A DNA stretch of 64,000 bases from an uncultured Methylococcaceae bacterium (GTDB lineage Bacteria; Pseudomonadota; Gammaproteobacteria; Methylococcales; Methylomonadaceae). The stretch spans positions 62,001 through 126,000 of the forward strand of contig CAIXAE010000003.1 in the NCBI GenBank assembly GCA_903917345.1, in the 5' to 3' direction. The notes under the pieces were generated by a model that worked only from the letters and a program-made list of their open reading frames with translations, was not told where the DNA came from and made no database searches. Made by a program: the position numbers and the translations under genes. Below are positions 1 to 64,000 of the stretch, piece by piece; positions within the stretch are counted from its first letter, which is position 1; each line of letters starts with the position of its first letter.

Positions 1-680
<680 letters not shown>

Positions 681-741
681 TTACAATTTAGAATCCAAAG
701 TGTATCACCTTCTTTTGAAAAGAGTGTCTGATATGTTTGTA

Positions 742-1167
742 TTAAAACGCCTGACCTTGAATGGTTGCGATGCATTGTCTGCTGCCCCCACGGTTACGGT
801 GTTCACATAAGTAAATACCTTGCCAGATACCTAAGTTCATCTCTCCTTTGGTAATAGGAATAGTGATACTACTTCCTAATAGGCTACTCTTGATATGCGC
901 GGGCATGTCATCATCGCCCTCATAATCATGTCGATAGTAGGGTGCTTTTTCTGGTACAAAGATATTAAAGTGACTTTCTAAATCAAGCCGGACTGTCGGG
1001 TCGGCATTTTCATTAATTGTTAATGACGCCGAAGTATGTTGAATAAAAAGGTGTAGTAATCCGCAATCAATTTGCTTCAATTCTGGTAGTGCTTTAATGA
1101 TTTCATCCGTAATGAGATGAAAGCCTCTGGGTTTGGCGGGTAAATTAAATTCTTTTTGTGTCCACAT
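742..1167 (-). CDS. yjbQ: YjbQ family protein (UPF0047)
   Basis: This 141-residue single-domain protein is full length for the UPF0047/YjbQ family. It shows the family signatures [14 protein letters not shown] (near residues 44-57), [15 protein letters not shown] and GIYLCEHRN near the C-terminus; these conserved His, Glu and Asp residues line the presumed active site. Family members have been reported to have weak thiamine-phosphate synthase activity, but the physiological role is unsettled. It is transcribed alone, away from the divergent membrane-protein gene at 1386. The ATG at 1167 begins MWTQKEF, usual for the family. Confidence 0.9.
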
Positions 1168-1385
1168 AAGTTAACTGTGTATTCCTGAGGCTGTTTAGTT
1201 AAAGTTTAGATAATAATGTTTAATATTTTAAGCATAAAAGACAAGGCTTAGTTGAGATTCATTAACGCTTATTAGTCGTCTTTAAAGTGAGTGATTCAGG
1301 ATTAAATCCATTCTGCATTGAATAACTATTATAATTCGCGCTAACTAATTGAGTTCATTCACCAAGATAATTCTATTCTCCTATC

Positions 1386-2615
1386 GTGTTAAATATTATT
1401 TGGATTTCTTTCTTCCTAATCTCGTTTTTAACAGCTCTTTTTAAGTTGTTTATCTTGGGTGATCAGCAAGTTTTTGCGCAGTTGATGCAAGCGATGTTTA
1501 GCTTATCAAAGTCTGCTTTTGAAATTTCTTTAGGTTTAACTGGTGTGTTGGCTTTATGGTTAGGCATTATGAAGATTGGAGAAAAGAGTGGTTTTATTGC
1601 TCTAATTACACATAGTCTCACGCCGTTATTCAGTCGTTTAATGCCTGAAGTGCCTAAAGGTCATCCCGCATTGGGCGCTATAGTCATGAATATTTCTGCC
1701 AATGCCTTAGGGTTAGATAACGCCGCAACGCCCTTGGGTATTAAGGCTATGCAGGCATTACAAACTTTAAATCCTAAACCCGATACGGCCACTAATGCGC
1801 AGATTCTATTTTTGGTGATTAATACCTCGGGGGTCACTTTATTCCCGATCACCATTTTTACTTATCGTGCGCAGTTAGGTGCTTTAAATCCGACGGATGT
1901 ATTTATTCCTATTTTGATTGCCACTTATGTGTCTGCAATGATGGGCTTATTGGCGGTAGCTTTTGTGCAGAAGATTAATCTGCTCGACAAAGTAGTGATG
2001 GCTTATCTCGGTGGTTTTACCTTAATGGTTGCTGGATTATTGGCTTATTTCTCAAGTTTATCGCAAGCGCAAATGCTGATGCAGTCAGGTATTATCAGCA
2101 ATGTTATTTTATTCAGTTTAGTCATCAGTTTTATTATCGGTGCTATTTATAAGCGAATTAATGCTTATGAGGCTTTTATTGAGGGCGCTAAAGAAGGCTT
2201 TCAAACCGCTATATTAATCGTCCCTTATCTGGTGGCGATGTTAGTGGCAATAGGGGTGTTTAGAGCGAGTGGCGCCTTAGATTTATTAGCGGATTTAGCC
2301 AGAATGGCCGTGCACAGTGTGGGTATGGATGCTCGTTTTATTGATGCCTTGCCGACGGCGTTAATGAAACCGTTTAGTGGGAGTGGTGCTAGAGCGATGA
2401 TGATTGATACCATGAAAACGTATGGCGCAGATTCTTTTGCAGGGCGCTTAGCGTCTATAGTGCAAGGAAGTACGGAGACGACTTTTTATGTGCTGGCGAT
2501 TTACTTTGGAGCAGTGGGTATCAAACGTATTCGTCATGCTGTCGCTTGTGGGATAATAGCCGATTTTTCGGGTATTATTGCTGCGATTGTAGTGGGATAT
2601 TGGTTTTTTGGATAA
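1386..2615 (+). CDS. SpmA/SpmB-like nucleoside-recognition membrane protein (fused)
   Basis: This 409-residue polytopic inner-membrane protein has about ten hydrophobic segments and two copies of the nucleoside-recognition (Gate) domain. The first half carries the SpmA-like motif MNISANALGLDNAATPLGIKAM and the second the SpmB-like stretch KPFSGSGARAMMID followed by QGSTETTFYVLAIYFGAVG. In sporulating bacteria SpmA and SpmB are separate proteins; here they are one polypeptide, as often seen in non-sporulating proteobacteria, where the function is unknown. Translation starts at a GTG (1386). The stop is only 3 bases before the mtaB ATG, so the two genes are probably co-transcribed. The transported or sensed molecule cannot be deduced. 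Confidence 0.85.
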   Translation: MLNIIWISFFLISFLTALFKLFILGDQQVFAQLMQAMFSLSKSAFEISLGLTGVLALWLGIMKIGEKSGFIALITHSLTPLFSRLMPEVPKGHPALGAIVMNISANALGLDNAATPLGIKAMQALQTLNPKPDTATNAQILFLVINTSGVTLFPITIFTYRAQLGALNPTDVFIPILIATYVSAMMGLLAVAFVQKINLLDKVVMAYLGGFTLMVAGLLAYFSSLSQAQMLMQSGIISNVILFSLVISFIIGAIYKRINAYEAFIEGAKEGFQTAILIVPYLVAMLVAIGVFRASGALDLLADLARMAVHSVGMDARFIDALPTALMKPFSGSGARAMMIDTMKTYGADSFAGRLASIVQGSTETTFYVLAIYFGAVGIKRIRHAVACGIIADFSGIIAAIVVGYWFFG

Positions 2616-2618
2616 TTG

Positions 2619-3905
2619 ATGAAAGTTCACCTTAAAACATTAGGCTGTCGGCTTAATGAAGCAGAATTGGAGACTTGGGCGCAGGCGTTTCAAAAGTTTG
2701 GTCATCAAATTACGCGCCAAGCAGAGGCGGCTAATTTGATTGTGATTAATTCGTGTGCCGTTACGCAAGATGCTGCTAGAAAGTCTCGTCAGTTAGTGCG
2801 CCGTATTCATCGCGATAATCCGCAAGCTAAGTTAGTATTAAGCGGTTGTTATGCGACTTTAAATCAAGAAGAAGCGCAGTCTTTAATGGGCGTGGATTTG
2901 GTGGTCAGTAATAAAGACAAGGATCAGTTGGTAGAAAAAACCTTAACTGAGCTGACGATGGAAGTGATGCCGGTTATGTCGACAGAGCCAGGCGAGATTT
3001 CTTTATTTACCCGTGGCAGACAGCGAGCTTTTGTTAAGGTGCAAGATGGCTGTCGTTATCGTTGTACTTTTTGTATTGTAACGGTCGCACGTGGTGAGGA
3101 ATCGAGTCGACCAGTGCAAGCAGTGATTGATGAAATTAACGCATTGCATCAGCAAGGTATTACCGAGGTCATTTTAACCGGTGTGCATTTGGGCGGGTAT
3201 GGCAGTGATTTAGGTAATAATCTTTCTGATTTAATTACTGCAATTTTGGCGGAAACGACTATTCCACGGTTAAGATTAGGCTCCTTAGAGCCTTGGGAAT
3301 TGTCAGATAACTTCTTTACGTTATTTGATAATCCACGGTTGATGCCGCATTTGCATTTACCTTTACAGAGTGGTTCAGATACGGTGTTACGCCGTATGGC
3401 GAGACGTTGTAAAACAACTGAGTTTGCTAGTATCGTTAATCAATTGCGTCGTAAAATTCCTCACTTTAATATCACGACAGATATTATTGTTGGTTTCCCT
3501 GGGGAAACGGAAGAAGAATGGCAGGATAGCTATGCTTTTATTAAGCAAACGGGCTTTGGCCACATTCATATTTTTACTTATTCTAGTCGAGAAGGTACTA
3601 AAGCTGCGACCCTGCCAGATCAAGTCCCTAATGAGCTTAAGAAACAGCGCAGTCAAAAATTACATGCTTTAGCGCACGCGATGAAGCAGGGCTTTTGCCA
3701 AGAAAATATAGGAGCTGTGTTCCCTATTTTGTGGGAAGGTTATAGTGAGTCTTTAGAAAACGGTAAGCAGCGGGTGTTTGGTTACACGCCAAATTATTTA
3801 AAAGTCGCTTGTGTGATCAACGCAGATGAATCCGTTGAGAATAAGACATTGATGACGCGTTTAGTCGCAGTTTGCGAAGATTATATGCAGGGTGAGTTGG
3901 TTTAA
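2619..3905 (+). CDS. mtaB: tRNA t6A methylthiotransferase MtaB
   Basis: A 428-residue radical SAM methylthiotransferase that converts t6A37 to ms2t6A37 in ANN-decoding tRNAs. The N-terminal UPF0004 domain has its three cluster cysteines in LGCRLNEAE, NSCAVTQDA and LSGCYA. The radical SAM motif is CRYRCTFC (C-x3-C-x2-C), and a TRAM-like C-terminal segment follows. LGCRLN and the GVHLGGYG motif favour MtaB over MiaB or RimO. I place the start at the ATG at 2619 rather than the TTG one codon earlier. It follows the SpmAB-like gene by 3 bases, so translation is probably coupled. Confidence 0.92.
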   Translation: MKVHLKTLGCRLNEAELETWAQAFQKFGHQITRQAEAANLIVINSCAVTQDAARKSRQLVRRIHRDNPQAKLVLSGCYATLNQEEAQSLMGVDLVVSNKDKDQLVEKTLTELTMEVMPVMSTEPGEISLFTRGRQRAFVKVQDGCRYRCTFCIVTVARGEESSRPVQAVIDEINALHQQGITEVILTGVHLGGYGSDLGNNLSDLITAILAETTIPRLRLGSLEPWELSDNFFTLFDNPRLMPHLHLPLQSGSDTVLRRMARRCKTTEFASIVNQLRRKIPHFNITTDIIVGFPGETEEEWQDSYAFIKQTGFGHIHIFTYSSREGTKAATLPDQVPNELKKQRSQKLHALAHAMKQGFCQENIGAVFPILWEGYSESLENGKQRVFGYTPNYLKVACVINADESVENKTLMTRLVAVCEDYMQGELV

Positions 3906-4003
3906 GCTGTATAAGAATGACTTACAAATTATGCTAAGTTATTGGCTAATAGACAGAATTTAGGTAATATTTCATTAACAATAATTATAAGAAATGGGTA
4001 GAT

Positions 4004-5017
4004 ATGACTAAAGCGATTGTTTTAACAGGTATTACGACCACGGGTACGCCACATTTAGGTAATTATGTGGGAGCCATTAGACCCGCTATCGCGGCAAGTA
4101 AAGATGAAAATGTAGCCCCTTTTTATTTTCTTGCTGACTATCATGCTTTAATTAAATGCCAAGAGCCTGAGCGTGTAAGACAATCTAGTTTAGAGATTGC
4201 TGCGACTTGGTTGGCATTAGGTCTAGATACCTCTAATGCGGTGTTTTATCGTCAATCAGATGTGCCAGAGATTACAGAGCTAGCGTGGATGTTAACGTGT
4301 GTTGCATCAAAAGGTTTAATGAATAGAGCGCATGCCTACAAAGCTGCCGTAGCAGATAATGAGCAGAGCGGTGAGAATGATCCTGATAAAGGCATTAACA
4401 TGGGGTTGTTTAGTTACCCTATCTTAATGGCGGCTGATATCTTAATGTTTAATGCTAATAAAGTGCCGGTGGGTAAAGATCAAATTCAGCATATTGAAAT
4501 GGCCAGAGATATCGCAGCACGTTTTAATCATATTTACGGTGATCATTTTGCTTTACCAGAAGCGGTAGTGGACGCAGAGAGTGCAACTTTGTTAGGGCTT
4601 GATGGACGCAAGATGAGTAAGAGTTATAACAATACGATTCCGTTGTTTGAGCCTGAAAAGAAACTGAAGAAATTGATCAATAAGATTAAGACTAATTCGT
4701 TAGAACCGGGTGAGCCTAAAGATCCAGATGATTGCACCTTGTTCAGTATTTATCGTTCGTTTGCGAATAAAGAGCAATTGCAAGAAATGCGTCAGCGTTA
4801 TGCAGAGGGCATAGGTTGGGGAGAAATGAAGCGCGAATTGTTTGAGCATATCAATGATCACATTACTCCAGCGAGAGAGCGCTATGAAGCCTTGCTAGAA
4901 GCTCCAGAGCATATTGAGCAACAATTACAAGAAGGTGCAGAAAAAGCCCGTGCTGTAAGCGCGCCATTTATTAAAGAATTACGTCAAGCCGTCGGTATTT
5001 CTAAAATATCAATTTAA
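4004..5017 (+). CDS. trpS: Tryptophanyl-tRNA synthetase
   Basis: A 337-residue class I aminoacyl-tRNA synthetase that charges tRNA-Trp with tryptophan in the cytoplasm. The HIGH-type signature appears as TGTPHLGNYVGA at residues 13-24, and the KMSKS loop as GRKMSKSYNNTIPL around residue 204. The length matches bacterial TrpRS. It stands as a single gene, about 100 bases after mtaB and 500 bases before the next gene. No leader peptide rich in Trp codons or T-box-like structure is apparent upstream. Confidence 0.96.
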   Translation: MTKAIVLTGITTTGTPHLGNYVGAIRPAIAASKDENVAPFYFLADYHALIKCQEPERVRQSSLEIAATWLALGLDTSNAVFYRQSDVPEITELAWMLTCVASKGLMNRAHAYKAAVADNEQSGENDPDKGINMGLFSYPILMAADILMFNANKVPVGKDQIQHIEMARDIAARFNHIYGDHFALPEAVVDAESATLLGLDGRKMSKSYNNTIPLFEPEKKLKKLINKIKTNSLEPGEPKDPDDCTLFSIYRSFANKEQLQEMRQRYAEGIGWGEMKRELFEHINDHITPARERYEALLEAPEHIEQQLQEGAEKARAVSAPFIKELRQAVGISKISI

Positions 5018-5527
5018 GGGTTATTCCTTTCCTATTTTCACATAAACCGTCCTTGGGTAGTGTGGCTAACTTGGGGCGGTTAGTGTGAATACAAAGTCCT
5101 TGTGTAGTGCATTAAAGCGTTTAGTGCACCAACTTATGCAGAGGATAGTTCTCACTTCTCTTAATATCTTAAAGAGTCATGATTGCGTCAGTGTCAACAA
5201 GCTGAAATATTAGTGCTTTATAATAATTTCATTTATTTCATAAAGATAGCGTTATCATTAAAGGTATTGAATCTGTTGTGATAGTTGATTGCCCTAGTAT
5301 GGAAATCAACTATATCAATACTTCTGCTATCTGGTGTGAAAATTGCATAAAAGTAATTGTAGATCAATGAGTTTGTTTGTTTTAAGCTCATTTAAAGTTG
5401 TCTGTCGTTGGTTTTTTTGTATTATCGGGTACTAACAAACAGAATTCAGGGTGAAGGTTTTTGTTGGTTACGTTTTAAATATATGGATTCATGGACAATC
5501 CAGTGCACTTTGACTAGTTGACGAATT
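5018..5527. other. 510-base gap with two inverted repeats, no gene seen
   Basis: No supportable reading frame or RNA gene was found. Just after trpS an interrupted inverted repeat (TTCACA-ta-AACCG at 5037-5049 against CGGTT-ag-TGTGAA at 5077-5089) may fold in the trpS 3' end, but no run of T follows. Further on lies a perfect 10-base inverted repeat, described separately. The last ~200 bases are presumably the leader of the monohaem protein gene at 5528. Confidence 0.5.
5281..5313. repeat. 10-base perfect inverted repeat upstream of the haem protein gene
   Basis: ATAGTTGATT at 5281-5290 is repeated inverted as AATCAACTAT at 5304-5313, with a 13-base spacer. An outer ATTGA/TCAAT pair (5266-5270 and 5315-5319) lies around it. 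It sits about 215 bases before the start of the haem protein gene and could be an operator or RNA hairpin. No run of T follows, so it is not a typical terminator. Confidence 0.4.
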
Positions 5528-6433
5528 ATGACTCAAAAATATACGCCTTTAAAAGATCACGATACCCCCATTAAAGTATTGTTCACTGGTTATCTCTGTA
5601 CGGTGGGTGTTGGTTATCTGTTCGCTTTAATACAAATTCTATTTACGCATGGTATGGCTGATGGTCAATTTGGTTTGTCAGTAGATGATATTGTGTACAG
5701 TTATTATGGCAACCGATCTGGAACGATGTTAGAGCAGAAGTTGAACGGCTCTATGAAAGAGAATGCACCCGAGCAAGAACGTTTTAAAATTATGGATTGG
5801 GTGCGAGATGGCGCTGATCCCTATGAATATAAAGATGATGGTATTGAGAAGATAGTTCAAGAGCGTTGTGTGATGTGTCATAACAAAGATGCTTCGGGGC
5901 TTCCTGATTTTAGTAAGCTTGAGGGGCTTAAGCCTTATACCACTCAAGACACCGGAGCGACTTTTGCTTCCCTCACAAGGGTATCGCATATTCATTTATT
6001 TGGAATTAGCTTTATCTTTATGTTTGTGGGTTTGATTTTTAGCTTCTCTGAAACAACGACGACACAATACAAATGTATTGCTATCGGGATGCCTTATGCA
6101 TTTTTAATAGCCGATATTATGTCGTGGTGGTTAACCAAGATTGATCCCATTTTTGCTTGGCTGGTTATTTTTGCCGGTATGGGTATGGGTATCTCATTTA
6201 TGTTTATGTGGGTGACTTCTATACTAGAGATGTGGCTTTATAAACCGATCTTCGTTAATGGTTTGGGCTCTCGCTATTTAGAATGGCGAGATAATGGTGA
6301 GGCATCTATTCCTGATCGTTTGTTAGCTTTAATTAAAGTTTTGATTCTTGAAGTTAAGCCTGCTATGCAGTTTATAAAGGCACAATGGTTGGCACGTGTT
6401 TGGCCGCTCATAGAAAGTAAACTTAAAAAATAA
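5528..6433 (+). CDS. Inner-membrane protein with one c-type haem site
   Basis: This 301-residue protein has one hydrophobic helix near residues 15-38, a ~110-residue hydrophilic stretch, then three helices at roughly 152-174, 180-200 and 205-232, and a basic C-terminal tail. The hydrophilic loop holds the only haem c attachment motif, CVMCH (Cys114, Cys117, His118). If the topology is as predicted, this loop faces the periplasm, where haem c is attached. Histidines in SHIHLFG at the start of helix 2 could add membrane haem ligands. I do not recognise a named family. The gene is flanked by its own long leader and by tilS. A role in electron transfer is inferred from the haem motif only. Confidence 0.75.
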   Translation: MTQKYTPLKDHDTPIKVLFTGYLCTVGVGYLFALIQILFTHGMADGQFGLSVDDIVYSYYGNRSGTMLEQKLNGSMKENAPEQERFKIMDWVRDGADPYEYKDDGIEKIVQERCVMCHNKDASGLPDFSKLEGLKPYTTQDTGATFASLTRVSHIHLFGISFIFMFVGLIFSFSETTTTQYKCIAIGMPYAFLIADIMSWWLTKIDPIFAWLVIFAGMGMGISFMFMWVTSILEMWLYKPIFVNGLGSRYLEWRDNGEASIPDRLLALIKVLILEVKPAMQFIKAQWLARVWPLIESKLKK

Positions 6434-6552
6434 ATTAAGTTTTGGCTTGAGTTTTAGATAATATAATCAGGTTGTCATTTTCATTATCGAGCCTATTTGG
6501 CTCGGTAATAATCTTAATAGTCATCAATCAAACCATTCTAAGTAAAATCGCT

Positions 6553-7878
6553 ATGTCAGAATTGCTTTCAGCAGATTCTCTTGTTTCCGTATTTCAGAAA
6601 TGCCGACAGGCTGCTCGTATCATCATTGGTTATAGCGGTGGAGTGGATTCACATGTGTTGTTGCATGTGTGTGCAGCTATGCCAGAATTTAAAGACAAAA
6701 TCTGTGCGGTCTATGTGCATCATGGCTTGCAGGTTGAGGCAGATTTGTGGGCGGTGCATTGTGAAAAGATTGCTGCTGAATTGCAGGTAGGCTTTAAGGT
6801 ATTACGCGTTAATGCGTCACCTGAGTCTGGAGAAAGTCCTGAAGAGGCCGCGCGTAATGCTAGATATGCCGCTTTAAAAACATTGATTGAAGAAAATGAT
6901 GTTTTGTTGGTCGCTCAGCACAGAGAAGATCAATTAGAGACGGTATTATTGCAGTTGTTTCGCGGCGGAGGATTAAAGGGCTTGTCAGGTATGCCAGAAG
7001 CTATGGCATTTGGTAAAGGACAATTATTGCGACCTTTTTTAAATGTGTCTAAGCAAAATATTGATGCTTATGCTTTAGAGAACGGTTTGACTTGGGTGAC
7101 TGATCCCAGTAATTTCAGCAATGATTATGATCGTAATTTTCTCCGTAACGATGTTTTGCCCTTATTAAAAGATCGTTGGCCGGCTTGTGATAAAACGGTT
7201 TCGCGTTCAGCAAAACATTGCGCACAGGCGCAAGAGTTGCTCTCTGAACAAGCACATGAGTTGTTTGATAGCGTGCTCAATGCCGCAGATAACACCCTGT
7301 TGATTAATCAATTAGAAATGTTAGATGTTTCTAAACAGGTTTTGGTTATTCGAGAATGGTTTGAATCTTTGGGTTATAAAATGCCCTCAGAAGCCTTTGT
7401 AAAACGATTGCGAACTGAAGTCATGATGGCCAGACAAGACAGTGATCCCGTGTTATCGGGGCAAGGCTGTGTCGTCAGAAGATATCGAGATAAGCTTTAC
7501 TGTCTTGAAGATAAAAGGATTGAGGGGGTTGTTGAGACGGTTTGGAAAGTGACTGAAAACTCAGTCAAAGTAGCTAAGTATCAAAGCTTAGAGGTTCTTC
7601 AGGCAGAAGCAGGCATATTGTTAGATAAATGGCAGCAGTCTGTCGTGACGATCAAGGCACGTAAAGGGGGCGAAAAGATACGTCTGCCGAATCGAGAAGG
7701 TCATCATGCTTTAAAAGACTTGTTTCAAGAAGCCGGTATTCCTCCTTGGGAAAGGCAGTCAATTCCTTTGGTTTATCTGAATGATGAATTAGCGGCTGTC
7801 GGCGATTTATGGATCAGTGCAGACTTTTATCAAATGAATACTGATTCTACTTGTGTGCGGCTGATTCACAAAAAATAG
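6553..7878 (+). CDS. tilS: tRNA(Ile)-lysidine synthase
   Basis: TilS attaches lysine to C34 of the CAU-anticodon tRNA-Ile so that it reads AUA codons. The PP-loop ATP motif YSGGVDSHVLL lies near the N-terminus, followed by VHHGLQ, QHREDQLETVLLQLFRGGG and the TilS middle and C-terminal substrate-binding domains; ALKDLFQEAGIPPWERQ is typical of the C-terminal domain. I choose the ATG at 6553 (441 residues, MSELLSADSL). The frame also extends upstream to a TTG at 6472, but those 27 extra residues are hydrophobic and unlike the family, and they crowd the end of the preceding gene. Confidence 0.93.
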   Translation: MSELLSADSLVSVFQKCRQAARIIIGYSGGVDSHVLLHVCAAMPEFKDKICAVYVHHGLQVEADLWAVHCEKIAAELQVGFKVLRVNASPESGESPEEAARNARYAALKTLIEENDVLLVAQHREDQLETVLLQLFRGGGLKGLSGMPEAMAFGKGQLLRPFLNVSKQNIDAYALENGLTWVTDPSNFSNDYDRNFLRNDVLPLLKDRWPACDKTVSRSAKHCAQAQELLSEQAHELFDSVLNAADNTLLINQLEMLDVSKQVLVIREWFESLGYKMPSEAFVKRLRTEVMMARQDSDPVLSGQGCVVRRYRDKLYCLEDKRIEGVVETVWKVTENSVKVAKYQSLEVLQAEAGILLDKWQQSVVTIKARKGGEKIRLPNREGHHALKDLFQEAGIPPWERQSIPLVYLNDELAAVGDLWISADFYQMNTDSTCVRLIHKK

Positions 7879-7983
7879 ACAATTTTCTACTTCATTTTGT
7901 CATCTTTATACCGTACCCTAGTCACACTGTGGTTTTTATAGTTGATTCTTTAAGCCACTCCTCACAAAACTCTAGGAGTTCTC

Positions 7984-10503
7984 ATGCCTCAAAATAAATT
8001 CGTTCTTAGTAAACCTAAACTTGCGATTATCAAGTTACCTGAACAAGGTATGAAAAAGCATGATTTCGAGGAAGATTTTAAGCAATATTATGTACATTTA
8101 TTAGGGCGTGATGAGCACTGTCGCTCTCCCTATTATGCAAATGAGGCACTATCACAAGCGATTCGTGATCGTTTAATGGAGCGCTGGAAAGACACGCATC
8201 AAACCTATAGAACCAACGACGCGCGTAAACTTTATTATTTATCAATGGAGTTTTTGATGGGGCGTACCTTAAGCAATGCCATGCTTAATTTGGGGGTCAC
8301 GGATACGGTTAAGGGCGCGATGTATGACTTAGGCATAGAAATCGAAGAACTGATTGCTAGTGAACATGATGCAGGCTTGGGTAATGGCGGCTTAGGTCGT
8401 TTAGCGGCTTGTTTTATTGATAGTTGTGCGACTTTGCAATTACCGGTAGTGGGTTATGGCTTACGTTATGAATACGGTATGTTTACCCAGACGATTGTGA
8501 ATGGTGAGCAAGTAGAAAAGCCGGATCATTGGTTACGTCATGGTAATGTGTGGGAAATTGAGCGCTTAGAATATTCACATTGCATTAAGTTTGGCGGTCA
8601 TACAGAAGTGTATACGACAGAAGAAGGTGAGTTGCGAAATCACTGGATTTCTACTTCAAATGTTTTAGCTGTGCCTTTTGATACTCCCGTACCTGGCTAT
8701 AAAAATGGTACGGTTAATTCTTTACGTTTATGGAAAGCGGTTGCAACTGAAGAGTTTAATTTAGATGAGTTTAATGCCGGTGATTATGCTGAAGCAGTGG
8801 CTTCTAAAATTACCGCTGAGAACATTACAATGGTTTTGTACCCTAATGATGCTAATGAAAATGGTAAAGAGCTACGTTTAAAACAACAATATTTCCTAGC
8901 TTCCGCAAGTTTACAAGATGTGTTGGCGCATTGGGTTGACACGCACGGCAAGGATTTTAAACATTTTGCAGAGAAGAATTGTTTTCAGTTAAATGATACG
9001 CATCCGAGTATTGCTATTCCTGAGTTAATGCGCTTATTAGTCGATGTGTATCATTTGTCTTGGCATGATGCATGGGCAATTACTAAAAAAACGATGGCTT
9101 ATACGAATCATACTTTATTGCCAGAAGCATTAGAGAAATGGTCGGTTAATTTGATGCGTCGATTATTGCCACGATTAATGGAGATTATCTTTGAGATTAA
9201 CGCCCACTTTATGGAAGAAGTTTCTTTGCATTGGCCAGGTGATACTGATCGTATGCGAAGAATGTCCATCATAGAAGAAGAGGGCGAGCAAAGAGTACGT
9301 ATGGCCTACTTGGCGTTAGTAGGCAGTTTTTCTGTTAATGGGGTAGCGCAATTACATTCACAATTATTGCAACAAGGTCTATTTAAAGATTTCTATGAGC
9401 TATGGCCTTATAAGTTTAATAATAAAACCAATGGTGTTACACCCAGACGTTGGTTGGCTTCTTGTAATCCGGAGTTAGCAGATTTAATCACTGAAACGAT
9501 CGGTGATGCTTGGATTACTGATTTATCTCAGTTGAAAAAGTTAGAACCTTATGCAGAGAATGCTAAATTCCGACAACGCTGGCGAGCCATTAAACAAGCC
9601 GCTAAGCAACGATTGATCGATTATAAAAAGCGTAAACATCCTAGTGAATTGCATTTTGATGTCAATGCGATTTTTGATGTGCAAGTGAAGCGTATTCATG
9701 AGTATAAACGTCAGGTATTAAACGTTTTGCATGTGATTCATTTGTACAATGACATTAAAAAACGCGGTGCAGAACATCACGTAGCTCGATGTGTACTCAT
9801 AGGGGGTAAAGCGGCGCCGGGTTATAAAATGGCGAAAAAGATTATTAAATTAATCAATAATGTTTCCCATGTCATTAATGCCGATCCCGATACAGCTAAT
9901 AAACTGACGTTGTTATTTTTACCAGATTATCGTGTATCAGCTATGGAAAAAATTTGTCCCGGTGCCGATTTATCAGAGCAAATCTCTACGGCGGGTAAAG
10001 AAGCGTCAGGTACCGGTAATATGAAGTTGATGATGAATGGTGCCATTACGATTGGTACGTTGGATGGCGCTAATATTGAGATTAGAGAAGAAGCGGGGGA
10101 TGAAAATTTCTTTTTGTTTGGTCTAACTGAGCAAGAAATTGAAGAGCGTCGAGGGCATTATGATCCACTTAGTATCATTGGCCAAGATCAAGATTTAAAA
10201 GAAGTACTACATTTGTTAGAGTCTGGGCATTTTAATCAATGCGAGCCAGGCTTATTTGATGATGTGATTGCGAGTATTAAAAGCCCGCATGATCCTTGGA
10301 TGACGATTGCTGATTTTAGAAGTTATGTAGATGCCCAAGCGCGCGTAGAAGATGCTTATCGTGACCAAGATCATTGGACTAAGATGAGTATTATTAACTG
10401 TGCTAATAGTGGTAAGTTTTCAACAGATCGTACGATTAATGAATACAACCAAGATATTTGGAAGCTCACTCCACAGCAAGTAAAGCATAATAATTGTAAG
10501 TAA
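7984..10503 (+). CDS. glgP: Glycogen/starch phosphorylase
   Basis: An 839-residue GT35 enzyme that releases glucose-1-phosphate from alpha-1,4-glucans using pyridoxal phosphate. Visible signatures are SMEFLMGRTLSNAM, GNGGLGRLAACF and the cofactor region EASGTGNMKLMMNGA with its Schiff-base lysine, followed by IGTLDGANIEI. The length is typical of bacterial enzymes. A clear ribosome site (TAGGAGT) precedes the ATG by six bases. The gene converges with a GH57 enzyme gene across 42 bases, so this is a glycogen-handling locus, although no glgA, glgB or glgC is in the window. Confidence 0.97.
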   Translation: MPQNKFVLSKPKLAIIKLPEQGMKKHDFEEDFKQYYVHLLGRDEHCRSPYYANEALSQAIRDRLMERWKDTHQTYRTNDARKLYYLSMEFLMGRTLSNAMLNLGVTDTVKGAMYDLGIEIEELIASEHDAGLGNGGLGRLAACFIDSCATLQLPVVGYGLRYEYGMFTQTIVNGEQVEKPDHWLRHGNVWEIERLEYSHCIKFGGHTEVYTTEEGELRNHWISTSNVLAVPFDTPVPGYKNGTVNSLRLWKAVATEEFNLDEFNAGDYAEAVASKITAENITMVLYPNDANENGKELRLKQQYFLASASLQDVLAHWVDTHGKDFKHFAEKNCFQLNDTHPSIAIPELMRLLVDVYHLSWHDAWAITKKTMAYTNHTLLPEALEKWSVNLMRRLLPRLMEIIFEINAHFMEEVSLHWPGDTDRMRRMSIIEEEGEQRVRMAYLALVGSFSVNGVAQLHSQLLQQGLFKDFYELWPYKFNNKTNGVTPRRWLASCNPELADLITETIGDAWITDLSQLKKLEPYAENAKFRQRWRAIKQAAKQRLIDYKKRKHPSELHFDVNAIFDVQVKRIHEYKRQVLNVLHVIHLYNDIKKRGAEHHVARCVLIGGKAAPGYKMAKKIIKLINNVSHVINADPDTANKLTLLFLPDYRVSAMEKICPGADLSEQISTAGKEASGTGNMKLMMNGAITIGTLDGANIEIREEAGDENFFLFGLTEQEIEERRGHYDPLSIIGQDQDLKEVLHLLESGHFNQCEPGLFDDVIASIKSPHDPWMTIADFRSYVDAQARVEDAYRDQDHWTKMSIINCANSGKFSTDRTINEYNQDIWKLTPQQVKHNNCK

Positions 10504-10514
10504 AAAGTGGTATT

Positions 10515-10542
10515 TGTAGGTTGAGATTAGTTTCAGCCTACA
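10515..10542. terminator. Hairpin between convergent glgP and GH57 genes
   Basis: TGTAGGTTGA pairs with TCAGCCTACA (one G-T wobble) around an 8-base loop. It occupies nearly the whole gap between two convergent stops. The following sequence is not T-rich on either side, so termination strength is uncertain. Confidence 0.5.
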
Positions 10543-10545
10543 GAA

Positions 10546-12138
10546 TTAATTAGGACAGTAATCTTTGAAATCGATATCAGGAAAGATGTTGTCCATAGTC
10601 TCTAAAGCCGTTAAGTATCGCTCATTAATGCGATTCTTACGGATACAATCGTGCAAATAGTTAAAGCGGGCTAAATGATCGGTAATACGTTTATTGGCAT
10701 ATTCGGTCGTAGTCCCCGCTTTCATAATAAAAGGCCAATCTGATGCTTGGGCTAACAATAAAGATCGAGCGGCTTGATTAGCTGCACGGGTCTGCAAAGG
10801 TGTCACCGTTAAGTTATTCAAATCCAGTGCCAGTTGTTCCATTTCTGATTCCGCTTGATGCAAATAAGGATAAATCCAACTGTTGCTATCATTAAGCCAG
10901 TAACTGTAGTAGCCTTGGTCGCCCCAAGTGGAAGCGGCAGGGGTAGCAACTTGAGCAGAGCTGTATTGTTCCAAGTAATCGCTACAGGCGTTCGTTGCTA
11001 AAGATTGCTCTGCAACACTGGCTAGTCTCAATACTTCTTCTAGCCATTGTGGTCCTTCAAACCACCAATGCCCAAAGAGTTCAGCATCGTAGGGCGCCAC
11101 AATAATGGGCGCTTTATCCATTTTTTTAGTAAGTGCCGCAATTTGCTGTTGGCGCTTATTAATAAAATCTGCTGCATGTTGTTTAGCTTTTTTCGTGGCT
11201 ATCACTGGATCATAGAGTTGTTTTTCTATGTCTTTGCCGGTAATGCGATAGTATTTAATGCCAGTATTTGCGCGAGTTGTGCCATCCAATATATAGGGTG
11301 CGACTGCATCAAGTTCTAGATCAAAGCCGATATCTTTATAATATTCACGATAATCAAAATCACCAGGATAACCTTCGTGAGAACTCCATACTTGTTTAGA
11401 TGAATCTGGATCACGACCGAACGCATGTACGCCATTGCCACAATTAAGAGGGGCATAAACGCCATTATTTGGGGCAGGGTTCGCGTCTAAAATACCATGG
11501 GTATCCATAAAGAAATATTGTAACTCTGCTTCGGCAAGCAGTTTTTCAACTCCCGGATAATAAGCACATTCAGGTAGCCAAATGCCCGTGGGTGCATAAC
11601 CTAAGTGAGATTTAAACGTGTTAACCCCTATATTGATCTGATTACGAACAGCGGTTTCACTGATATTTAATAAAGGTAAAAATCCATGCGTAGCGGCGCA
11701 TGTAATCAGTTCTAATTGGCCACTAGTGTGGTGTTTTTTAAAGGCGCTGATAATGTCGCCTTGATATTGATCTTTATATACAGTTAGAGTGTTTTGATAA
11801 AATTTTAAGTAAAACTGAGCGAGCTCATTAAGCGCTGCTTGCTTTTGGGTGCGAAACACTTCTTTCTCGGCTAGTTCAATGTGAGAGTGCAAATACTTCA
11901 GATAGCGTTGCTGCAATAAATCATCACGCAACATAGTCAGTAGTGGTGGAGATAAAGACAGCGTTAAGCGATAGTCGATTTGATCGTCCTGTAAACGATC
12001 AAGTACCCCGATGAGTGGTATGTAACATTCTGTAATGGCTTCAAATAACCAGTTTTCTTCAAAAAAACTTTCATGCTCAGGGTGTCTAACATAGGGTAGG
12101 TGAGCATGCAGTATTAAGCTTAAATATCCTGTCTTCAT
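10546..12138 (-). CDS. GH57-family alpha-glucan enzyme (DUF1957 type, probable branching enzyme)
   Basis: The 530-residue protein starts MKTGYLSLILHAHLPYVRHPEH, where HAHLPY is the first conserved region of GH57. Further GH57 features are ITCAATHGFLPLL, GIWLPECAYYPG (with the likely catalytic Glu) and PYDAELFGHWWFEGP (with the second acid, Asp). The C-terminal third, with the SWGDQGYYSYWLND region, matches the DUF1957 class to which GH57 1,4-alpha-glucan branching enzymes belong. It follows the DUF4912-like gene by 9 bases on the same strand. Branching activity is inferred from family and position beside glgP; amylase or transferase activity cannot be excluded. Confidence 0.85.
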   Translation of the reverse strand: MKTGYLSLILHAHLPYVRHPEHESFFEENWLFEAITECYIPLIGVLDRLQDDQIDYRLTLSLSPPLLTMLRDDLLQQRYLKYLHSHIELAEKEVFRTQKQAALNELAQFYLKFYQNTLTVYKDQYQGDIISAFKKHHTSGQLELITCAATHGFLPLLNISETAVRNQINIGVNTFKSHLGYAPTGIWLPECAYYPGVEKLLAEAELQYFFMDTHGILDANPAPNNGVYAPLNCGNGVHAFGRDPDSSKQVWSSHEGYPGDFDYREYYKDIGFDLELDAVAPYILDGTTRANTGIKYYRITGKDIEKQLYDPVIATKKAKQHAADFINKRQQQIAALTKKMDKAPIIVAPYDAELFGHWWFEGPQWLEEVLRLASVAEQSLATNACSDYLEQYSSAQVATPAASTWGDQGYYSYWLNDSNSWIYPYLHQAESEMEQLALDLNNLTVTPLQTRAANQAARSLLLAQASDWPFIMKAGTTTEYANKRITDHLARFNYLHDCIRKNRINERYLTALETMDNIFPDIDFKDYCPN

Positions 12139-12147
12139 CGGTGCTGT

Positions 12148-12795
12148 TTAGTGCTTAAAGTTCTGGCCAGAAGTATTCAAAATCAGTGAGCTAGGTCGAT
12201 GCGCTGCACAGCGTTTGGCAACAGGTTGAAATAGCTGTGCAGTATTCATAACGGGCTCTACATCATGAATTTCTTGTTGCGGTACTTGGGCAATATTAGA
12301 GGTGGCCAGTGTATGCAACTGTTGTCTAGCATCAGTTTGGCTGAGGCTGGCGAAGTAATGCTGATGGTTAGTGTTGTTAGGTAGCGTCAGCGTTTTTTGA
12401 TCTTGACGGTTATTAATAAAAAAATCTAACCAGGCATATTTAGGGTCATCCGGATGGGTATCTGCCAAGGGATGAAGGCTTAAGGTGAGTTCAGAATTAG
12501 ACTCAGATAATGGTTCAGGTTCGGGTAAATGCCAATAGGCATGCACATGTTCCGGATCAATAGGCATTAGCACAATTTCCGGTGATGTGTTCTTAATGCT
12601 AGGCGCAAATCCCGTGCTAATAATTTGGCTAATGCCAAGCAATTCTTGGGATGATAAGATGTCTGGGTATGATGGATCCAGCTTATCAGGGCACGGTACA
12701 GGCGCAAAATCTTGATTGATTTCTAAACTAATCCTCTGCATTTCTGCGGCAGAAAGTGGTGCACTAGATATAGGTTTTACGGATGTAGATACCAT
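12148..12795 (-). CDS. DUF4912-like protein upstream of GH57 gene
   Basis: A 215-residue, probably soluble protein. The central stretch EIVLMPIDPEHVHAYWHLPEP resembles the DUF4912 core, in which a hydrophobic strand, a DP pair and a YW pair recur; the rest is diverged and rich in Pro, Ser and Gln. DUF4912 proteins are often encoded next to GH57 enzymes and glycogen genes, and here the GH57 gene follows by 9 bases, so they surely share a transcript. The ATG at 12795, with AAGG six bases upstream, is preferred to the GTG one codon earlier. No biochemical role is established; a glucan-related accessory role is inference. Confidence 0.65.
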   Translation of the reverse strand: MVSTSVKPISSAPLSAAEMQRISLEINQDFAPVPCPDKLDPSYPDILSSQELLGISQIISTGFAPSIKNTSPEIVLMPIDPEHVHAYWHLPEPEPLSESNSELTLSLHPLADTHPDDPKYAWLDFFINNRQDQKTLTLPNNTNHQHYFASLSQTDARQQLHTLATSNIAQVPQQEIHDVEPVMNTAQLFQPVAKRCAAHRPSSLILNTSGQNFKH

Positions 12796-13055
12796 CACTT
12801 ACCTTTTTAAATCATTGATAACTGCACTCAAGATCAGATTTACCTTCTTAAAGAATAGGGTCTAATAACTTTGTTGTGTATTAAGCGGTGTGGCTTGCAA
12901 ACAAGGTCTCAGTATACTTGTTAAATTCAGTACTATCATCCAAATTTATCATAAAAATCGCTAAACTTAGTCGATTGATACGCTTATTTGCGTTATTGTA
13001 TCCATTTTTAAGAGACTAAGCATAATCAGTCTATAACCCTTCAAATTTTTACAAG

Positions 13056-13886
13056 ATGATCGACGCTTTGAAGTCACACAAAATAGATGTATTTTTAGAG
13101 GAAGATATCGGTTCTGGAGATATTACTGCCGCCATTATTCCTGAATCTGCACTCGCTTACGCAGAAGTTATTACTCGAGAAGCGATGGTGATATGCGGTC
13201 AGGCTTGGTTTAATGAAGTATTTGCCCAATTGAATCCTAAGGTTGTTATTAATTGGTTGGTAACAGAAGGAGAAATGCTTCCTGCCAATACATTGCTATG
13301 CACTGTGCAAGGGCAAGCCAGAGCCTTATTAACGGGCGAACGTACGGCGCTTAATTGGGTGCAAATGTTATCAGCGACAGCCACTGTCGCTAAAGAATAT
13401 GCGGATGCAGTCGTAGGAACTGGTTGTAAAGTTTTGGATACGCGTAAAACAATACCGGGCTTACGAGACGCACAAAAGTATGCCGTCGCTTGTGGTGGTG
13501 CTTATAACCACCGTATTGGTTTGTATGATGGCGTATTAATTAAAGAGAATCACATTATGGCGGCGGGCTCTATTACTAATGCCATTCAAGTAGCCAGAAA
13601 ATTAACTACTGTGCCGGTTGAAGTAGAGGTTGAAACGATAGGGGAGTTACAAGAAGCTTTAGCCGCTAAACCAGATCGCATCATGTTGGATAATTTTAGT
13701 TTAGAAGATTTACGTACCGCAGTCGCTTTAACATCAGGATCTGTTGAGCTAGAAGCGTCTGGAAATATCAGTTTAGAAACAATTCGAAGTGTCGCAGAAA
13801 CCGGTGTGGATTATATTTCTATTGGGGCATTAACTAAGCATGTTAACGCGGTAGATTTGTCGATGCGGATTAAGGTGCTACCTTAG
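13056..13886 (+). CDS. nadC: Nicotinate-nucleotide pyrophosphorylase (carboxylating)
   Basis: A 276-residue quinolinate phosphoribosyltransferase of the de novo NAD pathway, converting quinolinate and PRPP to nicotinate mononucleotide. Signatures include EEDIGSGDITA at residues 14-24, LLTGERTALNWVQ, DTRKTIPGLRDAQKYAV, the GGAYNHRIGLYDG block with KENH, and the C-terminal EASGNI and DYISIGALTK phosphate-binding loops. It is a single gene, divergent from the DUF4912-like gene and followed by a strong hairpin. nadA and nadB are not in the window. Confidence 0.96.
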   Translation: MIDALKSHKIDVFLEEDIGSGDITAAIIPESALAYAEVITREAMVICGQAWFNEVFAQLNPKVVINWLVTEGEMLPANTLLCTVQGQARALLTGERTALNWVQMLSATATVAKEYADAVVGTGCKVLDTRKTIPGLRDAQKYAVACGGAYNHRIGLYDGVLIKENHIMAAGSITNAIQVARKLTTVPVEVEVETIGELQEALAAKPDRIMLDNFSLEDLRTAVALTSGSVELEASGNISLETIRSVAETGVDYISIGALTKHVNAVDLSMRIKVLP

Positions 13887-13905
13887 TTTTTACTCTTAAA
13901 GCTTT

Positions 13906-13933
13906 ATGAGTGCCAGAGGGGTCTGGCACTCAT
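13906..13933. terminator. 12-bp stem terminator between convergent genes
   Basis: ATGAGTGCCAGA and TCTGGCACTCAT form a perfect 12-bp stem with a GGGG loop, 20 bases after the nadC stop and 29 bases before the stop of the opposing small membrane-protein gene. T-rich sequence follows on the plus side. It probably terminates both transcripts. Confidence 0.75.
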
Positions 13934-13961
13934 ATTTAATATCTTTCATAAGGTCTAGAAC

Positions 13962-14234
13962 TTATTTTTTGCTAAAAGTTTTGTGATCGCGATCTAAAAA
14001 ACCGCCAATGCTAATGGGGATGATGTATAAAGCCACAACTAGTAAAAAAGTATGCTGTAAGGGTTGGCCATAGCTAGTGCTTTCAATGCAATAAAAAGCT
14101 AAACCACCGGTCAATACATACAGCCAGTTAACGCTTTTCTTTCTAGCAACAGTATCTTGCATAAGAAAGATACTGCCTCCTGCCATAAGAACGACTAACA
14201 GCGCTGCCATAAAGGTAAAGTAGTTAGTAATCAT
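13962..14234 (-). CDS. Small inner-membrane protein of unknown function
   Basis: This 90-residue protein has three hydrophobic segments (about residues 5-25, 35-50 and 60-78) and a basic, hydrophilic end. The ATG at 14234 is chosen because AGAGG lies six bases upstream; an upstream extension in the same frame lacks a ribosome site. I recognise no family or motif. It is monocistronic, divergent from uvrA and convergent with nadC. Confidence 0.6.
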   Translation of the reverse strand: MITNYFTFMAALLVVLMAGGSIFLMQDTVARKKSVNWLYVLTGGLAFYCIESTSYGQPLQHTFLLVVALYIIPISIGGFLDRDHKTFSKK

Positions 14235-14434
14235 AGGAAACCTCTTAAGAGTAATTAAAAGAATTCTGCATCCGGCAGGTTTAATATTCCAAATAAACAA
14301 CTCTCTAAGTTTATCAATAGAGAGGGTTTACTATGTGTAATGCATAAACCGTTCCAACTTTTTCACTTATATGAAACAGGGGGTTATGAAGTGCTTTTGG
14401 GTTAATGTTGTATTTTTATGGTGCGACGAGGGGT

Positions 14435-14467
14435 ATATCTGATCTAAAGAGGTGCATATCTGATTTA
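14435..14467. promoter_or_regulatory. Two 12-base direct repeats upstream of uvrA
   Basis: ATATCTGATCTA (14435-14446) recurs as ATATCTGATTTA (14456-14467), exactly 21 bases apart, or two helical turns. They lie upstream of a plausible uvrA promoter, in a position where an activator could bind the same DNA face twice. No known regulator site was recognised. Confidence 0.4.
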
Positions 14468-14494
14468 GGCATACTCTTATTTCCTGAGTTAGGT

Positions 14495-14524
14495 TTGAAC
14501 TCTCTAAACTTTAACGTATATTAT
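14495..14524 (+). promoter_or_regulatory. Probable uvrA promoter
   Basis: TTGAAC at 14495-14500 is followed 16 bases later by TATATT (14517-14522), or 18 bases later by TATTAT (14519-14524). This gives a sigma70-like promoter with a ~25-base leader before the uvrA ATG. No CTGT-N8-ACAG LexA box overlaps it. Confidence 0.5.
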
Positions 14525-14553
14525 AAAGTTGTTTAAATTGCCGGAATGATTTG

Positions 14554-17370
14554 ATGGATACAATTAGCATCCGTGGTGCCAGAACCCATAACCTCAAGAA
14601 TATTGATATTGATTTACCCCGAGACAAATTAATCGTCATTACGGGGCTCTCAGGTTCCGGAAAGTCGTCTTTGGCGTTTGATACTATTTATGCTGAAGGT
14701 CAGCGTCGGTATGTGGAGTCTTTATCTGCATACGCTCGACAATTCTTATCCATGATGGAAAAGCCTGATGTGGATCATATCGAAGGCTTATCTCCCGCTA
14801 TCTCTATAGAACAAAAATCTACTTCGCATAACCCTCGTTCTACTGTCGGTACTATTACCGAAATTTACGATTATTTAAGATTACTCTACGCGCGAGCCGG
14901 CACACCGCAGTGTCCAGAACATCATGTCTCTTTAGAAGCGCAAACCATTAGTCAGATGGTGGATTTGTTAATGGCGCAGCCACAAGAACAGCGGTGGATG
15001 TTATTGGCGCCCGTTATTAATGAGCGTAAAGGTGAGCATGCTCAGTTATTGGATGATTTAAAAGCACAGGGTTTTATTCGAGCCCGTATTGATGGAACGG
15101 TTTATGACTTGGATGATGCGCCCGAATTAGATTTAAAAAAGAAGCACACTATTGAAGTGGTGGTGGATCGCTTTAAGATTCGTGATGATTTAGCGCTACG
15201 CTTGGCAGAATCTTTTGAGACGGCTTTACGAATTGCTGGCGGTATTGCTATTGCGGTGTCTTTGGAAGATAACTCAGAAATCGTATTTTCTGAGCATTAT
15301 GCCTGTAAGCATTGTGGTTACAGTTTAACGGAATTAGAGCCGCGTATTTTTTCGTTTAATAACCCCAAAGGCGCGTGTGTCAGTTGTGATGGCTTAGGGG
15401 TTAGACAGCATTTTGATGCCGATTTGGTCGTGCATAATCCAGATTTAAGTTTGGCCGGTGGCGCTATTAGAGGTTGGGACAGACGCAATGGCTATTATTA
15501 TCAAATGATTTGCTCTTTAGCCGATCACTTTAGCTTTGACATAGAAGCGCCTTATGCAGAATTACCTAAAGAAGCCCAAGAACTCGTGCTGTATGGCAGT
15601 GGTTCAACGCCCATTGAGTTCAGGTTTTCTTCCGGTACGGGCCCCGTAAAAATTAAAAAACATCCCTTCGAAGGTATTATTGCCAATATGGAGCGTCGCT
15701 ATTTAGAAACGGACTCGCAGTTAATCCGTGATGAACTGTCTAAATATCAATCTAATCGACCTTGTACTGCTTGTAATGGTGCGCGCTTAAATGTGGCCGC
15801 ACGCAATGTGTTTATAGAAGACTATCCTCTGCATCAATTAACGCATCTACCCATTCGGAGGTCTTTAGCTTTTTTTGAGACCTTAGCCTTGCCCGGTCAG
15901 CGCGGTGAGATTTCGGTCAAGATTATTAAAGAGATTAAAGAGCGTTTAGAGTTTTTAGTGAATGTAGGCTTAGATTATTTAACCTTAGATCGCAGTGCGG
16001 ATACGTTATCGGGGGGCGAAGCGCAACGGATTCGTTTAGCGAGTCAAATTGGTGCGGGCTTAGTGGGCGTGATGTATGTGCTAGATGAGCCTTCGATTGG
16101 TTTACATCAACGCGATAATGATCGTTTATTAAAAACGCTCTTTCATCTGCGTGATTTGGGTAATACCGTGATTGTTGTAGAGCATGATGAAGACGCTATT
16201 CGTGCCGCTCAACATATTGTAGATATTGGTCCAGGGGCAGGAGTGCATGGGGGCAACATTATTGCTCAAGGCACCTTAGAAGATATTCTTAATAACGATG
16301 CATCTTTAACCGGTCAATATTTGTCCGGTAAAGTCGGTATAGACGTGCCTAAAAAATTAACGCCTGTTGATAAAAAGAAACAAATTACCGTGCGTAATGC
16401 GCAAGGGAATAATTTAAAAAATGTCGATATCTCTTTTCCAGTAGGTTTATTAACCTGTGTAACTGGAGTATCGGGATCGGGTAAATCTACCTTGGTTAAT
16501 GACACCTTATATGCCCATGCAGCGCGTTTAATTAATCGTGCGGGCGTTATTCCGGCGCCTTGTGACAGCGTTGAAGGTTTAGATCACTTTGATAAAGTGG
16601 TCGATATTGATCAAAGCCCCATTGGTAGAACGCCACGCTCAAATCCTGCGACTTATACCGGATTATTTACCCCGATTAGAGAGTTATTTGCCGCAACACC
16701 CGAAGCGCGTTCGCGTGGTTATAGCGTTGGGCGCTTTAGTTTTAATGTAAAAGGTGGGCGCTGTGAAGCCTGTAAAGGTGATGGCGTTATTAAAGTAGAA
16801 ATGCACTTTTTACCAGATATCTTTGTGCATTGTGATGCTTGCCATGGTAAACGTTATAACCGTGAAACCCTTGAGATTCGCTATAAAGGCAAAACCATTA
16901 ATCAAGTGTTGGACATGACAGTTGAAGACGCGGCCGAGTTTTTTAGTGCCGTACCCACTTTAGCTAAAAAACTGCATACTCTAATGGAAGTGGGCTTGAG
17001 TTATATCACCTTAGGCCAAAACGCGACTACGCTGTCAGGTGGTGAGGCGCAACGCGTTAAGCTAGCTAAAGAACTGTCTAAACGCGATACCGGTAAAACG
17101 CTGTATATCTTAGATGAGCCAACAACGGGCTTACATTTTCATGATATTAAGCAATTGCTTGGCGTATTACATACCCTGCGTGATCACGGTAATACCGTAA
17201 TCGTTATCGAACATAATTTGGATGTGATAAAAACCGCTGATTGGTTGATAGATATGGGGCCAGAAGGCGGTGACGGTGGTGGCGTATTAGTCGCAGAAGG
17301 TACTCCCAAACAAGTCTCTGAGAACCCTGCATCGCATACGGGCTTTTATTTAAAACGGTTTTTTGAGTAA
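14554..17370 (+). CDS. uvrA: Excinuclease ABC subunit A
   Basis: A 938-residue damage-recognition ATPase of nucleotide excision repair. It has two ABC modules: Walker [14 protein letters not shown] near residue 32 and [13 protein letters not shown] near residue 640, with signatures [12 protein letters not shown] and [12 protein letters not shown] and Walker [12 protein letters not shown] and [10 protein letters not shown]. Zinc-binding cysteine pairs are visible (CKHCG...CVSCDG and CEACKGDG...CDACHGKR). The length is normal. The ATG at 14554 is used rather than the TTG just before it. No LexA box was found upstream, so SOS control is not supported by the sequence. Confidence 0.98.
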
Positions 17371-17385
17371 AGGTTAGGCTGGAAA

Positions 17386-17736
17386 ATGATAATGAGCGAA
17401 ACCGCTTTAACTTATTTGTATTTAACCTTCGCTATTGTGAGTGAAGTGGCCGCCACTTCAGCACTAAAAGCCACAGAACAATTCACTAAGCTTATCCCAA
17501 GCCTTATTGTCATTATGGGCTATGTGATAGCGTTCTTCTTTTTGTCACTCACCTTAAAAAACATGAGTACGGGTATTGCTTATGCAATTTGGTCAGGCTT
17601 TGGAATTGTTTTAGTCTCAATTGCCGGTTGGTTTTTCTACGGACAGAAACTTGATCTACCTGCTATTTTGGGGATTTCGTTGATTATAATTGGCGTGCTT
17701 ATTGTCAATATCTTCTCAAAAACGGTTAGTCACTGA
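17386..17736 (+). CDS. Small multidrug resistance (SMR) family efflux protein
   Basis: A 116-residue protein with four transmembrane helices. The first helix holds the essential membrane glutamate in the motif AIVSEVAATSALKATE. GTGIAYAIWSGFGIVLVSIAGW in helix 3 is a classic EmrE/QacE signature. SMR proteins are dimeric proton antiporters for cationic drugs, quaternary ammonium compounds or guanidinium. Motifs look EmrE-like rather than SugE-like, but the substrate cannot be assigned. ATG codons at 17386 and 17392 are both possible starts. It begins 16 bases after uvrA and is followed 20 bases later by another small transporter-like gene. Confidence 0.88.
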   Translation: MIMSETALTYLYLTFAIVSEVAATSALKATEQFTKLIPSLIVIMGYVIAFFFLSLTLKNMSTGIAYAIWSGFGIVLVSIAGWFFYGQKLDLPAILGISLIIIGVLIVNIFSKTVSH

Positions 17737-17755
17737 GTATTAAGAGTATTTTCTT

Positions 17756-18166
17756 ATGAATCTAGCGTTAATAATACCCGTTATAGCAACCGTATTACTG
17801 TGGGGCTGCATGGTCTTTTTACCAAAATTGGCTTTAGCTGAACTAAGCCCCCTTAGCGCCATTATCTATGAGATTTGTGGCGGCCTAACCGTAGCGGTTT
17901 TTGTACTGATCTTTATCGGTGGGCGCCCCGAATTTAATCTGCGGGGTGCGTCATTGGCTTATAGTGTTGGGATTTGTGGGTTTCTTGGGACTTTAACTTA
18001 TTTTTACGCCATTACTAAAGGCCCTGTCAGTACCATAGCCACCATGACCGCCATGTACCCGATAGTTGCCATCATCTGTGGCGTTTTCTTTTTGAATGAA
18101 ACATTAACTATTAAACAAACTATCGGCATAGGCTTAAGTTTGTGTGGGTTGATTTTATTGGTGTAA
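17756..18166 (+). CDS. Single-domain EamA-type membrane protein
   Basis: The 136-residue protein has five hydrophobic segments and one EamA domain: N-terminal WGCMVFLPKLAL, then the second half motif YFYAITKGPVSTIATMTAMYP and the C-terminal LNETLTIKQTIGIGLSLCGLILL. Most EamA transporters have two such domains in ~300 residues, so this is a half-size version that would need to dimerise. It follows the SMR gene by 20 bases. The substrate is unknown. Its stop codon is the first TAA of a GTGTAA triplicate, and the DNA downstream is eroded. Confidence 0.75.
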   Translation: MNLALIIPVIATVLLWGCMVFLPKLALAELSPLSAIIYEICGGLTVAVFVLIFIGGRPEFNLRGASLAYSVGICGFLGTLTYFYAITKGPVSTIATMTAMYPIVAIICGVFFLNETLTIKQTIGIGLSLCGLILLV

Positions 18167-18178
18167 GTGTAAGTGTAA
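18161..18178 (+). repeat. Three tandem GTGTAA hexamers at a stop codon
   Basis: GTGTAA occurs three times in a row, and the first copy is the last Val codon and stop codon of the EamA-type gene. It marks the boundary between intact coding sequence and the decayed region that follows. Confidence 0.85.
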
Positions 18179-18189
18179 GTCCAGAATAA

Positions 18190-18311
18190 ATCCTGCAAGA
18201 CTTTCCAAATTTAGAGTTACTTGATATTCAAGCCTGTCTTAAATATACGGCTCGTCGTGCAAGTTTAGAGCGATTAATTGCATGATATATTGGGTTGATG
18301 CCCAACTGTAG
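18190..18311 (+). pseudogene. Remnant of a DUF433/DUF5615 toxin-antitoxin pair
   Basis: Bases 18190-18285 read ILQDFPNLELLDIQACLKY followed by TARRASLERLIA and a stop. The pattern of an ILxDFP segment, DI, then A-L-Y-A/T matches the C-terminus of DUF433 (VapB-like) antitoxins. A TAA codon lies directly upstream in frame, so the rest of that gene is gone. An ATG at 18282 overlaps the antitoxin stop (ATGA) and reads MIYWVDAQL before a TAG; this is the typical N-terminus of the DUF5615 PIN-like toxin that partners DUF433. Nothing similar continues. I read this as the scar of a TA operon deleted on both sides. It is certainly non-functional. Confidence 0.65.
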
Positions 18312-18477
18312 TGGTAGTGGTGTGTTTATAAAGTAAGTTCAATTAAAACTCAATAAGCTGCATTTTACTATTTTTTTGTCTATCGGCCTGACTTAATCAC
18401 TTGTATGTTATGACACGGCTGCGCCAGTTTGTGACGTATATTAAGGCGTTTTATAGCCGAAGCTTTCTTTAGGTTAA

Positions 18478-18935
18478 CCTAAGCTTAGGTTCATGACATT
18501 ATGGCTTTGATAGGGGGTAACTAAAGCGAAAACACCTTAAGCTAACGCTTTCTTTACCCACATTAAAACCATGATTAATCAACTTATCGCTTTAATATGC
18601 GTAAATAAAACCTTTGTTCATAACATTAAAGCTTAGGCTTATACAATTCTGGCTTTAGTGTGGGCAACCTAAACGCCGGTTGCTGATACGCTCGTGATAA
18701 TGTGTGTAACTAACGCTTTGTTTACTTAAACCCAAGCCATGATTAATCAAATTCTCGTTACAATGTGAGTAAACAAAGCTTAAGTTCATAACATTAAAGC
18801 TTAGGTCTATAACATTATCGCTTTAATGTGAGTAACCTAAATTCCGGTTGGTGATACGCTCGTGATAATGTGTGGAACTAAAGCCTTCTTTAGCCAAACT
18901 AAAGCGATAAATCCCTAAGTCTAAGCTTTAATGTG
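18478..18935. repeat. Imperfect 168-bp tandem repeat array, about 2.7 copies
   Basis: Blocks recur with a 168-base shift: CTAACGCTTT at 18542 and 18710, CCATGATTAATCAA at 18569 and 18737, GTTCATAACATTAAAGCTTAGG at 18616 and 18784, and CCGGTTG...GATACGCTCGTGATAATGTGTG at about 18675 and 18843. The first copy is ~20 bases shorter. Within each unit a ~28-base motif resembling CGCTTTAATGTGAGTAACCTAAA recurs at spacings of about 62, 43 and 63 bases, so this is a higher-order repeat. Stops occur in all frames and no gene is seen. It lies in an 865-base gap that also holds the TA scar; 18312-18477 and 18936-19031 show nothing recognisable. Confidence 0.85.
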
Positions 18936-19031
18936 TTTTTAGCCGTCGAGACGGCCATTAAATACTTCGTTTCCTTTGGTTTGGATAAATGATCATCAAA
19001 CCAGAGGCTATCTAGTTAGTACCTCGATAAT

Positions 19032-19496
19032 TTATTCTGATTCTAAACCTAAAATAAAGGCCCATTCTTCGGCACTCACGGGCATAACCGATAAGCGATT
19101 ACCGGGCCTGACCACTGCCATACTGACTAACTCGGGTCTGGCTTTTAATTCTTTAAGTCCAATAGTACGCGAGAATTGTCTAACAAATTTAACATCAACC
19201 ATTATCCAGCGTGGGTTAGCGGGATCACTTTTAGGGTCAAAGTGATGGTCGTCTGGGTCAAAAGCAGTATGATCTGGGTAGCCTTCTTTAGCAATTTCCA
19301 TAATACCGACGATGCCGGGTTCATCGCAATTTGAATGATAAAAGAACACTTGATCGCCCAATTTCATAGCATCGCGCATCATGTTTCTAGCTTGATAATT
19401 ACGCACTCCATCCCAGGGTTCGGTTTGGTTAGGTCTTTGATAAAGATCTTGGATGCCAAATACATCCGGTTCAGATTTCATTAGCCAGTAGTTCAT
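19032..19496 (-). CDS. EVE domain protein
   Basis: A 154-residue single EVE domain, the bacterial relative of thymocyte nuclear protein 1. Signatures are MNYWLMKSEPDVFGIQDL, WDGVRNYQARNMMR, GDQVFFYHSN and GIVGIMEIAKE. EVE domains belong to the PUA/YTH-like fold and bind modified bases in RNA or DNA; the role of the stand-alone bacterial protein is not firmly known. The gene is monocistronic and sits beside the eroded repeat region. Confidence 0.9.
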   Translation of the reverse strand: MNYWLMKSEPDVFGIQDLYQRPNQTEPWDGVRNYQARNMMRDAMKLGDQVFFYHSNCDEPGIVGIMEIAKEGYPDHTAFDPDDHHFDPKSDPANPRWIMVDVKFVRQFSRTIGLKELKARPELVSMAVVRPGNRLSVMPVSAEEWAFILGLESE

Positions 19497-19598
19497 GGTC
19501 GCTTAAGTGTTAATCATAAAAAGCGATAGTTTGCCATTAAACCTTGATTTATGCACGATTTAGACGGGTGTTTTGTGGTTTGTAGTGGGATTTTAGGC

Positions 19599-19628
19599 AA
19601 AAAAAATGCGGCCTTTAGGGTCGCATTT
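19599..19628 (-). terminator. Intrinsic terminator after pdxA-rsmA
   Basis: On the minus strand AAATGCG-A-CC and GG-C-CGCATTT form a 10-bp stem with one wobble, followed by a run of eight T. It lies 80 bases downstream of the rsmA stop and is correctly oriented to end that operon. Confidence 0.8.
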
Positions 19629-19707
19629 AGAAGAAGGATATAAAACTCTGAATTCCCAGGAGGAGGAATTTGCATCTCAAGAGTTGGAATTATAATATCG
19701 AGTTACT

Positions 19708-20532
19708 CTAACAAATGGAATGTGGCAAATTGTCGCAGTTATCTTCTAGTTCTTCTTCTCGGATTAAGTTGCTGAGTCTAGCAAAGTCAGCCAGTGAAAT
19801 CATTTCGGCACGTAAGTTAGGATCAATACCTAGACTGCTGATGGCTTCGTCTTCAATCAGTTTTTTTAATGAGTTGCGTAGTGTTTTGCGGCGTTGAGAA
19901 AAGGCTTGCACCACAACGCGGTTTAGCATTTTAAGGTTGTTAACTTCCACGGGAGGTTGAGTATGGGGCACAAGTTTTACGATAGCTGACATGACTTTAG
20001 GTGCTGGATCGAAGCTTTCTGGGGGTACGTCAAATAAGAGTTCTGTTTTACAGTAGTACTGCATCATTACACTCAGGCGGCCGTATTTTTTACTGCCGGG
20101 TTCTGCACAAATACGATCGACTACTTCTTTTTGCAGCATAAAGTGCATGTCTTCAATGCAGTTTGCATTATCGAGTAAATGAAACATCAAGGGTGTAGAG
20201 ATGTTGTAGGGTAAGTTACCTATCACACGGAGTTTTTCATTGTCTTTAGCGAGGGCGGCAAAATCAAACCTTAAGGCATCAGCGCTGTGAATTTTTAAGT
20301 GCGGATAGGCTTTAAATTTATCTTTTAAATAAACCACTAAATCTCTGTCGAGTTCCACGACTTCTAGGTTTAAACCTTGTGCTAATAAAGGTTCTGTTAA
20401 GGCGCCCATGCCGGGGCCAATTTCAACCCAATGATCTTTAGTTTGGGCATTAAGGCTAGATAATAGGCTGTAGATAATATTATGGTCGTGTAAAAAGTTT
20501 TGACCAAAGCGTTTGCGAGGAGTGTGTGTCAT
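19708..20532 (-). CDS. rsmA: 16S rRNA dimethyladenosine transferase
   Basis: A 274-residue methyltransferase that dimethylates the two adjacent adenosines of the 16S helix 45 loop late in 30S assembly. It starts with KRFGQNFLHD, followed by the SAM-binding EIGPGMGALT, ELDRDL and the catalytic NLPYNIS motif, and ends with the RRKTLRNSLK helix. Length is normal. It follows pdxA by 4 bases, the usual gammaproteobacterial pdxA-rsmA order, and a terminator lies downstream. No apaG follows here. Confidence 0.97.
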   Translation of the reverse strand: MTHTPRKRFGQNFLHDHNIIYSLLSSLNAQTKDHWVEIGPGMGALTEPLLAQGLNLEVVELDRDLVVYLKDKFKAYPHLKIHSADALRFDFAALAKDNEKLRVIGNLPYNISTPLMFHLLDNANCIEDMHFMLQKEVVDRICAEPGSKKYGRLSVMMQYYCKTELLFDVPPESFDPAPKVMSAIVKLVPHTQPPVEVNNLKMLNRVVVQAFSQRRKTLRNSLKKLIEDEAISSLGIDPNLRAEMISLADFARLSNLIREEELEDNCDNLPHSIC

Positions 20533-20536
20533 GTTA

Positions 20537-21529
20537 TCAAAAAGATTGAGAGGTCATGGTTAAGGCGGTATTTATGGCAAATAACAGGCTACCTAGATTA
20601 GCCTTGCCCGTGCCTGCAAGATCTAAGGCAGTGCCATGATCAACAGATGTACGAATAATGGGTAAGCCCAAGGTAATATTAACGGCATTACCAAAACCTT
20701 GATATTTAAGCACGGGTAGGCCTTGGTCGTGATACATGGCTAATACGGCGTCAGCAGTTTCTAAATATTTAGGGGTGAACAAGGTATCTGCCGGTAATGG
20801 GCCCACAATATCGTAACCTTGTTGTTTAAATGTGTTGATGACAGGCGAAATCACTTCAATTTCTTCCATCCCTAAATGCCCATTTTCACCTGCGTGAGGA
20901 TTTAGCCCACAGACTAGAATTTTGGGTTTAGGTATTTTAAAGCGCGTACGTAAATCATGTTCTAAGATGCTAATAACACTGTTTAAGCATTCAGGTGTAA
21001 TGGCGGCACTGATGTCTTTTAGGGGCAAGTGTGTCGTGGCTAAAGCAACCCGCAACCCGGGTGTTGCTAACATCATTACAGGGTATCCGCCGGTTATTTC
21101 GGCAATAAATTCGGTATGGCCACTAAACGCAACGCCCGCATCATTAATAATGCCTTTATCGACCGGCCCTGTCACCATGGCATCAAAAAGCATATTGATG
21201 CAGCCTTGTGTGGCAGTAGTAAGCGTTTTTAAAACGTAATGACTGTTTAAAAGGTCTGTTTTTCCACAGGTCACAGGTACAGCAAGATCAATATTAAGTA
21301 CGTTTAAACAACCGGCTTGATGGGTTGTTGCTTCATCGTCTGGATTAAATGGCTTAATTTGAATCGATAGATTTAATTCACACGCTCTTTGGCGCAATAA
21401 ATCGGCACTACCAATAATAATGAATTGGTAGGGTAAGTCTTGTTGAGCTAATTGTAAGCAAAGATCTGGACCTATGCCGGCAGGTTCACCTGGTGTGAAT
21501 GCTATGCGAGTGATGTGCTGAGAGCTCAT
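20537..21529 (-). CDS. pdxA: 4-hydroxythreonine-4-phosphate dehydrogenase
   Basis: A 330-residue NAD-dependent enzyme of the DXP-dependent pyridoxal phosphate pathway. Motifs are [13 protein letters not shown] at residues 12-24, GPVDKG, GHTEF (metal-binding His), [10 protein letters not shown] (metal-binding His) and the C-terminal [12 protein letters not shown] and [12 protein letters not shown]. It is the first gene of a two-gene unit with rsmA and is divergent from hemC. Confidence 0.96.
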
Positions 21530-21698
21530 GTGCCGTTAGGTATTTTAAAAGATAAGAATTTTACAGGATATTGAGGTAAGTTTTTAAAAAACACATCGAT
21601 AGTCATTTATCAATTCCTGCTAATAAAGTGTTTCTTGACGCAGACCATAATCATAAATAGAGTTACAATAAGCCCATTTTTTGTAATGAGGTCGTTTT

Positions 21699-22628
21699 TT
21701 GACTAAGAAAGTTATACGCATTGCGACTCGTCAAAGTCCTTTGGCTTTATGGCAGGCGGAGTATGTGGCTGCTTTGTTGATCCAGACATTTCCGGGTGTT
21801 ACAGCGCAGTTAGTTAAAATGGTGACGCGAGGCGATAAGATTTTGGACGCTCCTTTGGCTAAGGTGGGGGGGAAAGGTCTGTTCGTTAAAGAATTAGAAG
21901 AAGGCATGTTGTCTGGAGATGCCGATATTGCCGTCCATTCTATGAAGGATGTGCCGATAGAGTTTCCAGCAGGATTGCATTTAGCGGCTATTTTAGAGCG
22001 TGAAGATCCAACAGATGCATTTGTTTCTAATCGATTTGCAAGTCTAGCTGATTTACCTCCCAATGCCCGTATTGGCACCTCTAGTTTGCGTAGAGAATGC
22101 CAATTAAAAGAGCGCTTTCCAGACGCGGAGGTGATTCCTTTAAGAGGCAATGTGAATACGCGTTTAGCGAAGTTAGATGCCGGTGATTACGATGCTATTA
22201 TTCTTGCTTCTGCAGGCTTAAAGCGCTTAGGTATGGCGGATCGTATTTCACAATCCTTGCCCGTTGATGTTAGTTTGCCTGCTGTGGGGCAGGGCGCTAT
22301 TGGCATAGAGTGTCGAGTGGATGACGTTGAAATTAATCAGATGTTAGCCGCTTTGCACCATAAAACTACGGGCTTATGTGTGACGGCAGAGCGCGCAATG
22401 AATACGCGTTTAAATGGCGGCTGCCAAGTGCCTATTGCGGGTTTTGCGGTGTTAGAAAACGGGCAAGTATTTATGCGCGGTCTAGTGGGTAATCCTGATG
22501 GTACTTTACTTTATCGCTCTGAAAGAATGGGCCTTGAATCAGAAGTGGAAACGCTAGGGCGTTTAATTGCAGAAGATTTGCTCGCGCAAGGCGCAGATAA
22601 AATTTTAAAAGCTTTGTTTGATCAATGA
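21699..22628 (+). CDS. hemC: Hydroxymethylbilane synthase
   Basis: A 309-residue porphobilinogen deaminase that joins four porphobilinogen units into hydroxymethylbilane. [13 protein letters not shown] is near the N-terminus; the dipyrromethane-binding cysteine is Cys242 in [12 protein letters not shown], the same position as in E. coli. The start is a TTG at 21699 (MTKKVIRIA) with GAGG eight bases upstream; no ATG lies nearby in frame. First gene of hemC-hemD-hemX-hemY; the next gene overlaps by 4 bases. Confidence 0.97.
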
Positions 22629-23416
22629 CTAGCTTGCAGGGCGTTACTGTCTTAGTGACTCGTCCGGTGCATCAAGCAGAGAAATTGAGTCGGTTAATTG
22701 AGGATGCTGGAGGGAAAGCGCTTCGATTTCCTACTTTAGAAATAGCCAAACTCAGTGATTCAGAATCGGCTCAGGTAGAGGCTGTAAATTTAGCTGATTA
22801 TGATTGGCTGGTTTTTATAAGTGCAAATGCAGTTACTATGCACGGTTGCTATTCAGATAGTGATAAAATAAAAAAACTTAAATCCTTACGGATTGCCGCG
22901 ATAGGTAACGCAACGGCTTTGGCTCTAGTTAAGGCTGGATTTGTAGTAAATTTAGTGGCAGAAAATGGCGCGAGTAGTGAAACATTATTAGCTATGCCTG
23001 ACTTGGCTGAGGTAAAAGAGCAACGGTTTTTGATTGTTCGGGGTCAAGGAGGAAGAGAAGAGTTAGCAAATGGTTTGCGAAATAGAGGCGCAATTGTCGA
23101 CTATTTAGATGTTTATAAACGCGTTATACCTGTTTTTGATAACGAGAGTGTTTTAAAGTTATTTGAGCAGTGCCATCTAGGTGTCGTTACTATTACAAGT
23201 GCTGAGGCCTTGCAAAACTTGTTAACGATGGTGGGTGAACGTTTTAAAAAGCACTTATTAGAAGTGCCATTAGTGGTTGTAAGTCATAGAATTAGAATAA
23301 TAGCAGCCGAAATTGGCTTTAAAAGAATTGCCGTGGCGGAAAGCCCTTCAGATTTAGCAATTCTTGATACAGTAATAATGAGTGTAAAAGGGGGGGAGTG
23401 TGGCCGAAGTGAGTGA
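22625..23416 (+). CDS. hemD: Uroporphyrinogen-III synthase
   Basis: A 263-residue enzyme that cyclises hydroxymethylbilane with inversion of ring D. The family is poorly conserved, but VLVTRP near the start, [19 protein letters not shown] and [13 protein letters not shown] are recognisable. The start overlaps hemC by ATGA, and the 3' end overlaps hemX by 17 bases. Order and overlap support the assignment. Confidence 0.93.
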
Positions 23417-24611
23417 ACAAGAAGCGCAATATCAGAATGAAAGTAAGCCGGTGAAGCGTTCGCAAAGCGGTTTATGGTTTGGCGTTATTATTCTTTTTAT
23501 TGTTGTCGCCCTAGCAGGTGCTGGTTTTTACTTTTTTACACAATTACGCGATAAGCAAGAAGGCTTAGGTGGTGAAGTTAAAGGCGAAATGTCTAAACAG
23601 ATCGCTGATTATCAAGCGCAATTAGTGGCCATTCAAACTCAATTAGCGGCAATGGAAGCCAATGTGGCGGGTAAAGATAGTCACTTTACACAAACACTCG
23701 CAGACTTTTCTCAGTTACATAATGAAAAACTCGAAAGTACTCGCAAAGATTTAAATGAATCTATTGTGGGTGTGCAAAGACAATTAGGCAAAACACGCGG
23801 TGATTGGTTAATCGCTGATGCGGAATACTTATTAAGTGTGGCAAACGAACGTTTGTATTTAATTGGCGATGTTAATACCACGCGTGAAGCACTAGAAGCT
23901 TCTGATCAACGGTTAAGAGAAAGTGGTGATGCGGCCACTTTTAAAGTGCGTGAAGAGATTGCCCATGAGCTTTCTGATATCAAAAAAGTAATAGTCCCTG
24001 ATGTTGTTGGGATTTATGCCTCGTTACAATCACTCCAAGATAATGTTGAGCATTTAGTTTTGTTATTACCGTATACCGGAAAACAGCCTTCTTCAGCTCA
24101 AGAAACTAAAGCCTCTGAAGATCAAGGTACGATAGACTCTGCTTTATCGCATATAAAAGGTGTCGTGACTATTAGACACACTAAACATGAAGTCAATGAG
24201 ATTTTAACGCCAGAAGAAGCTGAATTTATTCACGAACAGTTAAAAGTTAAGCTTGAAATGGTTAAGATTGCTTTAGTTCAGCATAATGAAGCTTTGTTTC
24301 AATCTAGTTTAGCTGATGCTAAGAAATGGACTCAACAACATTTTCTTGATAATTCGGACGTTAATAAGTTTATTGCTGAGTTAGATCAATTCAGTGAGAT
24401 TAAAATTCATAGCCAATTCCCTGATATTAGTAAATCGCTCAAAATGTTGAGAGATATTACTAAATTAAGAATTGAGACAGATAAAGCAATTGAAACAGCG
24501 CCAGCGCCAGAGGCTGTTAAGCCAGTTGAAATAGCGGAACCGACCGATAAAATTAGCTCTACCAAGCCGACAGAAGCGGCGCCTGTCGTGCCAAAGCCAG
24601 CAGTGAAATGA
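23400..24611 (+). CDS. hemX: HemX-like inner-membrane protein
   Basis: A 403-residue protein with one transmembrane helix (about residues 27-47), a coiled-coil region after it and a long periplasmic domain typical of proteobacterial HemX (DUF513). The motif DWLIADAEYLLSVANERLYL is characteristic. The C-terminus is a low-complexity Ala/Pro/Lys tail. Although it was once annotated as a uroporphyrin-III methyltransferase, it has no SAM-binding domain and its role is uncertain. Starts with GTG inside hemD, with a G-rich ribosome site just upstream. Confidence 0.9.
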   Translation: MAEVSEQEAQYQNESKPVKRSQSGLWFGVIILFIVVALAGAGFYFFTQLRDKQEGLGGEVKGEMSKQIADYQAQLVAIQTQLAAMEANVAGKDSHFTQTLADFSQLHNEKLESTRKDLNESIVGVQRQLGKTRGDWLIADAEYLLSVANERLYLIGDVNTTREALEASDQRLRESGDAATFKVREEIAHELSDIKKVIVPDVVGIYASLQSLQDNVEHLVLLLPYTGKQPSSAQETKASEDQGTIDSALSHIKGVVTIRHTKHEVNEILTPEEAEFIHEQLKVKLEMVKIALVQHNEALFQSSLADAKKWTQQHFLDNSDVNKFIAELDQFSEIKIHSQFPDISKSLKMLRDITKLRIETDKAIETAPAPEAVKPVEIAEPTDKISSTKPTEAAPVVPKPAVK

Positions 24612-24621
24612 GAGATTTTTG

Positions 24622-25845
24622 ATGAAAAAAATAGTCTATTATCTGGGGCCTTTGTTACTAACGATTGCGACAGCATTATTGGTTTATAACGCGTTACAAG
24701 GTTTTGATGGGCCGGGTTATGCTTTGTTGGGGATTGGTAACTGGTCTTTAGAAACGTCTTTAGTCGTTTTTGTTATAGGGCAACTCATTTCTTTTTATGT
24801 GTTGTATGTGTTTTTTAGAACAGTCGGCTATTTAATTAGATTACCGGGTCGCTTAAAAGCGAGAGGAAGAAACGTAAAGTTTAATCGTTCTCAAGAGGCA
24901 TTGATTGCAGGATTGGTTGATTCGGCAGAAGGTAATTGGGAAAGAGCGGAAAGTATTCTTATTAAGCATGTATCTCACAGTGGTGCGCCACTGTTGCATT
25001 ATTTAACGGCCGCAAGAGCGGCTCAATCTCGCGGTGCTTTTGATAAACGAGATGAGTATTTAAAGAAAGCAACGGATCATTCACCCGACTCAAGTTTATT
25101 AATCGGACTGACGCATGCCGAATTGAGTTTGTCGGGTAATCAATTTGAGCAAGCCTTAGAAACATTAACCCGTTTACATAGCATCGACCCAACACATGCT
25201 AATGTTTTAAAGCTAATGCATCAAACTTATCAGAGTTTAGGTGATTGGCACGGTCTTAGAGCTTTATTACCCAGTTTACATACCAACCAAGTTTTGATGG
25301 AAAATGAAGTGAGAGAGCTTGAGGTCCAAGCCTTCACTCAGCTACTTCAGCAATCGGTGCAAACCGCTAATTTAGCAGAGCTTCAGTCTTTATGGCTTGA
25401 AACGCCACCGTTTATAAAAAATATTGGGTCTATTGCGTCCGTGTATTTTGCCGCTATGATTAATGCGGGCTTAGGTATCCAAATTGAACACGAGTTAGCG
25501 AATACATTATCCAATGTTTGGGATGATACCTTGGTTGTGTTGTATGGCAGCATTGAATCTAAGAATATAGCTGAACAATTAGAAACGGCTGAAAAGTGGG
25601 CTTATTTCCATCCGGAAAACGCTATATTATTGGCTTTAATGGGCAAGTTAGCCATTAAAGCGGGGGATACGTTCAAAGCAGAAAGCTATTTGGCGAAAAG
25701 TATCGCAGCAGAGCCGACAGTTCAGGCCTATCAGCTACTGGGTGATTTGTTATTTGCTCAAGATGATAAAGATAACGCTATTGCGTGTTATAAAAATGGC
25801 ATCGAAATAGCCTCTAAAGAGATAGTCAGTCAGCTTAATGTTTAA
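24622..25845 (+). CDS. hemY: HemY-like TPR membrane protein
   Basis: A 407-residue protein with two N-terminal transmembrane helices (about residues 3-20 and 42-66) followed by a tetratricopeptide-rich cytoplasmic region. GYALLGIGNWSLETSL and the RLPGRLKARGR loop are HemY_N hallmarks. This is the proteobacterial HemY of the hem operon, unrelated to the protoporphyrinogen oxidase of the same name in Bacillus. The ATG at 24622 is used rather than the TTG before it. It ends exactly where the stop of the opposing ubiD begins. Confidence 0.92.
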   Translation: MKKIVYYLGPLLLTIATALLVYNALQGFDGPGYALLGIGNWSLETSLVVFVIGQLISFYVLYVFFRTVGYLIRLPGRLKARGRNVKFNRSQEALIAGLVDSAEGNWERAESILIKHVSHSGAPLLHYLTAARAAQSRGAFDKRDEYLKKATDHSPDSSLLIGLTHAELSLSGNQFEQALETLTRLHSIDPTHANVLKLMHQTYQSLGDWHGLRALLPSLHTNQVLMENEVRELEVQAFTQLLQQSVQTANLAELQSLWLETPPFIKNIGSIASVYFAAMINAGLGIQIEHELANTLSNVWDDTLVVLYGSIESKNIAEQLETAEKWAYFHPENAILLALMGKLAIKAGDTFKAESYLAKSIAAEPTVQAYQLLGDLLFAQDDKDNAIACYKNGIEIASKEIVSQLNV

Positions 25846-27306
25846 TTAAAACAATTTATCCCACATTTCATCAACTTTCTTGATGACCTCAGGTGTCATA
25901 ACAATAGTTCTGCCCCATTCACGATTGGTTTCCCCGGGCCATTTATTGGTAGCATCAAAGCCAACTTTAGAGCCAAGCCCCGATACCGGAGACGCAAAGT
26001 CTAAATAATCGATCGGCGTGTTTTCTAAGATCGTTAAATCTCTGGCCGGATCCATACGGGTAGTCATAGCCCATATCACATCCTGCCAATCTCTTACATT
26101 CACATCATCATCAACTACTATCACAAATTTGGTGTACATGAATTGGCGTAAGAATGACCAGGTGCCTAACATGACGCGTTTTGCATGCCCCGCGTATTGT
26201 TTTTTCATACTGATGACAGCCATGCGATATGAACAGCCTTCCGGCGGTAAATAGAAGTCCACAATCTCAGGGAATTGCTTTTGTAATATAGGGACGAAGA
26301 CTTCGTTTAACGCGACACCTAAAATAGCCGGTTCATCGGGTGGTCTGCCCGTAAAAGTGCTGTGATAAATTGGGGCTTGGCGTTGGGTGATTCTTTCAAT
26401 CGTAAACACCGGAAAGTCTGCGACTTCATTGTAATAACCAGTATGGTCACCATAAGGTCCTTCTGCAGCAAACTCATCTGGGTAAATAAAGCCTTCTAAG
26501 ACGATTTCTGCACTAGCCGGTACTTGCAAATCATTAATGATAGATTTGGCGACTTCGGTTTTACTGCCCCTTAATAAGCCAGCAAAAGCATATTCCGATA
26601 AAGAATCAGGCACAGGCGTTACTGCCGCTAAAATAGTGGCAGGATCAGCTCCCAGGGCCACAGAAACAGGAAAGGGTTTGCCAGGATTGGCTGCTTGGAA
26701 TTCTTTAAAATCTAAAGCCCCGCCACGATGCGCTAACCAACGCATAATGACTTTGTTTTTAGCAATGACTTGCATACGGTAAATGCCAAGATTCTGCCTT
26801 ACTTTATTAGGACCTTTGGTAATCACTAATGGCCAAGTTATCAGAGGTGCGGCATCTTCTGGCCAGCAGGTTTGAATGGGGAACACGCTCAGATCAATTT
26901 CATCACCTTCCCTAATAATTTCTTGGCAAGGCGGAGATGACACTAATTTGGGTGCCATATTTAAGACTTGTTTATAGAGTGGGAACTTCTCCCACGCATC
27001 CTTCATGCCTTTGGGAGGTTCAGGCTCTTTAAGAGTGGCTAATAATTCCCCAATACCACGTAGTTCGGTAACCGATTCTGCGCCCATACCCATTGCAACT
27101 CGACGCGGTGTGCCAAACAAATTGCCTAATACCGGTATGTTATACCCTGTGGCATTTTCAAATAATAAGGCGGGTCCACCTTGTTTTAAGGTGCGGTTAC
27201 AAATCTCTGTCATTTCCAAATAGGGATCGACAGGCAGAGTAATACGCTTTAGTTCACCTTGTTTTTCGAGTTGTTTTATAAAGTCGCGCAGGTCGTTATA
27301 TTTCAT
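25846..27306 (-). CDS. ubiD: 3-octaprenyl-4-hydroxybenzoate decarboxylase
   Basis: A 486-residue prenylated-FMN decarboxylase acting in ubiquinone synthesis. Signatures include [40 protein letters not shown]-like [22 protein letters not shown] and the C-terminal [12 protein letters not shown]. The cofactor is made by UbiX, encoded in this window at 50475. The start overlaps the prlC stop by 4 bases, so the two genes are translationally coupled. Confidence 0.96.
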
Positions 27307-29342
27307 GCCGCAATGCCATTGTGTCTAAGTAACGCATCTATAGTGGGTTTACGGCCGCGGAATTTAATAAATAATTCCATCGCATCTTCGGTGCCACCGG
27401 TTTCTAAAATGTTAGTTAAGAAGGCTTTACCTGTGGTTTCATCAAAAATACCTTTTTCTTCGAATAAAGAAAAGGCATCACTTGATAAGACTTCCGCCCA
27501 TTTGTAGCTGTAATAGCCTGCGGCATATCCACCTGCAAAAATATGCGAGAAACTATGGGCAAAGCGATTAAATACGGGTGGTTTAACCACAGATACTTGC
27601 TCTCTGACTTGTTGTAAGGTTTCGTAGATACGCCCCCCTTTTTCTGGGTCATAATTTTGATGTATCTTAAAATCAAATAAGCTAAATTCAAGTTGTCTGA
27701 CCATGATCATGCCCGCTTGAAAGTTTTTAGCGGCTAACATTTTGTTGAAAAGGGCTTCTGGTAAGACTTCACCAGTTTGATAATGACCTGAGATAAGCGC
27801 TAAGGCTTCTTTTTCCCAGCACCAGTTTTCCATAAATTGGCTAGGTAACTCAACAGCATCCCATTCCACACCATTAATGCCTGAAACTCCTAGATGATCA
27901 ACTTGCGTCATCATATGTTGTAAGCCATGGCCAAATTCATGGAATAAAGTGGTTACATCATCATGCGTCAATAAAGACGGCTCTGTGCTAGTCGGTGGAG
28001 TAAAGTTGCAGGTTAAATAGGCAACTGGAATTTGCAGGTTATGGTCGGACTTTTTACGGCCGACACAATCATCCATCCAAGCCCCACCGCGTTTTTTGGC
28101 TCGGGCATATAAATCAAAATAGAATTTACCACGCACATTACCGGCGGCATCGTTAATTTGATAAAAGCTAACATCAGGATGCCAAGTATCAAAGTCAGTA
28201 ATTTGAGTTATTTGTAGACCATAGAGCTTTTCAACTACTGCAAATAGACCAGGTAATACTTTTGTCGCAGGGAAGTAGGCTTTCACTTCTTCTTGTGATA
28301 GTTGGTAATAATGCTGGCGCATTTTTTCTGAATAGTAAGCTAAGTCCCAAGACTGCAAATCTTCAATACCGTGTTCTTGTTTTGCAAATTCACGCAATTC
28401 AGCTAAGTCTTTTTGAGCTTGTGGCAGAGACTTTTTGGCTAAATCTTCAAGGAAGCTAGTTACATCACTAGGCTTTTCGGCCATTTTGGTTGCTAAAGAT
28501 AGCTCGGCATAATTATTAAAACCTAATAGTTGGGCTTTTTCATGGCGTAAAGCTAAGATGTCTTCCATGTTTTGGGTATTATCCCATTGCGGATTTTGTG
28601 GGCCTTGCTCAGAAGCGCGAGTGACATATGCTTCGTAATGTTCACGTCTTAAATCACGATTATCGGCGTAGGTAATTACCGCTTGAAATGAAGGAAACTG
28701 TAAGCTGATCAGCCAGCCGTCTTTCTCTTGTTGTTCGGCGGCTTGTTTTGCCTGGGCTAGTGCCGATTCGGGTAAACCTTTTAATTCAGAAATATCCGTG
28801 ATGTGTTTACTCCATGCGTTAGTCGCATCAAGTAAGTTTTCTTCATAGTTGCTGGCTAAGCGTGACAGATCTTGGCTAATTTCTTTATAACGTTGTTTTT
28901 TAGCAGCGTCTAAATCAATCCCTGAAAGTTTGAAGTCTCTTAGGGCGTTATGAATAATTTTTTGTTGTGCTTTGTCCAAGTTAGCAAAGTTAGGGCTATT
29001 TGCTATCACATGATACGCCTTGCATAGATCTTCATTTTGACCCATCTCAGTGCCATATTCACTGAGTTTGGGTAAGCAAGCATTGTAAGCTAGGCGTAAT
29101 TCATCACTATTGGCGACAGAATTAAGATGGCTCACCGGTGACCAGGCTTTATTCAGCTTGTCTTCTATATTCTCTATGGGTTCAACTAAGTTTTCCCAAG
29201 TATAGTCAGCGGTAGCCTCTAAGCATGCTTTAACAACGCTGCGTGCCTCATCCAATAATTGGCTAATGGCTGGTTCAATATGTTCTGGTTTAATGCTGGA
29301 AAACGCAGGTAGATCTGATCTTATTAATAGTGGGTTAGTCAT
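27303..29342 (-). CDS. prlC: Oligopeptidase A
   Basis: A 679-residue M3-family zinc metallopeptidase of the cytoplasm that degrades short peptides, including cleaved signal peptides. The HExxH zinc motif is [14 protein letters not shown], with the third ligand Glu in the downstream [16 protein letters not shown] segment. Length is typical of OpdA. It lies upstream of ubiD with a 4-base overlap. Confidence 0.96.
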
Positions 29343-29401
29343 GGTGTTATTAATTGAGTGATCGAATGATTTTAAAATTTTATAATGAGGTCGTTATAAG
29401 A

Positions 29402-29881
29402 TTAATGCGGTTGGTTTTTTTCTTTGGGCGGTACTGAAAAGAGTGCGGTTTTTGATAGTTGATCATGCCAACTTAATTTTTTCTTATTGAAAATGACCCA
29501 AACGAAACCTAGTCCTAAAAAAACAGTCCAAGATAAAATGGCTGTTATAAAGCGTATTAACGCTTGTGACCAACTTATCGGTTTTTGTTCGAGTGTCAAT
29601 AATTTGATATTCCATGCACGTAGGCCTAATGTCTGCCCGCCGTGAGTCCAAAACCAACTGTAGAATAGAAAACAAACGCTAATTAAATAGCTGCGGTGTA
29701 TGAAGGTGTGTGTTTTTAGTGTTTCGCTATCCGTAAAGAGGAGAAGTATTCCATTGGCAACCAATAAAATGGCAATAAGTAGGACGATATCGTAGAATTG
29801 TGCTGCTAAACGACGAAAAAAACCAGGTGAAACGAGAATGTCTCTACCTGGCTTAATCTCTTGTTGGGTTGGCTGGGTCAA
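29402..29881 (-). CDS. RDD family membrane protein
   Basis: A 159-residue protein with an RDD domain: RRLAAQFYDIVLLIAILLVANG, then GGQTLGLRAWNIKLL and the C-terminal DQLSKTALF. Three hydrophobic segments are visible. RDD proteins are small inner-membrane proteins of mostly unknown function, some proposed as ion transporters. The start is a TTG directly after the stop of the preceding 59-codon gene (TAATTG), so translation is probably coupled to it. Confidence 0.85.
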   Translation of the reverse strand: MTQPTQQEIKPGRDILVSPGFFRRLAAQFYDIVLLIAILLVANGILLLFTDSETLKTHTFIHRSYLISVCFLFYSWFWTHGGQTLGLRAWNIKLLTLEQKPISWSQALIRFITAILSWTVFLGLGFVWVIFNKKKLSWHDQLSKTALFSVPPKEKNQPH

Positions 29882-30061
29882 TTAAAGCTTAAATAGCGCA
29901 AGTTTTTGGCCGAAATACATGCACATTCCCATTAATGCGCCAAGCATCAACAAAGAAAAAAAGAAAGGCGGTCTGTGGAATAGAAGAATGCCAAAATCAG
30001 CTACAAAAATGCTGGTTAGTATAGGATGGTCAATAAGGCCATTAAGAATATTTTTGAACAT
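29882..30061 (-). CDS. 59-residue membrane peptide upstream of the RDD gene
   Basis: A short frame runs from the ATG at 30061 to a TAA at 29882, abutting the TTG start of the RDD gene. The product begins MFKNILNGLIDHPIL and contains two hydrophobic stretches (about residues 13-28 and 34-52), with a basic end. The exact stop-start junction and the membrane character of both products favour a real gene. The ribosome site is weak (GGGA about 12 bases upstream). No homologue is recognised. Confidence 0.55.
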   Translation of the reverse strand: MFKNILNGLIDHPILTSIFVADFGILLFHRPPFFFSLLMLGALMGMCMYFGQKLALFKL

Positions 30062-30285
30062 AACAATACATTCCCGTTAATTACGCAATAGTGTGGTGCG
30101 AATGTTTAATAAGTGGTTGCCTGATCTTTGGATGTATTTAAACTGAAATGACGTTTTTCTAAAAATCAGTGACAAGATTTTACTATAATAAAAAGACTAA
30201 TGTAACAAAAAGAAGATGGATTATCGGATACAATGGCGTCAAGTATTATTAATGACACACAATTTAAAATAATAGGGTTAAAACG

Positions 30286-31659
30286 ATTTTAAAATTCTTC
30301 AAAAAACTCATCAGCCCAGCTATAAAAGATGCTGAGCCAGTTGCGAATAACGTTAGAGTTTATTCGCGATCTGAGCATAATATTTCGCGATCTCAAATTA
30401 GTGAAAATGCGCTGAAAGTTCTCTATAAGTTGCAAAAAGAAGGCTATAGCGCCTATCTTGTCGGCGGTTGTGTGCGCGACTTATTGCTAGGGCGCGAGCC
30501 TAAAGATTTTGATGTGGTGACTAACGCTGACCCTGAAGAAATAAAAAAGGTTTTTAGAAATTGTCGATTAATTGGTCGGCGATTCCGCTTAGCGCACGTG
30601 CATTTTGGCAGAGAAGTGATTGAAGTAGCCACCTTTAGAGGTGCTGCTGAATCAAGTAATGATGAAAAACAAGTCCTCAACAATGAGGGGCGTTTATTAC
30701 GTGATAATGTCTATGGCACTATTGAAGAAGATGTATGGCGCCGTGATTTTACCGTCAATGCACTTTACTACAACATTAAAGATTTCTCGGTGGTCGATTA
30801 TGTCAATGGCATGGCAGATCACAAAGCGGCTCAGTTAAAATTAATTGGTGATCCGGAAACAAGATTCCGTGAAGACCCTGTACGTATGATACGTGCGGTG
30901 CGTTTTGCAGTTAAATTAGGATTCAGTATCGATGTGAAATGTGAGCAAGCCATGCATAAGGTGGCTGACTTGTTATCTAGCATTCCATCTGCTCGACTTT
31001 ACGATGAAGCGATAAAGTTATTTTTGTCTGGTTACGGCCTGCAAACTTTTGAGATGCTCAGGCATTATGGGTTATTTAAAGAACTGTTCCCCGCTACTGA
31101 GCATAGTTTAGCTGTTGAGGATGATGGTTTCCCAAGACAATTACTGATTAAGGCTTTAGAAAATTCTGATAACAGAATTGCTGATGGCAAAACGGTGACC
31201 GCTTATTTCCTATTTGCGGCGTTCTTATGGGAGCCTGTGCAAATAAGAGCGGCAGACAAAATAGTGCGCGGCGTGCCTGAATATATTGCTTATCAGGATG
31301 CCGCGAATGAAGTTATTTCTCAGCAAGTTAAAAGTACCGCATTGCCTCGGCATATCACAATGGCAATGCGAGAAGTCTGGACTTTACAGAGTAAGTTCAA
31401 TTCACGTTATGGTTCCAAACCCAGTCGACTAATTACCCATCCGCGTTTTAGAGCGGGATATGATTTTTTAGTGCTACGGGCAGAGACCGGTGGTGCAGAT
31501 AAGGAATTGGCAGAATGGTGGGGTAAGTATCAAGAAGCCAATGAAAATGATCAAAGAAAAATGACGCAACCACCTCGTAAAGCGGCAGGTGGTAAGTCAA
31601 CTCGAAAAAGAGGTTATCGGCCTCGCGTTAAAAAAACGTCCCCAGGGAATGAGGCCTAA
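30286..31659 (+). CDS. pcnB: Poly(A) polymerase I, probable AUU start
   Basis: PcnB adds 3' poly(A) tails that mark RNA for decay. The nucleotidyltransferase motif is LVGGCVRDLLLGREPKDFDVVT, with RRDFTVNALYYN and the RNA-binding middle domain after it; the C-terminus is very basic. The first ATG/GTG/TTG in frame (TTG 30430) would cut off the conserved HNISRSQISENALKVLYKL that precedes the motif in the family. The frame is open only back to a stop at 30265, and the only near-start codon with a ribosome site is ATT at 30286, eight bases after AGGG. This gives 457 residues, close to E. coli PcnB (465), which is known to start with AUU. Confidence 0.93.
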   Translation: MLKFFKKLISPAIKDAEPVANNVRVYSRSEHNISRSQISENALKVLYKLQKEGYSAYLVGGCVRDLLLGREPKDFDVVTNADPEEIKKVFRNCRLIGRRFRLAHVHFGREVIEVATFRGAAESSNDEKQVLNNEGRLLRDNVYGTIEEDVWRRDFTVNALYYNIKDFSVVDYVNGMADHKAAQLKLIGDPETRFREDPVRMIRAVRFAVKLGFSIDVKCEQAMHKVADLLSSIPSARLYDEAIKLFLSGYGLQTFEMLRHYGLFKELFPATEHSLAVEDDGFPRQLLIKALENSDNRIADGKTVTAYFLFAAFLWEPVQIRAADKIVRGVPEYIAYQDAANEVISQQVKSTALPRHITMAMREVWTLQSKFNSRYGSKPSRLITHPRFRAGYDFLVLRAETGGADKELAEWWGKYQEANENDQRKMTQPPRKAAGGKSTRKRGYRPRVKKTSPGNEA

Positions 31660-31710
31660 AGGTAACAGCTTAACTGACTAGCTATTATCTGTTAACTAAT
31701 CGGATTAATT

Positions 31711-32214
31711 ATGAATAACATCTCTTGTGAGCTTATGACTGCTTACATAGGTTTAGGCAGTAACCTTGAAACCCCCGTTGCACAAATCAACTCAGCGCGT
31801 ATAGCAATCACTCAAATTGAGGGTGTTCAAGAACTCGCGTTTTCTAGTTTGTATCACAGTTTACCTATGGGGCCGCAAGATCAACCAGACTATGTTAACG
31901 CAGTGATGGCCATAAGCACCTCATTGGAACCCTTAGAGTTATTGAGCAGTTTGCAGGCTATAGAAAATGCGCAAGGCCGTGTTCGAATAGGTGAGCGATG
32001 GGGTGCTAGAACGCTAGATTTAGATATTTTGCTCTATGGTAATGCTGAGCTTGATTTTCCAGACTTAAAAGTACCGCATGTAGGTATAGCAGAAAGGTCT
32101 TTTGTTTTGTACCCATTGCAAGAAATTGCGCCTGATTTATGGATTCCAGGAAAAGCGGCCTTGGCTGATCTCGTATCGCAATGTCCTTTAGATGGCCTCA
32201 GACGATTGGACTAA
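31711..32214 (+). CDS. folK: 2-amino-4-hydroxy-6-hydroxymethyldihydropteridine pyrophosphokinase
   Basis: A 167-residue pyrophosphokinase of folate synthesis. Signatures are AYIGLGSNLETP near the start, PMGPQDQPDYVNAV and RWGARTLDLDILLYG, followed by VPHVGIAERSFVL. The ATG at 31711 gives eight residues more than the usual MTAYIGLGSN start at 31735, and either could be used. It lies between pcnB and panB in the usual gammaproteobacterial order, one base before the panB ATG. Confidence 0.95.
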   Translation: MNNISCELMTAYIGLGSNLETPVAQINSARIAITQIEGVQELAFSSLYHSLPMGPQDQPDYVNAVMAISTSLEPLELLSSLQAIENAQGRVRIGERWGARTLDLDILLYGNAELDFPDLKVPHVGIAERSFVLYPLQEIAPDLWIPGKAALADLVSQCPLDGLRRLD

Positions 32215-32215
32215 T

Positions 32216-33031
32216 ATGACTTATTTAAATCCCGAACAGGTGGCCTCTTTAATCACTATCAATGATTTAAAGGCAATGAAACAGAGCGGAGAAAAGATTT
32301 CCTGCTTAACGGCCTATGATGCTAGCTTTAGCGCTTTAATTGATAATGCGGGAGTCGATTTAATGCTGGTCGGCGACTCATTAGGGATGGTGATGCAAGG
32401 TCATGATACGACATTGCCCGTCACTATTTCCGACATGGTTTACCATAGTCGTTGTGTAACTCAAGCCAGGAAAAGAGCTTTTGTTATTGCCGATCTCCCT
32501 TTTATGACTTATACGACGCCTGCTGTTGCTGCTAAAAATGCAGCGCGATTAATGCAGGTTGGTGGTGCGCAAATGGTAAAGTTGGAAGGTGCGCATATGG
32601 AAGTGGTGAGTTTTTTAGTTAATTTAGGTGTGCCAGTGTGTGCGCATTTAGGGTTATTACCACAGTCGATTAATCAGTTGGGTAGTTATAAAGTACAAGG
32701 TAAAGACTCAAATGAATCGGCTAAAATAAAATCTGATGCGCTAAAGCTTCAATCGGCGGGTGCCAGTTTATTGGTTTTAGAGTGTGTGCCTGCAGATCTT
32801 GCTGAAGAAATTACCGAGCTGTTAAATATCCCTGTGATTGGTATTGGGGCCGGAGTAGGTTGTGATGGTCAAGTATTAGTCTTGTACGATATGTTGGATA
32901 TTGGCACAGGTAAACGACCACGTTTTTCTAAGAATTTTATGTCGGGCGCCACTTCCATTGCGGGTGCTATTCAAGCTTATCATCAGGCTGTTAAAGCGCA
33001 GCAGTTTCCGAGTGTTGAGCATACTTTTTAA
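32216..33031 (+). CDS. panB: Ketopantoate hydroxymethyltransferase
   Basis: A 271-residue enzyme making ketopantoate from alpha-ketoisovalerate and methylene-tetrahydrofolate. Motifs are LTAYDASFSALIDNAGVD, VGDSLGMVMQGHDTTLPV and GIGAGVGCDGQVLVLYDML. I use the ATG at 32216, one base after the folK stop; an upstream extension inside folK is unlikely. panC follows after 5 bases. Confidence 0.96.
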   Translation: MTYLNPEQVASLITINDLKAMKQSGEKISCLTAYDASFSALIDNAGVDLMLVGDSLGMVMQGHDTTLPVTISDMVYHSRCVTQARKRAFVIADLPFMTYTTPAVAAKNAARLMQVGGAQMVKLEGAHMEVVSFLVNLGVPVCAHLGLLPQSINQLGSYKVQGKDSNESAKIKSDALKLQSAGASLLVLECVPADLAEEITELLNIPVIGIGAGVGCDGQVLVLYDMLDIGTGKRPRFSKNFMSGATSIAGAIQAYHQAVKAQQFPSVEHTF

Positions 33032-33036
33032 AGCTT

Positions 33037-33885
33037 ATGCAACTTCTTAATACCGTACCTGATTTACGCGCTGTTATTAAAGAGTGGCGGCTAGCCGGTG
33101 AAAGCATTGCTTTTGTACCGACAATGGGTAATTTACATGCGGGGCATATTGATTTAGTTAATAAAGCTAAAGCGTCTGCAGATAGAGTGGTCGTAAGTAT
33201 CTTTGTGAATCCAACTCAGTTTGGCGTAGGAGAAGATTTTTCTACTTATCCACGCACAGAACAGGCTGATCAAGAAAAATTAATAACCGCAAGTGTTGAC
33301 GCCTTGTTTTTACCTGCTGTTTCGGATGTGTATAGTTCAGATGCTGCGACCGTGATTACGGTGAGCGGGATTTCTGAAAGATATTGCGGAGCTTTTAGGT
33401 CAGGGCACTTTAGTGGCGTCGCAACCGTAGTGTGTAAGCTATTTAATATTGTGCAGCCTGATAAAGCCTTGTTTGGGCTAAAGGATTTTCAGCAATTAAC
33501 GGTCATTAAAACCATGGTTCGGGATTTAAATATCCCCGTTGAAATCATTCCTGTAGCAACGGTAAGAGAAGAGAGTGGTTTGGCGTTAAGCTCCAGAAAT
33601 GGCTATTTAACAGCGTTAGAAAAGCAAGTGGCACCGGAGATTTATCGAGCGCTATGTGTAATAAAAGAGGCTGTTTTAGCGGGTGGACAATCGTTCGAGG
33701 AACTAGAAAAGCAAGGGTTAATGACATTAGAGCAATTTGGCTTCAAACCTGATTATCTATGTATATGTCGCGCTCATGATTTAAATTTAGCTTCAGATGA
33801 GGATGCTGAATTAGTGATCTTAGTCGCAGCTAAGTTGGGTAAAACTCGATTAATAGATAATATTTATTTCTCAAGGGGTAATTAG
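33037..33885 (+). CDS. panC: Pantothenate synthetase
   Basis: A 282-residue ligase joining pantoate and beta-alanine with ATP. FVPTMGNLHAGHIDLV carries the HIGH-type nucleotide-binding motif, followed by SIFVNPTQFG, FSGVATVVCKLFNIVQPD, FGLKDFQQL and the SSRNGYL loop. panB-panC form an operon; panD follows after a 232-base gap. Confidence 0.97.
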   Translation: MQLLNTVPDLRAVIKEWRLAGESIAFVPTMGNLHAGHIDLVNKAKASADRVVVSIFVNPTQFGVGEDFSTYPRTEQADQEKLITASVDALFLPAVSDVYSSDAATVITVSGISERYCGAFRSGHFSGVATVVCKLFNIVQPDKALFGLKDFQQLTVIKTMVRDLNIPVEIIPVATVREESGLALSSRNGYLTALEKQVAPEIYRALCVIKEAVLAGGQSFEELEKQGLMTLEQFGFKPDYLCICRAHDLNLASDEDAELVILVAAKLGKTRLIDNIYFSRGN

Positions 33886-34117
33886 ATACTAACGTGGTTA
33901 TATTTTTTATATGTAAGTTGTTGTTATTATTGAAGATTAATGATGTTAAGGGCTGTAAGTCTTTTATACTAGGTTCTTTTCTTGTAAACTGAACTAGCTT
34001 GTTGATTATAAGGCGCATTATTAAAGTTGTTGGGAAGGGGCGGATATCAAAAAGTTGATGGACTCTTTTATTTAATGGATAATGTCCGGTTTTCAAATGT
34101 ATTTATAGTGTTTTATT

Positions 34118-34501
34118 ATGCAAATTACGATGCTTAAAGCGAAGTTACATAGAGCCACCGTGACGCGTTCAGAGTTGGGTTATGAGGGATCTTGTGCGAT
34201 AGATGGCGCTATTCTTGATCTAGCTGGCATAAAAGAATACGAGCAAATCCAAATCTATAATATCAATAACGGTGAGCGTTTTACCACGTATGCTATTCGT
34301 GCTGAGAGCGGCTCAGGCGTATTTTCAGTGAATGGCGCGGCTGCTCGTTTAGCGTGTCCAGGTGATTTAATTATTGTCTGTGCTTATACCCTTCTTAATG
34401 AACAAGAAGCTGAGCAGCATAAACCTAAGTTGGTTTATTTTAACGATAAAAATGAAGTCGTTCGTTCTGCCTCATCGATACCAGTGCAGGCAGCGGGTTA
34501 G
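34118..34501 (+). CDS. panD: Aspartate 1-decarboxylase
   Basis: A 127-residue pro-enzyme that supplies beta-alanine for pantothenate. It self-cleaves between Gly and Ser in YEGSCAID to make the pyruvoyl cofactor on that serine. The motif [12 protein letters not shown] suggests the native start may be the internal ATG at 34130; the ATG at 34118 adds four residues. It has its own leader and a strong terminator after it. Confidence 0.95.
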
Positions 34502-34525
34502 TTTTTAAACGACGGTCTAGTACAT

Positions 34526-34560
34526 AAGCCCGCAAGTTACATAACTTAGCGGGCTTTTTA
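34526..34560 (+). terminator. Intrinsic terminator after panD
   Basis: AAGCCCGC and GCGGGCTT form a GC-rich stem, extended by an inner AAGTT/AACTT pairing, and are followed by TTTTATT. It lies 25 bases after the panD stop. Confidence 0.88.
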
Positions 34561-34640
34561 TTGCTTATGCTAAAAAAGTTAATCAGACTTTAAAAGCATA
34601 ACTTGGTCTGATAATGCTTTGGTAATGGAAGTCACTTTGC

Positions 34641-35108
34641 ATGCAAATTAATTTGATCACTGTTGGAAATCGAATGCCTAGCTGGGTTGAGCAAGGTTAT
34701 GATGAATATGCTAAGCGCATGCCGCGAGAGTGTGAATTGGTGCTTAAAGAAGTGGCTCCGGGTAAGCGGACTAAAAACAGTGATGTGGCCCGTATTGTCA
34801 GAGATGAAGGTGAGCGAATGTTGGCGGCCATTCCACAGGGCTCGCATATTGTTACCTTGGATATTCCTGGTAAACCTTGGACCACGCCAGAATTGTCAGA
34901 TGCGATGAAGCGCTGGTTAGAAAGTGGTCAAAATGTAGCTTTGTTAGTGGGTGGGCCGGAAGGCTTGGCTGATTCGGCTAAAAAATTAGCACGCGAGTCA
35001 TGGAGTTTGTCTAAGTTAACTTTTCCACATCCTTTGGTGCGTATCGTTGTAGCTGAGCAGTTGTATCGTGCATGGAGCATTCTTAATAATCATCCCTATC
35101 ATCGATAA
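34641..35108 (+). CDS. rlmH: 23S rRNA pseudouridine1915 N3-methyltransferase
   Basis: A 155-residue SPOUT methyltransferase that modifies pseudouridine 1915 in helix 69. It starts [16 protein letters not shown] and has the SAM knot motifs [24 protein letters not shown] and LPHPLVR-like [18 protein letters not shown]. rsfS is not adjacent. The stop overlaps the maf start by one base (TAATG). Confidence 0.96.
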
Positions 35109-35683
35109 TGAGCAGTCAAATTATTCTTGCTTCTGCATCGCCTCGGCGTAGAGAACTTTTGGATCAAATAAGGGTCAGTTATCAAGTTCACGCGGTTGAT
35201 TTGGATGAGACGCCATTACCTAATGAAGAACCCTTAGCTTACGTTAAAAGAGTCGCCGCAGAAAAGTCAGCACTGTGTGTTGTGCAACTTAAGCCTACTT
35301 TACCTGTATTAGCTGCCGATACCTCAGTGATTTTAGATGGTCTTATTATGGGTAAACCTAAAGACCAAGCGGATGCTGTGAACATGTTGATGCAATTATC
35401 AGGTAAAACACATCTGGTGGTGAGCGCTTTATCTCTAAGAGGATGCCAGCATTTTGAAGCGCTTAGTATCACAGAAGTGACTTTTAGGGACTTATCAGAA
35501 CAAGAAATTTTAGATTATTGGAATACTGGTGAGCCGATGGATAAAGCGGGCAGTTATGCCATTCAGGGCTTGGGTGGACTATTTGTAAAATCAATCGTCG
35601 GTAGTTTTTCGGGAGTGGTTGGTTTACCATTGTTTGAAACAGCCCAGTTATTATCGAAACAAGGCATAGAGCTACTTAAATGA
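35108..35683 (+). CDS. maf: Maf family nucleoside triphosphate pyrophosphatase
   Basis: A 191-residue house-cleaning pyrophosphatase. Motifs are IILASASPRRRELLDQ, the EKSA segment, AADTSVILDG and YAIQGLGGLFVKSIVGSFSGVVGLP. The SASPRR start and position directly before rng match the YhdE type, which acts on dTTP and UTP. It overlaps rlmH by 1 base and rng by 4. Confidence 0.94.
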   Translation: MSSQIILASASPRRRELLDQIRVSYQVHAVDLDETPLPNEEPLAYVKRVAAEKSALCVVQLKPTLPVLAADTSVILDGLIMGKPKDQADAVNMLMQLSGKTHLVVSALSLRGCQHFEALSITEVTFRDLSEQEILDYWNTGEPMDKAGSYAIQGLGGLFVKSIVGSFSGVVGLPLFETAQLLSKQGIELLK

Positions 35684-37134
35684 GTGAAGAGATTTTAATC
35701 AATGTAACGCCACCTGAAACGCGGGTCGCAGTCATTGAAAACGGTGTATTACAAGAGCTCATTATTGAAAGAACACGTGAGCGTGGCTTAGTAGGTAACA
35801 TCTATAAAGGAGAAGTGTGCCGAGTATTGCCCGGTATGCAGGCAGCTTTTGTCGATATTGGATTACCTAAGGCGGCGTTTATTCATATCTCAGATTTATG
35901 TGCTAAAGATATAGAAGAAAAAAAGTCTGATCTAATAGAGCATTATTTACGAGAAGGCCAGCAACTCGTTGTGCAAGTGGTTAAGGATCCATTAGGTAGT
36001 AAAGGTGCGCGATTAACCACAGAAATATCTATTCCTTCTCGTTATCAAGTCTATATGCCTTATTCAAAAAATTCAGGCGTGTCACAGCGAATAGAAATTG
36101 ATGCGGAAAAGACCCGATTAAGAGACTGTTTAGATGCCTTTAGACAAGAGCATAAATGCGGTGGATTTATTGCTAGAACGGCGGCTGAATGTGTGCCGGA
36201 AGAGATACTGATAGCTGATATGACTTTTTTGTTGAAGCTATGGGAGTCTATTTTAAAGAAAATTGTCTCGGCGAAACCTAAGCAATTTATTCATAAAGAT
36301 TTACCTCTCAGTATTAGAACGCTGAGGGATTTGTATAAAGAAAGTTTGGATAGAGTTCGTGTGGATTCTAAAGAAACTTATCATAGTTTATTAGAATTCG
36401 CAGAGGTGTTTGTACCGGAAATCGTACCCGTGATCGAACACTATTCTGGTGAATGTCCGGTTTTTGATATTTACAGTGTCGAAGATGAAATCAAGAAAGC
36501 CTTAGATCGTAAAGTTAAATTAAAGTCAGGTGGCTATTTGATTTTTGATCAAACTGAAGCGATGACCACGGTTGATGTGAATACCGGCGGATATGTCGGT
36601 GGGCGCAACCTTGAAGAAACTATCTTTAAGACTAATTTAGAAGCCGCACAGACTATTGCTCGACAATTAAGACTCAGAAACTTAGGTGGAATCATTATTA
36701 TCGATTTTATCGATATGAAGAGCGAGGATCATAAGAAATTAGTCTTGCAAGCCTTGGAACGTAATTTAGAAAAAGACAGAGCTAAAACGAATATTACCGA
36801 AGTTTCCGTGTTGGGATTGGTGGAAATGACCCGGAAGAGAACACGAGAAAGTTTGCAGCATATTCTGTGCGAGCCTTGCACAGCCTGTGGTGGACGTGGT
36901 GTATTAAAAACACCTGAATCCATGTGCTTGGAGATTTTTAGAGAGATTATTCGTGAGGTCAGACTTTATAAGGTCCAAACATTGTTGGTATTAGCGGCTA
37001 ATGAAGTGGTTGAAATGTTATTGGATGAAGAAGCCGATATGTTGGCGGAGTTAGAAATATTCTTAGGTGTACAGATTAAGTTTAGAGTAGAAGCTCAATA
37101 TAATCAGGAACAATATGACGTTGTACTTCTTTAA
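35680..37134 (+). CDS. rng: Ribonuclease G
   Basis: A 484-residue endoribonuclease of the RNase E/G family that processes the 5' end of 16S rRNA and decays some mRNAs. It has an N-terminal S1 domain (GNIYKGEVCRVLPGMQAAFVDIG), the DNase I-like catalytic site with TVDVNTGGYVG and IIIIDFIDM, and the zinc-link cysteines in CEPCTACGGRG. The lack of a long C-terminal scaffold separates it from RNase E. Overlaps maf by 4 bases. Confidence 0.96.
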   Translation: MSEEILINVTPPETRVAVIENGVLQELIIERTRERGLVGNIYKGEVCRVLPGMQAAFVDIGLPKAAFIHISDLCAKDIEEKKSDLIEHYLREGQQLVVQVVKDPLGSKGARLTTEISIPSRYQVYMPYSKNSGVSQRIEIDAEKTRLRDCLDAFRQEHKCGGFIARTAAECVPEEILIADMTFLLKLWESILKKIVSAKPKQFIHKDLPLSIRTLRDLYKESLDRVRVDSKETYHSLLEFAEVFVPEIVPVIEHYSGECPVFDIYSVEDEIKKALDRKVKLKSGGYLIFDQTEAMTTVDVNTGGYVGGRNLEETIFKTNLEAAQTIARQLRLRNLGGIIIIDFIDMKSEDHKKLVLQALERNLEKDRAKTNITEVSVLGLVEMTRKRTRESLQHILCEPCTACGGRGVLKTPESMCLEIFREIIREVRLYKVQTLLVLAANEVVEMLLDEEADMLAELEIFLGVQIKFRVEAQYNQEQYDVVLL

Positions 37135-37176
37135 TACACGCTTTGATGGCGTAGTGTTTTTTCTTTAATAGGATTT

Positions 37177-40100
37177 ATGATTCATCATTTTAAGCGAGCA
37201 ACTCGGCATTTAATCTTTTGGTCTTTAATTGCCGCGGCGCTCAGTTTAACCACGCTACGCGTGTTAATGTTAAGTGTTGCTGATTACAAAGCCGACTTAT
37301 CCTCCAAAGTGACTGAGTTAGTGGGTGTTCCACTCACTATTGGTAAATTAAGCGCTAATATGCGCGGTTATCGACCTGAGTTAGTCTTGCAAGATATCAA
37401 ACTCTCCTCTACGGTGCTCAATGCACCGCCAGCCATACAGTTAAAAGAAATTCGTTTAGGCATTAATCTTATTGATCTCTTGTTCAGTAGGGAAGTTTTA
37501 TCATCCTCTCGTGTGAGCTTGGTAGGCGCCAAGTTAGAAGTGACTCGTAAAGCGGATGGGAGTATTTCTATTGTTGGATTAAAAGAAGGTGATGAACAGC
37601 CCTTATGGTTGTTGCACGGAGCTCAATATGAGGTTTTAGCCAGTGAATTGACTTGGTTAGATCAAAAGACCCATTCTAAAGCCGTTAAATTGGATGCGGT
37701 CAACTTGGCCATTATGAATGATGGCTCTCAGCATAAGATCAATATTAAGACTAATTTGCCGGGAAAATATGGCGACCACTTAACGGTAGCCATGAACTTT
37801 GTAGGGGACACTTTTAATACTACAGAGCTGAATGGACAGATTTATGTGGAGGGTAAAAATCTTAGTTTGCCCGCTTTAATGCTACTAAATTTGCCTGTGA
37901 GAGGCGTGATTACTTCGGGTGCGGGTGATATTAAGCTTTGGAGTGACTTACAACATTCTCAATTAGTATCGTTGCAAGCTGAAGTCAATTTTCAGCAGTT
38001 GAATATTCAGTTGCCTAATCATGATGCTTTTATAGCGAATGACTTAAAAGCCAAGCTTAAGGGGCACTTGCAAGATAAACGTTGGCAGTTTGATGTAGAG
38101 CAGTTTCTCTTAAAAACTAAAGAGGCTAACGAAGATAAAGTTTGGCCAGATGCGATTTTTAGTGTGTCAGGTGTACTTAACGATACGGATGATTTTCAGC
38201 ATGTATCGGCTTATATGAGGCAGATCGATGTAGCAGAGTTAGCAAGGATTGTGCAGTATTTTGCCCCTTTATCAACAGAGCAGATATCGTTATTTCAGCA
38301 AGCAGATGCTAAAGGCATGTTGGATCATTTAGCGATCTTTGGAGACGTTGATAAGAAAGAGTTGGCCGTAAGTGGATATTTTAAAGGCTTGAGTTTCAAA
38401 CCGGTTGCAGGATCACCAGGACTCGTCAATGTCACTGGCTTTGTTAAAGGCACAGATAAAGACGGTTTTTTAAGTTTCGCATCCCATGATGTTTTGGTGC
38501 TGGCACCCGATGTGTTTCCTGATGCGTTAAAAATTCAAGACCTTACTGGTAAGGTCAATTGGTTGAATAGCGCTAATGATTGGCAAATGAACACGGATAC
38601 ATTGCAAATTGATCTGCAGGACTTTCAGGCTAAGGCGCATTTAAATCTATCGTTACCTAAAAATAATGAACAGCCGTTTATGGATATGCAGCTTTCATTC
38701 ACAAGTTCAAATATTGGTGAGTTAAAACGTTATTTCCCGACTAAAGTCATGAAGCCAGCCGATGTGGTTTGGTTTAGTAAAGCGTTTATGGGTGGGCGGG
38801 TGACTCAGGGTGATTTACTGTATTTTTCTAAATTAGGTGCATATCCCTCTAAAAGTGTGGATGGAGTATTTGAAATAAAGGTAGATGTAGAAGATTTGGG
38901 TTTAGATTATTCCCCTAATTGGCCGATCATTAATCAAATTAATGGTTCAGTTGATGTTGAGCAGCGTGCTATGCGTTGTGAAATTACGCAGGGTAAAAGC
39001 CATGACTTAACGATTACCCAAGCAACCGTAGTGAACCCTGAAATGGGAAAAAGTAAGATCTTGACGGTTAAAGGCAGCTTAGAAGGCGAGATTTCTAATG
39101 TGTTTAAGTTCTTAAAAGCCTCTCCGATTAACTCAGAAGTCGGCTTCTTTGTTGACGCCGTAACGCCACAAGGTTCTACCCCGGTTAGTTTAGATTTAAC
39201 ACTGCCACTCGCTGAGGAAGCGGTACCTAAAGTGTATGGGAAGGCTGAGTTAAGAAATACCAATCTTAATATTAATGCCTTAGATTTAATGGTGAGTAAG
39301 ATTAATGGCGACTTAGAGTTTACTGAGCATGGTGTTTATAGCAAAACGATGCGCGGTCAAGCCTTAGGTAAGTCGATCAAAGTAAATATTAATAAAGAAG
39401 ATCATAAACAAACTTTCGTAAATATTGCGGGTAAAGCAACGGTCAAAGATTTACAGCGTCAATTTACGATGTTGGATTCGGCATTAGTGGACGGTGCTTT
39501 AGAGTATCAAATAAAGCTGGGCTTGCCTTATGAAGGTGCCACTTCAGATTTGGAGTTAATTACTGATTTGCAAGGGGTGAGTTTAGACTTACCTCAATCA
39601 TTGGCTAAAACAAAAGATCAAAAGAAATCGTTGGAGCTAGTCTTTGGATTGAGTGCAGATAAATTATTACCTATTACCTTAAATTATAACCAGCAATTAA
39701 AAGCGGCTGTGCAATTGGATTTAGAAGCGCATCGACTTTATTCCGGGCATGTCTTATTGGGAGAGGGTGATGTCCATCAAGAAAAGGATGCTGGATTAAG
39801 TATAGAAATAAATCAAACCCCGTTGAATTTTCAAGATTGGTTAGGTTTGGCTGCTCAAAAGCAGGACGATAAGTCATCGCCCGTCGATATTAAAAAAATT
39901 AGACTTCAGAGCCAGCAAGCACAATGGAAAGATACGCCATTAGGCGCATTTGATTTGACTTTAAAGCCTAAGGATGGATATTGGCTAGGTGATTTAGAGA
40001 GTGGGTTTGCCACAGGTAAAGTGAGTATTCCCAGAGATTTTAAAGGTTCAGATAAATTAATTTTGGATTTAAGATCACTTAATCTTTCTGCATTTAATGA

Positions 40101-41049
40101 TTTAAAAGACAAGCCTGCTGAAGGAGCCTCAACGGCGGCAAGTTCGGTTGTTGATCATAAAGACGATGTGTCACCTAACGATTTACCGTTATTGTCTATT
40201 AGTAGTGATGCCACATTTTGGCGAGGTGTTAACCTGGGTCGTTTGGATTTAGATAGTGAACGCATTAATGATGGAATGACATTTAAGCCTATTCGGATTA
40301 ATGGCAAGGATCAGCAGTTAAAAATGTCGGGTGTTTGGAAAATTAAGGGCGGTCTTCCGGAAACACAAATACAAGGCCATTTAGATGTCTCAAATGCAGG
40401 TAAATGGCTAGCTGATTTAGATATCAGTAAAGAAATCATGGAAACCGAGGCAGATATTGATTTTACCGGGCATTGGGCGGCCGCACCTTATCAGTTTGAA
40501 TTGAAAGACGTACAAGGTGGTTTAGATATTAATCTTAAATCCGGTCGTTTGTTAAGTATAGAACCCGGTTTCGGTCGCGTGTTAGGTATTTTAGCGGTAG
40601 CGCAATGGGTTAAAAGAATCCAATTAGATTTTAGTGATGTTTATAAAGAGGGTTTAACGTTCAATACCATCAAAGGTCACTTTGATTTAATGGGCGGTAA
40701 AGCCACCACTAAGGATTTAAGCATTGATGCTATCCCCGCAAAAATTGGCATTGCGGGTGAGGTTGATTTGGTTAATAAAAGCTTGGATGAACTGGTCACC
40801 GTTGCGCCAAAAAGTGCGGATGCAGTACCTATTGCTGGTACAATTGTGGACAAAGTAACCGGCTTAATTGGGCAGTCTTTAACGGGTAAAGATCAAGAAG
40901 GTATGTTCTTCGGGTATCAGTATTTCATTAAAGGTCCTTGGGGTGATTCACAGGTTATTCCTTTGCATAAAAATGATGGTCTTGTTCAGAAGACGTGGTA
41001 CGGCATTACTGATTTTCCTTGGAAGCAGGAAAATAACGAACAAAAATAA
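37177..41049 (+). CDS. yhdP: YhdP family AsmA-like envelope protein
   Basis: A 1290-residue protein with one N-terminal transmembrane helix (about residues 12-32) and a very long, beta-rich periplasmic domain (DUF3971 plus AsmA-like C-terminus ending in SGRLLSIEPGFGRVLGIL and the KGPWGDSQV region). YhdP and relatives are thought to bridge the envelope and carry phospholipids to the outer membrane. Length is normal for the family. Lies 42 bases after rng and 9 before the nitrilase-like gene. Confidence 0.93.
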   Translation: MIHHFKRATRHLIFWSLIAAALSLTTLRVLMLSVADYKADLSSKVTELVGVPLTIGKLSANMRGYRPELVLQDIKLSSTVLNAPPAIQLKEIRLGINLIDLLFSREVLSSSRVSLVGAKLEVTRKADGSISIVGLKEGDEQPLWLLHGAQYEVLASELTWLDQKTHSKAVKLDAVNLAIMNDGSQHKINIKTNLPGKYGDHLTVAMNFVGDTFNTTELNGQIYVEGKNLSLPALMLLNLPVRGVITSGAGDIKLWSDLQHSQLVSLQAEVNFQQLNIQLPNHDAFIANDLKAKLKGHLQDKRWQFDVEQFLLKTKEANEDKVWPDAIFSVSGVLNDTDDFQHVSAYMRQIDVAELARIVQYFAPLSTEQISLFQQADAKGMLDHLAIFGDVDKKELAVSGYFKGLSFKPVAGSPGLVNVTGFVKGTDKDGFLSFASHDVLVLAPDVFPDALKIQDLTGKVNWLNSANDWQMNTDTLQIDLQDFQAKAHLNLSLPKNNEQPFMDMQLSFTSSNIGELKRYFPTKVMKPADVVWFSKAFMGGRVTQGDLLYFSKLGAYPSKSVDGVFEIKVDVEDLGLDYSPNWPIINQINGSVDVEQRAMRCEITQGKSHDLTITQATVVNPEMGKSKILTVKGSLEGEISNVFKFLKASPINSEVGFFVDAVTPQGSTPVSLDLTLPLAEEAVPKVYGKAELRNTNLNINALDLMVSKINGDLEFTEHGVYSKTMRGQALGKSIKVNINKEDHKQTFVNIAGKATVKDLQRQFTMLDSALVDGALEYQIKLGLPYEGATSDLELITDLQGVSLDLPQSLAKTKDQKKSLELVFGLSADKLLPITLNYNQQLKAAVQLDLEAHRLYSGHVLLGEGDVHQEKDAGLSIEINQTPLNFQDWLGLAAQKQDDKSSPVDIKKIRLQSQQAQWKDTPLGAFDLTLKPKDGYWLGDLESGFATGKVSIPRDFKGSDKLILDLRSLNLSAFNDLKDKPAEGASTAASSVVDHKDDVSPNDLPLLSISSDATFWRGVNLGRLDLDSERINDGMTFKPIRINGKDQQLKMSGVWKIKGGLPETQIQGHLDVSNAGKWLADLDISKEIMETEADIDFTGHWAAAPYQFELKDVQGGLDINLKSGRLLSIEPGFGRVLGILAVAQWVKRIQLDFSDVYKEGLTFNTIKGHFDLMGGKATTKDLSIDAIPAKIGIAGEVDLVNKSLDELVTVAPKSADAVPIAGTIVDKVTGLIGQSLTGKDQEGMFFGYQYFIKGPWGDSQVIPLHKNDGLVQKTWYGITDFPWKQENNEQK

Positions 41050-41058
41050 GAGAGAAAT

Positions 41059-41871
41059 ATGACTAAGTGTGCAGCAATACAAATGGCGTCTAGCCCTAGT
41101 ATTAGTTTTAATTTGATAGAAGCCGAAAAGTTAATTGCAGAAGCGGTAAAAGCAGGTGCAAAACTCGTTGCCTTGCCTGAAAACTTCGCCTTAATGGGAA
41201 CGCATGAAACGGACAAGTTGAATGCGAAAGAAATAGAGGGTACAGGCCCTATTCAAGACTTTCTATCAGCGACAGCTAAAAAGTACAGCGTATGGATCGT
41301 AGGTGGCACTATGCCTATGGCCGCAAACGACAGCCAAAAAGTACGTGCCGCGTGTTTAATTTACGATGACAATGGCGAGCGAGTCGGTCGTTACGATAAA
41401 ATTCATTTATTTGATGTAAAAGTACCGGGTACTGATGAAGAGTATCGTGAATCTGATGCGATCGAACCGGGTACTGAAATACAGGTTTTTGATACCCCTT
41501 TTGGTAAATTAGGCGTGGCTATTTGTTACGACCTTCGGTTCCCCGAGTTTTTCCGAAAAATGTCGGATTTAGGTGTGGAAATATTAGTCGTACCTTCAGC
41601 CTTTACGGCTGAAACCGGTGCCGCGCATTGGGAGATTTTATTGCGCGCAAGAGCAGTGGAAAATCTCTGTTATGTGATCGCGCCTAATCAAGGCGGTTTC
41701 CATATTAATGGTCGCAAAACCTTTGGTCATAGTATGGTTATAGATCCTTGGGGGGTGATTATGGACTGCTATAAAACAGGTGGCGGTTTTGTTTCTGGAG
41801 ACATAGATTTAGAGCGCTTACATAAAGTGCGTGCTGCTTTTCCTGCTTTAGGGCATAGACGATTTTTCTGA
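41059..41871 (+). CDS. Nit2-like carbon-nitrogen hydrolase
   Basis: A 270-residue nitrilase-superfamily amidase. The catalytic triad is visible: Glu in LPENFAL, Lys in RYDKIHLFDV and Cys in AICYDLRFPEFFR. The sequence fits the Nit1/Nit2 branch, which removes deaminated glutathione or omega-amides of ketoacids as metabolite repair. It is set tightly between yhdP (9 bases) and a BamC-like gene (13 bases). The precise substrate is inferred from the subfamily. Confidence 0.9.
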   Translation: MTKCAAIQMASSPSISFNLIEAEKLIAEAVKAGAKLVALPENFALMGTHETDKLNAKEIEGTGPIQDFLSATAKKYSVWIVGGTMPMAANDSQKVRAACLIYDDNGERVGRYDKIHLFDVKVPGTDEEYRESDAIEPGTEIQVFDTPFGKLGVAICYDLRFPEFFRKMSDLGVEILVVPSAFTAETGAAHWEILLRARAVENLCYVIAPNQGGFHINGRKTFGHSMVIDPWGVIMDCYKTGGGFVSGDIDLERLHKVRAAFPALGHRRFF

Positions 41872-41884
41872 GGATATAACGACG

Positions 41885-42514
41885 ATGCGTAGGTTTAAAT
41901 TCTTTCTATTATTACCCTTAGTAACCGCTTGTACAGGTACCGATCCGCGTTATAGAGATACACAGATGTTGGAGCGCCCGCCTCAGCTAGCTGTGACTAA
42001 GCCCGTTGAAGAAATAGTTAAAGATAGCAGTGCCGTTAAACATAATATAGAGGGTACTGAGTTAGGATCTACGGTCTCTATTAAATCCACAACACCACCT
42101 GTTTTGATCATTAAGCAACCCTTTAATGTAGCTTGGCAAACTTTAGGCAATGCCTTAAGAGCAGATAATGTAGAGGTCACCGATAGAGAGCATGACAAAG
42201 GCCGCTATTTTGTCACGTTTGATCCTAATAAAACGCCAGAAGATGAAAGTGGTTTTCTAGATAAAACCTTAAGTTATTTAAATGACGCGCATGTCGAAGA
42301 ACGCTATGTATTAACCGTCACTGATAAAGGTCAGGAGACAGAAGTGCTCGTCGCTAATAACACAGAGCCCAAACAAAGTTCGAATAGCGAAGAGCAATAC
42401 AAGTTGACGACGCCTCCCGCTGATGGCGCTGAAAAGCTTCTAAATTCAATTTATAAAACCATGAGTGAGCGCCCTAAAAAATTAGATAAGAAAGGACATG
42501 CGCACTCTAATTAA
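41885..42514 (+). CDS. bamC: BamC/NlpB-like outer-membrane lipoprotein
   Basis: A 209-residue protein with a lipoprotein signal (RRFKFFLLLPLVTAC, Cys16) followed by a Pro-rich linker and one BamC-type domain: PFNVAWQTLGNALRADNVEV, then DREHDKGRYFVTF and LLNSIYKTM. E. coli BamC has two such domains in ~340 residues, so this is a one-domain version. It is probably an accessory of the beta-barrel assembly machine. bamC usually follows dapA; its place between a nitrilase and tldD is unusual. Confidence 0.75.
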   Translation: MRRFKFFLLLPLVTACTGTDPRYRDTQMLERPPQLAVTKPVEEIVKDSSAVKHNIEGTELGSTVSIKSTTPPVLIIKQPFNVAWQTLGNALRADNVEVTDREHDKGRYFVTFDPNKTPEDESGFLDKTLSYLNDAHVEERYVLTVTDKGQETEVLVANNTEPKQSSNSEEQYKLTTPPADGAEKLLNSIYKTMSERPKKLDKKGHAHSN

Positions 42515-42576
42515 AGTTTAGCTAGGATGAGTGAGTTATCTCATGATCCAAATCGCTACAAACCATTAATGATCTA

Positions 42577-44016
42577 ATGAAAATATTAAACTTAGCAAAA
42601 CAGGCTATTTTGGTGCCCGCGGGTATTCAAGATGCGGACATCGAAAAAATCATGGCTAGGCTATTAACGTCGAGTGTGGATGCGGCCGATATCTATTTTC
42701 AGTCCAGCCACAGTGAATCGTGGGTCATGGAAGGCGGCATCATTAAAGAAGGTAGCCATAGTATCGAACAAGGTGCGGGTGTAAGAGCCGTATCAGGTGA
42801 GAAAACCGGTTTTGCTTACAGTGATCGCATCGAATTGCCTGTATTGTTAGAAGCCGCCAATAATGTCAGAGCGATAGGTCGTCAAGGACAAGAAGCACAG
42901 ATTGGATTGATTCATGCTGCGAATACCGTGCAATATTATCCTGTTGCTAATCCGCTCAAATCCTTGGGTGAACAGCAAAAGATCGATTTGCTACGTCAAG
43001 TGGATACACAAACACGTAAGCTGGATCATCGTATAGAAGAAGTGATTATTAGTCTAAGCGGTGTGCATGAAACTATCTTAGTCGCCAATCAAGATGGATC
43101 ATTGGCGGGAGATATTCGCCCGCTAGTACGCATGAATGTATCCGTGATCGTGGTTGAGAATGGCCGACGTGAGCAAGGCAGTATGGGCGGCGGCGGTCGC
43201 AGTGATTACAATTACTTTGTTGAACTCAATAGAGGCTTAGAGTATGGTCGCGAAGCCGTTCGCCAAGCTTTAGTTAATTTAGAAGCACAAGAAGCGCCTG
43301 CGGGTAATATGACGGTCGTGCTAGGGTCGGGTTGGCCGGGTATCTTATTACACGAAGCCATTGGACATGGCTTAGAGGGTGATTTTAATCGTAAAGGCAC
43401 GTCTGCATTCAGTGGCAGAGTCGGTGAGCGAGTGGCCTCTGATTTATGTACAGTAGTGGATGACGGCACTATCCCCGGGCGTCGCGGTTCTTTAAGTATT
43501 GATGATGAAGGCACGCCCACTGAAAATACCGTGCTGATTGAAAACGGTATCTTAAAAGGTTACATGCAAGATAAGCTTAATGCGCGATTAATGGGCGTTA
43601 AATCGACCGGTAATGGTCGTCGTGAGTCTTATGCCAGTTTACCCATGCCCAGAATGACCAATACTTATATGTTGGCCGGCAAATATAATCCAGAAGAAAT
43701 CATTAAGTCGGTTAAGAAAGGTTTATACGCTAAGAACTTTGCGGGCGGGCAAGTGGATATTACCTCCGGCAAGTTTGTATTCTCAGCCAGCGAAGCATAT
43801 CTGATAGAAGATGGCAAAATCACGCGACCTGTTAAAGGTGCAACTTTAATTGGTAATGGTCCCGATGTGCTTACAAAAGTTTCAATGGTAGGGACTGATC
43901 TTGAATTAGATAGCGGTGTCGGTAGTTGCGGTAAAGAAGGTCAAAGCGTGCCTGTTGGTGTAGGTCAGCCCACACTAAAGATTGATGGTATTACCGTTGG
44001 CGGTACTAGTGTTTAA
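42577..44016 (+). CDS. tldD: Metalloprotease subunit TldD
   Basis: A 479-residue protein that pairs with TldE (PmbA) to form a zinc protease trimming unfolded peptides such as microcin B17 precursor and CcdA. The HExxxH zinc site is [14 protein letters not shown]; the third ligand Cys is expected in the C-terminal [14 protein letters not shown]. The partner pmbA follows 65 bases later. Confidence 0.95.
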
Positions 44017-44081
44017 TGGCTCCCTCCGCTTTTAAATAGATAAGTTGTTTAGACATCTAAAAATTATAAAAAGAGAAAACC

Positions 44082-45413
44082 GTGCAAAATCAGCAAGAAG
44101 TAAATCGATTAAAAGATATTGTTCAAAACTTATTAGATGAAGCCAAACAGCAGGGCGCAACGGCGGCTGAAGCAGGCTTAAGTCAAGAAAATGGCTTGTC
44201 AGTATCGGTGCGTTTAGGGGATGTGGAAACGATTGAACATCACTGTAGCCAAGGTTTGGGCATTACTGTTTATTTCGGCCAACGTAAAGGCTCCGCCAGT
44301 ACGACTGATTTATCAGTTGAATCCATTAAAGAAACCGTCAGTGCAGCCTGCAGTATTGCGCGATATACCAGTGAAGATGAATATGCGGGTTTACCTGAAA
44401 AAGCATTATTAGCGACTTCATTCCCTGATCTTGATGTAAACCATCCTTGGGCCATCACGGCTGATGAGGCGATTGCGTTAGCGATTGAATGTGAAGATGC
44501 GGCGCGACATTATGATGCTGAAATCACCAACTCAGAAGGTGCGTCGGTAAATACCCATCAAGGGATTCATGTCTTAGGCAATAGCTTAGGCTTTTTGCAC
44601 GGATCGTTGTCTACACGTCATTCTTTAAGTTGTTCTGTGTTAGCGCAACGAGGTGAAAGTATGCAACGCGATTATTGGTACACCGTTGCGAGAAACGCTA
44701 ATAATCTAGAAGCGGCTGTTGAAGTGGGACAAAAAGCAGCGCAACGTACGTTAAGACGATTAGAAGGACGTAGTCTTTCAACGCGCCAATGCCCTGTTTT
44801 ATATAGTGCAGAGATTGCCTCAGGTTTATTATCTTCTTTTATTGGCGCTATATCTGGCGGCAATTTATATCGTAAGTCTTCATTCTTATTAGATGCTTTA
44901 GATACACAAGTATTTCCTGGATTTGTCCATATTCATGAGCAACCTCATTTGATCGGTGCATCCGGTAGCTCGGCTTATGATAGTGAAGGCGTAGCAACAC
45001 ATACTCGTGATTTAGTCACTGACGGCATCTTGCGCAGTTATGTTTTAGGCACTTATTCTGCGCGTAAATTAGGTTTACACAGTACCGGTAATGCGGGCGG
45101 GGTGCGTAACTTAACGATTGATCCAGGTGTGTTGGACTTTGATGGTCTATTAAAACAAATGGATACGGGTTTGTTGGTCACAGAATTAATGGGGCAAGGC
45201 GTTAATATCTTAACGGGTGATTATTCTCGTGGTGCGGCAGGTTTTTGGGTAGAAAAGGGTCAGATTCAATACCCTGTTGAAGAGATTACCATCGCGGGTA
45301 ATCTAAAAGATATGCTCAGAAACATCGTTGCCGTCGGTAATGATGTCGATTATCGCGGTAATGTCCGAACCGGTTCAATCTTAGTTGAACGCATGTCAAT
45401 AGCTGGGCAATAA
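44082..45413 (+). CDS. pmbA: TldE/PmbA metalloprotease partner subunit
   Basis: A 443-residue partner of TldD. It has the same fold, with GLGITVYFGQRKGSASTTDLS and STGNAGGVRNLTIDPG, but lacks the HExxxH motif, as expected for the non-catalytic subunit. The start is a GTG at 44082 preceded by AGAG. In E. coli tldD and pmbA are apart; here they are neighbours. A long hairpin follows. Confidence 0.94.
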   Translation: MQNQQEVNRLKDIVQNLLDEAKQQGATAAEAGLSQENGLSVSVRLGDVETIEHHCSQGLGITVYFGQRKGSASTTDLSVESIKETVSAACSIARYTSEDEYAGLPEKALLATSFPDLDVNHPWAITADEAIALAIECEDAARHYDAEITNSEGASVNTHQGIHVLGNSLGFLHGSLSTRHSLSCSVLAQRGESMQRDYWYTVARNANNLEAAVEVGQKAAQRTLRRLEGRSLSTRQCPVLYSAEIASGLLSSFIGAISGGNLYRKSSFLLDALDTQVFPGFVHIHEQPHLIGASGSSAYDSEGVATHTRDLVTDGILRSYVLGTYSARKLGLHSTGNAGGVRNLTIDPGVLDFDGLLKQMDTGLLVTELMGQGVNILTGDYSRGAAGFWVEKGQIQYPVEEITIAGNLKDMLRNIVAVGNDVDYRGNVRTGSILVERMSIAGQ

Positions 45414-45420
45414 GTCCAAT

Positions 45421-45463
45421 CTTAACCGTTCGCTCTGCGCCCGTCGAAGAGCAAACGGTTAAG
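45421..45463. terminator. 16-bp stem hairpin between convergent pmbA and pyrD
   Basis: CTTAACCGTTCGCTCT pairs with AGAGCAAACGGTTAAG (one mismatch) around an 11-base loop and fills the gap between the two stops. There is no clear T run, but the stem is long and probably terminates both ways. Confidence 0.7.
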
Positions 45464-45473
45464 CGGATTTAAG

Positions 45474-46487
45474 TTAAAGCGATCTTACAATATCAGCAAT
45501 TAACTGCGGGCCTTTATAGATTAGGCCACTGTAGACTTGCACCAAACTCGCCCCGGCGTTTAATTTCTCTTGTGCATCTTCCGCACTTAAAATACCGCCT
45601 GCCGCAATAATAGCCACTTTATCTTGTAGTTCGGCCGCTAAGCCTTTCACCACGCGTGTTGATGCCGTTTTAACCGGTGCACCACTTAAGCCACCCGCTT
45701 CTTGTGCTAAAGGATGCTCTGCAATAGCCTCTCTAGAAATAGTCGTATTCGTCGCAATCACGCCATCAATTTCAAAGTCGAGTAATAAGCTGGCGATATG
45801 GCTGATTTCTTCATCCGTTAGATCGGGAGCAATCTTAATGGCTAGGGGCACATAAAAGCCGTATTCTTGTTCTAGGCTCAGTTGTTCATTTTTTAAATTA
45901 GCCACCAAGCGTCTAATTTCATCACCTTGTTGTAACTGTCGTAAATTCTTGGTGTTGGGTGATGAGATATTAATAGTGATGTAGCTGGCAGAGGTATAGG
46001 CTTTACGTAAACCCATCAAATAATCTTCCGTCGCCTCTTCAATCGGGGTATCAAAATTCTTGCCGATATTAATACCTAAAATGCCGCTGTAGCCACTGTG
46101 CTGAGCTTGTGCCAATAAATGATCAATACCGGTGTTATTAAAACCCATGCGGTTAATAATCGCTTCGTGCTCAGGTAATCTAAATAAACGCGGTTTAGGA
46201 TTGCCGGGTTGGGGTCTGGGGGTGACGGTCCCTATTTCTATAAAACCAAACCCTAAGGCGTCTAAAGCATTAATGTAATCGCCGTTCTTATCTAGGCCGG
46301 CCGCTAATCCCACGGGGTTTTTAAAATGTAAACCCATCACTTCAACGGGTTTCTCAGGCAGTGTTGGATAAAGCAACGCACTAAGGCCGCTGCTATCAGA
46401 CAGCTTAAGCAACTTAAGCGTGACCTCATGGGCTAATTCTGGGTCTAGCGAGAATAATAAAGGGCGCAGTAAGGGATAGATATTCAT
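45474..46487 (-). CDS. pyrD: Dihydroorotate dehydrogenase, class 2
   Basis: A 337-residue FMN, quinone-linked enzyme of pyrimidine synthesis at the inner membrane. It shows the class 2 N-terminal helix (YPLLRPLLFSLDPELAHE), GLAAGLDKNGDYI, EIGTVTPRPQPGNPKPRLFRL, NISSPNTKNLRQLQ with the catalytic Ser, and the C-terminal GGILSAEDAQEKLNAGA flavin loop. Transcribed in the same direction as thiO but 56 bases apart. Confidence 0.96.
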   Translation of the reverse strand: MNIYPLLRPLLFSLDPELAHEVTLKLLKLSDSSGLSALLYPTLPEKPVEVMGLHFKNPVGLAAGLDKNGDYINALDALGFGFIEIGTVTPRPQPGNPKPRLFRLPEHEAIINRMGFNNTGIDHLLAQAQHSGYSGILGINIGKNFDTPIEEATEDYLMGLRKAYTSASYITINISSPNTKNLRQLQQGDEIRRLVANLKNEQLSLEQEYGFYVPLAIKIAPDLTDEEISHIASLLLDFEIDGVIATNTTISREAIAEHPLAQEAGGLSGAPVKTASTRVVKGLAAELQDKVAIIAAGGILSAEDAQEKLNAGASLVQVYSGLIYKGPQLIADIVRSL

Positions 46488-46543
46488 AAGCGTTAAGTAA
46501 TTGTCTGTGGGATATAGAAATCTAACGATAGTGGACCAGGGGC

Positions 46544-47641
46544 TTAGTGTGACACTATTTTATAAGGCGTCGGATCAACCTGGGTTGGGCGCTTTAACAG
46601 CAGATCCACCATCAATTGTGCAGAAGCAGGACCCATAATAAGCCCGTTTCTAAAATGACCGGCATTAATACTTAAATTGCTGATCTCAGGATGTTGATCA
46701 ATATAAGGCACACCTTCTGCTGTACCCGGTCTTAAGCCGGCCCAATGATGTAACAACGGGGCTTCTTTAAGTGTGGGCATCAATTGATACGCAAAGTCAG
46801 AGAGCTTTTCTTTAGCGGCTGAAGTAGGGGTTTTATTAAAATTATTGTACTCAACCGTGCTGCCCGCTAATATTTTTCCATCCCGTCTAGGGATTAAATA
46901 CTGATCACCGTCTAATACCATAGTCTTTAAGGTATGGGGTGCACCATCAAATAACAACATTTGACCTTTGACGGGTTGCACTTCGGGGCGCTGATTAATG
47001 ATGTCAGGAAACAGTCGTTTAAATAGTTTACCTGTCCATGCACCAGCAGACATCATCAGGTTTTGCACCGGCATGTGGCCTTTGCTGGTAGCAATATGGC
47101 AGATTCTGTTGTTTTGAATGCTTACATCCAGCAGTTCACATTCTTCAATAATGTTGATGCCTTTATTAATTAGGTCTTGCGTCAGTGATTTTACTAAGCG
47201 TGGATTACGGGCTTGAGCAATAGTGGATAAATAGATCGGGTTAAGCGGTGCGGTCACTAAGCCATCAAATAAATCCGCAGTAGGCGTTTCATAAGCTATT
47301 TGATGAGTATTACACCAGTGGGTGGCCGCTTCAATATCCGGGTTTTTAGTGATTAATAAACCACACGGGGTCCATTCGGGATCTTTTTGGGTGTCTGCTA
47401 TTAATTGGCGGGCTAAAGTCGGATAGAGCTTTAGGCTCTGTAGTGTTAAGCGGGTAATAGCATCCGATTGGCGCCAAGGATACAGGGGTAACAAGATGCC
47501 GCCGCCTGCCCAAGACGACTCTTGTCCTAAATGACTTTTTTCAATAACCGTGACAGTGGCCCCTGCATTAAAGAGTTCTCTGGCGGTGAGTAGGCCAATA
47601 ACGCCGCCGCCAATGAGGGTAAAGTCTGAAGTTTTAATCAT
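46544..47641 (-). CDS. thiO: FAD-dependent glycine oxidase
   Basis: A 365-residue D-amino-acid oxidase-family flavoprotein. The dinucleotide motif is LIGGGVIGLLTARELFNAGATVTVIEK, followed by SSWAGGGIL and the substrate region YLIPRRDGKILAGSTVE and WAGLRPGTAEGVPYI with the conserved Arg. ThiO makes iminoglycine for the thiazole of thiamine. thiS and thiG are not beside it, so the assignment rests on sequence. The ATG at 47641 is used rather than a GTG four codons upstream. Confidence 0.85.
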   Translation of the reverse strand: MIKTSDFTLIGGGVIGLLTARELFNAGATVTVIEKSHLGQESSWAGGGILLPLYPWRQSDAITRLTLQSLKLYPTLARQLIADTQKDPEWTPCGLLITKNPDIEAATHWCNTHQIAYETPTADLFDGLVTAPLNPIYLSTIAQARNPRLVKSLTQDLINKGINIIEECELLDVSIQNNRICHIATSKGHMPVQNLMMSAGAWTGKLFKRLFPDIINQRPEVQPVKGQMLLFDGAPHTLKTMVLDGDQYLIPRRDGKILAGSTVEYNNFNKTPTSAAKEKLSDFAYQLMPTLKEAPLLHHWAGLRPGTAEGVPYIDQHPEISNLSINAGHFRNGLIMGPASAQLMVDLLLKRPTQVDPTPYKIVSH

Positions 47642-47780
47642 GAAAGAGTACACAAGGATAATCAGTCACTATTATACAGTGTGTCAGGGGCTTAAGGGGG
47701 TCGCTGTTTATTTTGAGTGCCGAATGATTGTTTCATAATAAAAATCAATAAGTTTCAATAATATAGATAGTGTTGCAAAT

Positions 47781-47794
47781 TTGATCTAGATCAA
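47781..47794. promoter_or_regulatory. FNR/ANR-type binding site
   Basis: TTGATCTAGATCAA is a perfect match to the TTGAT-N4-ATCAA palindrome of FNR/ANR. It lies in the 357-base gap between thiO and the outer-membrane protein gene. A TTAATA/TAATAA hexamer at 47812-47818 would place the box near -38 of a rightward transcript, the usual activating position. A 9-base inverted repeat (47862-47870 and 47884-47892) lies further on. Confidence 0.6.
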
Positions 47795-47998
47795 GTTTTT
47801 GTTAATCTCAATTAATAACGGTGAGGTTTCTTAAGGTATGTGTTGTTAGTTATTGATATGTATAGTATTTACTTTGGTGCAAAAAATACTATTAAAACTT
47901 GTAGGTTAATCCGTTTGCTGGTATTATTTGCCCGCTTGATGTGATTTGTTGTATTTATACAAATCGTTTGTAAATTAACAACCCATAAGGGGATAATC

Positions 47999-48919
47999 AT
48001 GATTAATAAAAATAAAAAATACGTAGGAGCAGTCATAGCGACGTTAGCAGTGGCTGGTTTAGTAGCAGCACCACAAGCTTCAGCTAAAAAAGCAAAAGCA
48101 GCGGCGCCTGTTGCTGTAAGCAAAACTGAAGTATTAGAAGCACAATTACGTGCAATGCAAGACGAAATCTCTGCCTTAAGAGCGCAAGTGAATGCAGCGG
48201 CGCCTTCTGCAACGGTAGCAGCGGCTGTGGCAGCTGATACTCAAAAAGTTCAAGAATTAGACGCTTGGATGAACACAGTAAAATCTAAGCATGCAGAAAC
48301 TCACGCTAAAGGCAAAGATGATAACTTAATCTTCTTCCGTGGCGGTTTTGCACGTAACGATGCTAAAAGACATGATATTTTAACTGGACAGATTATTCCT
48401 GGTGTTGTTGATCAAGGAAAAACTAATCAAGATGGTTATTATTTTGGTGCAGGTTTCGATTTTGGCTTAACTGACAATGTTTGGGGTTTAGTTGATAAAA
48501 CTGACGTGATGGCAGAATTGATGTTTGATTATCGTAATTTTGGTGAAAGAAATCTTGCTGCACAACCTTTACCATCATTAGTTAATACTGCTGCGGCTAA
48601 TACATTGACTCCAGTACGTGGAACTGTTGCTGTAAGTCAATTCACACTAGGCGCATCTCCAAAAATTAAATTCATGAAAGGTAGCGATTTCAGACCTTGG
48701 ATCATTCCTATGGGGTTAACTGTAAACGTTATTTCTCCACCATCTAATGGTGTGACCGTATTGAACCCAGGTATGCAATTCGGTACAGGTGCTGAATATG
48801 CAATCTGGAAAGCCATTAAAATCGGTGCTGACGTACGTTATAACTTAACGGGTAGAGCAGTTGACGGCGTTAACACTAATGGTTTAACTGCTGGTGGTTA
48901 TTTAGGTATTGGTTTCTAA
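47999..48919 (+). CDS. Outer-membrane beta-barrel protein with N-terminal coiled coil
   Basis: A 306-residue exported protein. The signal peptide ends in PQASA before KKAKAAAP; an Ala-rich linker is followed by a coiled coil (about residues 43-65, LEAQLRAMQDEISALRAQV), then a barrel-like region with alternating strands (GYYFGAGFDFGL, VMAELMFDYRNFG, QFTLGASPKIKFMKG). It ends in GIGF, the terminal Phe typical of barrel insertion. A strong ribosome site (AAGGGG) precedes the ATG and a strong terminator follows, suggesting an abundant product. I do not recognise the exact family; a porin-like role is inferred. FNR-type control is suggested by the upstream site. Confidence 0.8.
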   Translation: MINKNKKYVGAVIATLAVAGLVAAPQASAKKAKAAAPVAVSKTEVLEAQLRAMQDEISALRAQVNAAAPSATVAAAVAADTQKVQELDAWMNTVKSKHAETHAKGKDDNLIFFRGGFARNDAKRHDILTGQIIPGVVDQGKTNQDGYYFGAGFDFGLTDNVWGLVDKTDVMAELMFDYRNFGERNLAAQPLPSLVNTAAANTLTPVRGTVAVSQFTLGASPKIKFMKGSDFRPWIIPMGLTVNVISPPSNGVTVLNPGMQFGTGAEYAIWKAIKIGADVRYNLTGRAVDGVNTNGLTAGGYLGIGF

Positions 48920-48945
48920 GCACTCCGCTTAAATCGTTACCCAAC

Positions 48946-48980
48946 AAAAAGGGCGAGAAGCCATTCTTGCCCTTTTTTTA
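48946..48980 (+). terminator. Intrinsic terminator after the outer-membrane protein gene
   Basis: AAAAGGGC-GAGAA and TTCTT-GCCCTTTT form a stem that runs into a seven-T tract, 26 bases after the stop codon. Confidence 0.9.
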
Positions 48981-49131
48981 TGTTTTTTATTTCTTAAGCG
49001 TATAATAAATGCAGGGTGATGAATAGGTTTGGTTAATCGCTTCATGATTAAACGTTCTCATTGACTGAAAAAGCGCCCAAACACCCCCAAAAATCGGCCT
49101 ATCACAGGCAAAAAGTCAGATAACACTCCAT

Positions 49132-49339
49132 AATTGTTACCTAACACGTGGGAATTGTGAGGTAGCACCTCTAAAAGTGGCATGGTCATTAATGCTATGC
49201 GATATCACACAGATCAATTTTTATAGCAGAGTCTCGATAAATCAAGGTATCTTTTGGTTTTTGGGAGGTCACAAAAGCCAAGATCACCTGCGATTTTTTC
49301 TTGCGTTACCTCACAATTCCCACGTGTTAGGGCGCAATT
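49132..49339. repeat. BIME-like pair of 25-33 bp inverted repeats
   Basis: A 25-base segment beginning CCTAACACGTGGGAATTGTG (49140-49164) recurs as a perfect inverted copy at 49307-49331. The match extends to 33 bases with three mismatches (49132-49164 and 49307-49339). The spacer is 142 bases. Each arm can itself fold (TACCT with AGGTA, ACA with TGT), like a REP hairpin, so the whole resembles a bacterial interspersed mosaic element or a MITE. No transposase is present. The rest of the gap, 48981-49493, holds nothing else recognised. Confidence 0.85.
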
Positions 49340-49493
49340 TTAGAGGCTCATCTAGCTATTCTTAAAAGCGGGATGCGAGGTGATCAATGAATTGGCGCTT
49401 TACAGCCTTGATGCCTCGGTTTTATGATACTCGAAGACACTGCTGCAAATAGACTGCTTTATATGAGCTGTCTATTCATAGCCCTAATGATTT

Positions 49494-50462
49494 ATGACGA
49501 CGCCTACCATGAAAAGCCTTTACCCAGACATCACACCCTACCATACTTTTTTTCTTGAAACTGATAGTCAGCACTCCGTTTATGTCGAAGTGAGTGGTAA
49601 TCCAGACGGCATACCGGTGATCTTTTTGCACGGTGGGCCGTGTTCGGGCACTAAACCGCATCATCGTGGTTTTTTTAATCCCGAAAAATATCAGATTATT
49701 TTGTTTGATCAACGCGGGTGCGGTCAGTCCCTGCCTTTTGGCGAATTAGCCGATAATACGACGCAAGATTTGATCGATGATATGGAGCGCATTCGTCAGC
49801 AATTGAAAATAGAACAATGGCTAGTATTTGGGGGATCTTGGGGTGGGGCATTGGCTTTACTGTATGCGCAACAACATCCCGAAAAAGTCTCGGCTATGAT
49901 TATTCGCGCTGTCTTTTTAGCCAGACAAACTGATTTAGAATGGTTTGCTAAAGACGGAGCTAATAGAATCTATCCAGAGCGTTATCAGCACTTGGTAGGC
50001 AGTGCGCCACAAATCGATCCGGATAATATCGTCATCAGTTTATGGGCGGCATTAACGGGTAAAGATGAGGTGGCTAAACGCCGAGTGGCTAAAGAATGGA
50101 TGGCATGGGGCGGGCAAGTTGCGTTGGGTCATGCTTATCAAGAGGCTCCTCATGATGAACACATCACGGAGAAAATGGTAAAGCAAGTAGCTATGGAATT
50201 GCATTACGCCCTGAATACCTATTTTATACAGGACAATCAGATTTTAGATAACTGTGCACTGTTAACGGATATACCCACTATTATTATTCATGGTCGGCAG
50301 GATTTAACCTGTCCGATAGAAGCCGGGCAGCGTTTACATGAGGCCTTGCCGAAAGCAGAATATGTTATATTGCCGCATGCGGGACATATTGCCCAAGGCG
50401 AAGACATGATCGACGCCTTAGTAGCGGCAACGGACCAGTTTGCAGAACGCTTAATTAATTAA
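49494..50462 (+). CDS. pip: Prolyl iminopeptidase
   Basis: A 322-residue S33 alpha/beta hydrolase that removes N-terminal proline from peptides. HGGPCSGTKPHHRGFFNPE and FDQRGCGQS form the oxyanion region, the nucleophile Ser is in FGGSWGGALAL, the acid is in HGRQDLTCP and the His in HAGHIA. Transcribed with ubiX (12-base gap) and convergent with the pqq operon. Confidence 0.94.
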   Translation: MTTPTMKSLYPDITPYHTFFLETDSQHSVYVEVSGNPDGIPVIFLHGGPCSGTKPHHRGFFNPEKYQIILFDQRGCGQSLPFGELADNTTQDLIDDMERIRQQLKIEQWLVFGGSWGGALALLYAQQHPEKVSAMIIRAVFLARQTDLEWFAKDGANRIYPERYQHLVGSAPQIDPDNIVISLWAALTGKDEVAKRRVAKEWMAWGGQVALGHAYQEAPHDEHITEKMVKQVAMELHYALNTYFIQDNQILDNCALLTDIPTIIIHGRQDLTCPIEAGQRLHEALPKAEYVILPHAGHIAQGEDMIDALVAATDQFAERLIN

Positions 50463-50474
50463 CACGATAAAACA

Positions 50475-51050
50475 ATGACACAGAAAAAACGCTTAATTAT
50501 AGCGATGACCGGCGCAACAGGGGCTGTTTATGGCGTAAGGATGTTGCAGGTTTTAAAAGCACAACCCGAGTGGGAAACGCATTTAGTGATTTCTGATGCG
50601 GGGGTGGTTAATTTAAAACACGAAATGGATATGAAGCGGGCAGAACTGTTTAAGTTAGCGGATGTGACGCACGGTATTGATGATATTGCGGCCAGTATTT
50701 CGAGCGGCGGCTTTAAGACAGAAGGCATGATTATCGCCCCCTGTTCTATGAAGACGCTGTCTGCCGTAGCGCATGGTTTTGGTGATAACTTAATCTCACG
50801 CGGTGCGGATGTGGTGTTAAAAGAGCGTCGACGTTTAGTGATTATGCCCAGAGAAACACCATTAAATCTGGTGCATATCAGAAATATGGGTATTGTGACC
50901 GAAATGGGCGGTATTATGTTTCCACCCATGCCGGCTTTTTACAGTAAAACCGATTCTTTAACGGCGATGGTCAATGAAACCGTCGGCCGCGTATTGGATA
51001 TGTTCGGCGTTAATGTAGAAGGCCTATATACACCCTGGGAAGGCTTGTAA
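50475..51050 (+). CDS. ubiX: Flavin prenyltransferase UbiX
   Basis: A 191-residue enzyme that attaches dimethylallyl phosphate to FMN, making the prenyl-FMN cofactor of UbiD. Motifs are IAMTGATGAVYGVRML, IIAPCSMKTLSAVAHG, LISRGADVVLKERR and RETPLNLVHIRNM. It ends 2 bases before the stop of pqqE on the other strand. ubiD lies elsewhere in the window (25846). Confidence 0.96.
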   Translation: MTQKKRLIIAMTGATGAVYGVRMLQVLKAQPEWETHLVISDAGVVNLKHEMDMKRAELFKLADVTHGIDDIAASISSGGFKTEGMIIAPCSMKTLSAVAHGFGDNLISRGADVVLKERRRLVIMPRETPLNLVHIRNMGIVTEMGGIMFPPMPAFYSKTDSLTAMVNETVGRVLDMFGVNVEGLYTPWEGL

Positions 51051-51052
51051 GG

Positions 51053-52180
51053 TTAAGATAATAACTTAGAGTTCTTGCTGTTTCTAAAGACCAAGGGTTT
51101 TTCATTCTCAGCCAAAGTACTAGCGGCGGCTGAATCTATGGCTGCTTGTATAACACCGTGATGGGGTGACTTGCTACAGACTGGGTCAGTGTTATGCATA
51201 TCGCCGGTTAATAAATACGCTTGGCAATGACAACCGCCAAAGTCTTTATCTTTCTCATCGCAACTGCGGCAAGGTTCTTTCATCCATTCAGTGCCTCTAA
51301 AGAAATTAAAGGCTTTCGATTCATTCCAAATTTCTTCTATGCTGTAATCTTTTACGCTTGGGCAATGTAAACCCGGGAGTTCTCGTGCTGAATGGCAGGG
51401 TAAAGCCACGCCATCGGGTGCAATCGTTAAAAAGGTGGTGCCCCAGCCGTTCATACAGGCTTTAGGTCTGTCTTCATAAAAATCGGGGACGACGTAATAG
51501 ATCTTCATTTTACCGGCGACTTGCTCTTTAAAGGCTTGTGCAATGATCTCGGCTTTCTCAAACTGTGCTTTAGTGGGCAATAATTGATCGCGGTTGGTAT
51601 GTGCCCAGCCATAGTATTGCGTATTAGCCAGTTCTAAATAATCTGCACCTAATTCTTCTGCCATCGCTAATATCTCTGGCATTTGGTGGATATTCTCACG
51701 GTGGATTACCACACACAATACCATGGGGTAGCCGTGTTTTTTAACCAGATGCGCCACTTCTTTCTTATGATTAAAAGACGCGGTACCGGCAATATGGTCA
51801 TTCAATTCTTGGCTACTGGCTTGAATGCTGACTTGAATATGATCCAGCCCCGCCTCTTTTAAGGCGATGATTTTCTCTTCCGTTAAGCCATAGCCCGACG
51901 TGATTAAATTGGAGTAATAACCGAGTTCTCGGGCGTGTTTGACCAGTTCAGGTAGGTCTTGTCGGGTTAACGGTTCGCCGCCCGAAAAGCCGAGCTGTAC
52001 GGCACCCATTTTGCGTGCTTGAGTGAGGACGCGTTTCCAGTCGTCTGTGTCTAATTCATTTTGATACTTCGTGTAATCCAAAGGATTAGAGCAATACGGA
52101 CATTGCAATGGGCAGGCATACGTAAGCTCTGCTAATAACCAACGCGGAGGCGTGGGTTTAGTTTTGGTTAATCCAGCCAT
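51053..52180 (-). CDS. pqqE: PQQ biosynthesis radical SAM protein PqqE
   Basis: A 375-residue radical SAM/SPASM enzyme that forms the carbon-carbon bond between Glu and Tyr of PqqA. The SAM cluster motif is CPLQCPYC near residue 20. The SPASM cysteines follow from about residue 240 ([32 protein letters not shown]). Overlaps pqqD by 23 bases; it is the last gene of the cluster in this window. Confidence 0.97.
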
Positions 52181-52430
52181 TTTGCAGTGCGACCTCTAAA
52201 AAAGCGGTGATATCGTTAGTGAGTCCAGAGGTGCTGAAAGCGGCTTCTAAATCGCTGACGATTTGGGCGAGTGTACGTGTACCATCGCAAAGTTTTAAAA
52301 TCTCAGCTGAGCTTTGATTAAGCTCCACCATGCCTTCTGGATAAAGAATAACATTCTTTTGTTGGGCTTCTTCCCATTGCAAGCGGTGGGTACGGGAAAA
52401 TTGAATGGGTAATTCTGGATTTATACTCAT
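52158..52430 (-). CDS. pqqD: PqqA-binding chaperone PqqD
   Basis: A 90-residue RRE-type peptide chaperone that presents PqqA to PqqE. It has the family pattern [36 protein letters not shown]. Separate from pqqC and pqqE (in some organisms these are fused); it overlaps pqqE by 23 bases and follows pqqC by 32. Confidence 0.95.
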
Positions 52431-52462
52431 TATTAATACGGTGTTTATGGTTATAAAAGTGC

Positions 52463-53194
52463 TTATTGCTCAGTGTTAAAGTAAGGGGGCATCTCATTGA
52501 TATACGCCATATACATCGCATCAGCCATGCTCCACAATACATCGAGTTTGAATTTTAAAATATCGACCATGCGATTTTGTTGTTCACGGGTTTTATACCA
52601 ATCTAAGGTGATTTCTAAACCGTGTTCTACATCTCGACGTGCTTCAGTTAAGCGTTTGCGGAAGTAGTTATAACCTTCGATATCCACCCAAGGATAATGT
52701 TCTGGCCAATTATCCAAGCGTTGTTGATGGATCTTAGGGGCAAATAGTTCAGTGAGAGATGAGCTGGCTGCTTCATGCCATTCTGCGCGGCGGGCAAAGT
52801 TAACGTAAGCATCTACTGCAAAACGAACGCCTGGTAAAACGTGTTTTAAAGACGTGATGTCTTCACGCGTTAATCCGACAGCAATGCCTAATTGAATCCA
52901 CGCTTCGATGCCACCTGGATCACCTGGATGACCATCATGATCTAAGATACGTTGTATCCATTTAGCACGTGTTTCACGATCGGGGCAGTTCGCTAAGATG
53001 TTGGCATCTTTAATAGGAATGCACACTTGATAATAGAAGCGGTTAGCTACCCAGCCCTGTAATTGGGCTTTGGTGAGTTTACCTTCATTCATCAGGGTGT
53101 GGTACGGATGATGAATGTGGTAATACCGCTCCATGCCTCTGAGGGCGGCTTCAAATTCGGTTCTGGTCCATGCGGTAGTATCGTTAGTGCTCAT
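52463..53194 (-). CDS. pqqC: Pyrroloquinoline-quinone synthase PqqC
   Basis: A 243-residue cofactor-free oxidase that performs the final ring closure and eight-electron oxidation to PQQ. Signatures are YYHIHHPYH near residue 24, [33 protein letters not shown] and [13 protein letters not shown]. Length is normal. Lies 31 bases after pqqB. Confidence 0.96.
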
Positions 53195-53225
53195 GGGGTA
53201 TCCAAGGTGTGTGTTTAGTTTATGA

Positions 53226-54137
53226 CTATAAGTCGATTTCCATGCCGTCGTAGGCCACTTCTATGCCTGCGGCATCTAGGGTTTTACGCTGCGCGGAATC
53301 ATCATCTAAAATAGGGTTGGTGTTATTGATGTGGATCAATATCTTGCGCGCTTTACTGACGCCATTCAGTACTTCTATCATGCCGCCTTCGCCTGATTGC
53401 GGTAAATGACCAATTTCGCGGGCTTTTTTCTGGCTGATGCCTTGGGTACACATTTCATCATCTGTCCAGAAAGTACCGTCCACTAATAAACAATCCACGG
53501 CTTGCATGGCATCCATCACATGCGGTTCTATCTCACCTAGGCCGGGTGAATAAAATACTTTTTTACCGGTAGAAATTTGTTCAATGATGACGCCTACATT
53601 ATCACCTTCATGCGGGTCATGGCGATGTGGTGAATACGGTGGCGCCTTGCTTTTTAAAGCTTGACTATAAATGCGTAAATCTTCAATGCCCGGAATGGTA
53701 AAACTACTGCCATCGACCGGAATAGGGTGATGATTGACGGTGCAATAGTGTGACAACATGGTGAATAATGGAAAACCGGTGGTTAAATCTTGTTTAACCA
53801 TCTCAGTGCAGTAAACATTAAGTGGTTTGCCTTCACGGAGCATTAGCATGCCGGTGGTGTGATCAATCTGGCTGTCTATTAAGAGTACCGCTTTAATGCC
53901 CGTATCTCTGATGCCTTCTTTCGGCTGAATCGCTGGAAAAGCTTCCAATTGCGCTCTGATATCAGGGGACGTGTTAAACAATAGCCAGTTTTTATTGTCC
54001 GTACTGACGGCAATGGATGATTGCGTACGGGCGGTTCCGGTCATTTGTTGATGACGAATACGGTGGCAATTATGGCAATTGCAGTTCCATTGTGGAAAAC
54101 CGCCGCCTGCGCCAGAACCAAGAACTCTAATTTTCAT
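53226..54137 (-). CDS. pqqB: PQQ biosynthesis protein PqqB
   Basis: A 303-residue metallo-beta-lactamase-fold protein, an iron hydroxylase acting on the cross-linked Glu-Tyr. It starts [21 protein letters not shown] (family hallmark), with metal-site residues in [16 protein letters not shown] and [13 protein letters not shown], and [13 protein letters not shown]. It follows the pqqA terminator by about 55 bases. Confidence 0.96.
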
Positions 54138-54190
54138 AGTGTAAGCCTTAAAAGAAAGCCCGAATGATACGGTAATTACGAATTTCAGGC

Positions 54191-54220
54191 AAAAAAAAGG
54201 GATTCATAATGAACCCCTTT
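54191..54220 (-). terminator. Terminator hairpin between pqqA and pqqB
   Basis: On the minus strand AAAGGGGTTCAT and ATGAATCCCTTT form a ~12-bp stem with one wobble, running into a T tract of eight (54191-54198). A second small hairpin (CTAACG/CGTTAG, 54241-54255) lies between it and the pqqA stop. Partial termination here would make pqqA mRNA more abundant than pqqBCDE. Confidence 0.82.
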
Positions 54221-54265
54221 TCTTTCTACCCACAAAAACCCTAACGAAGCGTTAGGAAGATTTGA

Positions 54266-54340
54266 TTAACGGTTGTAGATGTACATTGTTACTTCGAAAC
54301 CAAAACGTAAATCAGTGTAGCTTGGTGTTTCCCATTTCAT
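54266..54340 (-). CDS. pqqA: PQQ precursor peptide PqqA
   Basis: A 24-residue peptide, too short for most gene callers: MKWETPSYTDLRFGFEVTMY followed by IYNR. It has the conserved E-x3-Y (Glu16, Tyr20), the two residues whose fusion becomes PQQ, in the family context RFGFEVTMYI. A strong ribosome site (GGAGG) lies 8 bases before the ATG. It leads pqqBCDE, from which it is separated by 128 bases and a terminator. Confidence 0.95.
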   Translation of the reverse strand: MKWETPSYTDLRFGFEVTMYIYNR

Positions 54341-54398
54341 TGTAAAACCTCCGGTATTATTAGAATGTTGTCTAGCTTGATCAAGTAAGCCACTTAAA

Positions 54399-54427
54399 AG
54401 TATACGATGATCTTTTTGTTTAAGCAA
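54399..54427 (-). promoter_or_regulatory. Probable pqqA promoter
   Basis: On the minus strand TTGCTT (54427-54422) and TATACT (54404-54399) are separated by 17 bases, a good sigma70 promoter. The transcript would begin near 54392, about 50 bases before the pqqA ATG. Confidence 0.65.
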
Positions 54428-54531
54428 CTGTTGACTTCGATTAAGAGGGATGTTTTTCTAGGCTAAAAAAGAGTATTATTCAAACTCTTTTAAAAATAAT
54501 AATGTACACGTAATATCTTTGAGGAGGAATG

Positions 54532-54738
54532 ATGGGTGGAGTGATTGTTTTATTGATAGTCATGGTGGTTATTGCCACGGCAGTATTTGCACCATTAGGC
54601 TATTTTATTTATAAATATACCAGTAAAAATACTAAACCTTTTGGTGAAACAGAAGTGCATGGCGATAGCCCTTCGTTAGTGAATGATTTGGCTGAAACAG
54701 CGATTCATTATGTTAAGACTAAGTTAGCTAAAAAATAA
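54532..54738 (+). CDS. Small single-pass membrane protein divergent from pqqA
   Basis: A 68-residue protein: one hydrophobic helix (about residues 3-27, VIVLLIVMVVIATAVFAPLG) then a hydrophilic tail ending VKTKLAKK. A near-perfect ribosome site (GAGGAGG) lies 4 bases before the ATG at 54532; the adjacent ATG at 54529 is too close to it. No family recognised. It faces away from pqqA, and a hairpin follows. Confidence 0.75.
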   Translation: MGGVIVLLIVMVVIATAVFAPLGYFIYKYTSKNTKPFGETEVHGDSPSLVNDLAETAIHYVKTKLAKK

Positions 54739-54750
54739 TGAAATTCTAGC

Positions 54751-54792
54751 GTTTATAAGTCAGCTAATCGACGGATTTTCTGACTTATAAAC
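54751..54792. terminator. 13-bp perfect hairpin between convergent genes
   Basis: GTTTATAAGTCAG (54751-54763) pairs with CTGACTTATAAAC (54780-54792). The right arm overlaps the moeB stop codon. It probably serves both convergent transcripts, although there is no strong T run. Confidence 0.6.
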
Positions 54793-55531
54793 CGCCGCAC
54801 GTAGGGCAGGTGATATTCTTTTTTAATCTCATCGTGCGCCATTCCATTGTTAAGCCATCTAATAATAACAATCTACCGGTTAACGGCTCGCCTGCTGAGA
54901 TAATCAGCTTGATCGCTTCTAAAGCCTGAATACTGCCAATGATGCCTGTAATCGGTGCAATAACTCCATTGGTGGAGCAGGTTTGTAATTCTTCTCCGTC
55001 ACTGCTGTAGAGACAGTTATAACAAGGACTGTTGTTTTTGCCGGGTGTAAATACCGATATTTGGCCTTCAAAGCGAATCGCTGCACCCGAGACTAAGGGT
55101 GTTTGATATTTAACACAGGCTTGATTGATCGCAAATCGAGTTGAGAAATTATCACTGCAATCTAAGACGATATCCGCTGCAAGCACTTCTGCTTCTAATG
55201 TCTCGCCCGTTAATCTTTCTTTAACAGCTTTAACTTCCACATCGGGATTTAAATTTTTCAATGTCTGTTGGGTTGAAAAAACTTTATCTAGCCCAACATC
55301 GGGGGTGTTGTGAGCAATCTGTCTTTGTAGATTGGATAGTTCTACTTCATCATTATCATAAATAGTGATACGGCCTATACCCGCCGCAGCCAGATACATG
55401 GCGGCCGGTGAGCCTAGGCCTCCGGCACCAACAATTAAAACATGCGCTGATAGCAGTTTTTGTTGGCCCTCAATATCGCATTGAGGCAGCATGATTTGTC
55501 GGCTATAGCGCAGCAGTTGGTTGTCGTTCAT
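54785..55531 (-). CDS. moeB: MoeB/ThiF family adenylyltransferase
   Basis: A 248-residue E1-like enzyme that adenylates the C-terminus of a sulfur-carrier protein (MoaD or ThiS). The ATP motif is VLIVGAGGLGSPAAMYLAAAG, followed by DNDEVELSNLQRQ, VLDCSDNFSTR and the zinc cysteines CYNC and CPTC. Its length matches E. coli MoeB (249). ThiF is an alternative, since no moa, moe or thi gene flanks it. I use the ATG at 55531 (MNDNQLLRYSRQI); the frame extends upstream through the groESL promoter, which is not plausible. Confidence 0.88.
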   Translation of the reverse strand: MNDNQLLRYSRQIMLPQCDIEGQQKLLSAHVLIVGAGGLGSPAAMYLAAAGIGRITIYDNDEVELSNLQRQIAHNTPDVGLDKVFSTQQTLKNLNPDVEVKAVKERLTGETLEAEVLAADIVLDCSDNFSTRFAINQACVKYQTPLVSGAAIRFEGQISVFTPGKNNSPCYNCLYSSDGEELQTCSTNGVIAPITGIIGSIQALEAIKLIISAGEPLTGRLLLLDGLTMEWRTMRLKKNITCPTCGGL

Positions 55532-55577
55532 GTGTCGTGTTATTGAGCTAATGAGAGTAGAGATAATGCCAAAGAAC

Positions 55578-55606
55578 TTGACAGTGTGCAAAAGTTCATT
55601 ATCATT
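55578..55606 (+). promoter_or_regulatory. groESL promoter
   Basis: TTGACA at 55578-55583 is followed by TATCAT at 55600-55605 (16-base spacer) or ATCATT at 55601-55606 (17-base spacer). A housekeeping-type promoter, with the CIRCE operator starting at the -10 element. Confidence 0.7.
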
Positions 55607-55631
55607 AGCACTCATTACAGGTGAGTGCTAA
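55605..55631. promoter_or_regulatory. CIRCE operator (HrcA site)
   Basis: TTAGCACTC, nine bases, then GAGTGCTAA: an exact match to the CIRCE consensus, placed 38 bases before groES. HrcA binding here represses groESL until heat stress. hrcA itself is not in the window. Confidence 0.95.
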
Positions 55632-55668
55632 TAAATAATTTTTGTTATTTTAATCTAAGGAGCTATAA

Positions 55669-55956
55669 ATGAGTATACGTCCGTTACACGATAGAGTCAT
55701 CGTTAAACGTTTTGAAGAAGAAACAACAACGCCAGGTGGTATCGTATTACCCGGTTCAGCTGCAGAAAAGCCTAGCCAAGGTAAAGTGATTGCCGTGGGT
55801 AATGGTAAACAACTTGATAATGGTACTGTGCGTACTTTAGAAGTTAAAGTAGGCGACACCGTATTATTTGGTAAATACGCAGGTAACGAAGTGAAAGTAG
55901 ATGGTGAAGACTTAATCGTTATGCGTGAAGAAGATATCTTAGGCGTTTTAGCTTAA
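55669..55956 (+). CDS. groES: Co-chaperonin GroES
   Basis: A 95-residue co-chaperonin that caps GroEL as a heptamer. It begins [18 protein letters not shown], with the mobile-loop segment [19 protein letters not shown], and ends in [13 protein letters not shown] good ribosome site (AAGGAG) precedes it. First gene of groES-groEL; groEL follows after 46 bases. Confidence 0.98.
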
Positions 55957-55978
55957 TTCAAAAACTCTCCCAACTTAA

Positions 55979-57655
<1,677 letters not shown>

Positions 57656-57710
57656 TCATGTTTTTTTAAAGCTCGCGGATTTATTCTGCCGGCTTTAATT
57701 CTACTTTTGA

Positions 57711-57747
57711 AAAAGCCCCGACTATTGTTAAATAGTCGGGGCTTTTT
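57711..57747 (+). terminator. Intrinsic terminator after groEL
   Basis: AAAAGCCCCGACTATT and AATAGTCGGGGCTTTT form a perfect 16-bp stem followed by T residues, about 55 bases after the groEL stop. Confidence 0.95.
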
Positions 57748-57780
57748 TGTGTTTGTTTAGTTGAGTTTAGGTTTTTTGAT

Positions 57781-58383
57781 ATGAACAGTAATCTTCCAAT
57801 CCTTTATAGTTTTAGGCGTTGTCCTTATGCCATTAGAGCGAGAATGGCTGTTTTCTCTGCGGGCATTGCTGTAGAAGTTCGGGAGGTAGATTTAAAAAAT
57901 AAACCAGCGCATTTGTTAGCAATATCACCTAAGGGTACTGTCCCTGTTTTGCAATTAATTAATGGTGATGTACTTGAGGAAAGTTTAGTGATTATGAACT
58001 GGGCTTTAGCACAAGCCGATTCAGAGCATTGGTTAAACGCTACTGATGAAGTAGAAAATTTGATAAAGTGGAATGATGGTGAATTTAAATACTATTTGGA
58101 TCGCTATAAATATGCAGACCGTTATCCGGAATTTACACAAGTTTATTATCGTGACCAGGCTGGTGAGTTCTTATTAGTATTGGAAGAACGTTTAACGCGT
58201 AATCGGTATGTATGTGGTCAGCAAACATCAATAGCGGATGTGGCTATTTTTCCGTTTATACGGCAGTTTGCGAGCGTGGATAGGGAATGGTGGCAACACT
58301 CTCCGTTTCAGGCTGTGAACAACTGGTTGAAGAGTTTTATTGAGTCAGAACTGTTTGCTCTAGTGATGAAGCAACGAAGATAA
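57781..58383 (+). CDS. Glutathione S-transferase-like protein
   Basis: A 200-residue protein with an N-terminal thioredoxin-like domain (LYSFRRCPYAIRARMAV, SPKGTVPVLQL, LEESLVIMNW) and a helical C-terminal GST domain with QTSIADVAIFPFIRQF. The single Cys in RRCPYA resembles omega/YibF-like thiol transferases. The substrate is unknown. Monocistronic; a bidirectional hairpin follows. Confidence 0.85.
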   Translation: MNSNLPILYSFRRCPYAIRARMAVFSAGIAVEVREVDLKNKPAHLLAISPKGTVPVLQLINGDVLEESLVIMNWALAQADSEHWLNATDEVENLIKWNDGEFKYYLDRYKYADRYPEFTQVYYRDQAGEFLLVLEERLTRNRYVCGQQTSIADVAIFPFIRQFASVDREWWQHSPFQAVNNWLKSFIESELFALVMKQRR

Positions 58384-58414
58384 CCAAGGTACGCAATAAC
58401 GTACCTTGGTTTTA
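58382..58414. terminator. Bidirectional terminator between GST-like gene and lpd
   Basis: AACCAAGGTACG (58382-58393) and CGTACCTTGGTT (58400-58411) form a perfect 12-bp stem with a six-base loop, followed by TTT on the plus side. It overlaps the GST stop and lies 8 bases from the lpd stop, so it serves both convergent transcripts. Confidence 0.85.
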
Positions 58415-58421
58415 TGACTGA

Positions 58422-59837
58422 TTACTTTTTAATGTATAAATCAGTAATGGTGCCGGTAATCATTTCAGCTGCGAAGCCAAAAGTTTCCGCTAAAGTGGGG
58501 TGAGGATGTATCGTTAAGCTGATGTCTTCTGCATCTGCGCCCATTTCTAAAGCTAATACCGCTTCAGAAATTAATTCACCCGCATTTGTACCTGTCATGC
58601 CTGCGCCCAAAATTCTACCGGTTTCTTTTTCACAGATGATTTTAGTTAAACCCTCTTTACGGCCTACACATAAAGATCGACCACTGGCCGCCCAAGGGAA
58701 TACGGCTTTATCGTATTCAATGCCTTGTTGTTTAGCTTGATTTTCAGTAAGACCCATCCAACTGATTTCTGGGTCAGTATAAGCGACTGAAGGAATAGTT
58801 AAAGCATCAAAATGGGCTTTATGTCCAGCAATGACCTCTGCCGCTACTTTACCTTCATGCACCGCTTTATGAGCCAACATCGGGTTGCCAACGATATCGC
58901 CAATAGCAAAGATATGGCTAACGTTAGTGCGTTGTTGTTTATCAACAGGAATAAAGCCTTGCTCATTAACAGTTATGCCCGCTAGTTCTGCTCCAATTAA
59001 TAAGCCATTCGGTCTACGACCTACGGCTACTAATACGACGTCAAATAGTTCAGATTCAGGTGCGCCAGCACCTTCAAAAGATACTTTAAGGCCTTCAGTT
59101 TGCGCTTCAATGGCGGTGACTTTCGTTTCTAACCAAATGTTTTTGTATTGTTTTTTAATGCGTCTAGAAAGTGGTGTCACTAAGTCTTTGTCACAGCCCG
59201 GAATGATTTGATCCATCAATTCCACTACACTGATTTCAGAGCCCATGGCATGGTAAACCGTTGCCATTTCTAGACCAATAATGCCACCGCCGACAATGAG
59301 CAATTTTTTAGGAATTTCTGCAAGCTGTAAAGCATCCGTAGAATCCCATAAGCGTGGGTCGTCATGAGGGAAAACAGGAATTTTAGTGGGACGTGAGCCT
59401 GCTGCAATAATCGCTTGATCAAAACGAATGGTTTTATTACCTTCGGGTGTTTCTACTTCAACGGTATTGGCTGAGGTAAATTTACCTAAACCTTGCACCA
59501 CCGTCACGTTTCTTTGTTTAGCAAGCCCAGCTAAACCTGTATTTAGGGATTTGCTGATGCTTTCTTTCCACGCTCTGATTTTATTGATATCAATGCTGGG
59601 TTTGCCGTAAGTGACACCGTGCTCTTCAAATTCATCGACTTCATGGATGATTTGTGCAGCATGTAATAACGCTTTTGAAGGAATACAGCCGACATTTAGA
59701 CACACTCCACCTAATACGGGGTAGCGTTCAACAATAGTCACTTGTTTACCTAAATCAGCTGCTCGAAAAGCCGCGCTGTAACCACCTGGGCCACCGCCCA
59801 GAACTAATACTTCTGCATTTAAAACAGTATCATTCAT
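58422..59837 (-). CDS. lpd: Dihydrolipoamide dehydrogenase (E3)
   Basis: A 471-residue FAD enzyme that reoxidises dihydrolipoamide with NAD+. It shows the FAD motif VLGGGPGGYSAAFRAADLG, the redox disulfide GGVCLNVGCIPSKAL, the NAD motif IVGGGIIGLEMATVYHAMG and the catalytic HPHPTLAET near the C-terminus. There is no N-terminal lipoyl domain. Last gene of aceE-aceF-lpd, 17 bases after aceF. Confidence 0.97.
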   Translation of the reverse strand: MNDTVLNAEVLVLGGGPGGYSAAFRAADLGKQVTIVERYPVLGGVCLNVGCIPSKALLHAAQIIHEVDEFEEHGVTYGKPSIDINKIRAWKESISKSLNTGLAGLAKQRNVTVVQGLGKFTSANTVEVETPEGNKTIRFDQAIIAAGSRPTKIPVFPHDDPRLWDSTDALQLAEIPKKLLIVGGGIIGLEMATVYHAMGSEISVVELMDQIIPGCDKDLVTPLSRRIKKQYKNIWLETKVTAIEAQTEGLKVSFEGAGAPESELFDVVLVAVGRRPNGLLIGAELAGITVNEQGFIPVDKQQRTNVSHIFAIGDIVGNPMLAHKAVHEGKVAAEVIAGHKAHFDALTIPSVAYTDPEISWMGLTENQAKQQGIEYDKAVFPWAASGRSLCVGRKEGLTKIICEKETGRILGAGMTGTNAGELISEAVLALEMGADAEDISLTIHPHPTLAETFGFAAEMITGTITDLYIKK

Positions 59838-59854
59838 CGTATTGGGTCCTTTGC

Positions 59855-61156
59855 TTACAATAACAGACGGCGAATATCACCTAGATATTGTTTAACCATC
59901 GCCATAAATCTTGCACCTTCCGCACCATCAATAACACGGTGATCATAGGTTAAGTCTAAGGGCAACATTAAACGTGGGATAAATTCTTTGCCGTTCCAAA
60001 CGGGTTGCATTTTGGCGCGAGTCACGCCCAATATAGCAACTTCAGGTGCATTAACAATCGGGGTAAACGCAGTGCCACCAATACCGCCCAAACTTGAGAT
60101 AGTCATACAGCCACCTTGCATATCTGCAGGCATTAATTTACCTAAGCGGGCTTTTTCACTTTTCTCCGCGAGTTCAAGTGTCAGTTCATTGATGCTTTTG
60201 GTGTTTACATTACGCAGTACCGGTACAACTAAGCCATTAGGCGTATCAACTGCGATGCCTATGTTGTAGTATTTCTTTAGAATCAGACTTTCACCGTCAG
60301 GTGATAAAGAGGCATTAAAGTTAGGGAATTGCTGCATAGCGGCAACCAAAGCTTTTACGATAAAGATCAAGCCAGTAATTTTGGCATCACCTTTTACCTT
60401 TTCTGCATTTAAGCTGTTACGGAACGCTTCCATTTCGGTAATGTCAGCTTCTTCATGATAAGTAACGAGGGGTAAGTTTAACCAAACACGGCTTAAGTTT
60501 TGCCCTGTTAAGCGTTTAATCTTACTGAGTTTTAATAGTTCAGTTTCACCAAAAGGTGAGAAGTCAACGGCCGGTATACTAGGAATACCTGCACCTGTAC
60601 CTGCAACGCCTTCAGTGAGGGCTTTTTTAACATAGGTTTTAACGTCATCTTTTAAGATACGACCTTTGCGTCCTGTTCCTAAAGTAATTTTACTGACATC
60701 AACGCCAAGTTCACGCGCAAATAAACGGGTAGCCGGTGAAGCGTGTGCTTTACCTGTCGTACTTGTTTCTATAATGACAGCGGGTGCAGATACAGGGACT
60801 GAAGCTGATGGAGCAGGTGCACTTACAACGGGTTGGGGTGCTTTTTCAACGACAGGCTCGGGTTTCGGCGCTTCAGCAGCAACGGGGGTTGCTGTTGTGA
60901 GTGCGCTGCCTGCATCACTGACTAATACCGTTGCGATTAAAGTGCCTTCTGATACTTTATCGCCGGGCTTAATAAAAACTTCTTGGACGCTCCCGTTAGC
61001 GCTAGACGGTAAATCCATGCTGGCTTTATCAGTCTCTAGTGTCGCTACTGTTTGCTCTATTTCAACCGTATCGCCGACTTTAATTAATACTTCTACTACA
61101 TCGATTTCAGCAACGTTGCCGACATCGGGAACTCTAATCTCACATAACTGAGTCAT
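59855..61156 (-). CDS. aceF: Dihydrolipoamide acetyltransferase (PDH E2)
   Basis: A 433-residue E2 core. It has a single lipoyl domain (residues ~1-78, lipoyl Lys44 in ETDKASM), an Ala/Pro-rich linker, a peripheral subunit-binding domain (SPATRLFARELGVDVSKI) and the catalytic domain with DHRVIDGAEG. E. coli AceF has three lipoyl domains; one is common in other bacteria. Lies between aceE (16 bases) and lpd. Confidence 0.97.
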   Translation of the reverse strand: MTQLCEIRVPDVGNVAEIDVVEVLIKVGDTVEIEQTVATLETDKASMDLPSSANGSVQEVFIKPGDKVSEGTLIATVLVSDAGSALTTATPVAAEAPKPEPVVEKAPQPVVSAPAPSASVPVSAPAVIIETSTTGKAHASPATRLFARELGVDVSKITLGTGRKGRILKDDVKTYVKKALTEGVAGTGAGIPSIPAVDFSPFGETELLKLSKIKRLTGQNLSRVWLNLPLVTYHEEADITEMEAFRNSLNAEKVKGDAKITGLIFIVKALVAAMQQFPNFNASLSPDGESLILKKYYNIGIAVDTPNGLVVPVLRNVNTKSINELTLELAEKSEKARLGKLMPADMQGGCMTISSLGGIGGTAFTPIVNAPEVAILGVTRAKMQPVWNGKEFIPRLMLPLDLTYDHRVIDGAEGARFMAMVKQYLGDIRRLLL

Positions 61157-61172
61157 ATAAACTTTCCTTTTG

Positions 61173-63851
61173 TTAAATTAGCCAAGGTGCTTTAATTTCA
61201 GTTGCAATACCGTATTTAGCGATAGCAACATCAACCTTGTTAGCATCAAATTGGCCTAAATCAGCTAAGCTCTTCAGTGCTGCAATGGTAACTTGGTAAC
61301 GATCAACTTCGAAGAAGCGCCTTAAGTTTTCACGGGTATCAGAACGACCAAAACCATCTGTACCCAAAACAACATACGGTGCTTTAACATAAGCTCGAAT
61401 TTGTTCTGCAAATGCACGTGTGTAATCTGTAGAAGCAATAACAGGACCTAATGCGGTATCTAAACAACTAGCGACGTGTGATTGTTTTGCAGGTTCAGTG
61501 GGGTGTAAGCGATTCCAGCGTTCACACGATTGGCCGTCACGGGCTAACTCAGTAAAGCTTGGGCAGCTCCATAAGTCTGCTTCAACGCCCCAATCGTTTT
61601 TAAGCAATTCTGCAGCAAATTCAACTTCACGAAAAATAGTACCTGAGCCTAAAAGTTGTACGCGAGGGGCTTTACTCTTCTCGCCGTCACGAAATTTATA
61701 CATCCCTTTTAGGATGTCTAATTCAATACCTTTTGGCATAGCAGGGTGGCTGTAGTTTTCGTTCATAACTGTGATGTAGTAGAACACGTCTTCTTGTTCT
61801 ACATACATACGACGTAAACCATCTTGAATGATGACCGCTAATTCGTAAGCGTAAGTCGGATCGTAAGAAATACAGTTAGGTACTGTTGCCGACATTAAGT
61901 GGCTGTGGCCATCTTCATGTTGTAAACCTTCTCCATTTAGCGTAGTTCTACCGGCTGTACCTCCCATTAAGAAACCACGTGTACGTTGATCAGCTGCGGC
62001 CCAGATTAAATCACCTACGCGTTGGAAACCAAACATAGAGTAGTAGATGAAGAAAGGAATCATCGGTACGTTATGGGTTGAATAAGCAGTACCTGCCGCA
62101 ATCCAATCACATAAGCCGCCCGCTTCGTTAATACCTTCTTGTAATACTTGACCGTGTTTATCTTCTTTATAAAACATTAACTGATCAGCATCTTGTGGGG
62201 TATATAACTGACCCACTTGAGACCAGATACCCAACTGTCTGAACATGCCTTCCATACCAAACGTTCTTGATTCATCTGGAACGATAGGGACGATACGTTT
62301 GCCAATGTTTTTATCTTTAACCAGAATGTTTAATAAGCGTACAAAAGCCATCGTTGTCGAAATTTCACGGCCTTCACCGCTGGCTTCTAATAAGGCTTTA
62401 AAGTCACTTAACACAGGAACGTCAAGTGCGTAAGATTTTGCACGTCTTGAGGGTAATGGACCGCCCAAATCAGCGCGCCTTTGTTGCATGTACGCTAATT
62501 CTTTTGATCCTTCTGGGAAGGTTAAATACGGTAGTTTTTGCATTTCTTCATCAGTGACAGGCAATTCATAACGATCACGGAAGTGGGTGAGTGAGATTTC
62601 ACTCATTTTCTTTTGTTGATGTGAAATGTTTTGCGCTTCACCCGAAGCGCCCATGCCATAACCTTTAATGGTTTTGGCCAAAATAACAGTTGGTTGACCT
62701 TTATGGTTGACCGCTGCATGGAAAGCAGCATAAGTTTTCGCGGGGTCATGACCACCACGATTGAGTTCCCAAATATCACGGTCAGACCAGTCAGCGACCA
62801 TGGCTTTTAATTCTGGCGTATTAAAGAAGTGTTCACGAACGTAAGCACCATCTTTTGCTTTAAAGGTTTGGAAGTCACCATCCACACAAGCCATCATACG
62901 TGCAGCTAATAAGCCTTGGGTATCACGTGCTAGTAAAGCGTCCCAACGTTGCCCCCAAATGAGTTTGATAACATTCCAGCCCGCGCCACGGAATTCGCTT
63001 TCCAATTCTTGAATGATTTTTGCGTTACCACGTACCGGTCCATCTAAACGTTGCAAGTTACAGTTGATAACGAAAACGAGGTTGTCTAATTTCTCACGAC
63101 CAGCCATGCCAATCGCGCCTAATGATTCAGGCTCATCCGTTTCACCGTCACCTAAGAAGCTCCAAACTTTACGTTTTGAAGTATCTGCAAAGCCACGATC
63201 TTGCAAGTAACGCATAAATCGAGCTTGGTAAATGGCCATGATAGGACCTAAACCCATCGATACGGTTGGGAACTGCCAAAAGTCGGGCATTAACCAAGGA
63301 TGCGGGTAAGATGATAAGCCGTTGCCATCTACTTCTTGGCGGAAACTGTCCATTTGTTCTTGTGATAGTCGGCCTAATAAGAAGGCTCTAGCATAATCAC
63401 CGGGCGTTAAATGGCCTTGAGAGAAAATTAAATCACCGTCGTGATTTTCAGACGGGGCATGCCAAAAATGGTTATAACCCACGTCATATAAAGTAGCTGC
63501 AGAAGCAAAGCTGGCAATATGGCCGCCTACATTAGTGTGTTTGTTTGCTCTTAAAACCATCATCATGGCATTCCAGCGTACATAAGAACGAATTCTTTGT
63601 TCGATAGTAGGGTCACCGGGGAATTGAGCTTGTTGAGAAACGGGGATGGTATTTAAATAAGCGGTGTTGGCACTAAAGGGGATGTCGAAGCCTGAATGTC
63701 TTGTGGCTGCGACGAGCTGTTCAATCAGAAAGTGAGCCCGTTCGCTACCGTCTTGTTCTAATACGGCTTGTAGCGCTTCAATCCATTCTTTAGTCTCTGT
63801 TGGATCAATATCATTTTGTCCTGTGATTTCTGAAATAAAGCTATTCTTCAT
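61173..63851 (-). CDS. aceE: Pyruvate dehydrogenase E1 component
   Basis: An 892-residue homodimeric, thiamine diphosphate-dependent E1 that decarboxylates pyruvate and acetylates the E2 lipoyl group. HIASFASAATLYDVGYNHFW, GDGETDEPESLG with the ThDP motif, RRMYVEQEDVFYYITVMNE and GTDGFGRSDTRENLRRFF are characteristic of AceE. First gene of the PDH operon. Upstream a small palindrome (CAAGACA/TGTCTTG, 63890-63910) lies in the leader; no PdhR-type site was recognised. Confidence 0.98.
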   Translation of the reverse strand: MKNSFISEITGQNDIDPTETKEWIEALQAVLEQDGSERAHFLIEQLVAATRHSGFDIPFSANTAYLNTIPVSQQAQFPGDPTIEQRIRSYVRWNAMMMVLRANKHTNVGGHIASFASAATLYDVGYNHFWHAPSENHDGDLIFSQGHLTPGDYARAFLLGRLSQEQMDSFRQEVDGNGLSSYPHPWLMPDFWQFPTVSMGLGPIMAIYQARFMRYLQDRGFADTSKRKVWSFLGDGETDEPESLGAIGMAGREKLDNLVFVINCNLQRLDGPVRGNAKIIQELESEFRGAGWNVIKLIWGQRWDALLARDTQGLLAARMMACVDGDFQTFKAKDGAYVREHFFNTPELKAMVADWSDRDIWELNRGGHDPAKTYAAFHAAVNHKGQPTVILAKTIKGYGMGASGEAQNISHQQKKMSEISLTHFRDRYELPVTDEEMQKLPYLTFPEGSKELAYMQQRRADLGGPLPSRRAKSYALDVPVLSDFKALLEASGEGREISTTMAFVRLLNILVKDKNIGKRIVPIVPDESRTFGMEGMFRQLGIWSQVGQLYTPQDADQLMFYKEDKHGQVLQEGINEAGGLCDWIAAGTAYSTHNVPMIPFFIYYSMFGFQRVGDLIWAAADQRTRGFLMGGTAGRTTLNGEGLQHEDGHSHLMSATVPNCISYDPTYAYELAVIIQDGLRRMYVEQEDVFYYITVMNENYSHPAMPKGIELDILKGMYKFRDGEKSKAPRVQLLGSGTIFREVEFAAELLKNDWGVEADLWSCPSFTELARDGQSCERWNRLHPTEPAKQSHVASCLDTALGPVIASTDYTRAFAEQIRAYVKAPYVVLGTDGFGRSDTRENLRRFFEVDRYQVTIAALKSLADLGQFDANKVDVAIAKYGIATEIKAPWLI

Positions 63852-64000
63852 GTATGATCCTTTTTGGACGAGTTAGGCATGGCGAGTGTCAAGACAGTCT
63901 CAATGTCTTGTTAACGGTACATAGTATATACAAATCATTGGCGTCAATACACCCGTTTTAGTAACAATAAGCCCCTATAAACCACTAAATCCTTAAAAAA
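63852..64000. other. Leader region of aceE-aceF-lpd
   Basis: No gene was seen. A minus-strand TTGACG near 63945 and a TATACT/TACTAT segment near 63925 could form a promoter, although the spacing is shorter than ideal. The palindrome CAAGACA...TGTCTTG lies between it and the gene. Confidence 0.4.

Follow-up and report, generated by a model that had tools for sequence, protein, structure and literature searches.

A Methylobacter-like methane oxidiser carries the scar of a toxin–antitoxin (TA) pair, flanked by uvrA and an EVE-domain gene. What remains of the pair, and how did it come to be reduced to its middle? The scar lies in a window of 64,000 nucleotides, by which we mean the whole stretch of DNA analysed here; its genome is referred to as G000, and the other genomes carry handles of the same kind. 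A preliminary description made from the letters had read it as the remnant of a DUF433/DUF5615 TA operon, and this reading is borne out by the DUF433 profile score, by identity to the toxin of the relative G029 and by the ATGA overlap of the two genes. The features of the region are as follows.

14551–17370, + strand: putative uvrA, left anchor of the insertion spot (ORF; a homologue adjoins EVE in 5 relatives)
17386–17736, + strand: SMR (small multidrug resistance) transporter gene (PF00893, E 3.1e-29)
17756–18166, + strand: EamA-like half transporter, with its stop codon from the junction sequence (PF00892, E 3.9e-20)
18159–18180, + strand: junction 1, end of EamA joined to antitoxin codon ~36 (homology edges)
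18169–18285, + strand: DUF433 antitoxin remnant, codons 36–73 plus stop, with a nonsense TAA at 18187–18189 (intact relative as query, 24.0 bits, translation)
18282–18311, + strand: putative DUF5615 toxin stub, nine codons (MIYWVDAQL), then TAG (sequence; identity to the start of the G029 toxin)
18308–18312, + strand: junction 2, toxin to repeat element (toxin homology to 18307, element from 18313; the same in the copy on contig C2)
18313–18971, + strand: 659-bp dispersed repeat element, with a 21-bp-period array (about 18440–18945) and an internal 168-bp repeat (DNA matches, autocorrelation)
18971–18972, + strand: junction 3, right end of the array joined directly to the hairpin (a 199-aa ORF resembling fibronectin, FN3-like, is missing)
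18972–19007, + strand: hairpin cctttggtttg...caaaccagagg, conserved right edge of the array-FN3 unit (fold of -14.8 kcal/mol)
19032–19496, - strand: EVE-domain gene, right anchor of the insertion spot (PF01878, E 9.4e-62)

The remnant of the pair and its left junction

On the antitoxin side, the last ~31 codons had been thought to remain. An open stretch of 31 codons is real (ILQDFPNLELLDIQACLKYTARRASLERLIA, 18190–18285, with the stop TGA at 18283–18285), but with the antitoxin of an intact relative as query the homology spans 38 codons, from codon 36 to codon 73 (18169–18282), and crosses the nonsense codon at 18187–18189. A full antitoxin ORF (about 70–80 aa) is absent from the window, which holds codons 36–73 only, interrupted by the internal TAA. 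The comparison with profiles proposed in the preliminary description gave 20.8 bits (E 3.5e-4) for the isolated 31 residues, below the Pfam gathering cut-off of 23.6 bits for DUF433 (PF04255), and 24.0 bits (E 9.1e-5; profile positions 32–55, one TAA inside) in a six-frame search of the genome, which passes it.

The nine toxin codons and the retained overlap, in agreement with that description, are read directly in the sequence at 18282–18311: the start ATG (18282–18284) overlaps the antitoxin TGA as ATGA, and the frame closes with TAG (18309–18311). A profile needs more than nine residues, and the putative stub is identified by its position, its frame and the overlap. The intact G029 toxin begins with the same nine residues and matches DUF5615 (PF18480, E 8e-24) and also PIN_10. 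Antitoxin followed by toxin with an overlap is the type II TA arrangement, and the same order is found in the loci of relatives. As the stub ends at residue 9, D35, D38, D56 and D58, which are invariant in 17 intact toxins, are absent.

No match to DUF5615 (PF18480) was found in the genome at E≤1, and the 112-aa toxin of G029 as query in G000 gave 0 matches at E≤0.001. That the repeat element simply inserted itself into the toxin gene is therefore not supported, since the remaining toxin was not found in the genome. DUF433 exceeds its cut-off at three places. The third, a gene on contig C42 (L003:1360–1668, 80 bits), may be an orphan antitoxin too, because the genome-wide search for DUF5615 came back empty. 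Searches with the intact G029 pair at E≤0.01 gave no hit in PADLOC or NCBIfam, and our literature search found no paper naming both DUF433 and DUF5615. The scar is not a chance resemblance, because the genome holds a second copy of it, with 87% identity in the antitoxin tail and 94% over the DNA of 18164–18971. It is the fossil of a known TA type, and nothing in the remnant points to a new mechanism.

The remnant most likely does nothing now. It has one visible effect, namely that the junction sequence provides the stop codon of the EamA gene. We see only a very slight chance that it persists as a short functional element, for example a leader or a regulatory RNA from the junction. The ATGA junction has been kept and the rest is gone, as such a role would have it, but an Rfam scan of 17700–19600 at a relaxed threshold returned three weak matches, all far below the gathering score, and the antitoxin remnant carries a nonsense codon.

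At the left junction, DNA homology to DUF433 loci begins at 18164, and homology to the EamA genes of G029, G021 and G013 extends to about 18162–18164. These EamA homologues end in ...ttattggt|ttga and then diverge into other DNA. The junction itself holds gtgtaa three times (18161–18178). Further upstream, G029 and G013 leave only ~24 bp between uvrA and EamA, too little for the SMR gene, which indicates that a gene was gained or lost at this same place.

The repeat element and the FN3-like family

Both genes had been described as lost from their outer sides. They are indeed cut there, but on the toxin side the cut is a fusion to a 659-bp repeat element and not a simple loss. A DNA search of 61 genomes with 18150–18990 as query returned DUF433-containing matches in five relatives (G007, G013, G029, G024 and G030), which run from 18164 to 18305–18307 and continue in sequence unlike the window's. 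Element matches without this DUF433 fusion start at 18313 in G013, G010, G029 and G021 and at 18315 in G007, and those that reach the right end stop at 18966–18971. From these recurring edges we conclude that 18313–18971 is a dispersed repeat element. At these other sites it is preceded by '...ccataaag', which in G013 and G007 lies just upstream of the start of an hsdR-type gene and in G010, by eye, before a short hsdR-like remnant. Point decay in place, in which both genes erode from their outer ends without any rearrangement, could account for the cuts on the outer sides and for the nonsense codon in the antitoxin. We consider it highly improbable, however, as the cuts are sharp homology edges, to EamA at the left-hand cut and to the array element at the right-hand one, and the latter edge recurs elsewhere; this recurring array edge at 18313 already contradicts it.

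The autocorrelation of the element at lag 21 is 0.37 (0.39 for 18440–18945), and 0 of 500 shuffles were as high. As a control, only one of 91 window pieces reached 0.34, and this was the piece holding the array; lag 21 was the best lag in 23 of the 91, at lower values. At other places the array is accompanied by an FN3-like ORF, which separates it from the hairpin in G000 C2, G013 C207 and G029; in G021 the ORF precedes the hairpin. The hairpin is the same or nearly the same after the ORF at these four places.

The FN3-like family (199 aa; loci L112–L124 and L264–L292) has 13 matches in the 2.48-Mb genome of the window at E≤0.001 and matches in 24 of 35 genomes of the genus at E≤1e-10, with up to 15 per genome. 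Upstream of the ORF, the 21-bp period exceeds all 500 shuffles in 7 of the 13 own copies (0.35–0.42) and in 16 of 25 testable copies in the relatives (27 tried, 29 fetched). By eye, the sequences of the array units differ from locus to locus. A literature search on the array-FN3 family gave nothing relevant among the matches listed, and the family is a more unusual object than the TA scar.

Two further observations were made on the element. In G029, the antisense strand of the array is a putative 131-aa ORF of heptapeptide repeats in which N, C and W are frequent (L103:5930–6325, - strand). A miniature element, in which an early and a late part are joined and the interior is missing, is found in the window's own genome (G000:C38:5075–5147, L006). 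By eye it adjoins an NlpC/P60-like gene, and longer versions lie beside such a gene in G010 (PF00877) and, by eye, in G013.

Gene order in relatives, the second copy and the proposed collapse

EVE gene matches are present in 31 of the 35 genus genomes. Among 29 EVE loci from relatives (L073–L101, with ~1.5-kb flanks, some cut by contig ends), uvrA and EVE are adjacent and convergent in five (G027, G024, G009, G026 and G014), and foreign genes therefore probably entered this spot. These gene orders agree with the earlier suggestion that genes turn over in the interval from the uvrA-linked transporters to EVE. In G021 (L074), a two-gene module, nucleotidyltransferase/HEPN-like by eye, lies between the FN3 hairpin and EVE, which suggests continued insertion at the spot.

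Read in the window's orientation, the order in G029 is antitoxin, intact toxin, ~6.8 kb of other genes, array, FN3-like ORF and EVE. The pair is ~8.3 kb from EVE, in matching order and orientation, and uvrA-EamA is on another contig. Both lie near contig ends, so that adjacency of uvrA-EamA to the EVE island is plausible. An intact pair at the same locus had been expected in sister strains: intact pairs do exist in relatives, but because the uvrA-EamA block of G029 is on another contig, the same locus is probable for its pair and unproven. On contig C72 of G013, the order is antitoxin, broken toxin, further ORFs, hsdS, hsdM, hsdR and array. Either the G029 or the G013 order becomes that of the window once the stretch between toxin codon 9 and the left end of the array is deleted. 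In G010, a 53-bp antitoxin scrap (codons ~14–31, 81% identity) lies 77 bp before the array, by eye with an hsdR-like remnant in between; scrap and hsdR-start remnant fall within 130 bp before the array. Here the same order has collapsed a second time, independently. It is not a universal order, because in G007 the array remnant precedes the pair, and this counts against the collapse model.

We also considered that array, FN3-like gene and hairpin might form an undescribed multi-copy, semi-mobile unit of Methylobacter-like genomes, a deletion hot spot that captures or dismantles neighbouring TA and restriction genes, with the scar and the G010 collapse as its products. We put this forward tentatively, as an unlikely generalisation.

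The fusion of antitoxin, toxin stub and array is not unique to the window and recurs between other genes on contig C2 of the same genome, with a PhoH gene and a UvrD/Rep helicase gene as neighbours. The C2 copy of 18164–18971 (94% identity) shows the same toxin-array fusion, keeps the FN3-like ORF and has a longer antitoxin frame (63 aa). Relative to G029, D49N and L60K are common to both own-genome copies, so decay began before copying. The C2 array is closer to that of G013 (96.8%) than to the window's (95.0%), and the sequence therefore leaves unsettled which copy is the original. For an empty C2 site sought via the helicase (28 genomes with a helicase match, own included), 0 of the 8 relatives compared match the C2 DNA upstream of the helicase; G008 has both PhoH-like and helicase flanks, with other DNA between.

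Against G029, dN/dS is 0.77 for the C2 copy and 0.52 for the window (0.70 between the two copies). For full orphan antitoxins, the values against G029 are 0.06 (G007), 0.24 (G030), 0.02 (G012) and 0.06 (G023); G013 gives 0.60 on three changes, and G003 C48 is saturated. With other references, both copies fall to 0.23 against G024 and to 0.35 and 0.29 against G030, and the window to 0.09 against G023; being reference-dependent and based on small counts, the contrast is only indicative.

The scar looks like a fossil junction, left where an island at an insertion hotspot collapsed. As a whole account, collapse of such an island between uvrA/EamA and EVE, together with copying to C2, is in our judgement likely. 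An island with a DUF433/DUF5615 pair (VapBC-type, PIN-COG2442), variable genes and the array-FN3 unit would once have stood between uvrA/EamA and EVE. One deletion, beginning at toxin codon 9 and reaching as far as the array's left end, would have killed the toxin and removed the intervening genes, as the orders of G029, G013 and G010 suggest. The antitoxin, presumably no longer needed, would then have begun to decay, and the composite of antitoxin, stub, array, FN3 and hairpin may have been copied to another site, on contig C2. At its original place, a further deletion would have taken the 5' half of the antitoxin and fused the rest to the last EamA codon, a separate one would have removed the FN3 gene, and a nonsense mutation would have finished the antitoxin. 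The deletions probably arose by illegitimate recombination at short homologies and through the recombination-prone 21-bp array.

Two further points count against collapse. Junctions 1 and 3 occur in a single genome and are known from its assembly. In addition, antitoxin dS between G029 and G013 is 0.02, compared with EVE and ksgA dS of 0.37 and 0.61 between G000 and G029 and of 0.10 and 0.06 between G000 and G013, from which it follows that the pair probably travels horizontally between lineages. This agrees with the 'mobile-gene turnover' of the preliminary description, and it means that the pair in G029 could be an independent arrival.

Alternatively, the composite could itself be mobile, with a fixed right end at the hairpin and a variable left end, as in one-ended transposition, and could have inserted ready-made at C2 and at uvrA/EVE with no local collapse. 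Array, FN3 and hairpin do occur at unrelated places, namely at EVE (G029), at a phosphoenolpyruvate carboxylase gene (G013 C207) and at the UvrD/Rep helicase gene (G000 C2), and FN3 with hairpin is found near EVE in G021; these units end at the hairpin and vary in their left flank, and the composite is present twice in G000. We nevertheless find such an arrival doubtful: the right flank, through the hairpin into EVE, is near-identical in G029 and the window, which suggests that the unit was at EVE in the common ancestor, and inspection of the ends by eye revealed neither a transposase nor terminal inverted repeats or a target duplication.

Decay of the pair in relatives and comparison with known systems

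If the island collapsed as proposed, the scar is a multi-step record of the removal of a TA pair, in which the toxin would have gone first by deletion into a neighbouring repeat and the antitoxin later. A single scan of the named genomes found 45 loci, 30 of them in Methylococcales, and toxins were surveyed in those 30. The antitoxin is full in 27 of the 30 (residues 1–73, or 3–73 in six). Two loci are broken on both sides (L240 and L257), and L247 runs off its contig. In the 27 loci with a full antitoxin, which were found via the antitoxin and are hence biased to kept antitoxins, the toxin is full-length in 17 and broken in 10, by a frameshift or nonsense codon in four (L231, L232, L237 and L239) and by reduction to a 5' stub of about 7–46 codons in six (L214, L215, L218, L219, L234 and L235). 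The nine-codon stub of the window fits this series, and its scar is a late stage of a recurrent decay of a known TA type.

The reverse search, by toxin and within the genus, found six full-length toxins of the subfamily, five of them with an intact antitoxin. The sixth, on G003 C82, has a broken antitoxin and carries D38K, a change of an aspartate that all 17 intact toxins retain. A further toxin piece (residues 18–110) lies on G012 C48. Loss of the toxin first is what addiction would predict, although the numbers are small and we make no statistical claim. The related loci, from intact pair and point-killed toxin to a stub behind an intact antitoxin and to both genes dead, form a decay series for testing the order of loss that addiction predicts.

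PMC2701414 predicted that DUF433 (COG2442) and the PIN genes beside it form a TA family, and for vapBC10 of Synechocystis PMC3834315 reports that the toxin arrests growth and the antitoxin rescues it. Stand-alone DUF433 antitoxins are listed for Synechocystis in PMC4963859. The antitoxin of the relatives has 73 aa with a DUF433 domain and a weak sequence match to PDB 2ga1 (E 1.2e-4). As described in PMC3834315 and PMC2701414, PIN-COG2442 loci share with the present ones an antitoxin first, a PIN-like toxin second and a short overlap. They differ in that the window keeps only the end of the antitoxin and the start of the toxin, and that the toxin of the relatives is Pfam DUF5615, known here from sequence. 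Orphan antitoxins are abundant in Klebsiella according to PMC7192599, and the likeness is that there, too, the toxin is lost and the antitoxin left, abundantly across related genomes. Unlike the Klebsiella orphans as described there, the antitoxin of the window is dead as well, and six related loci keep a 5' stub of the toxin.
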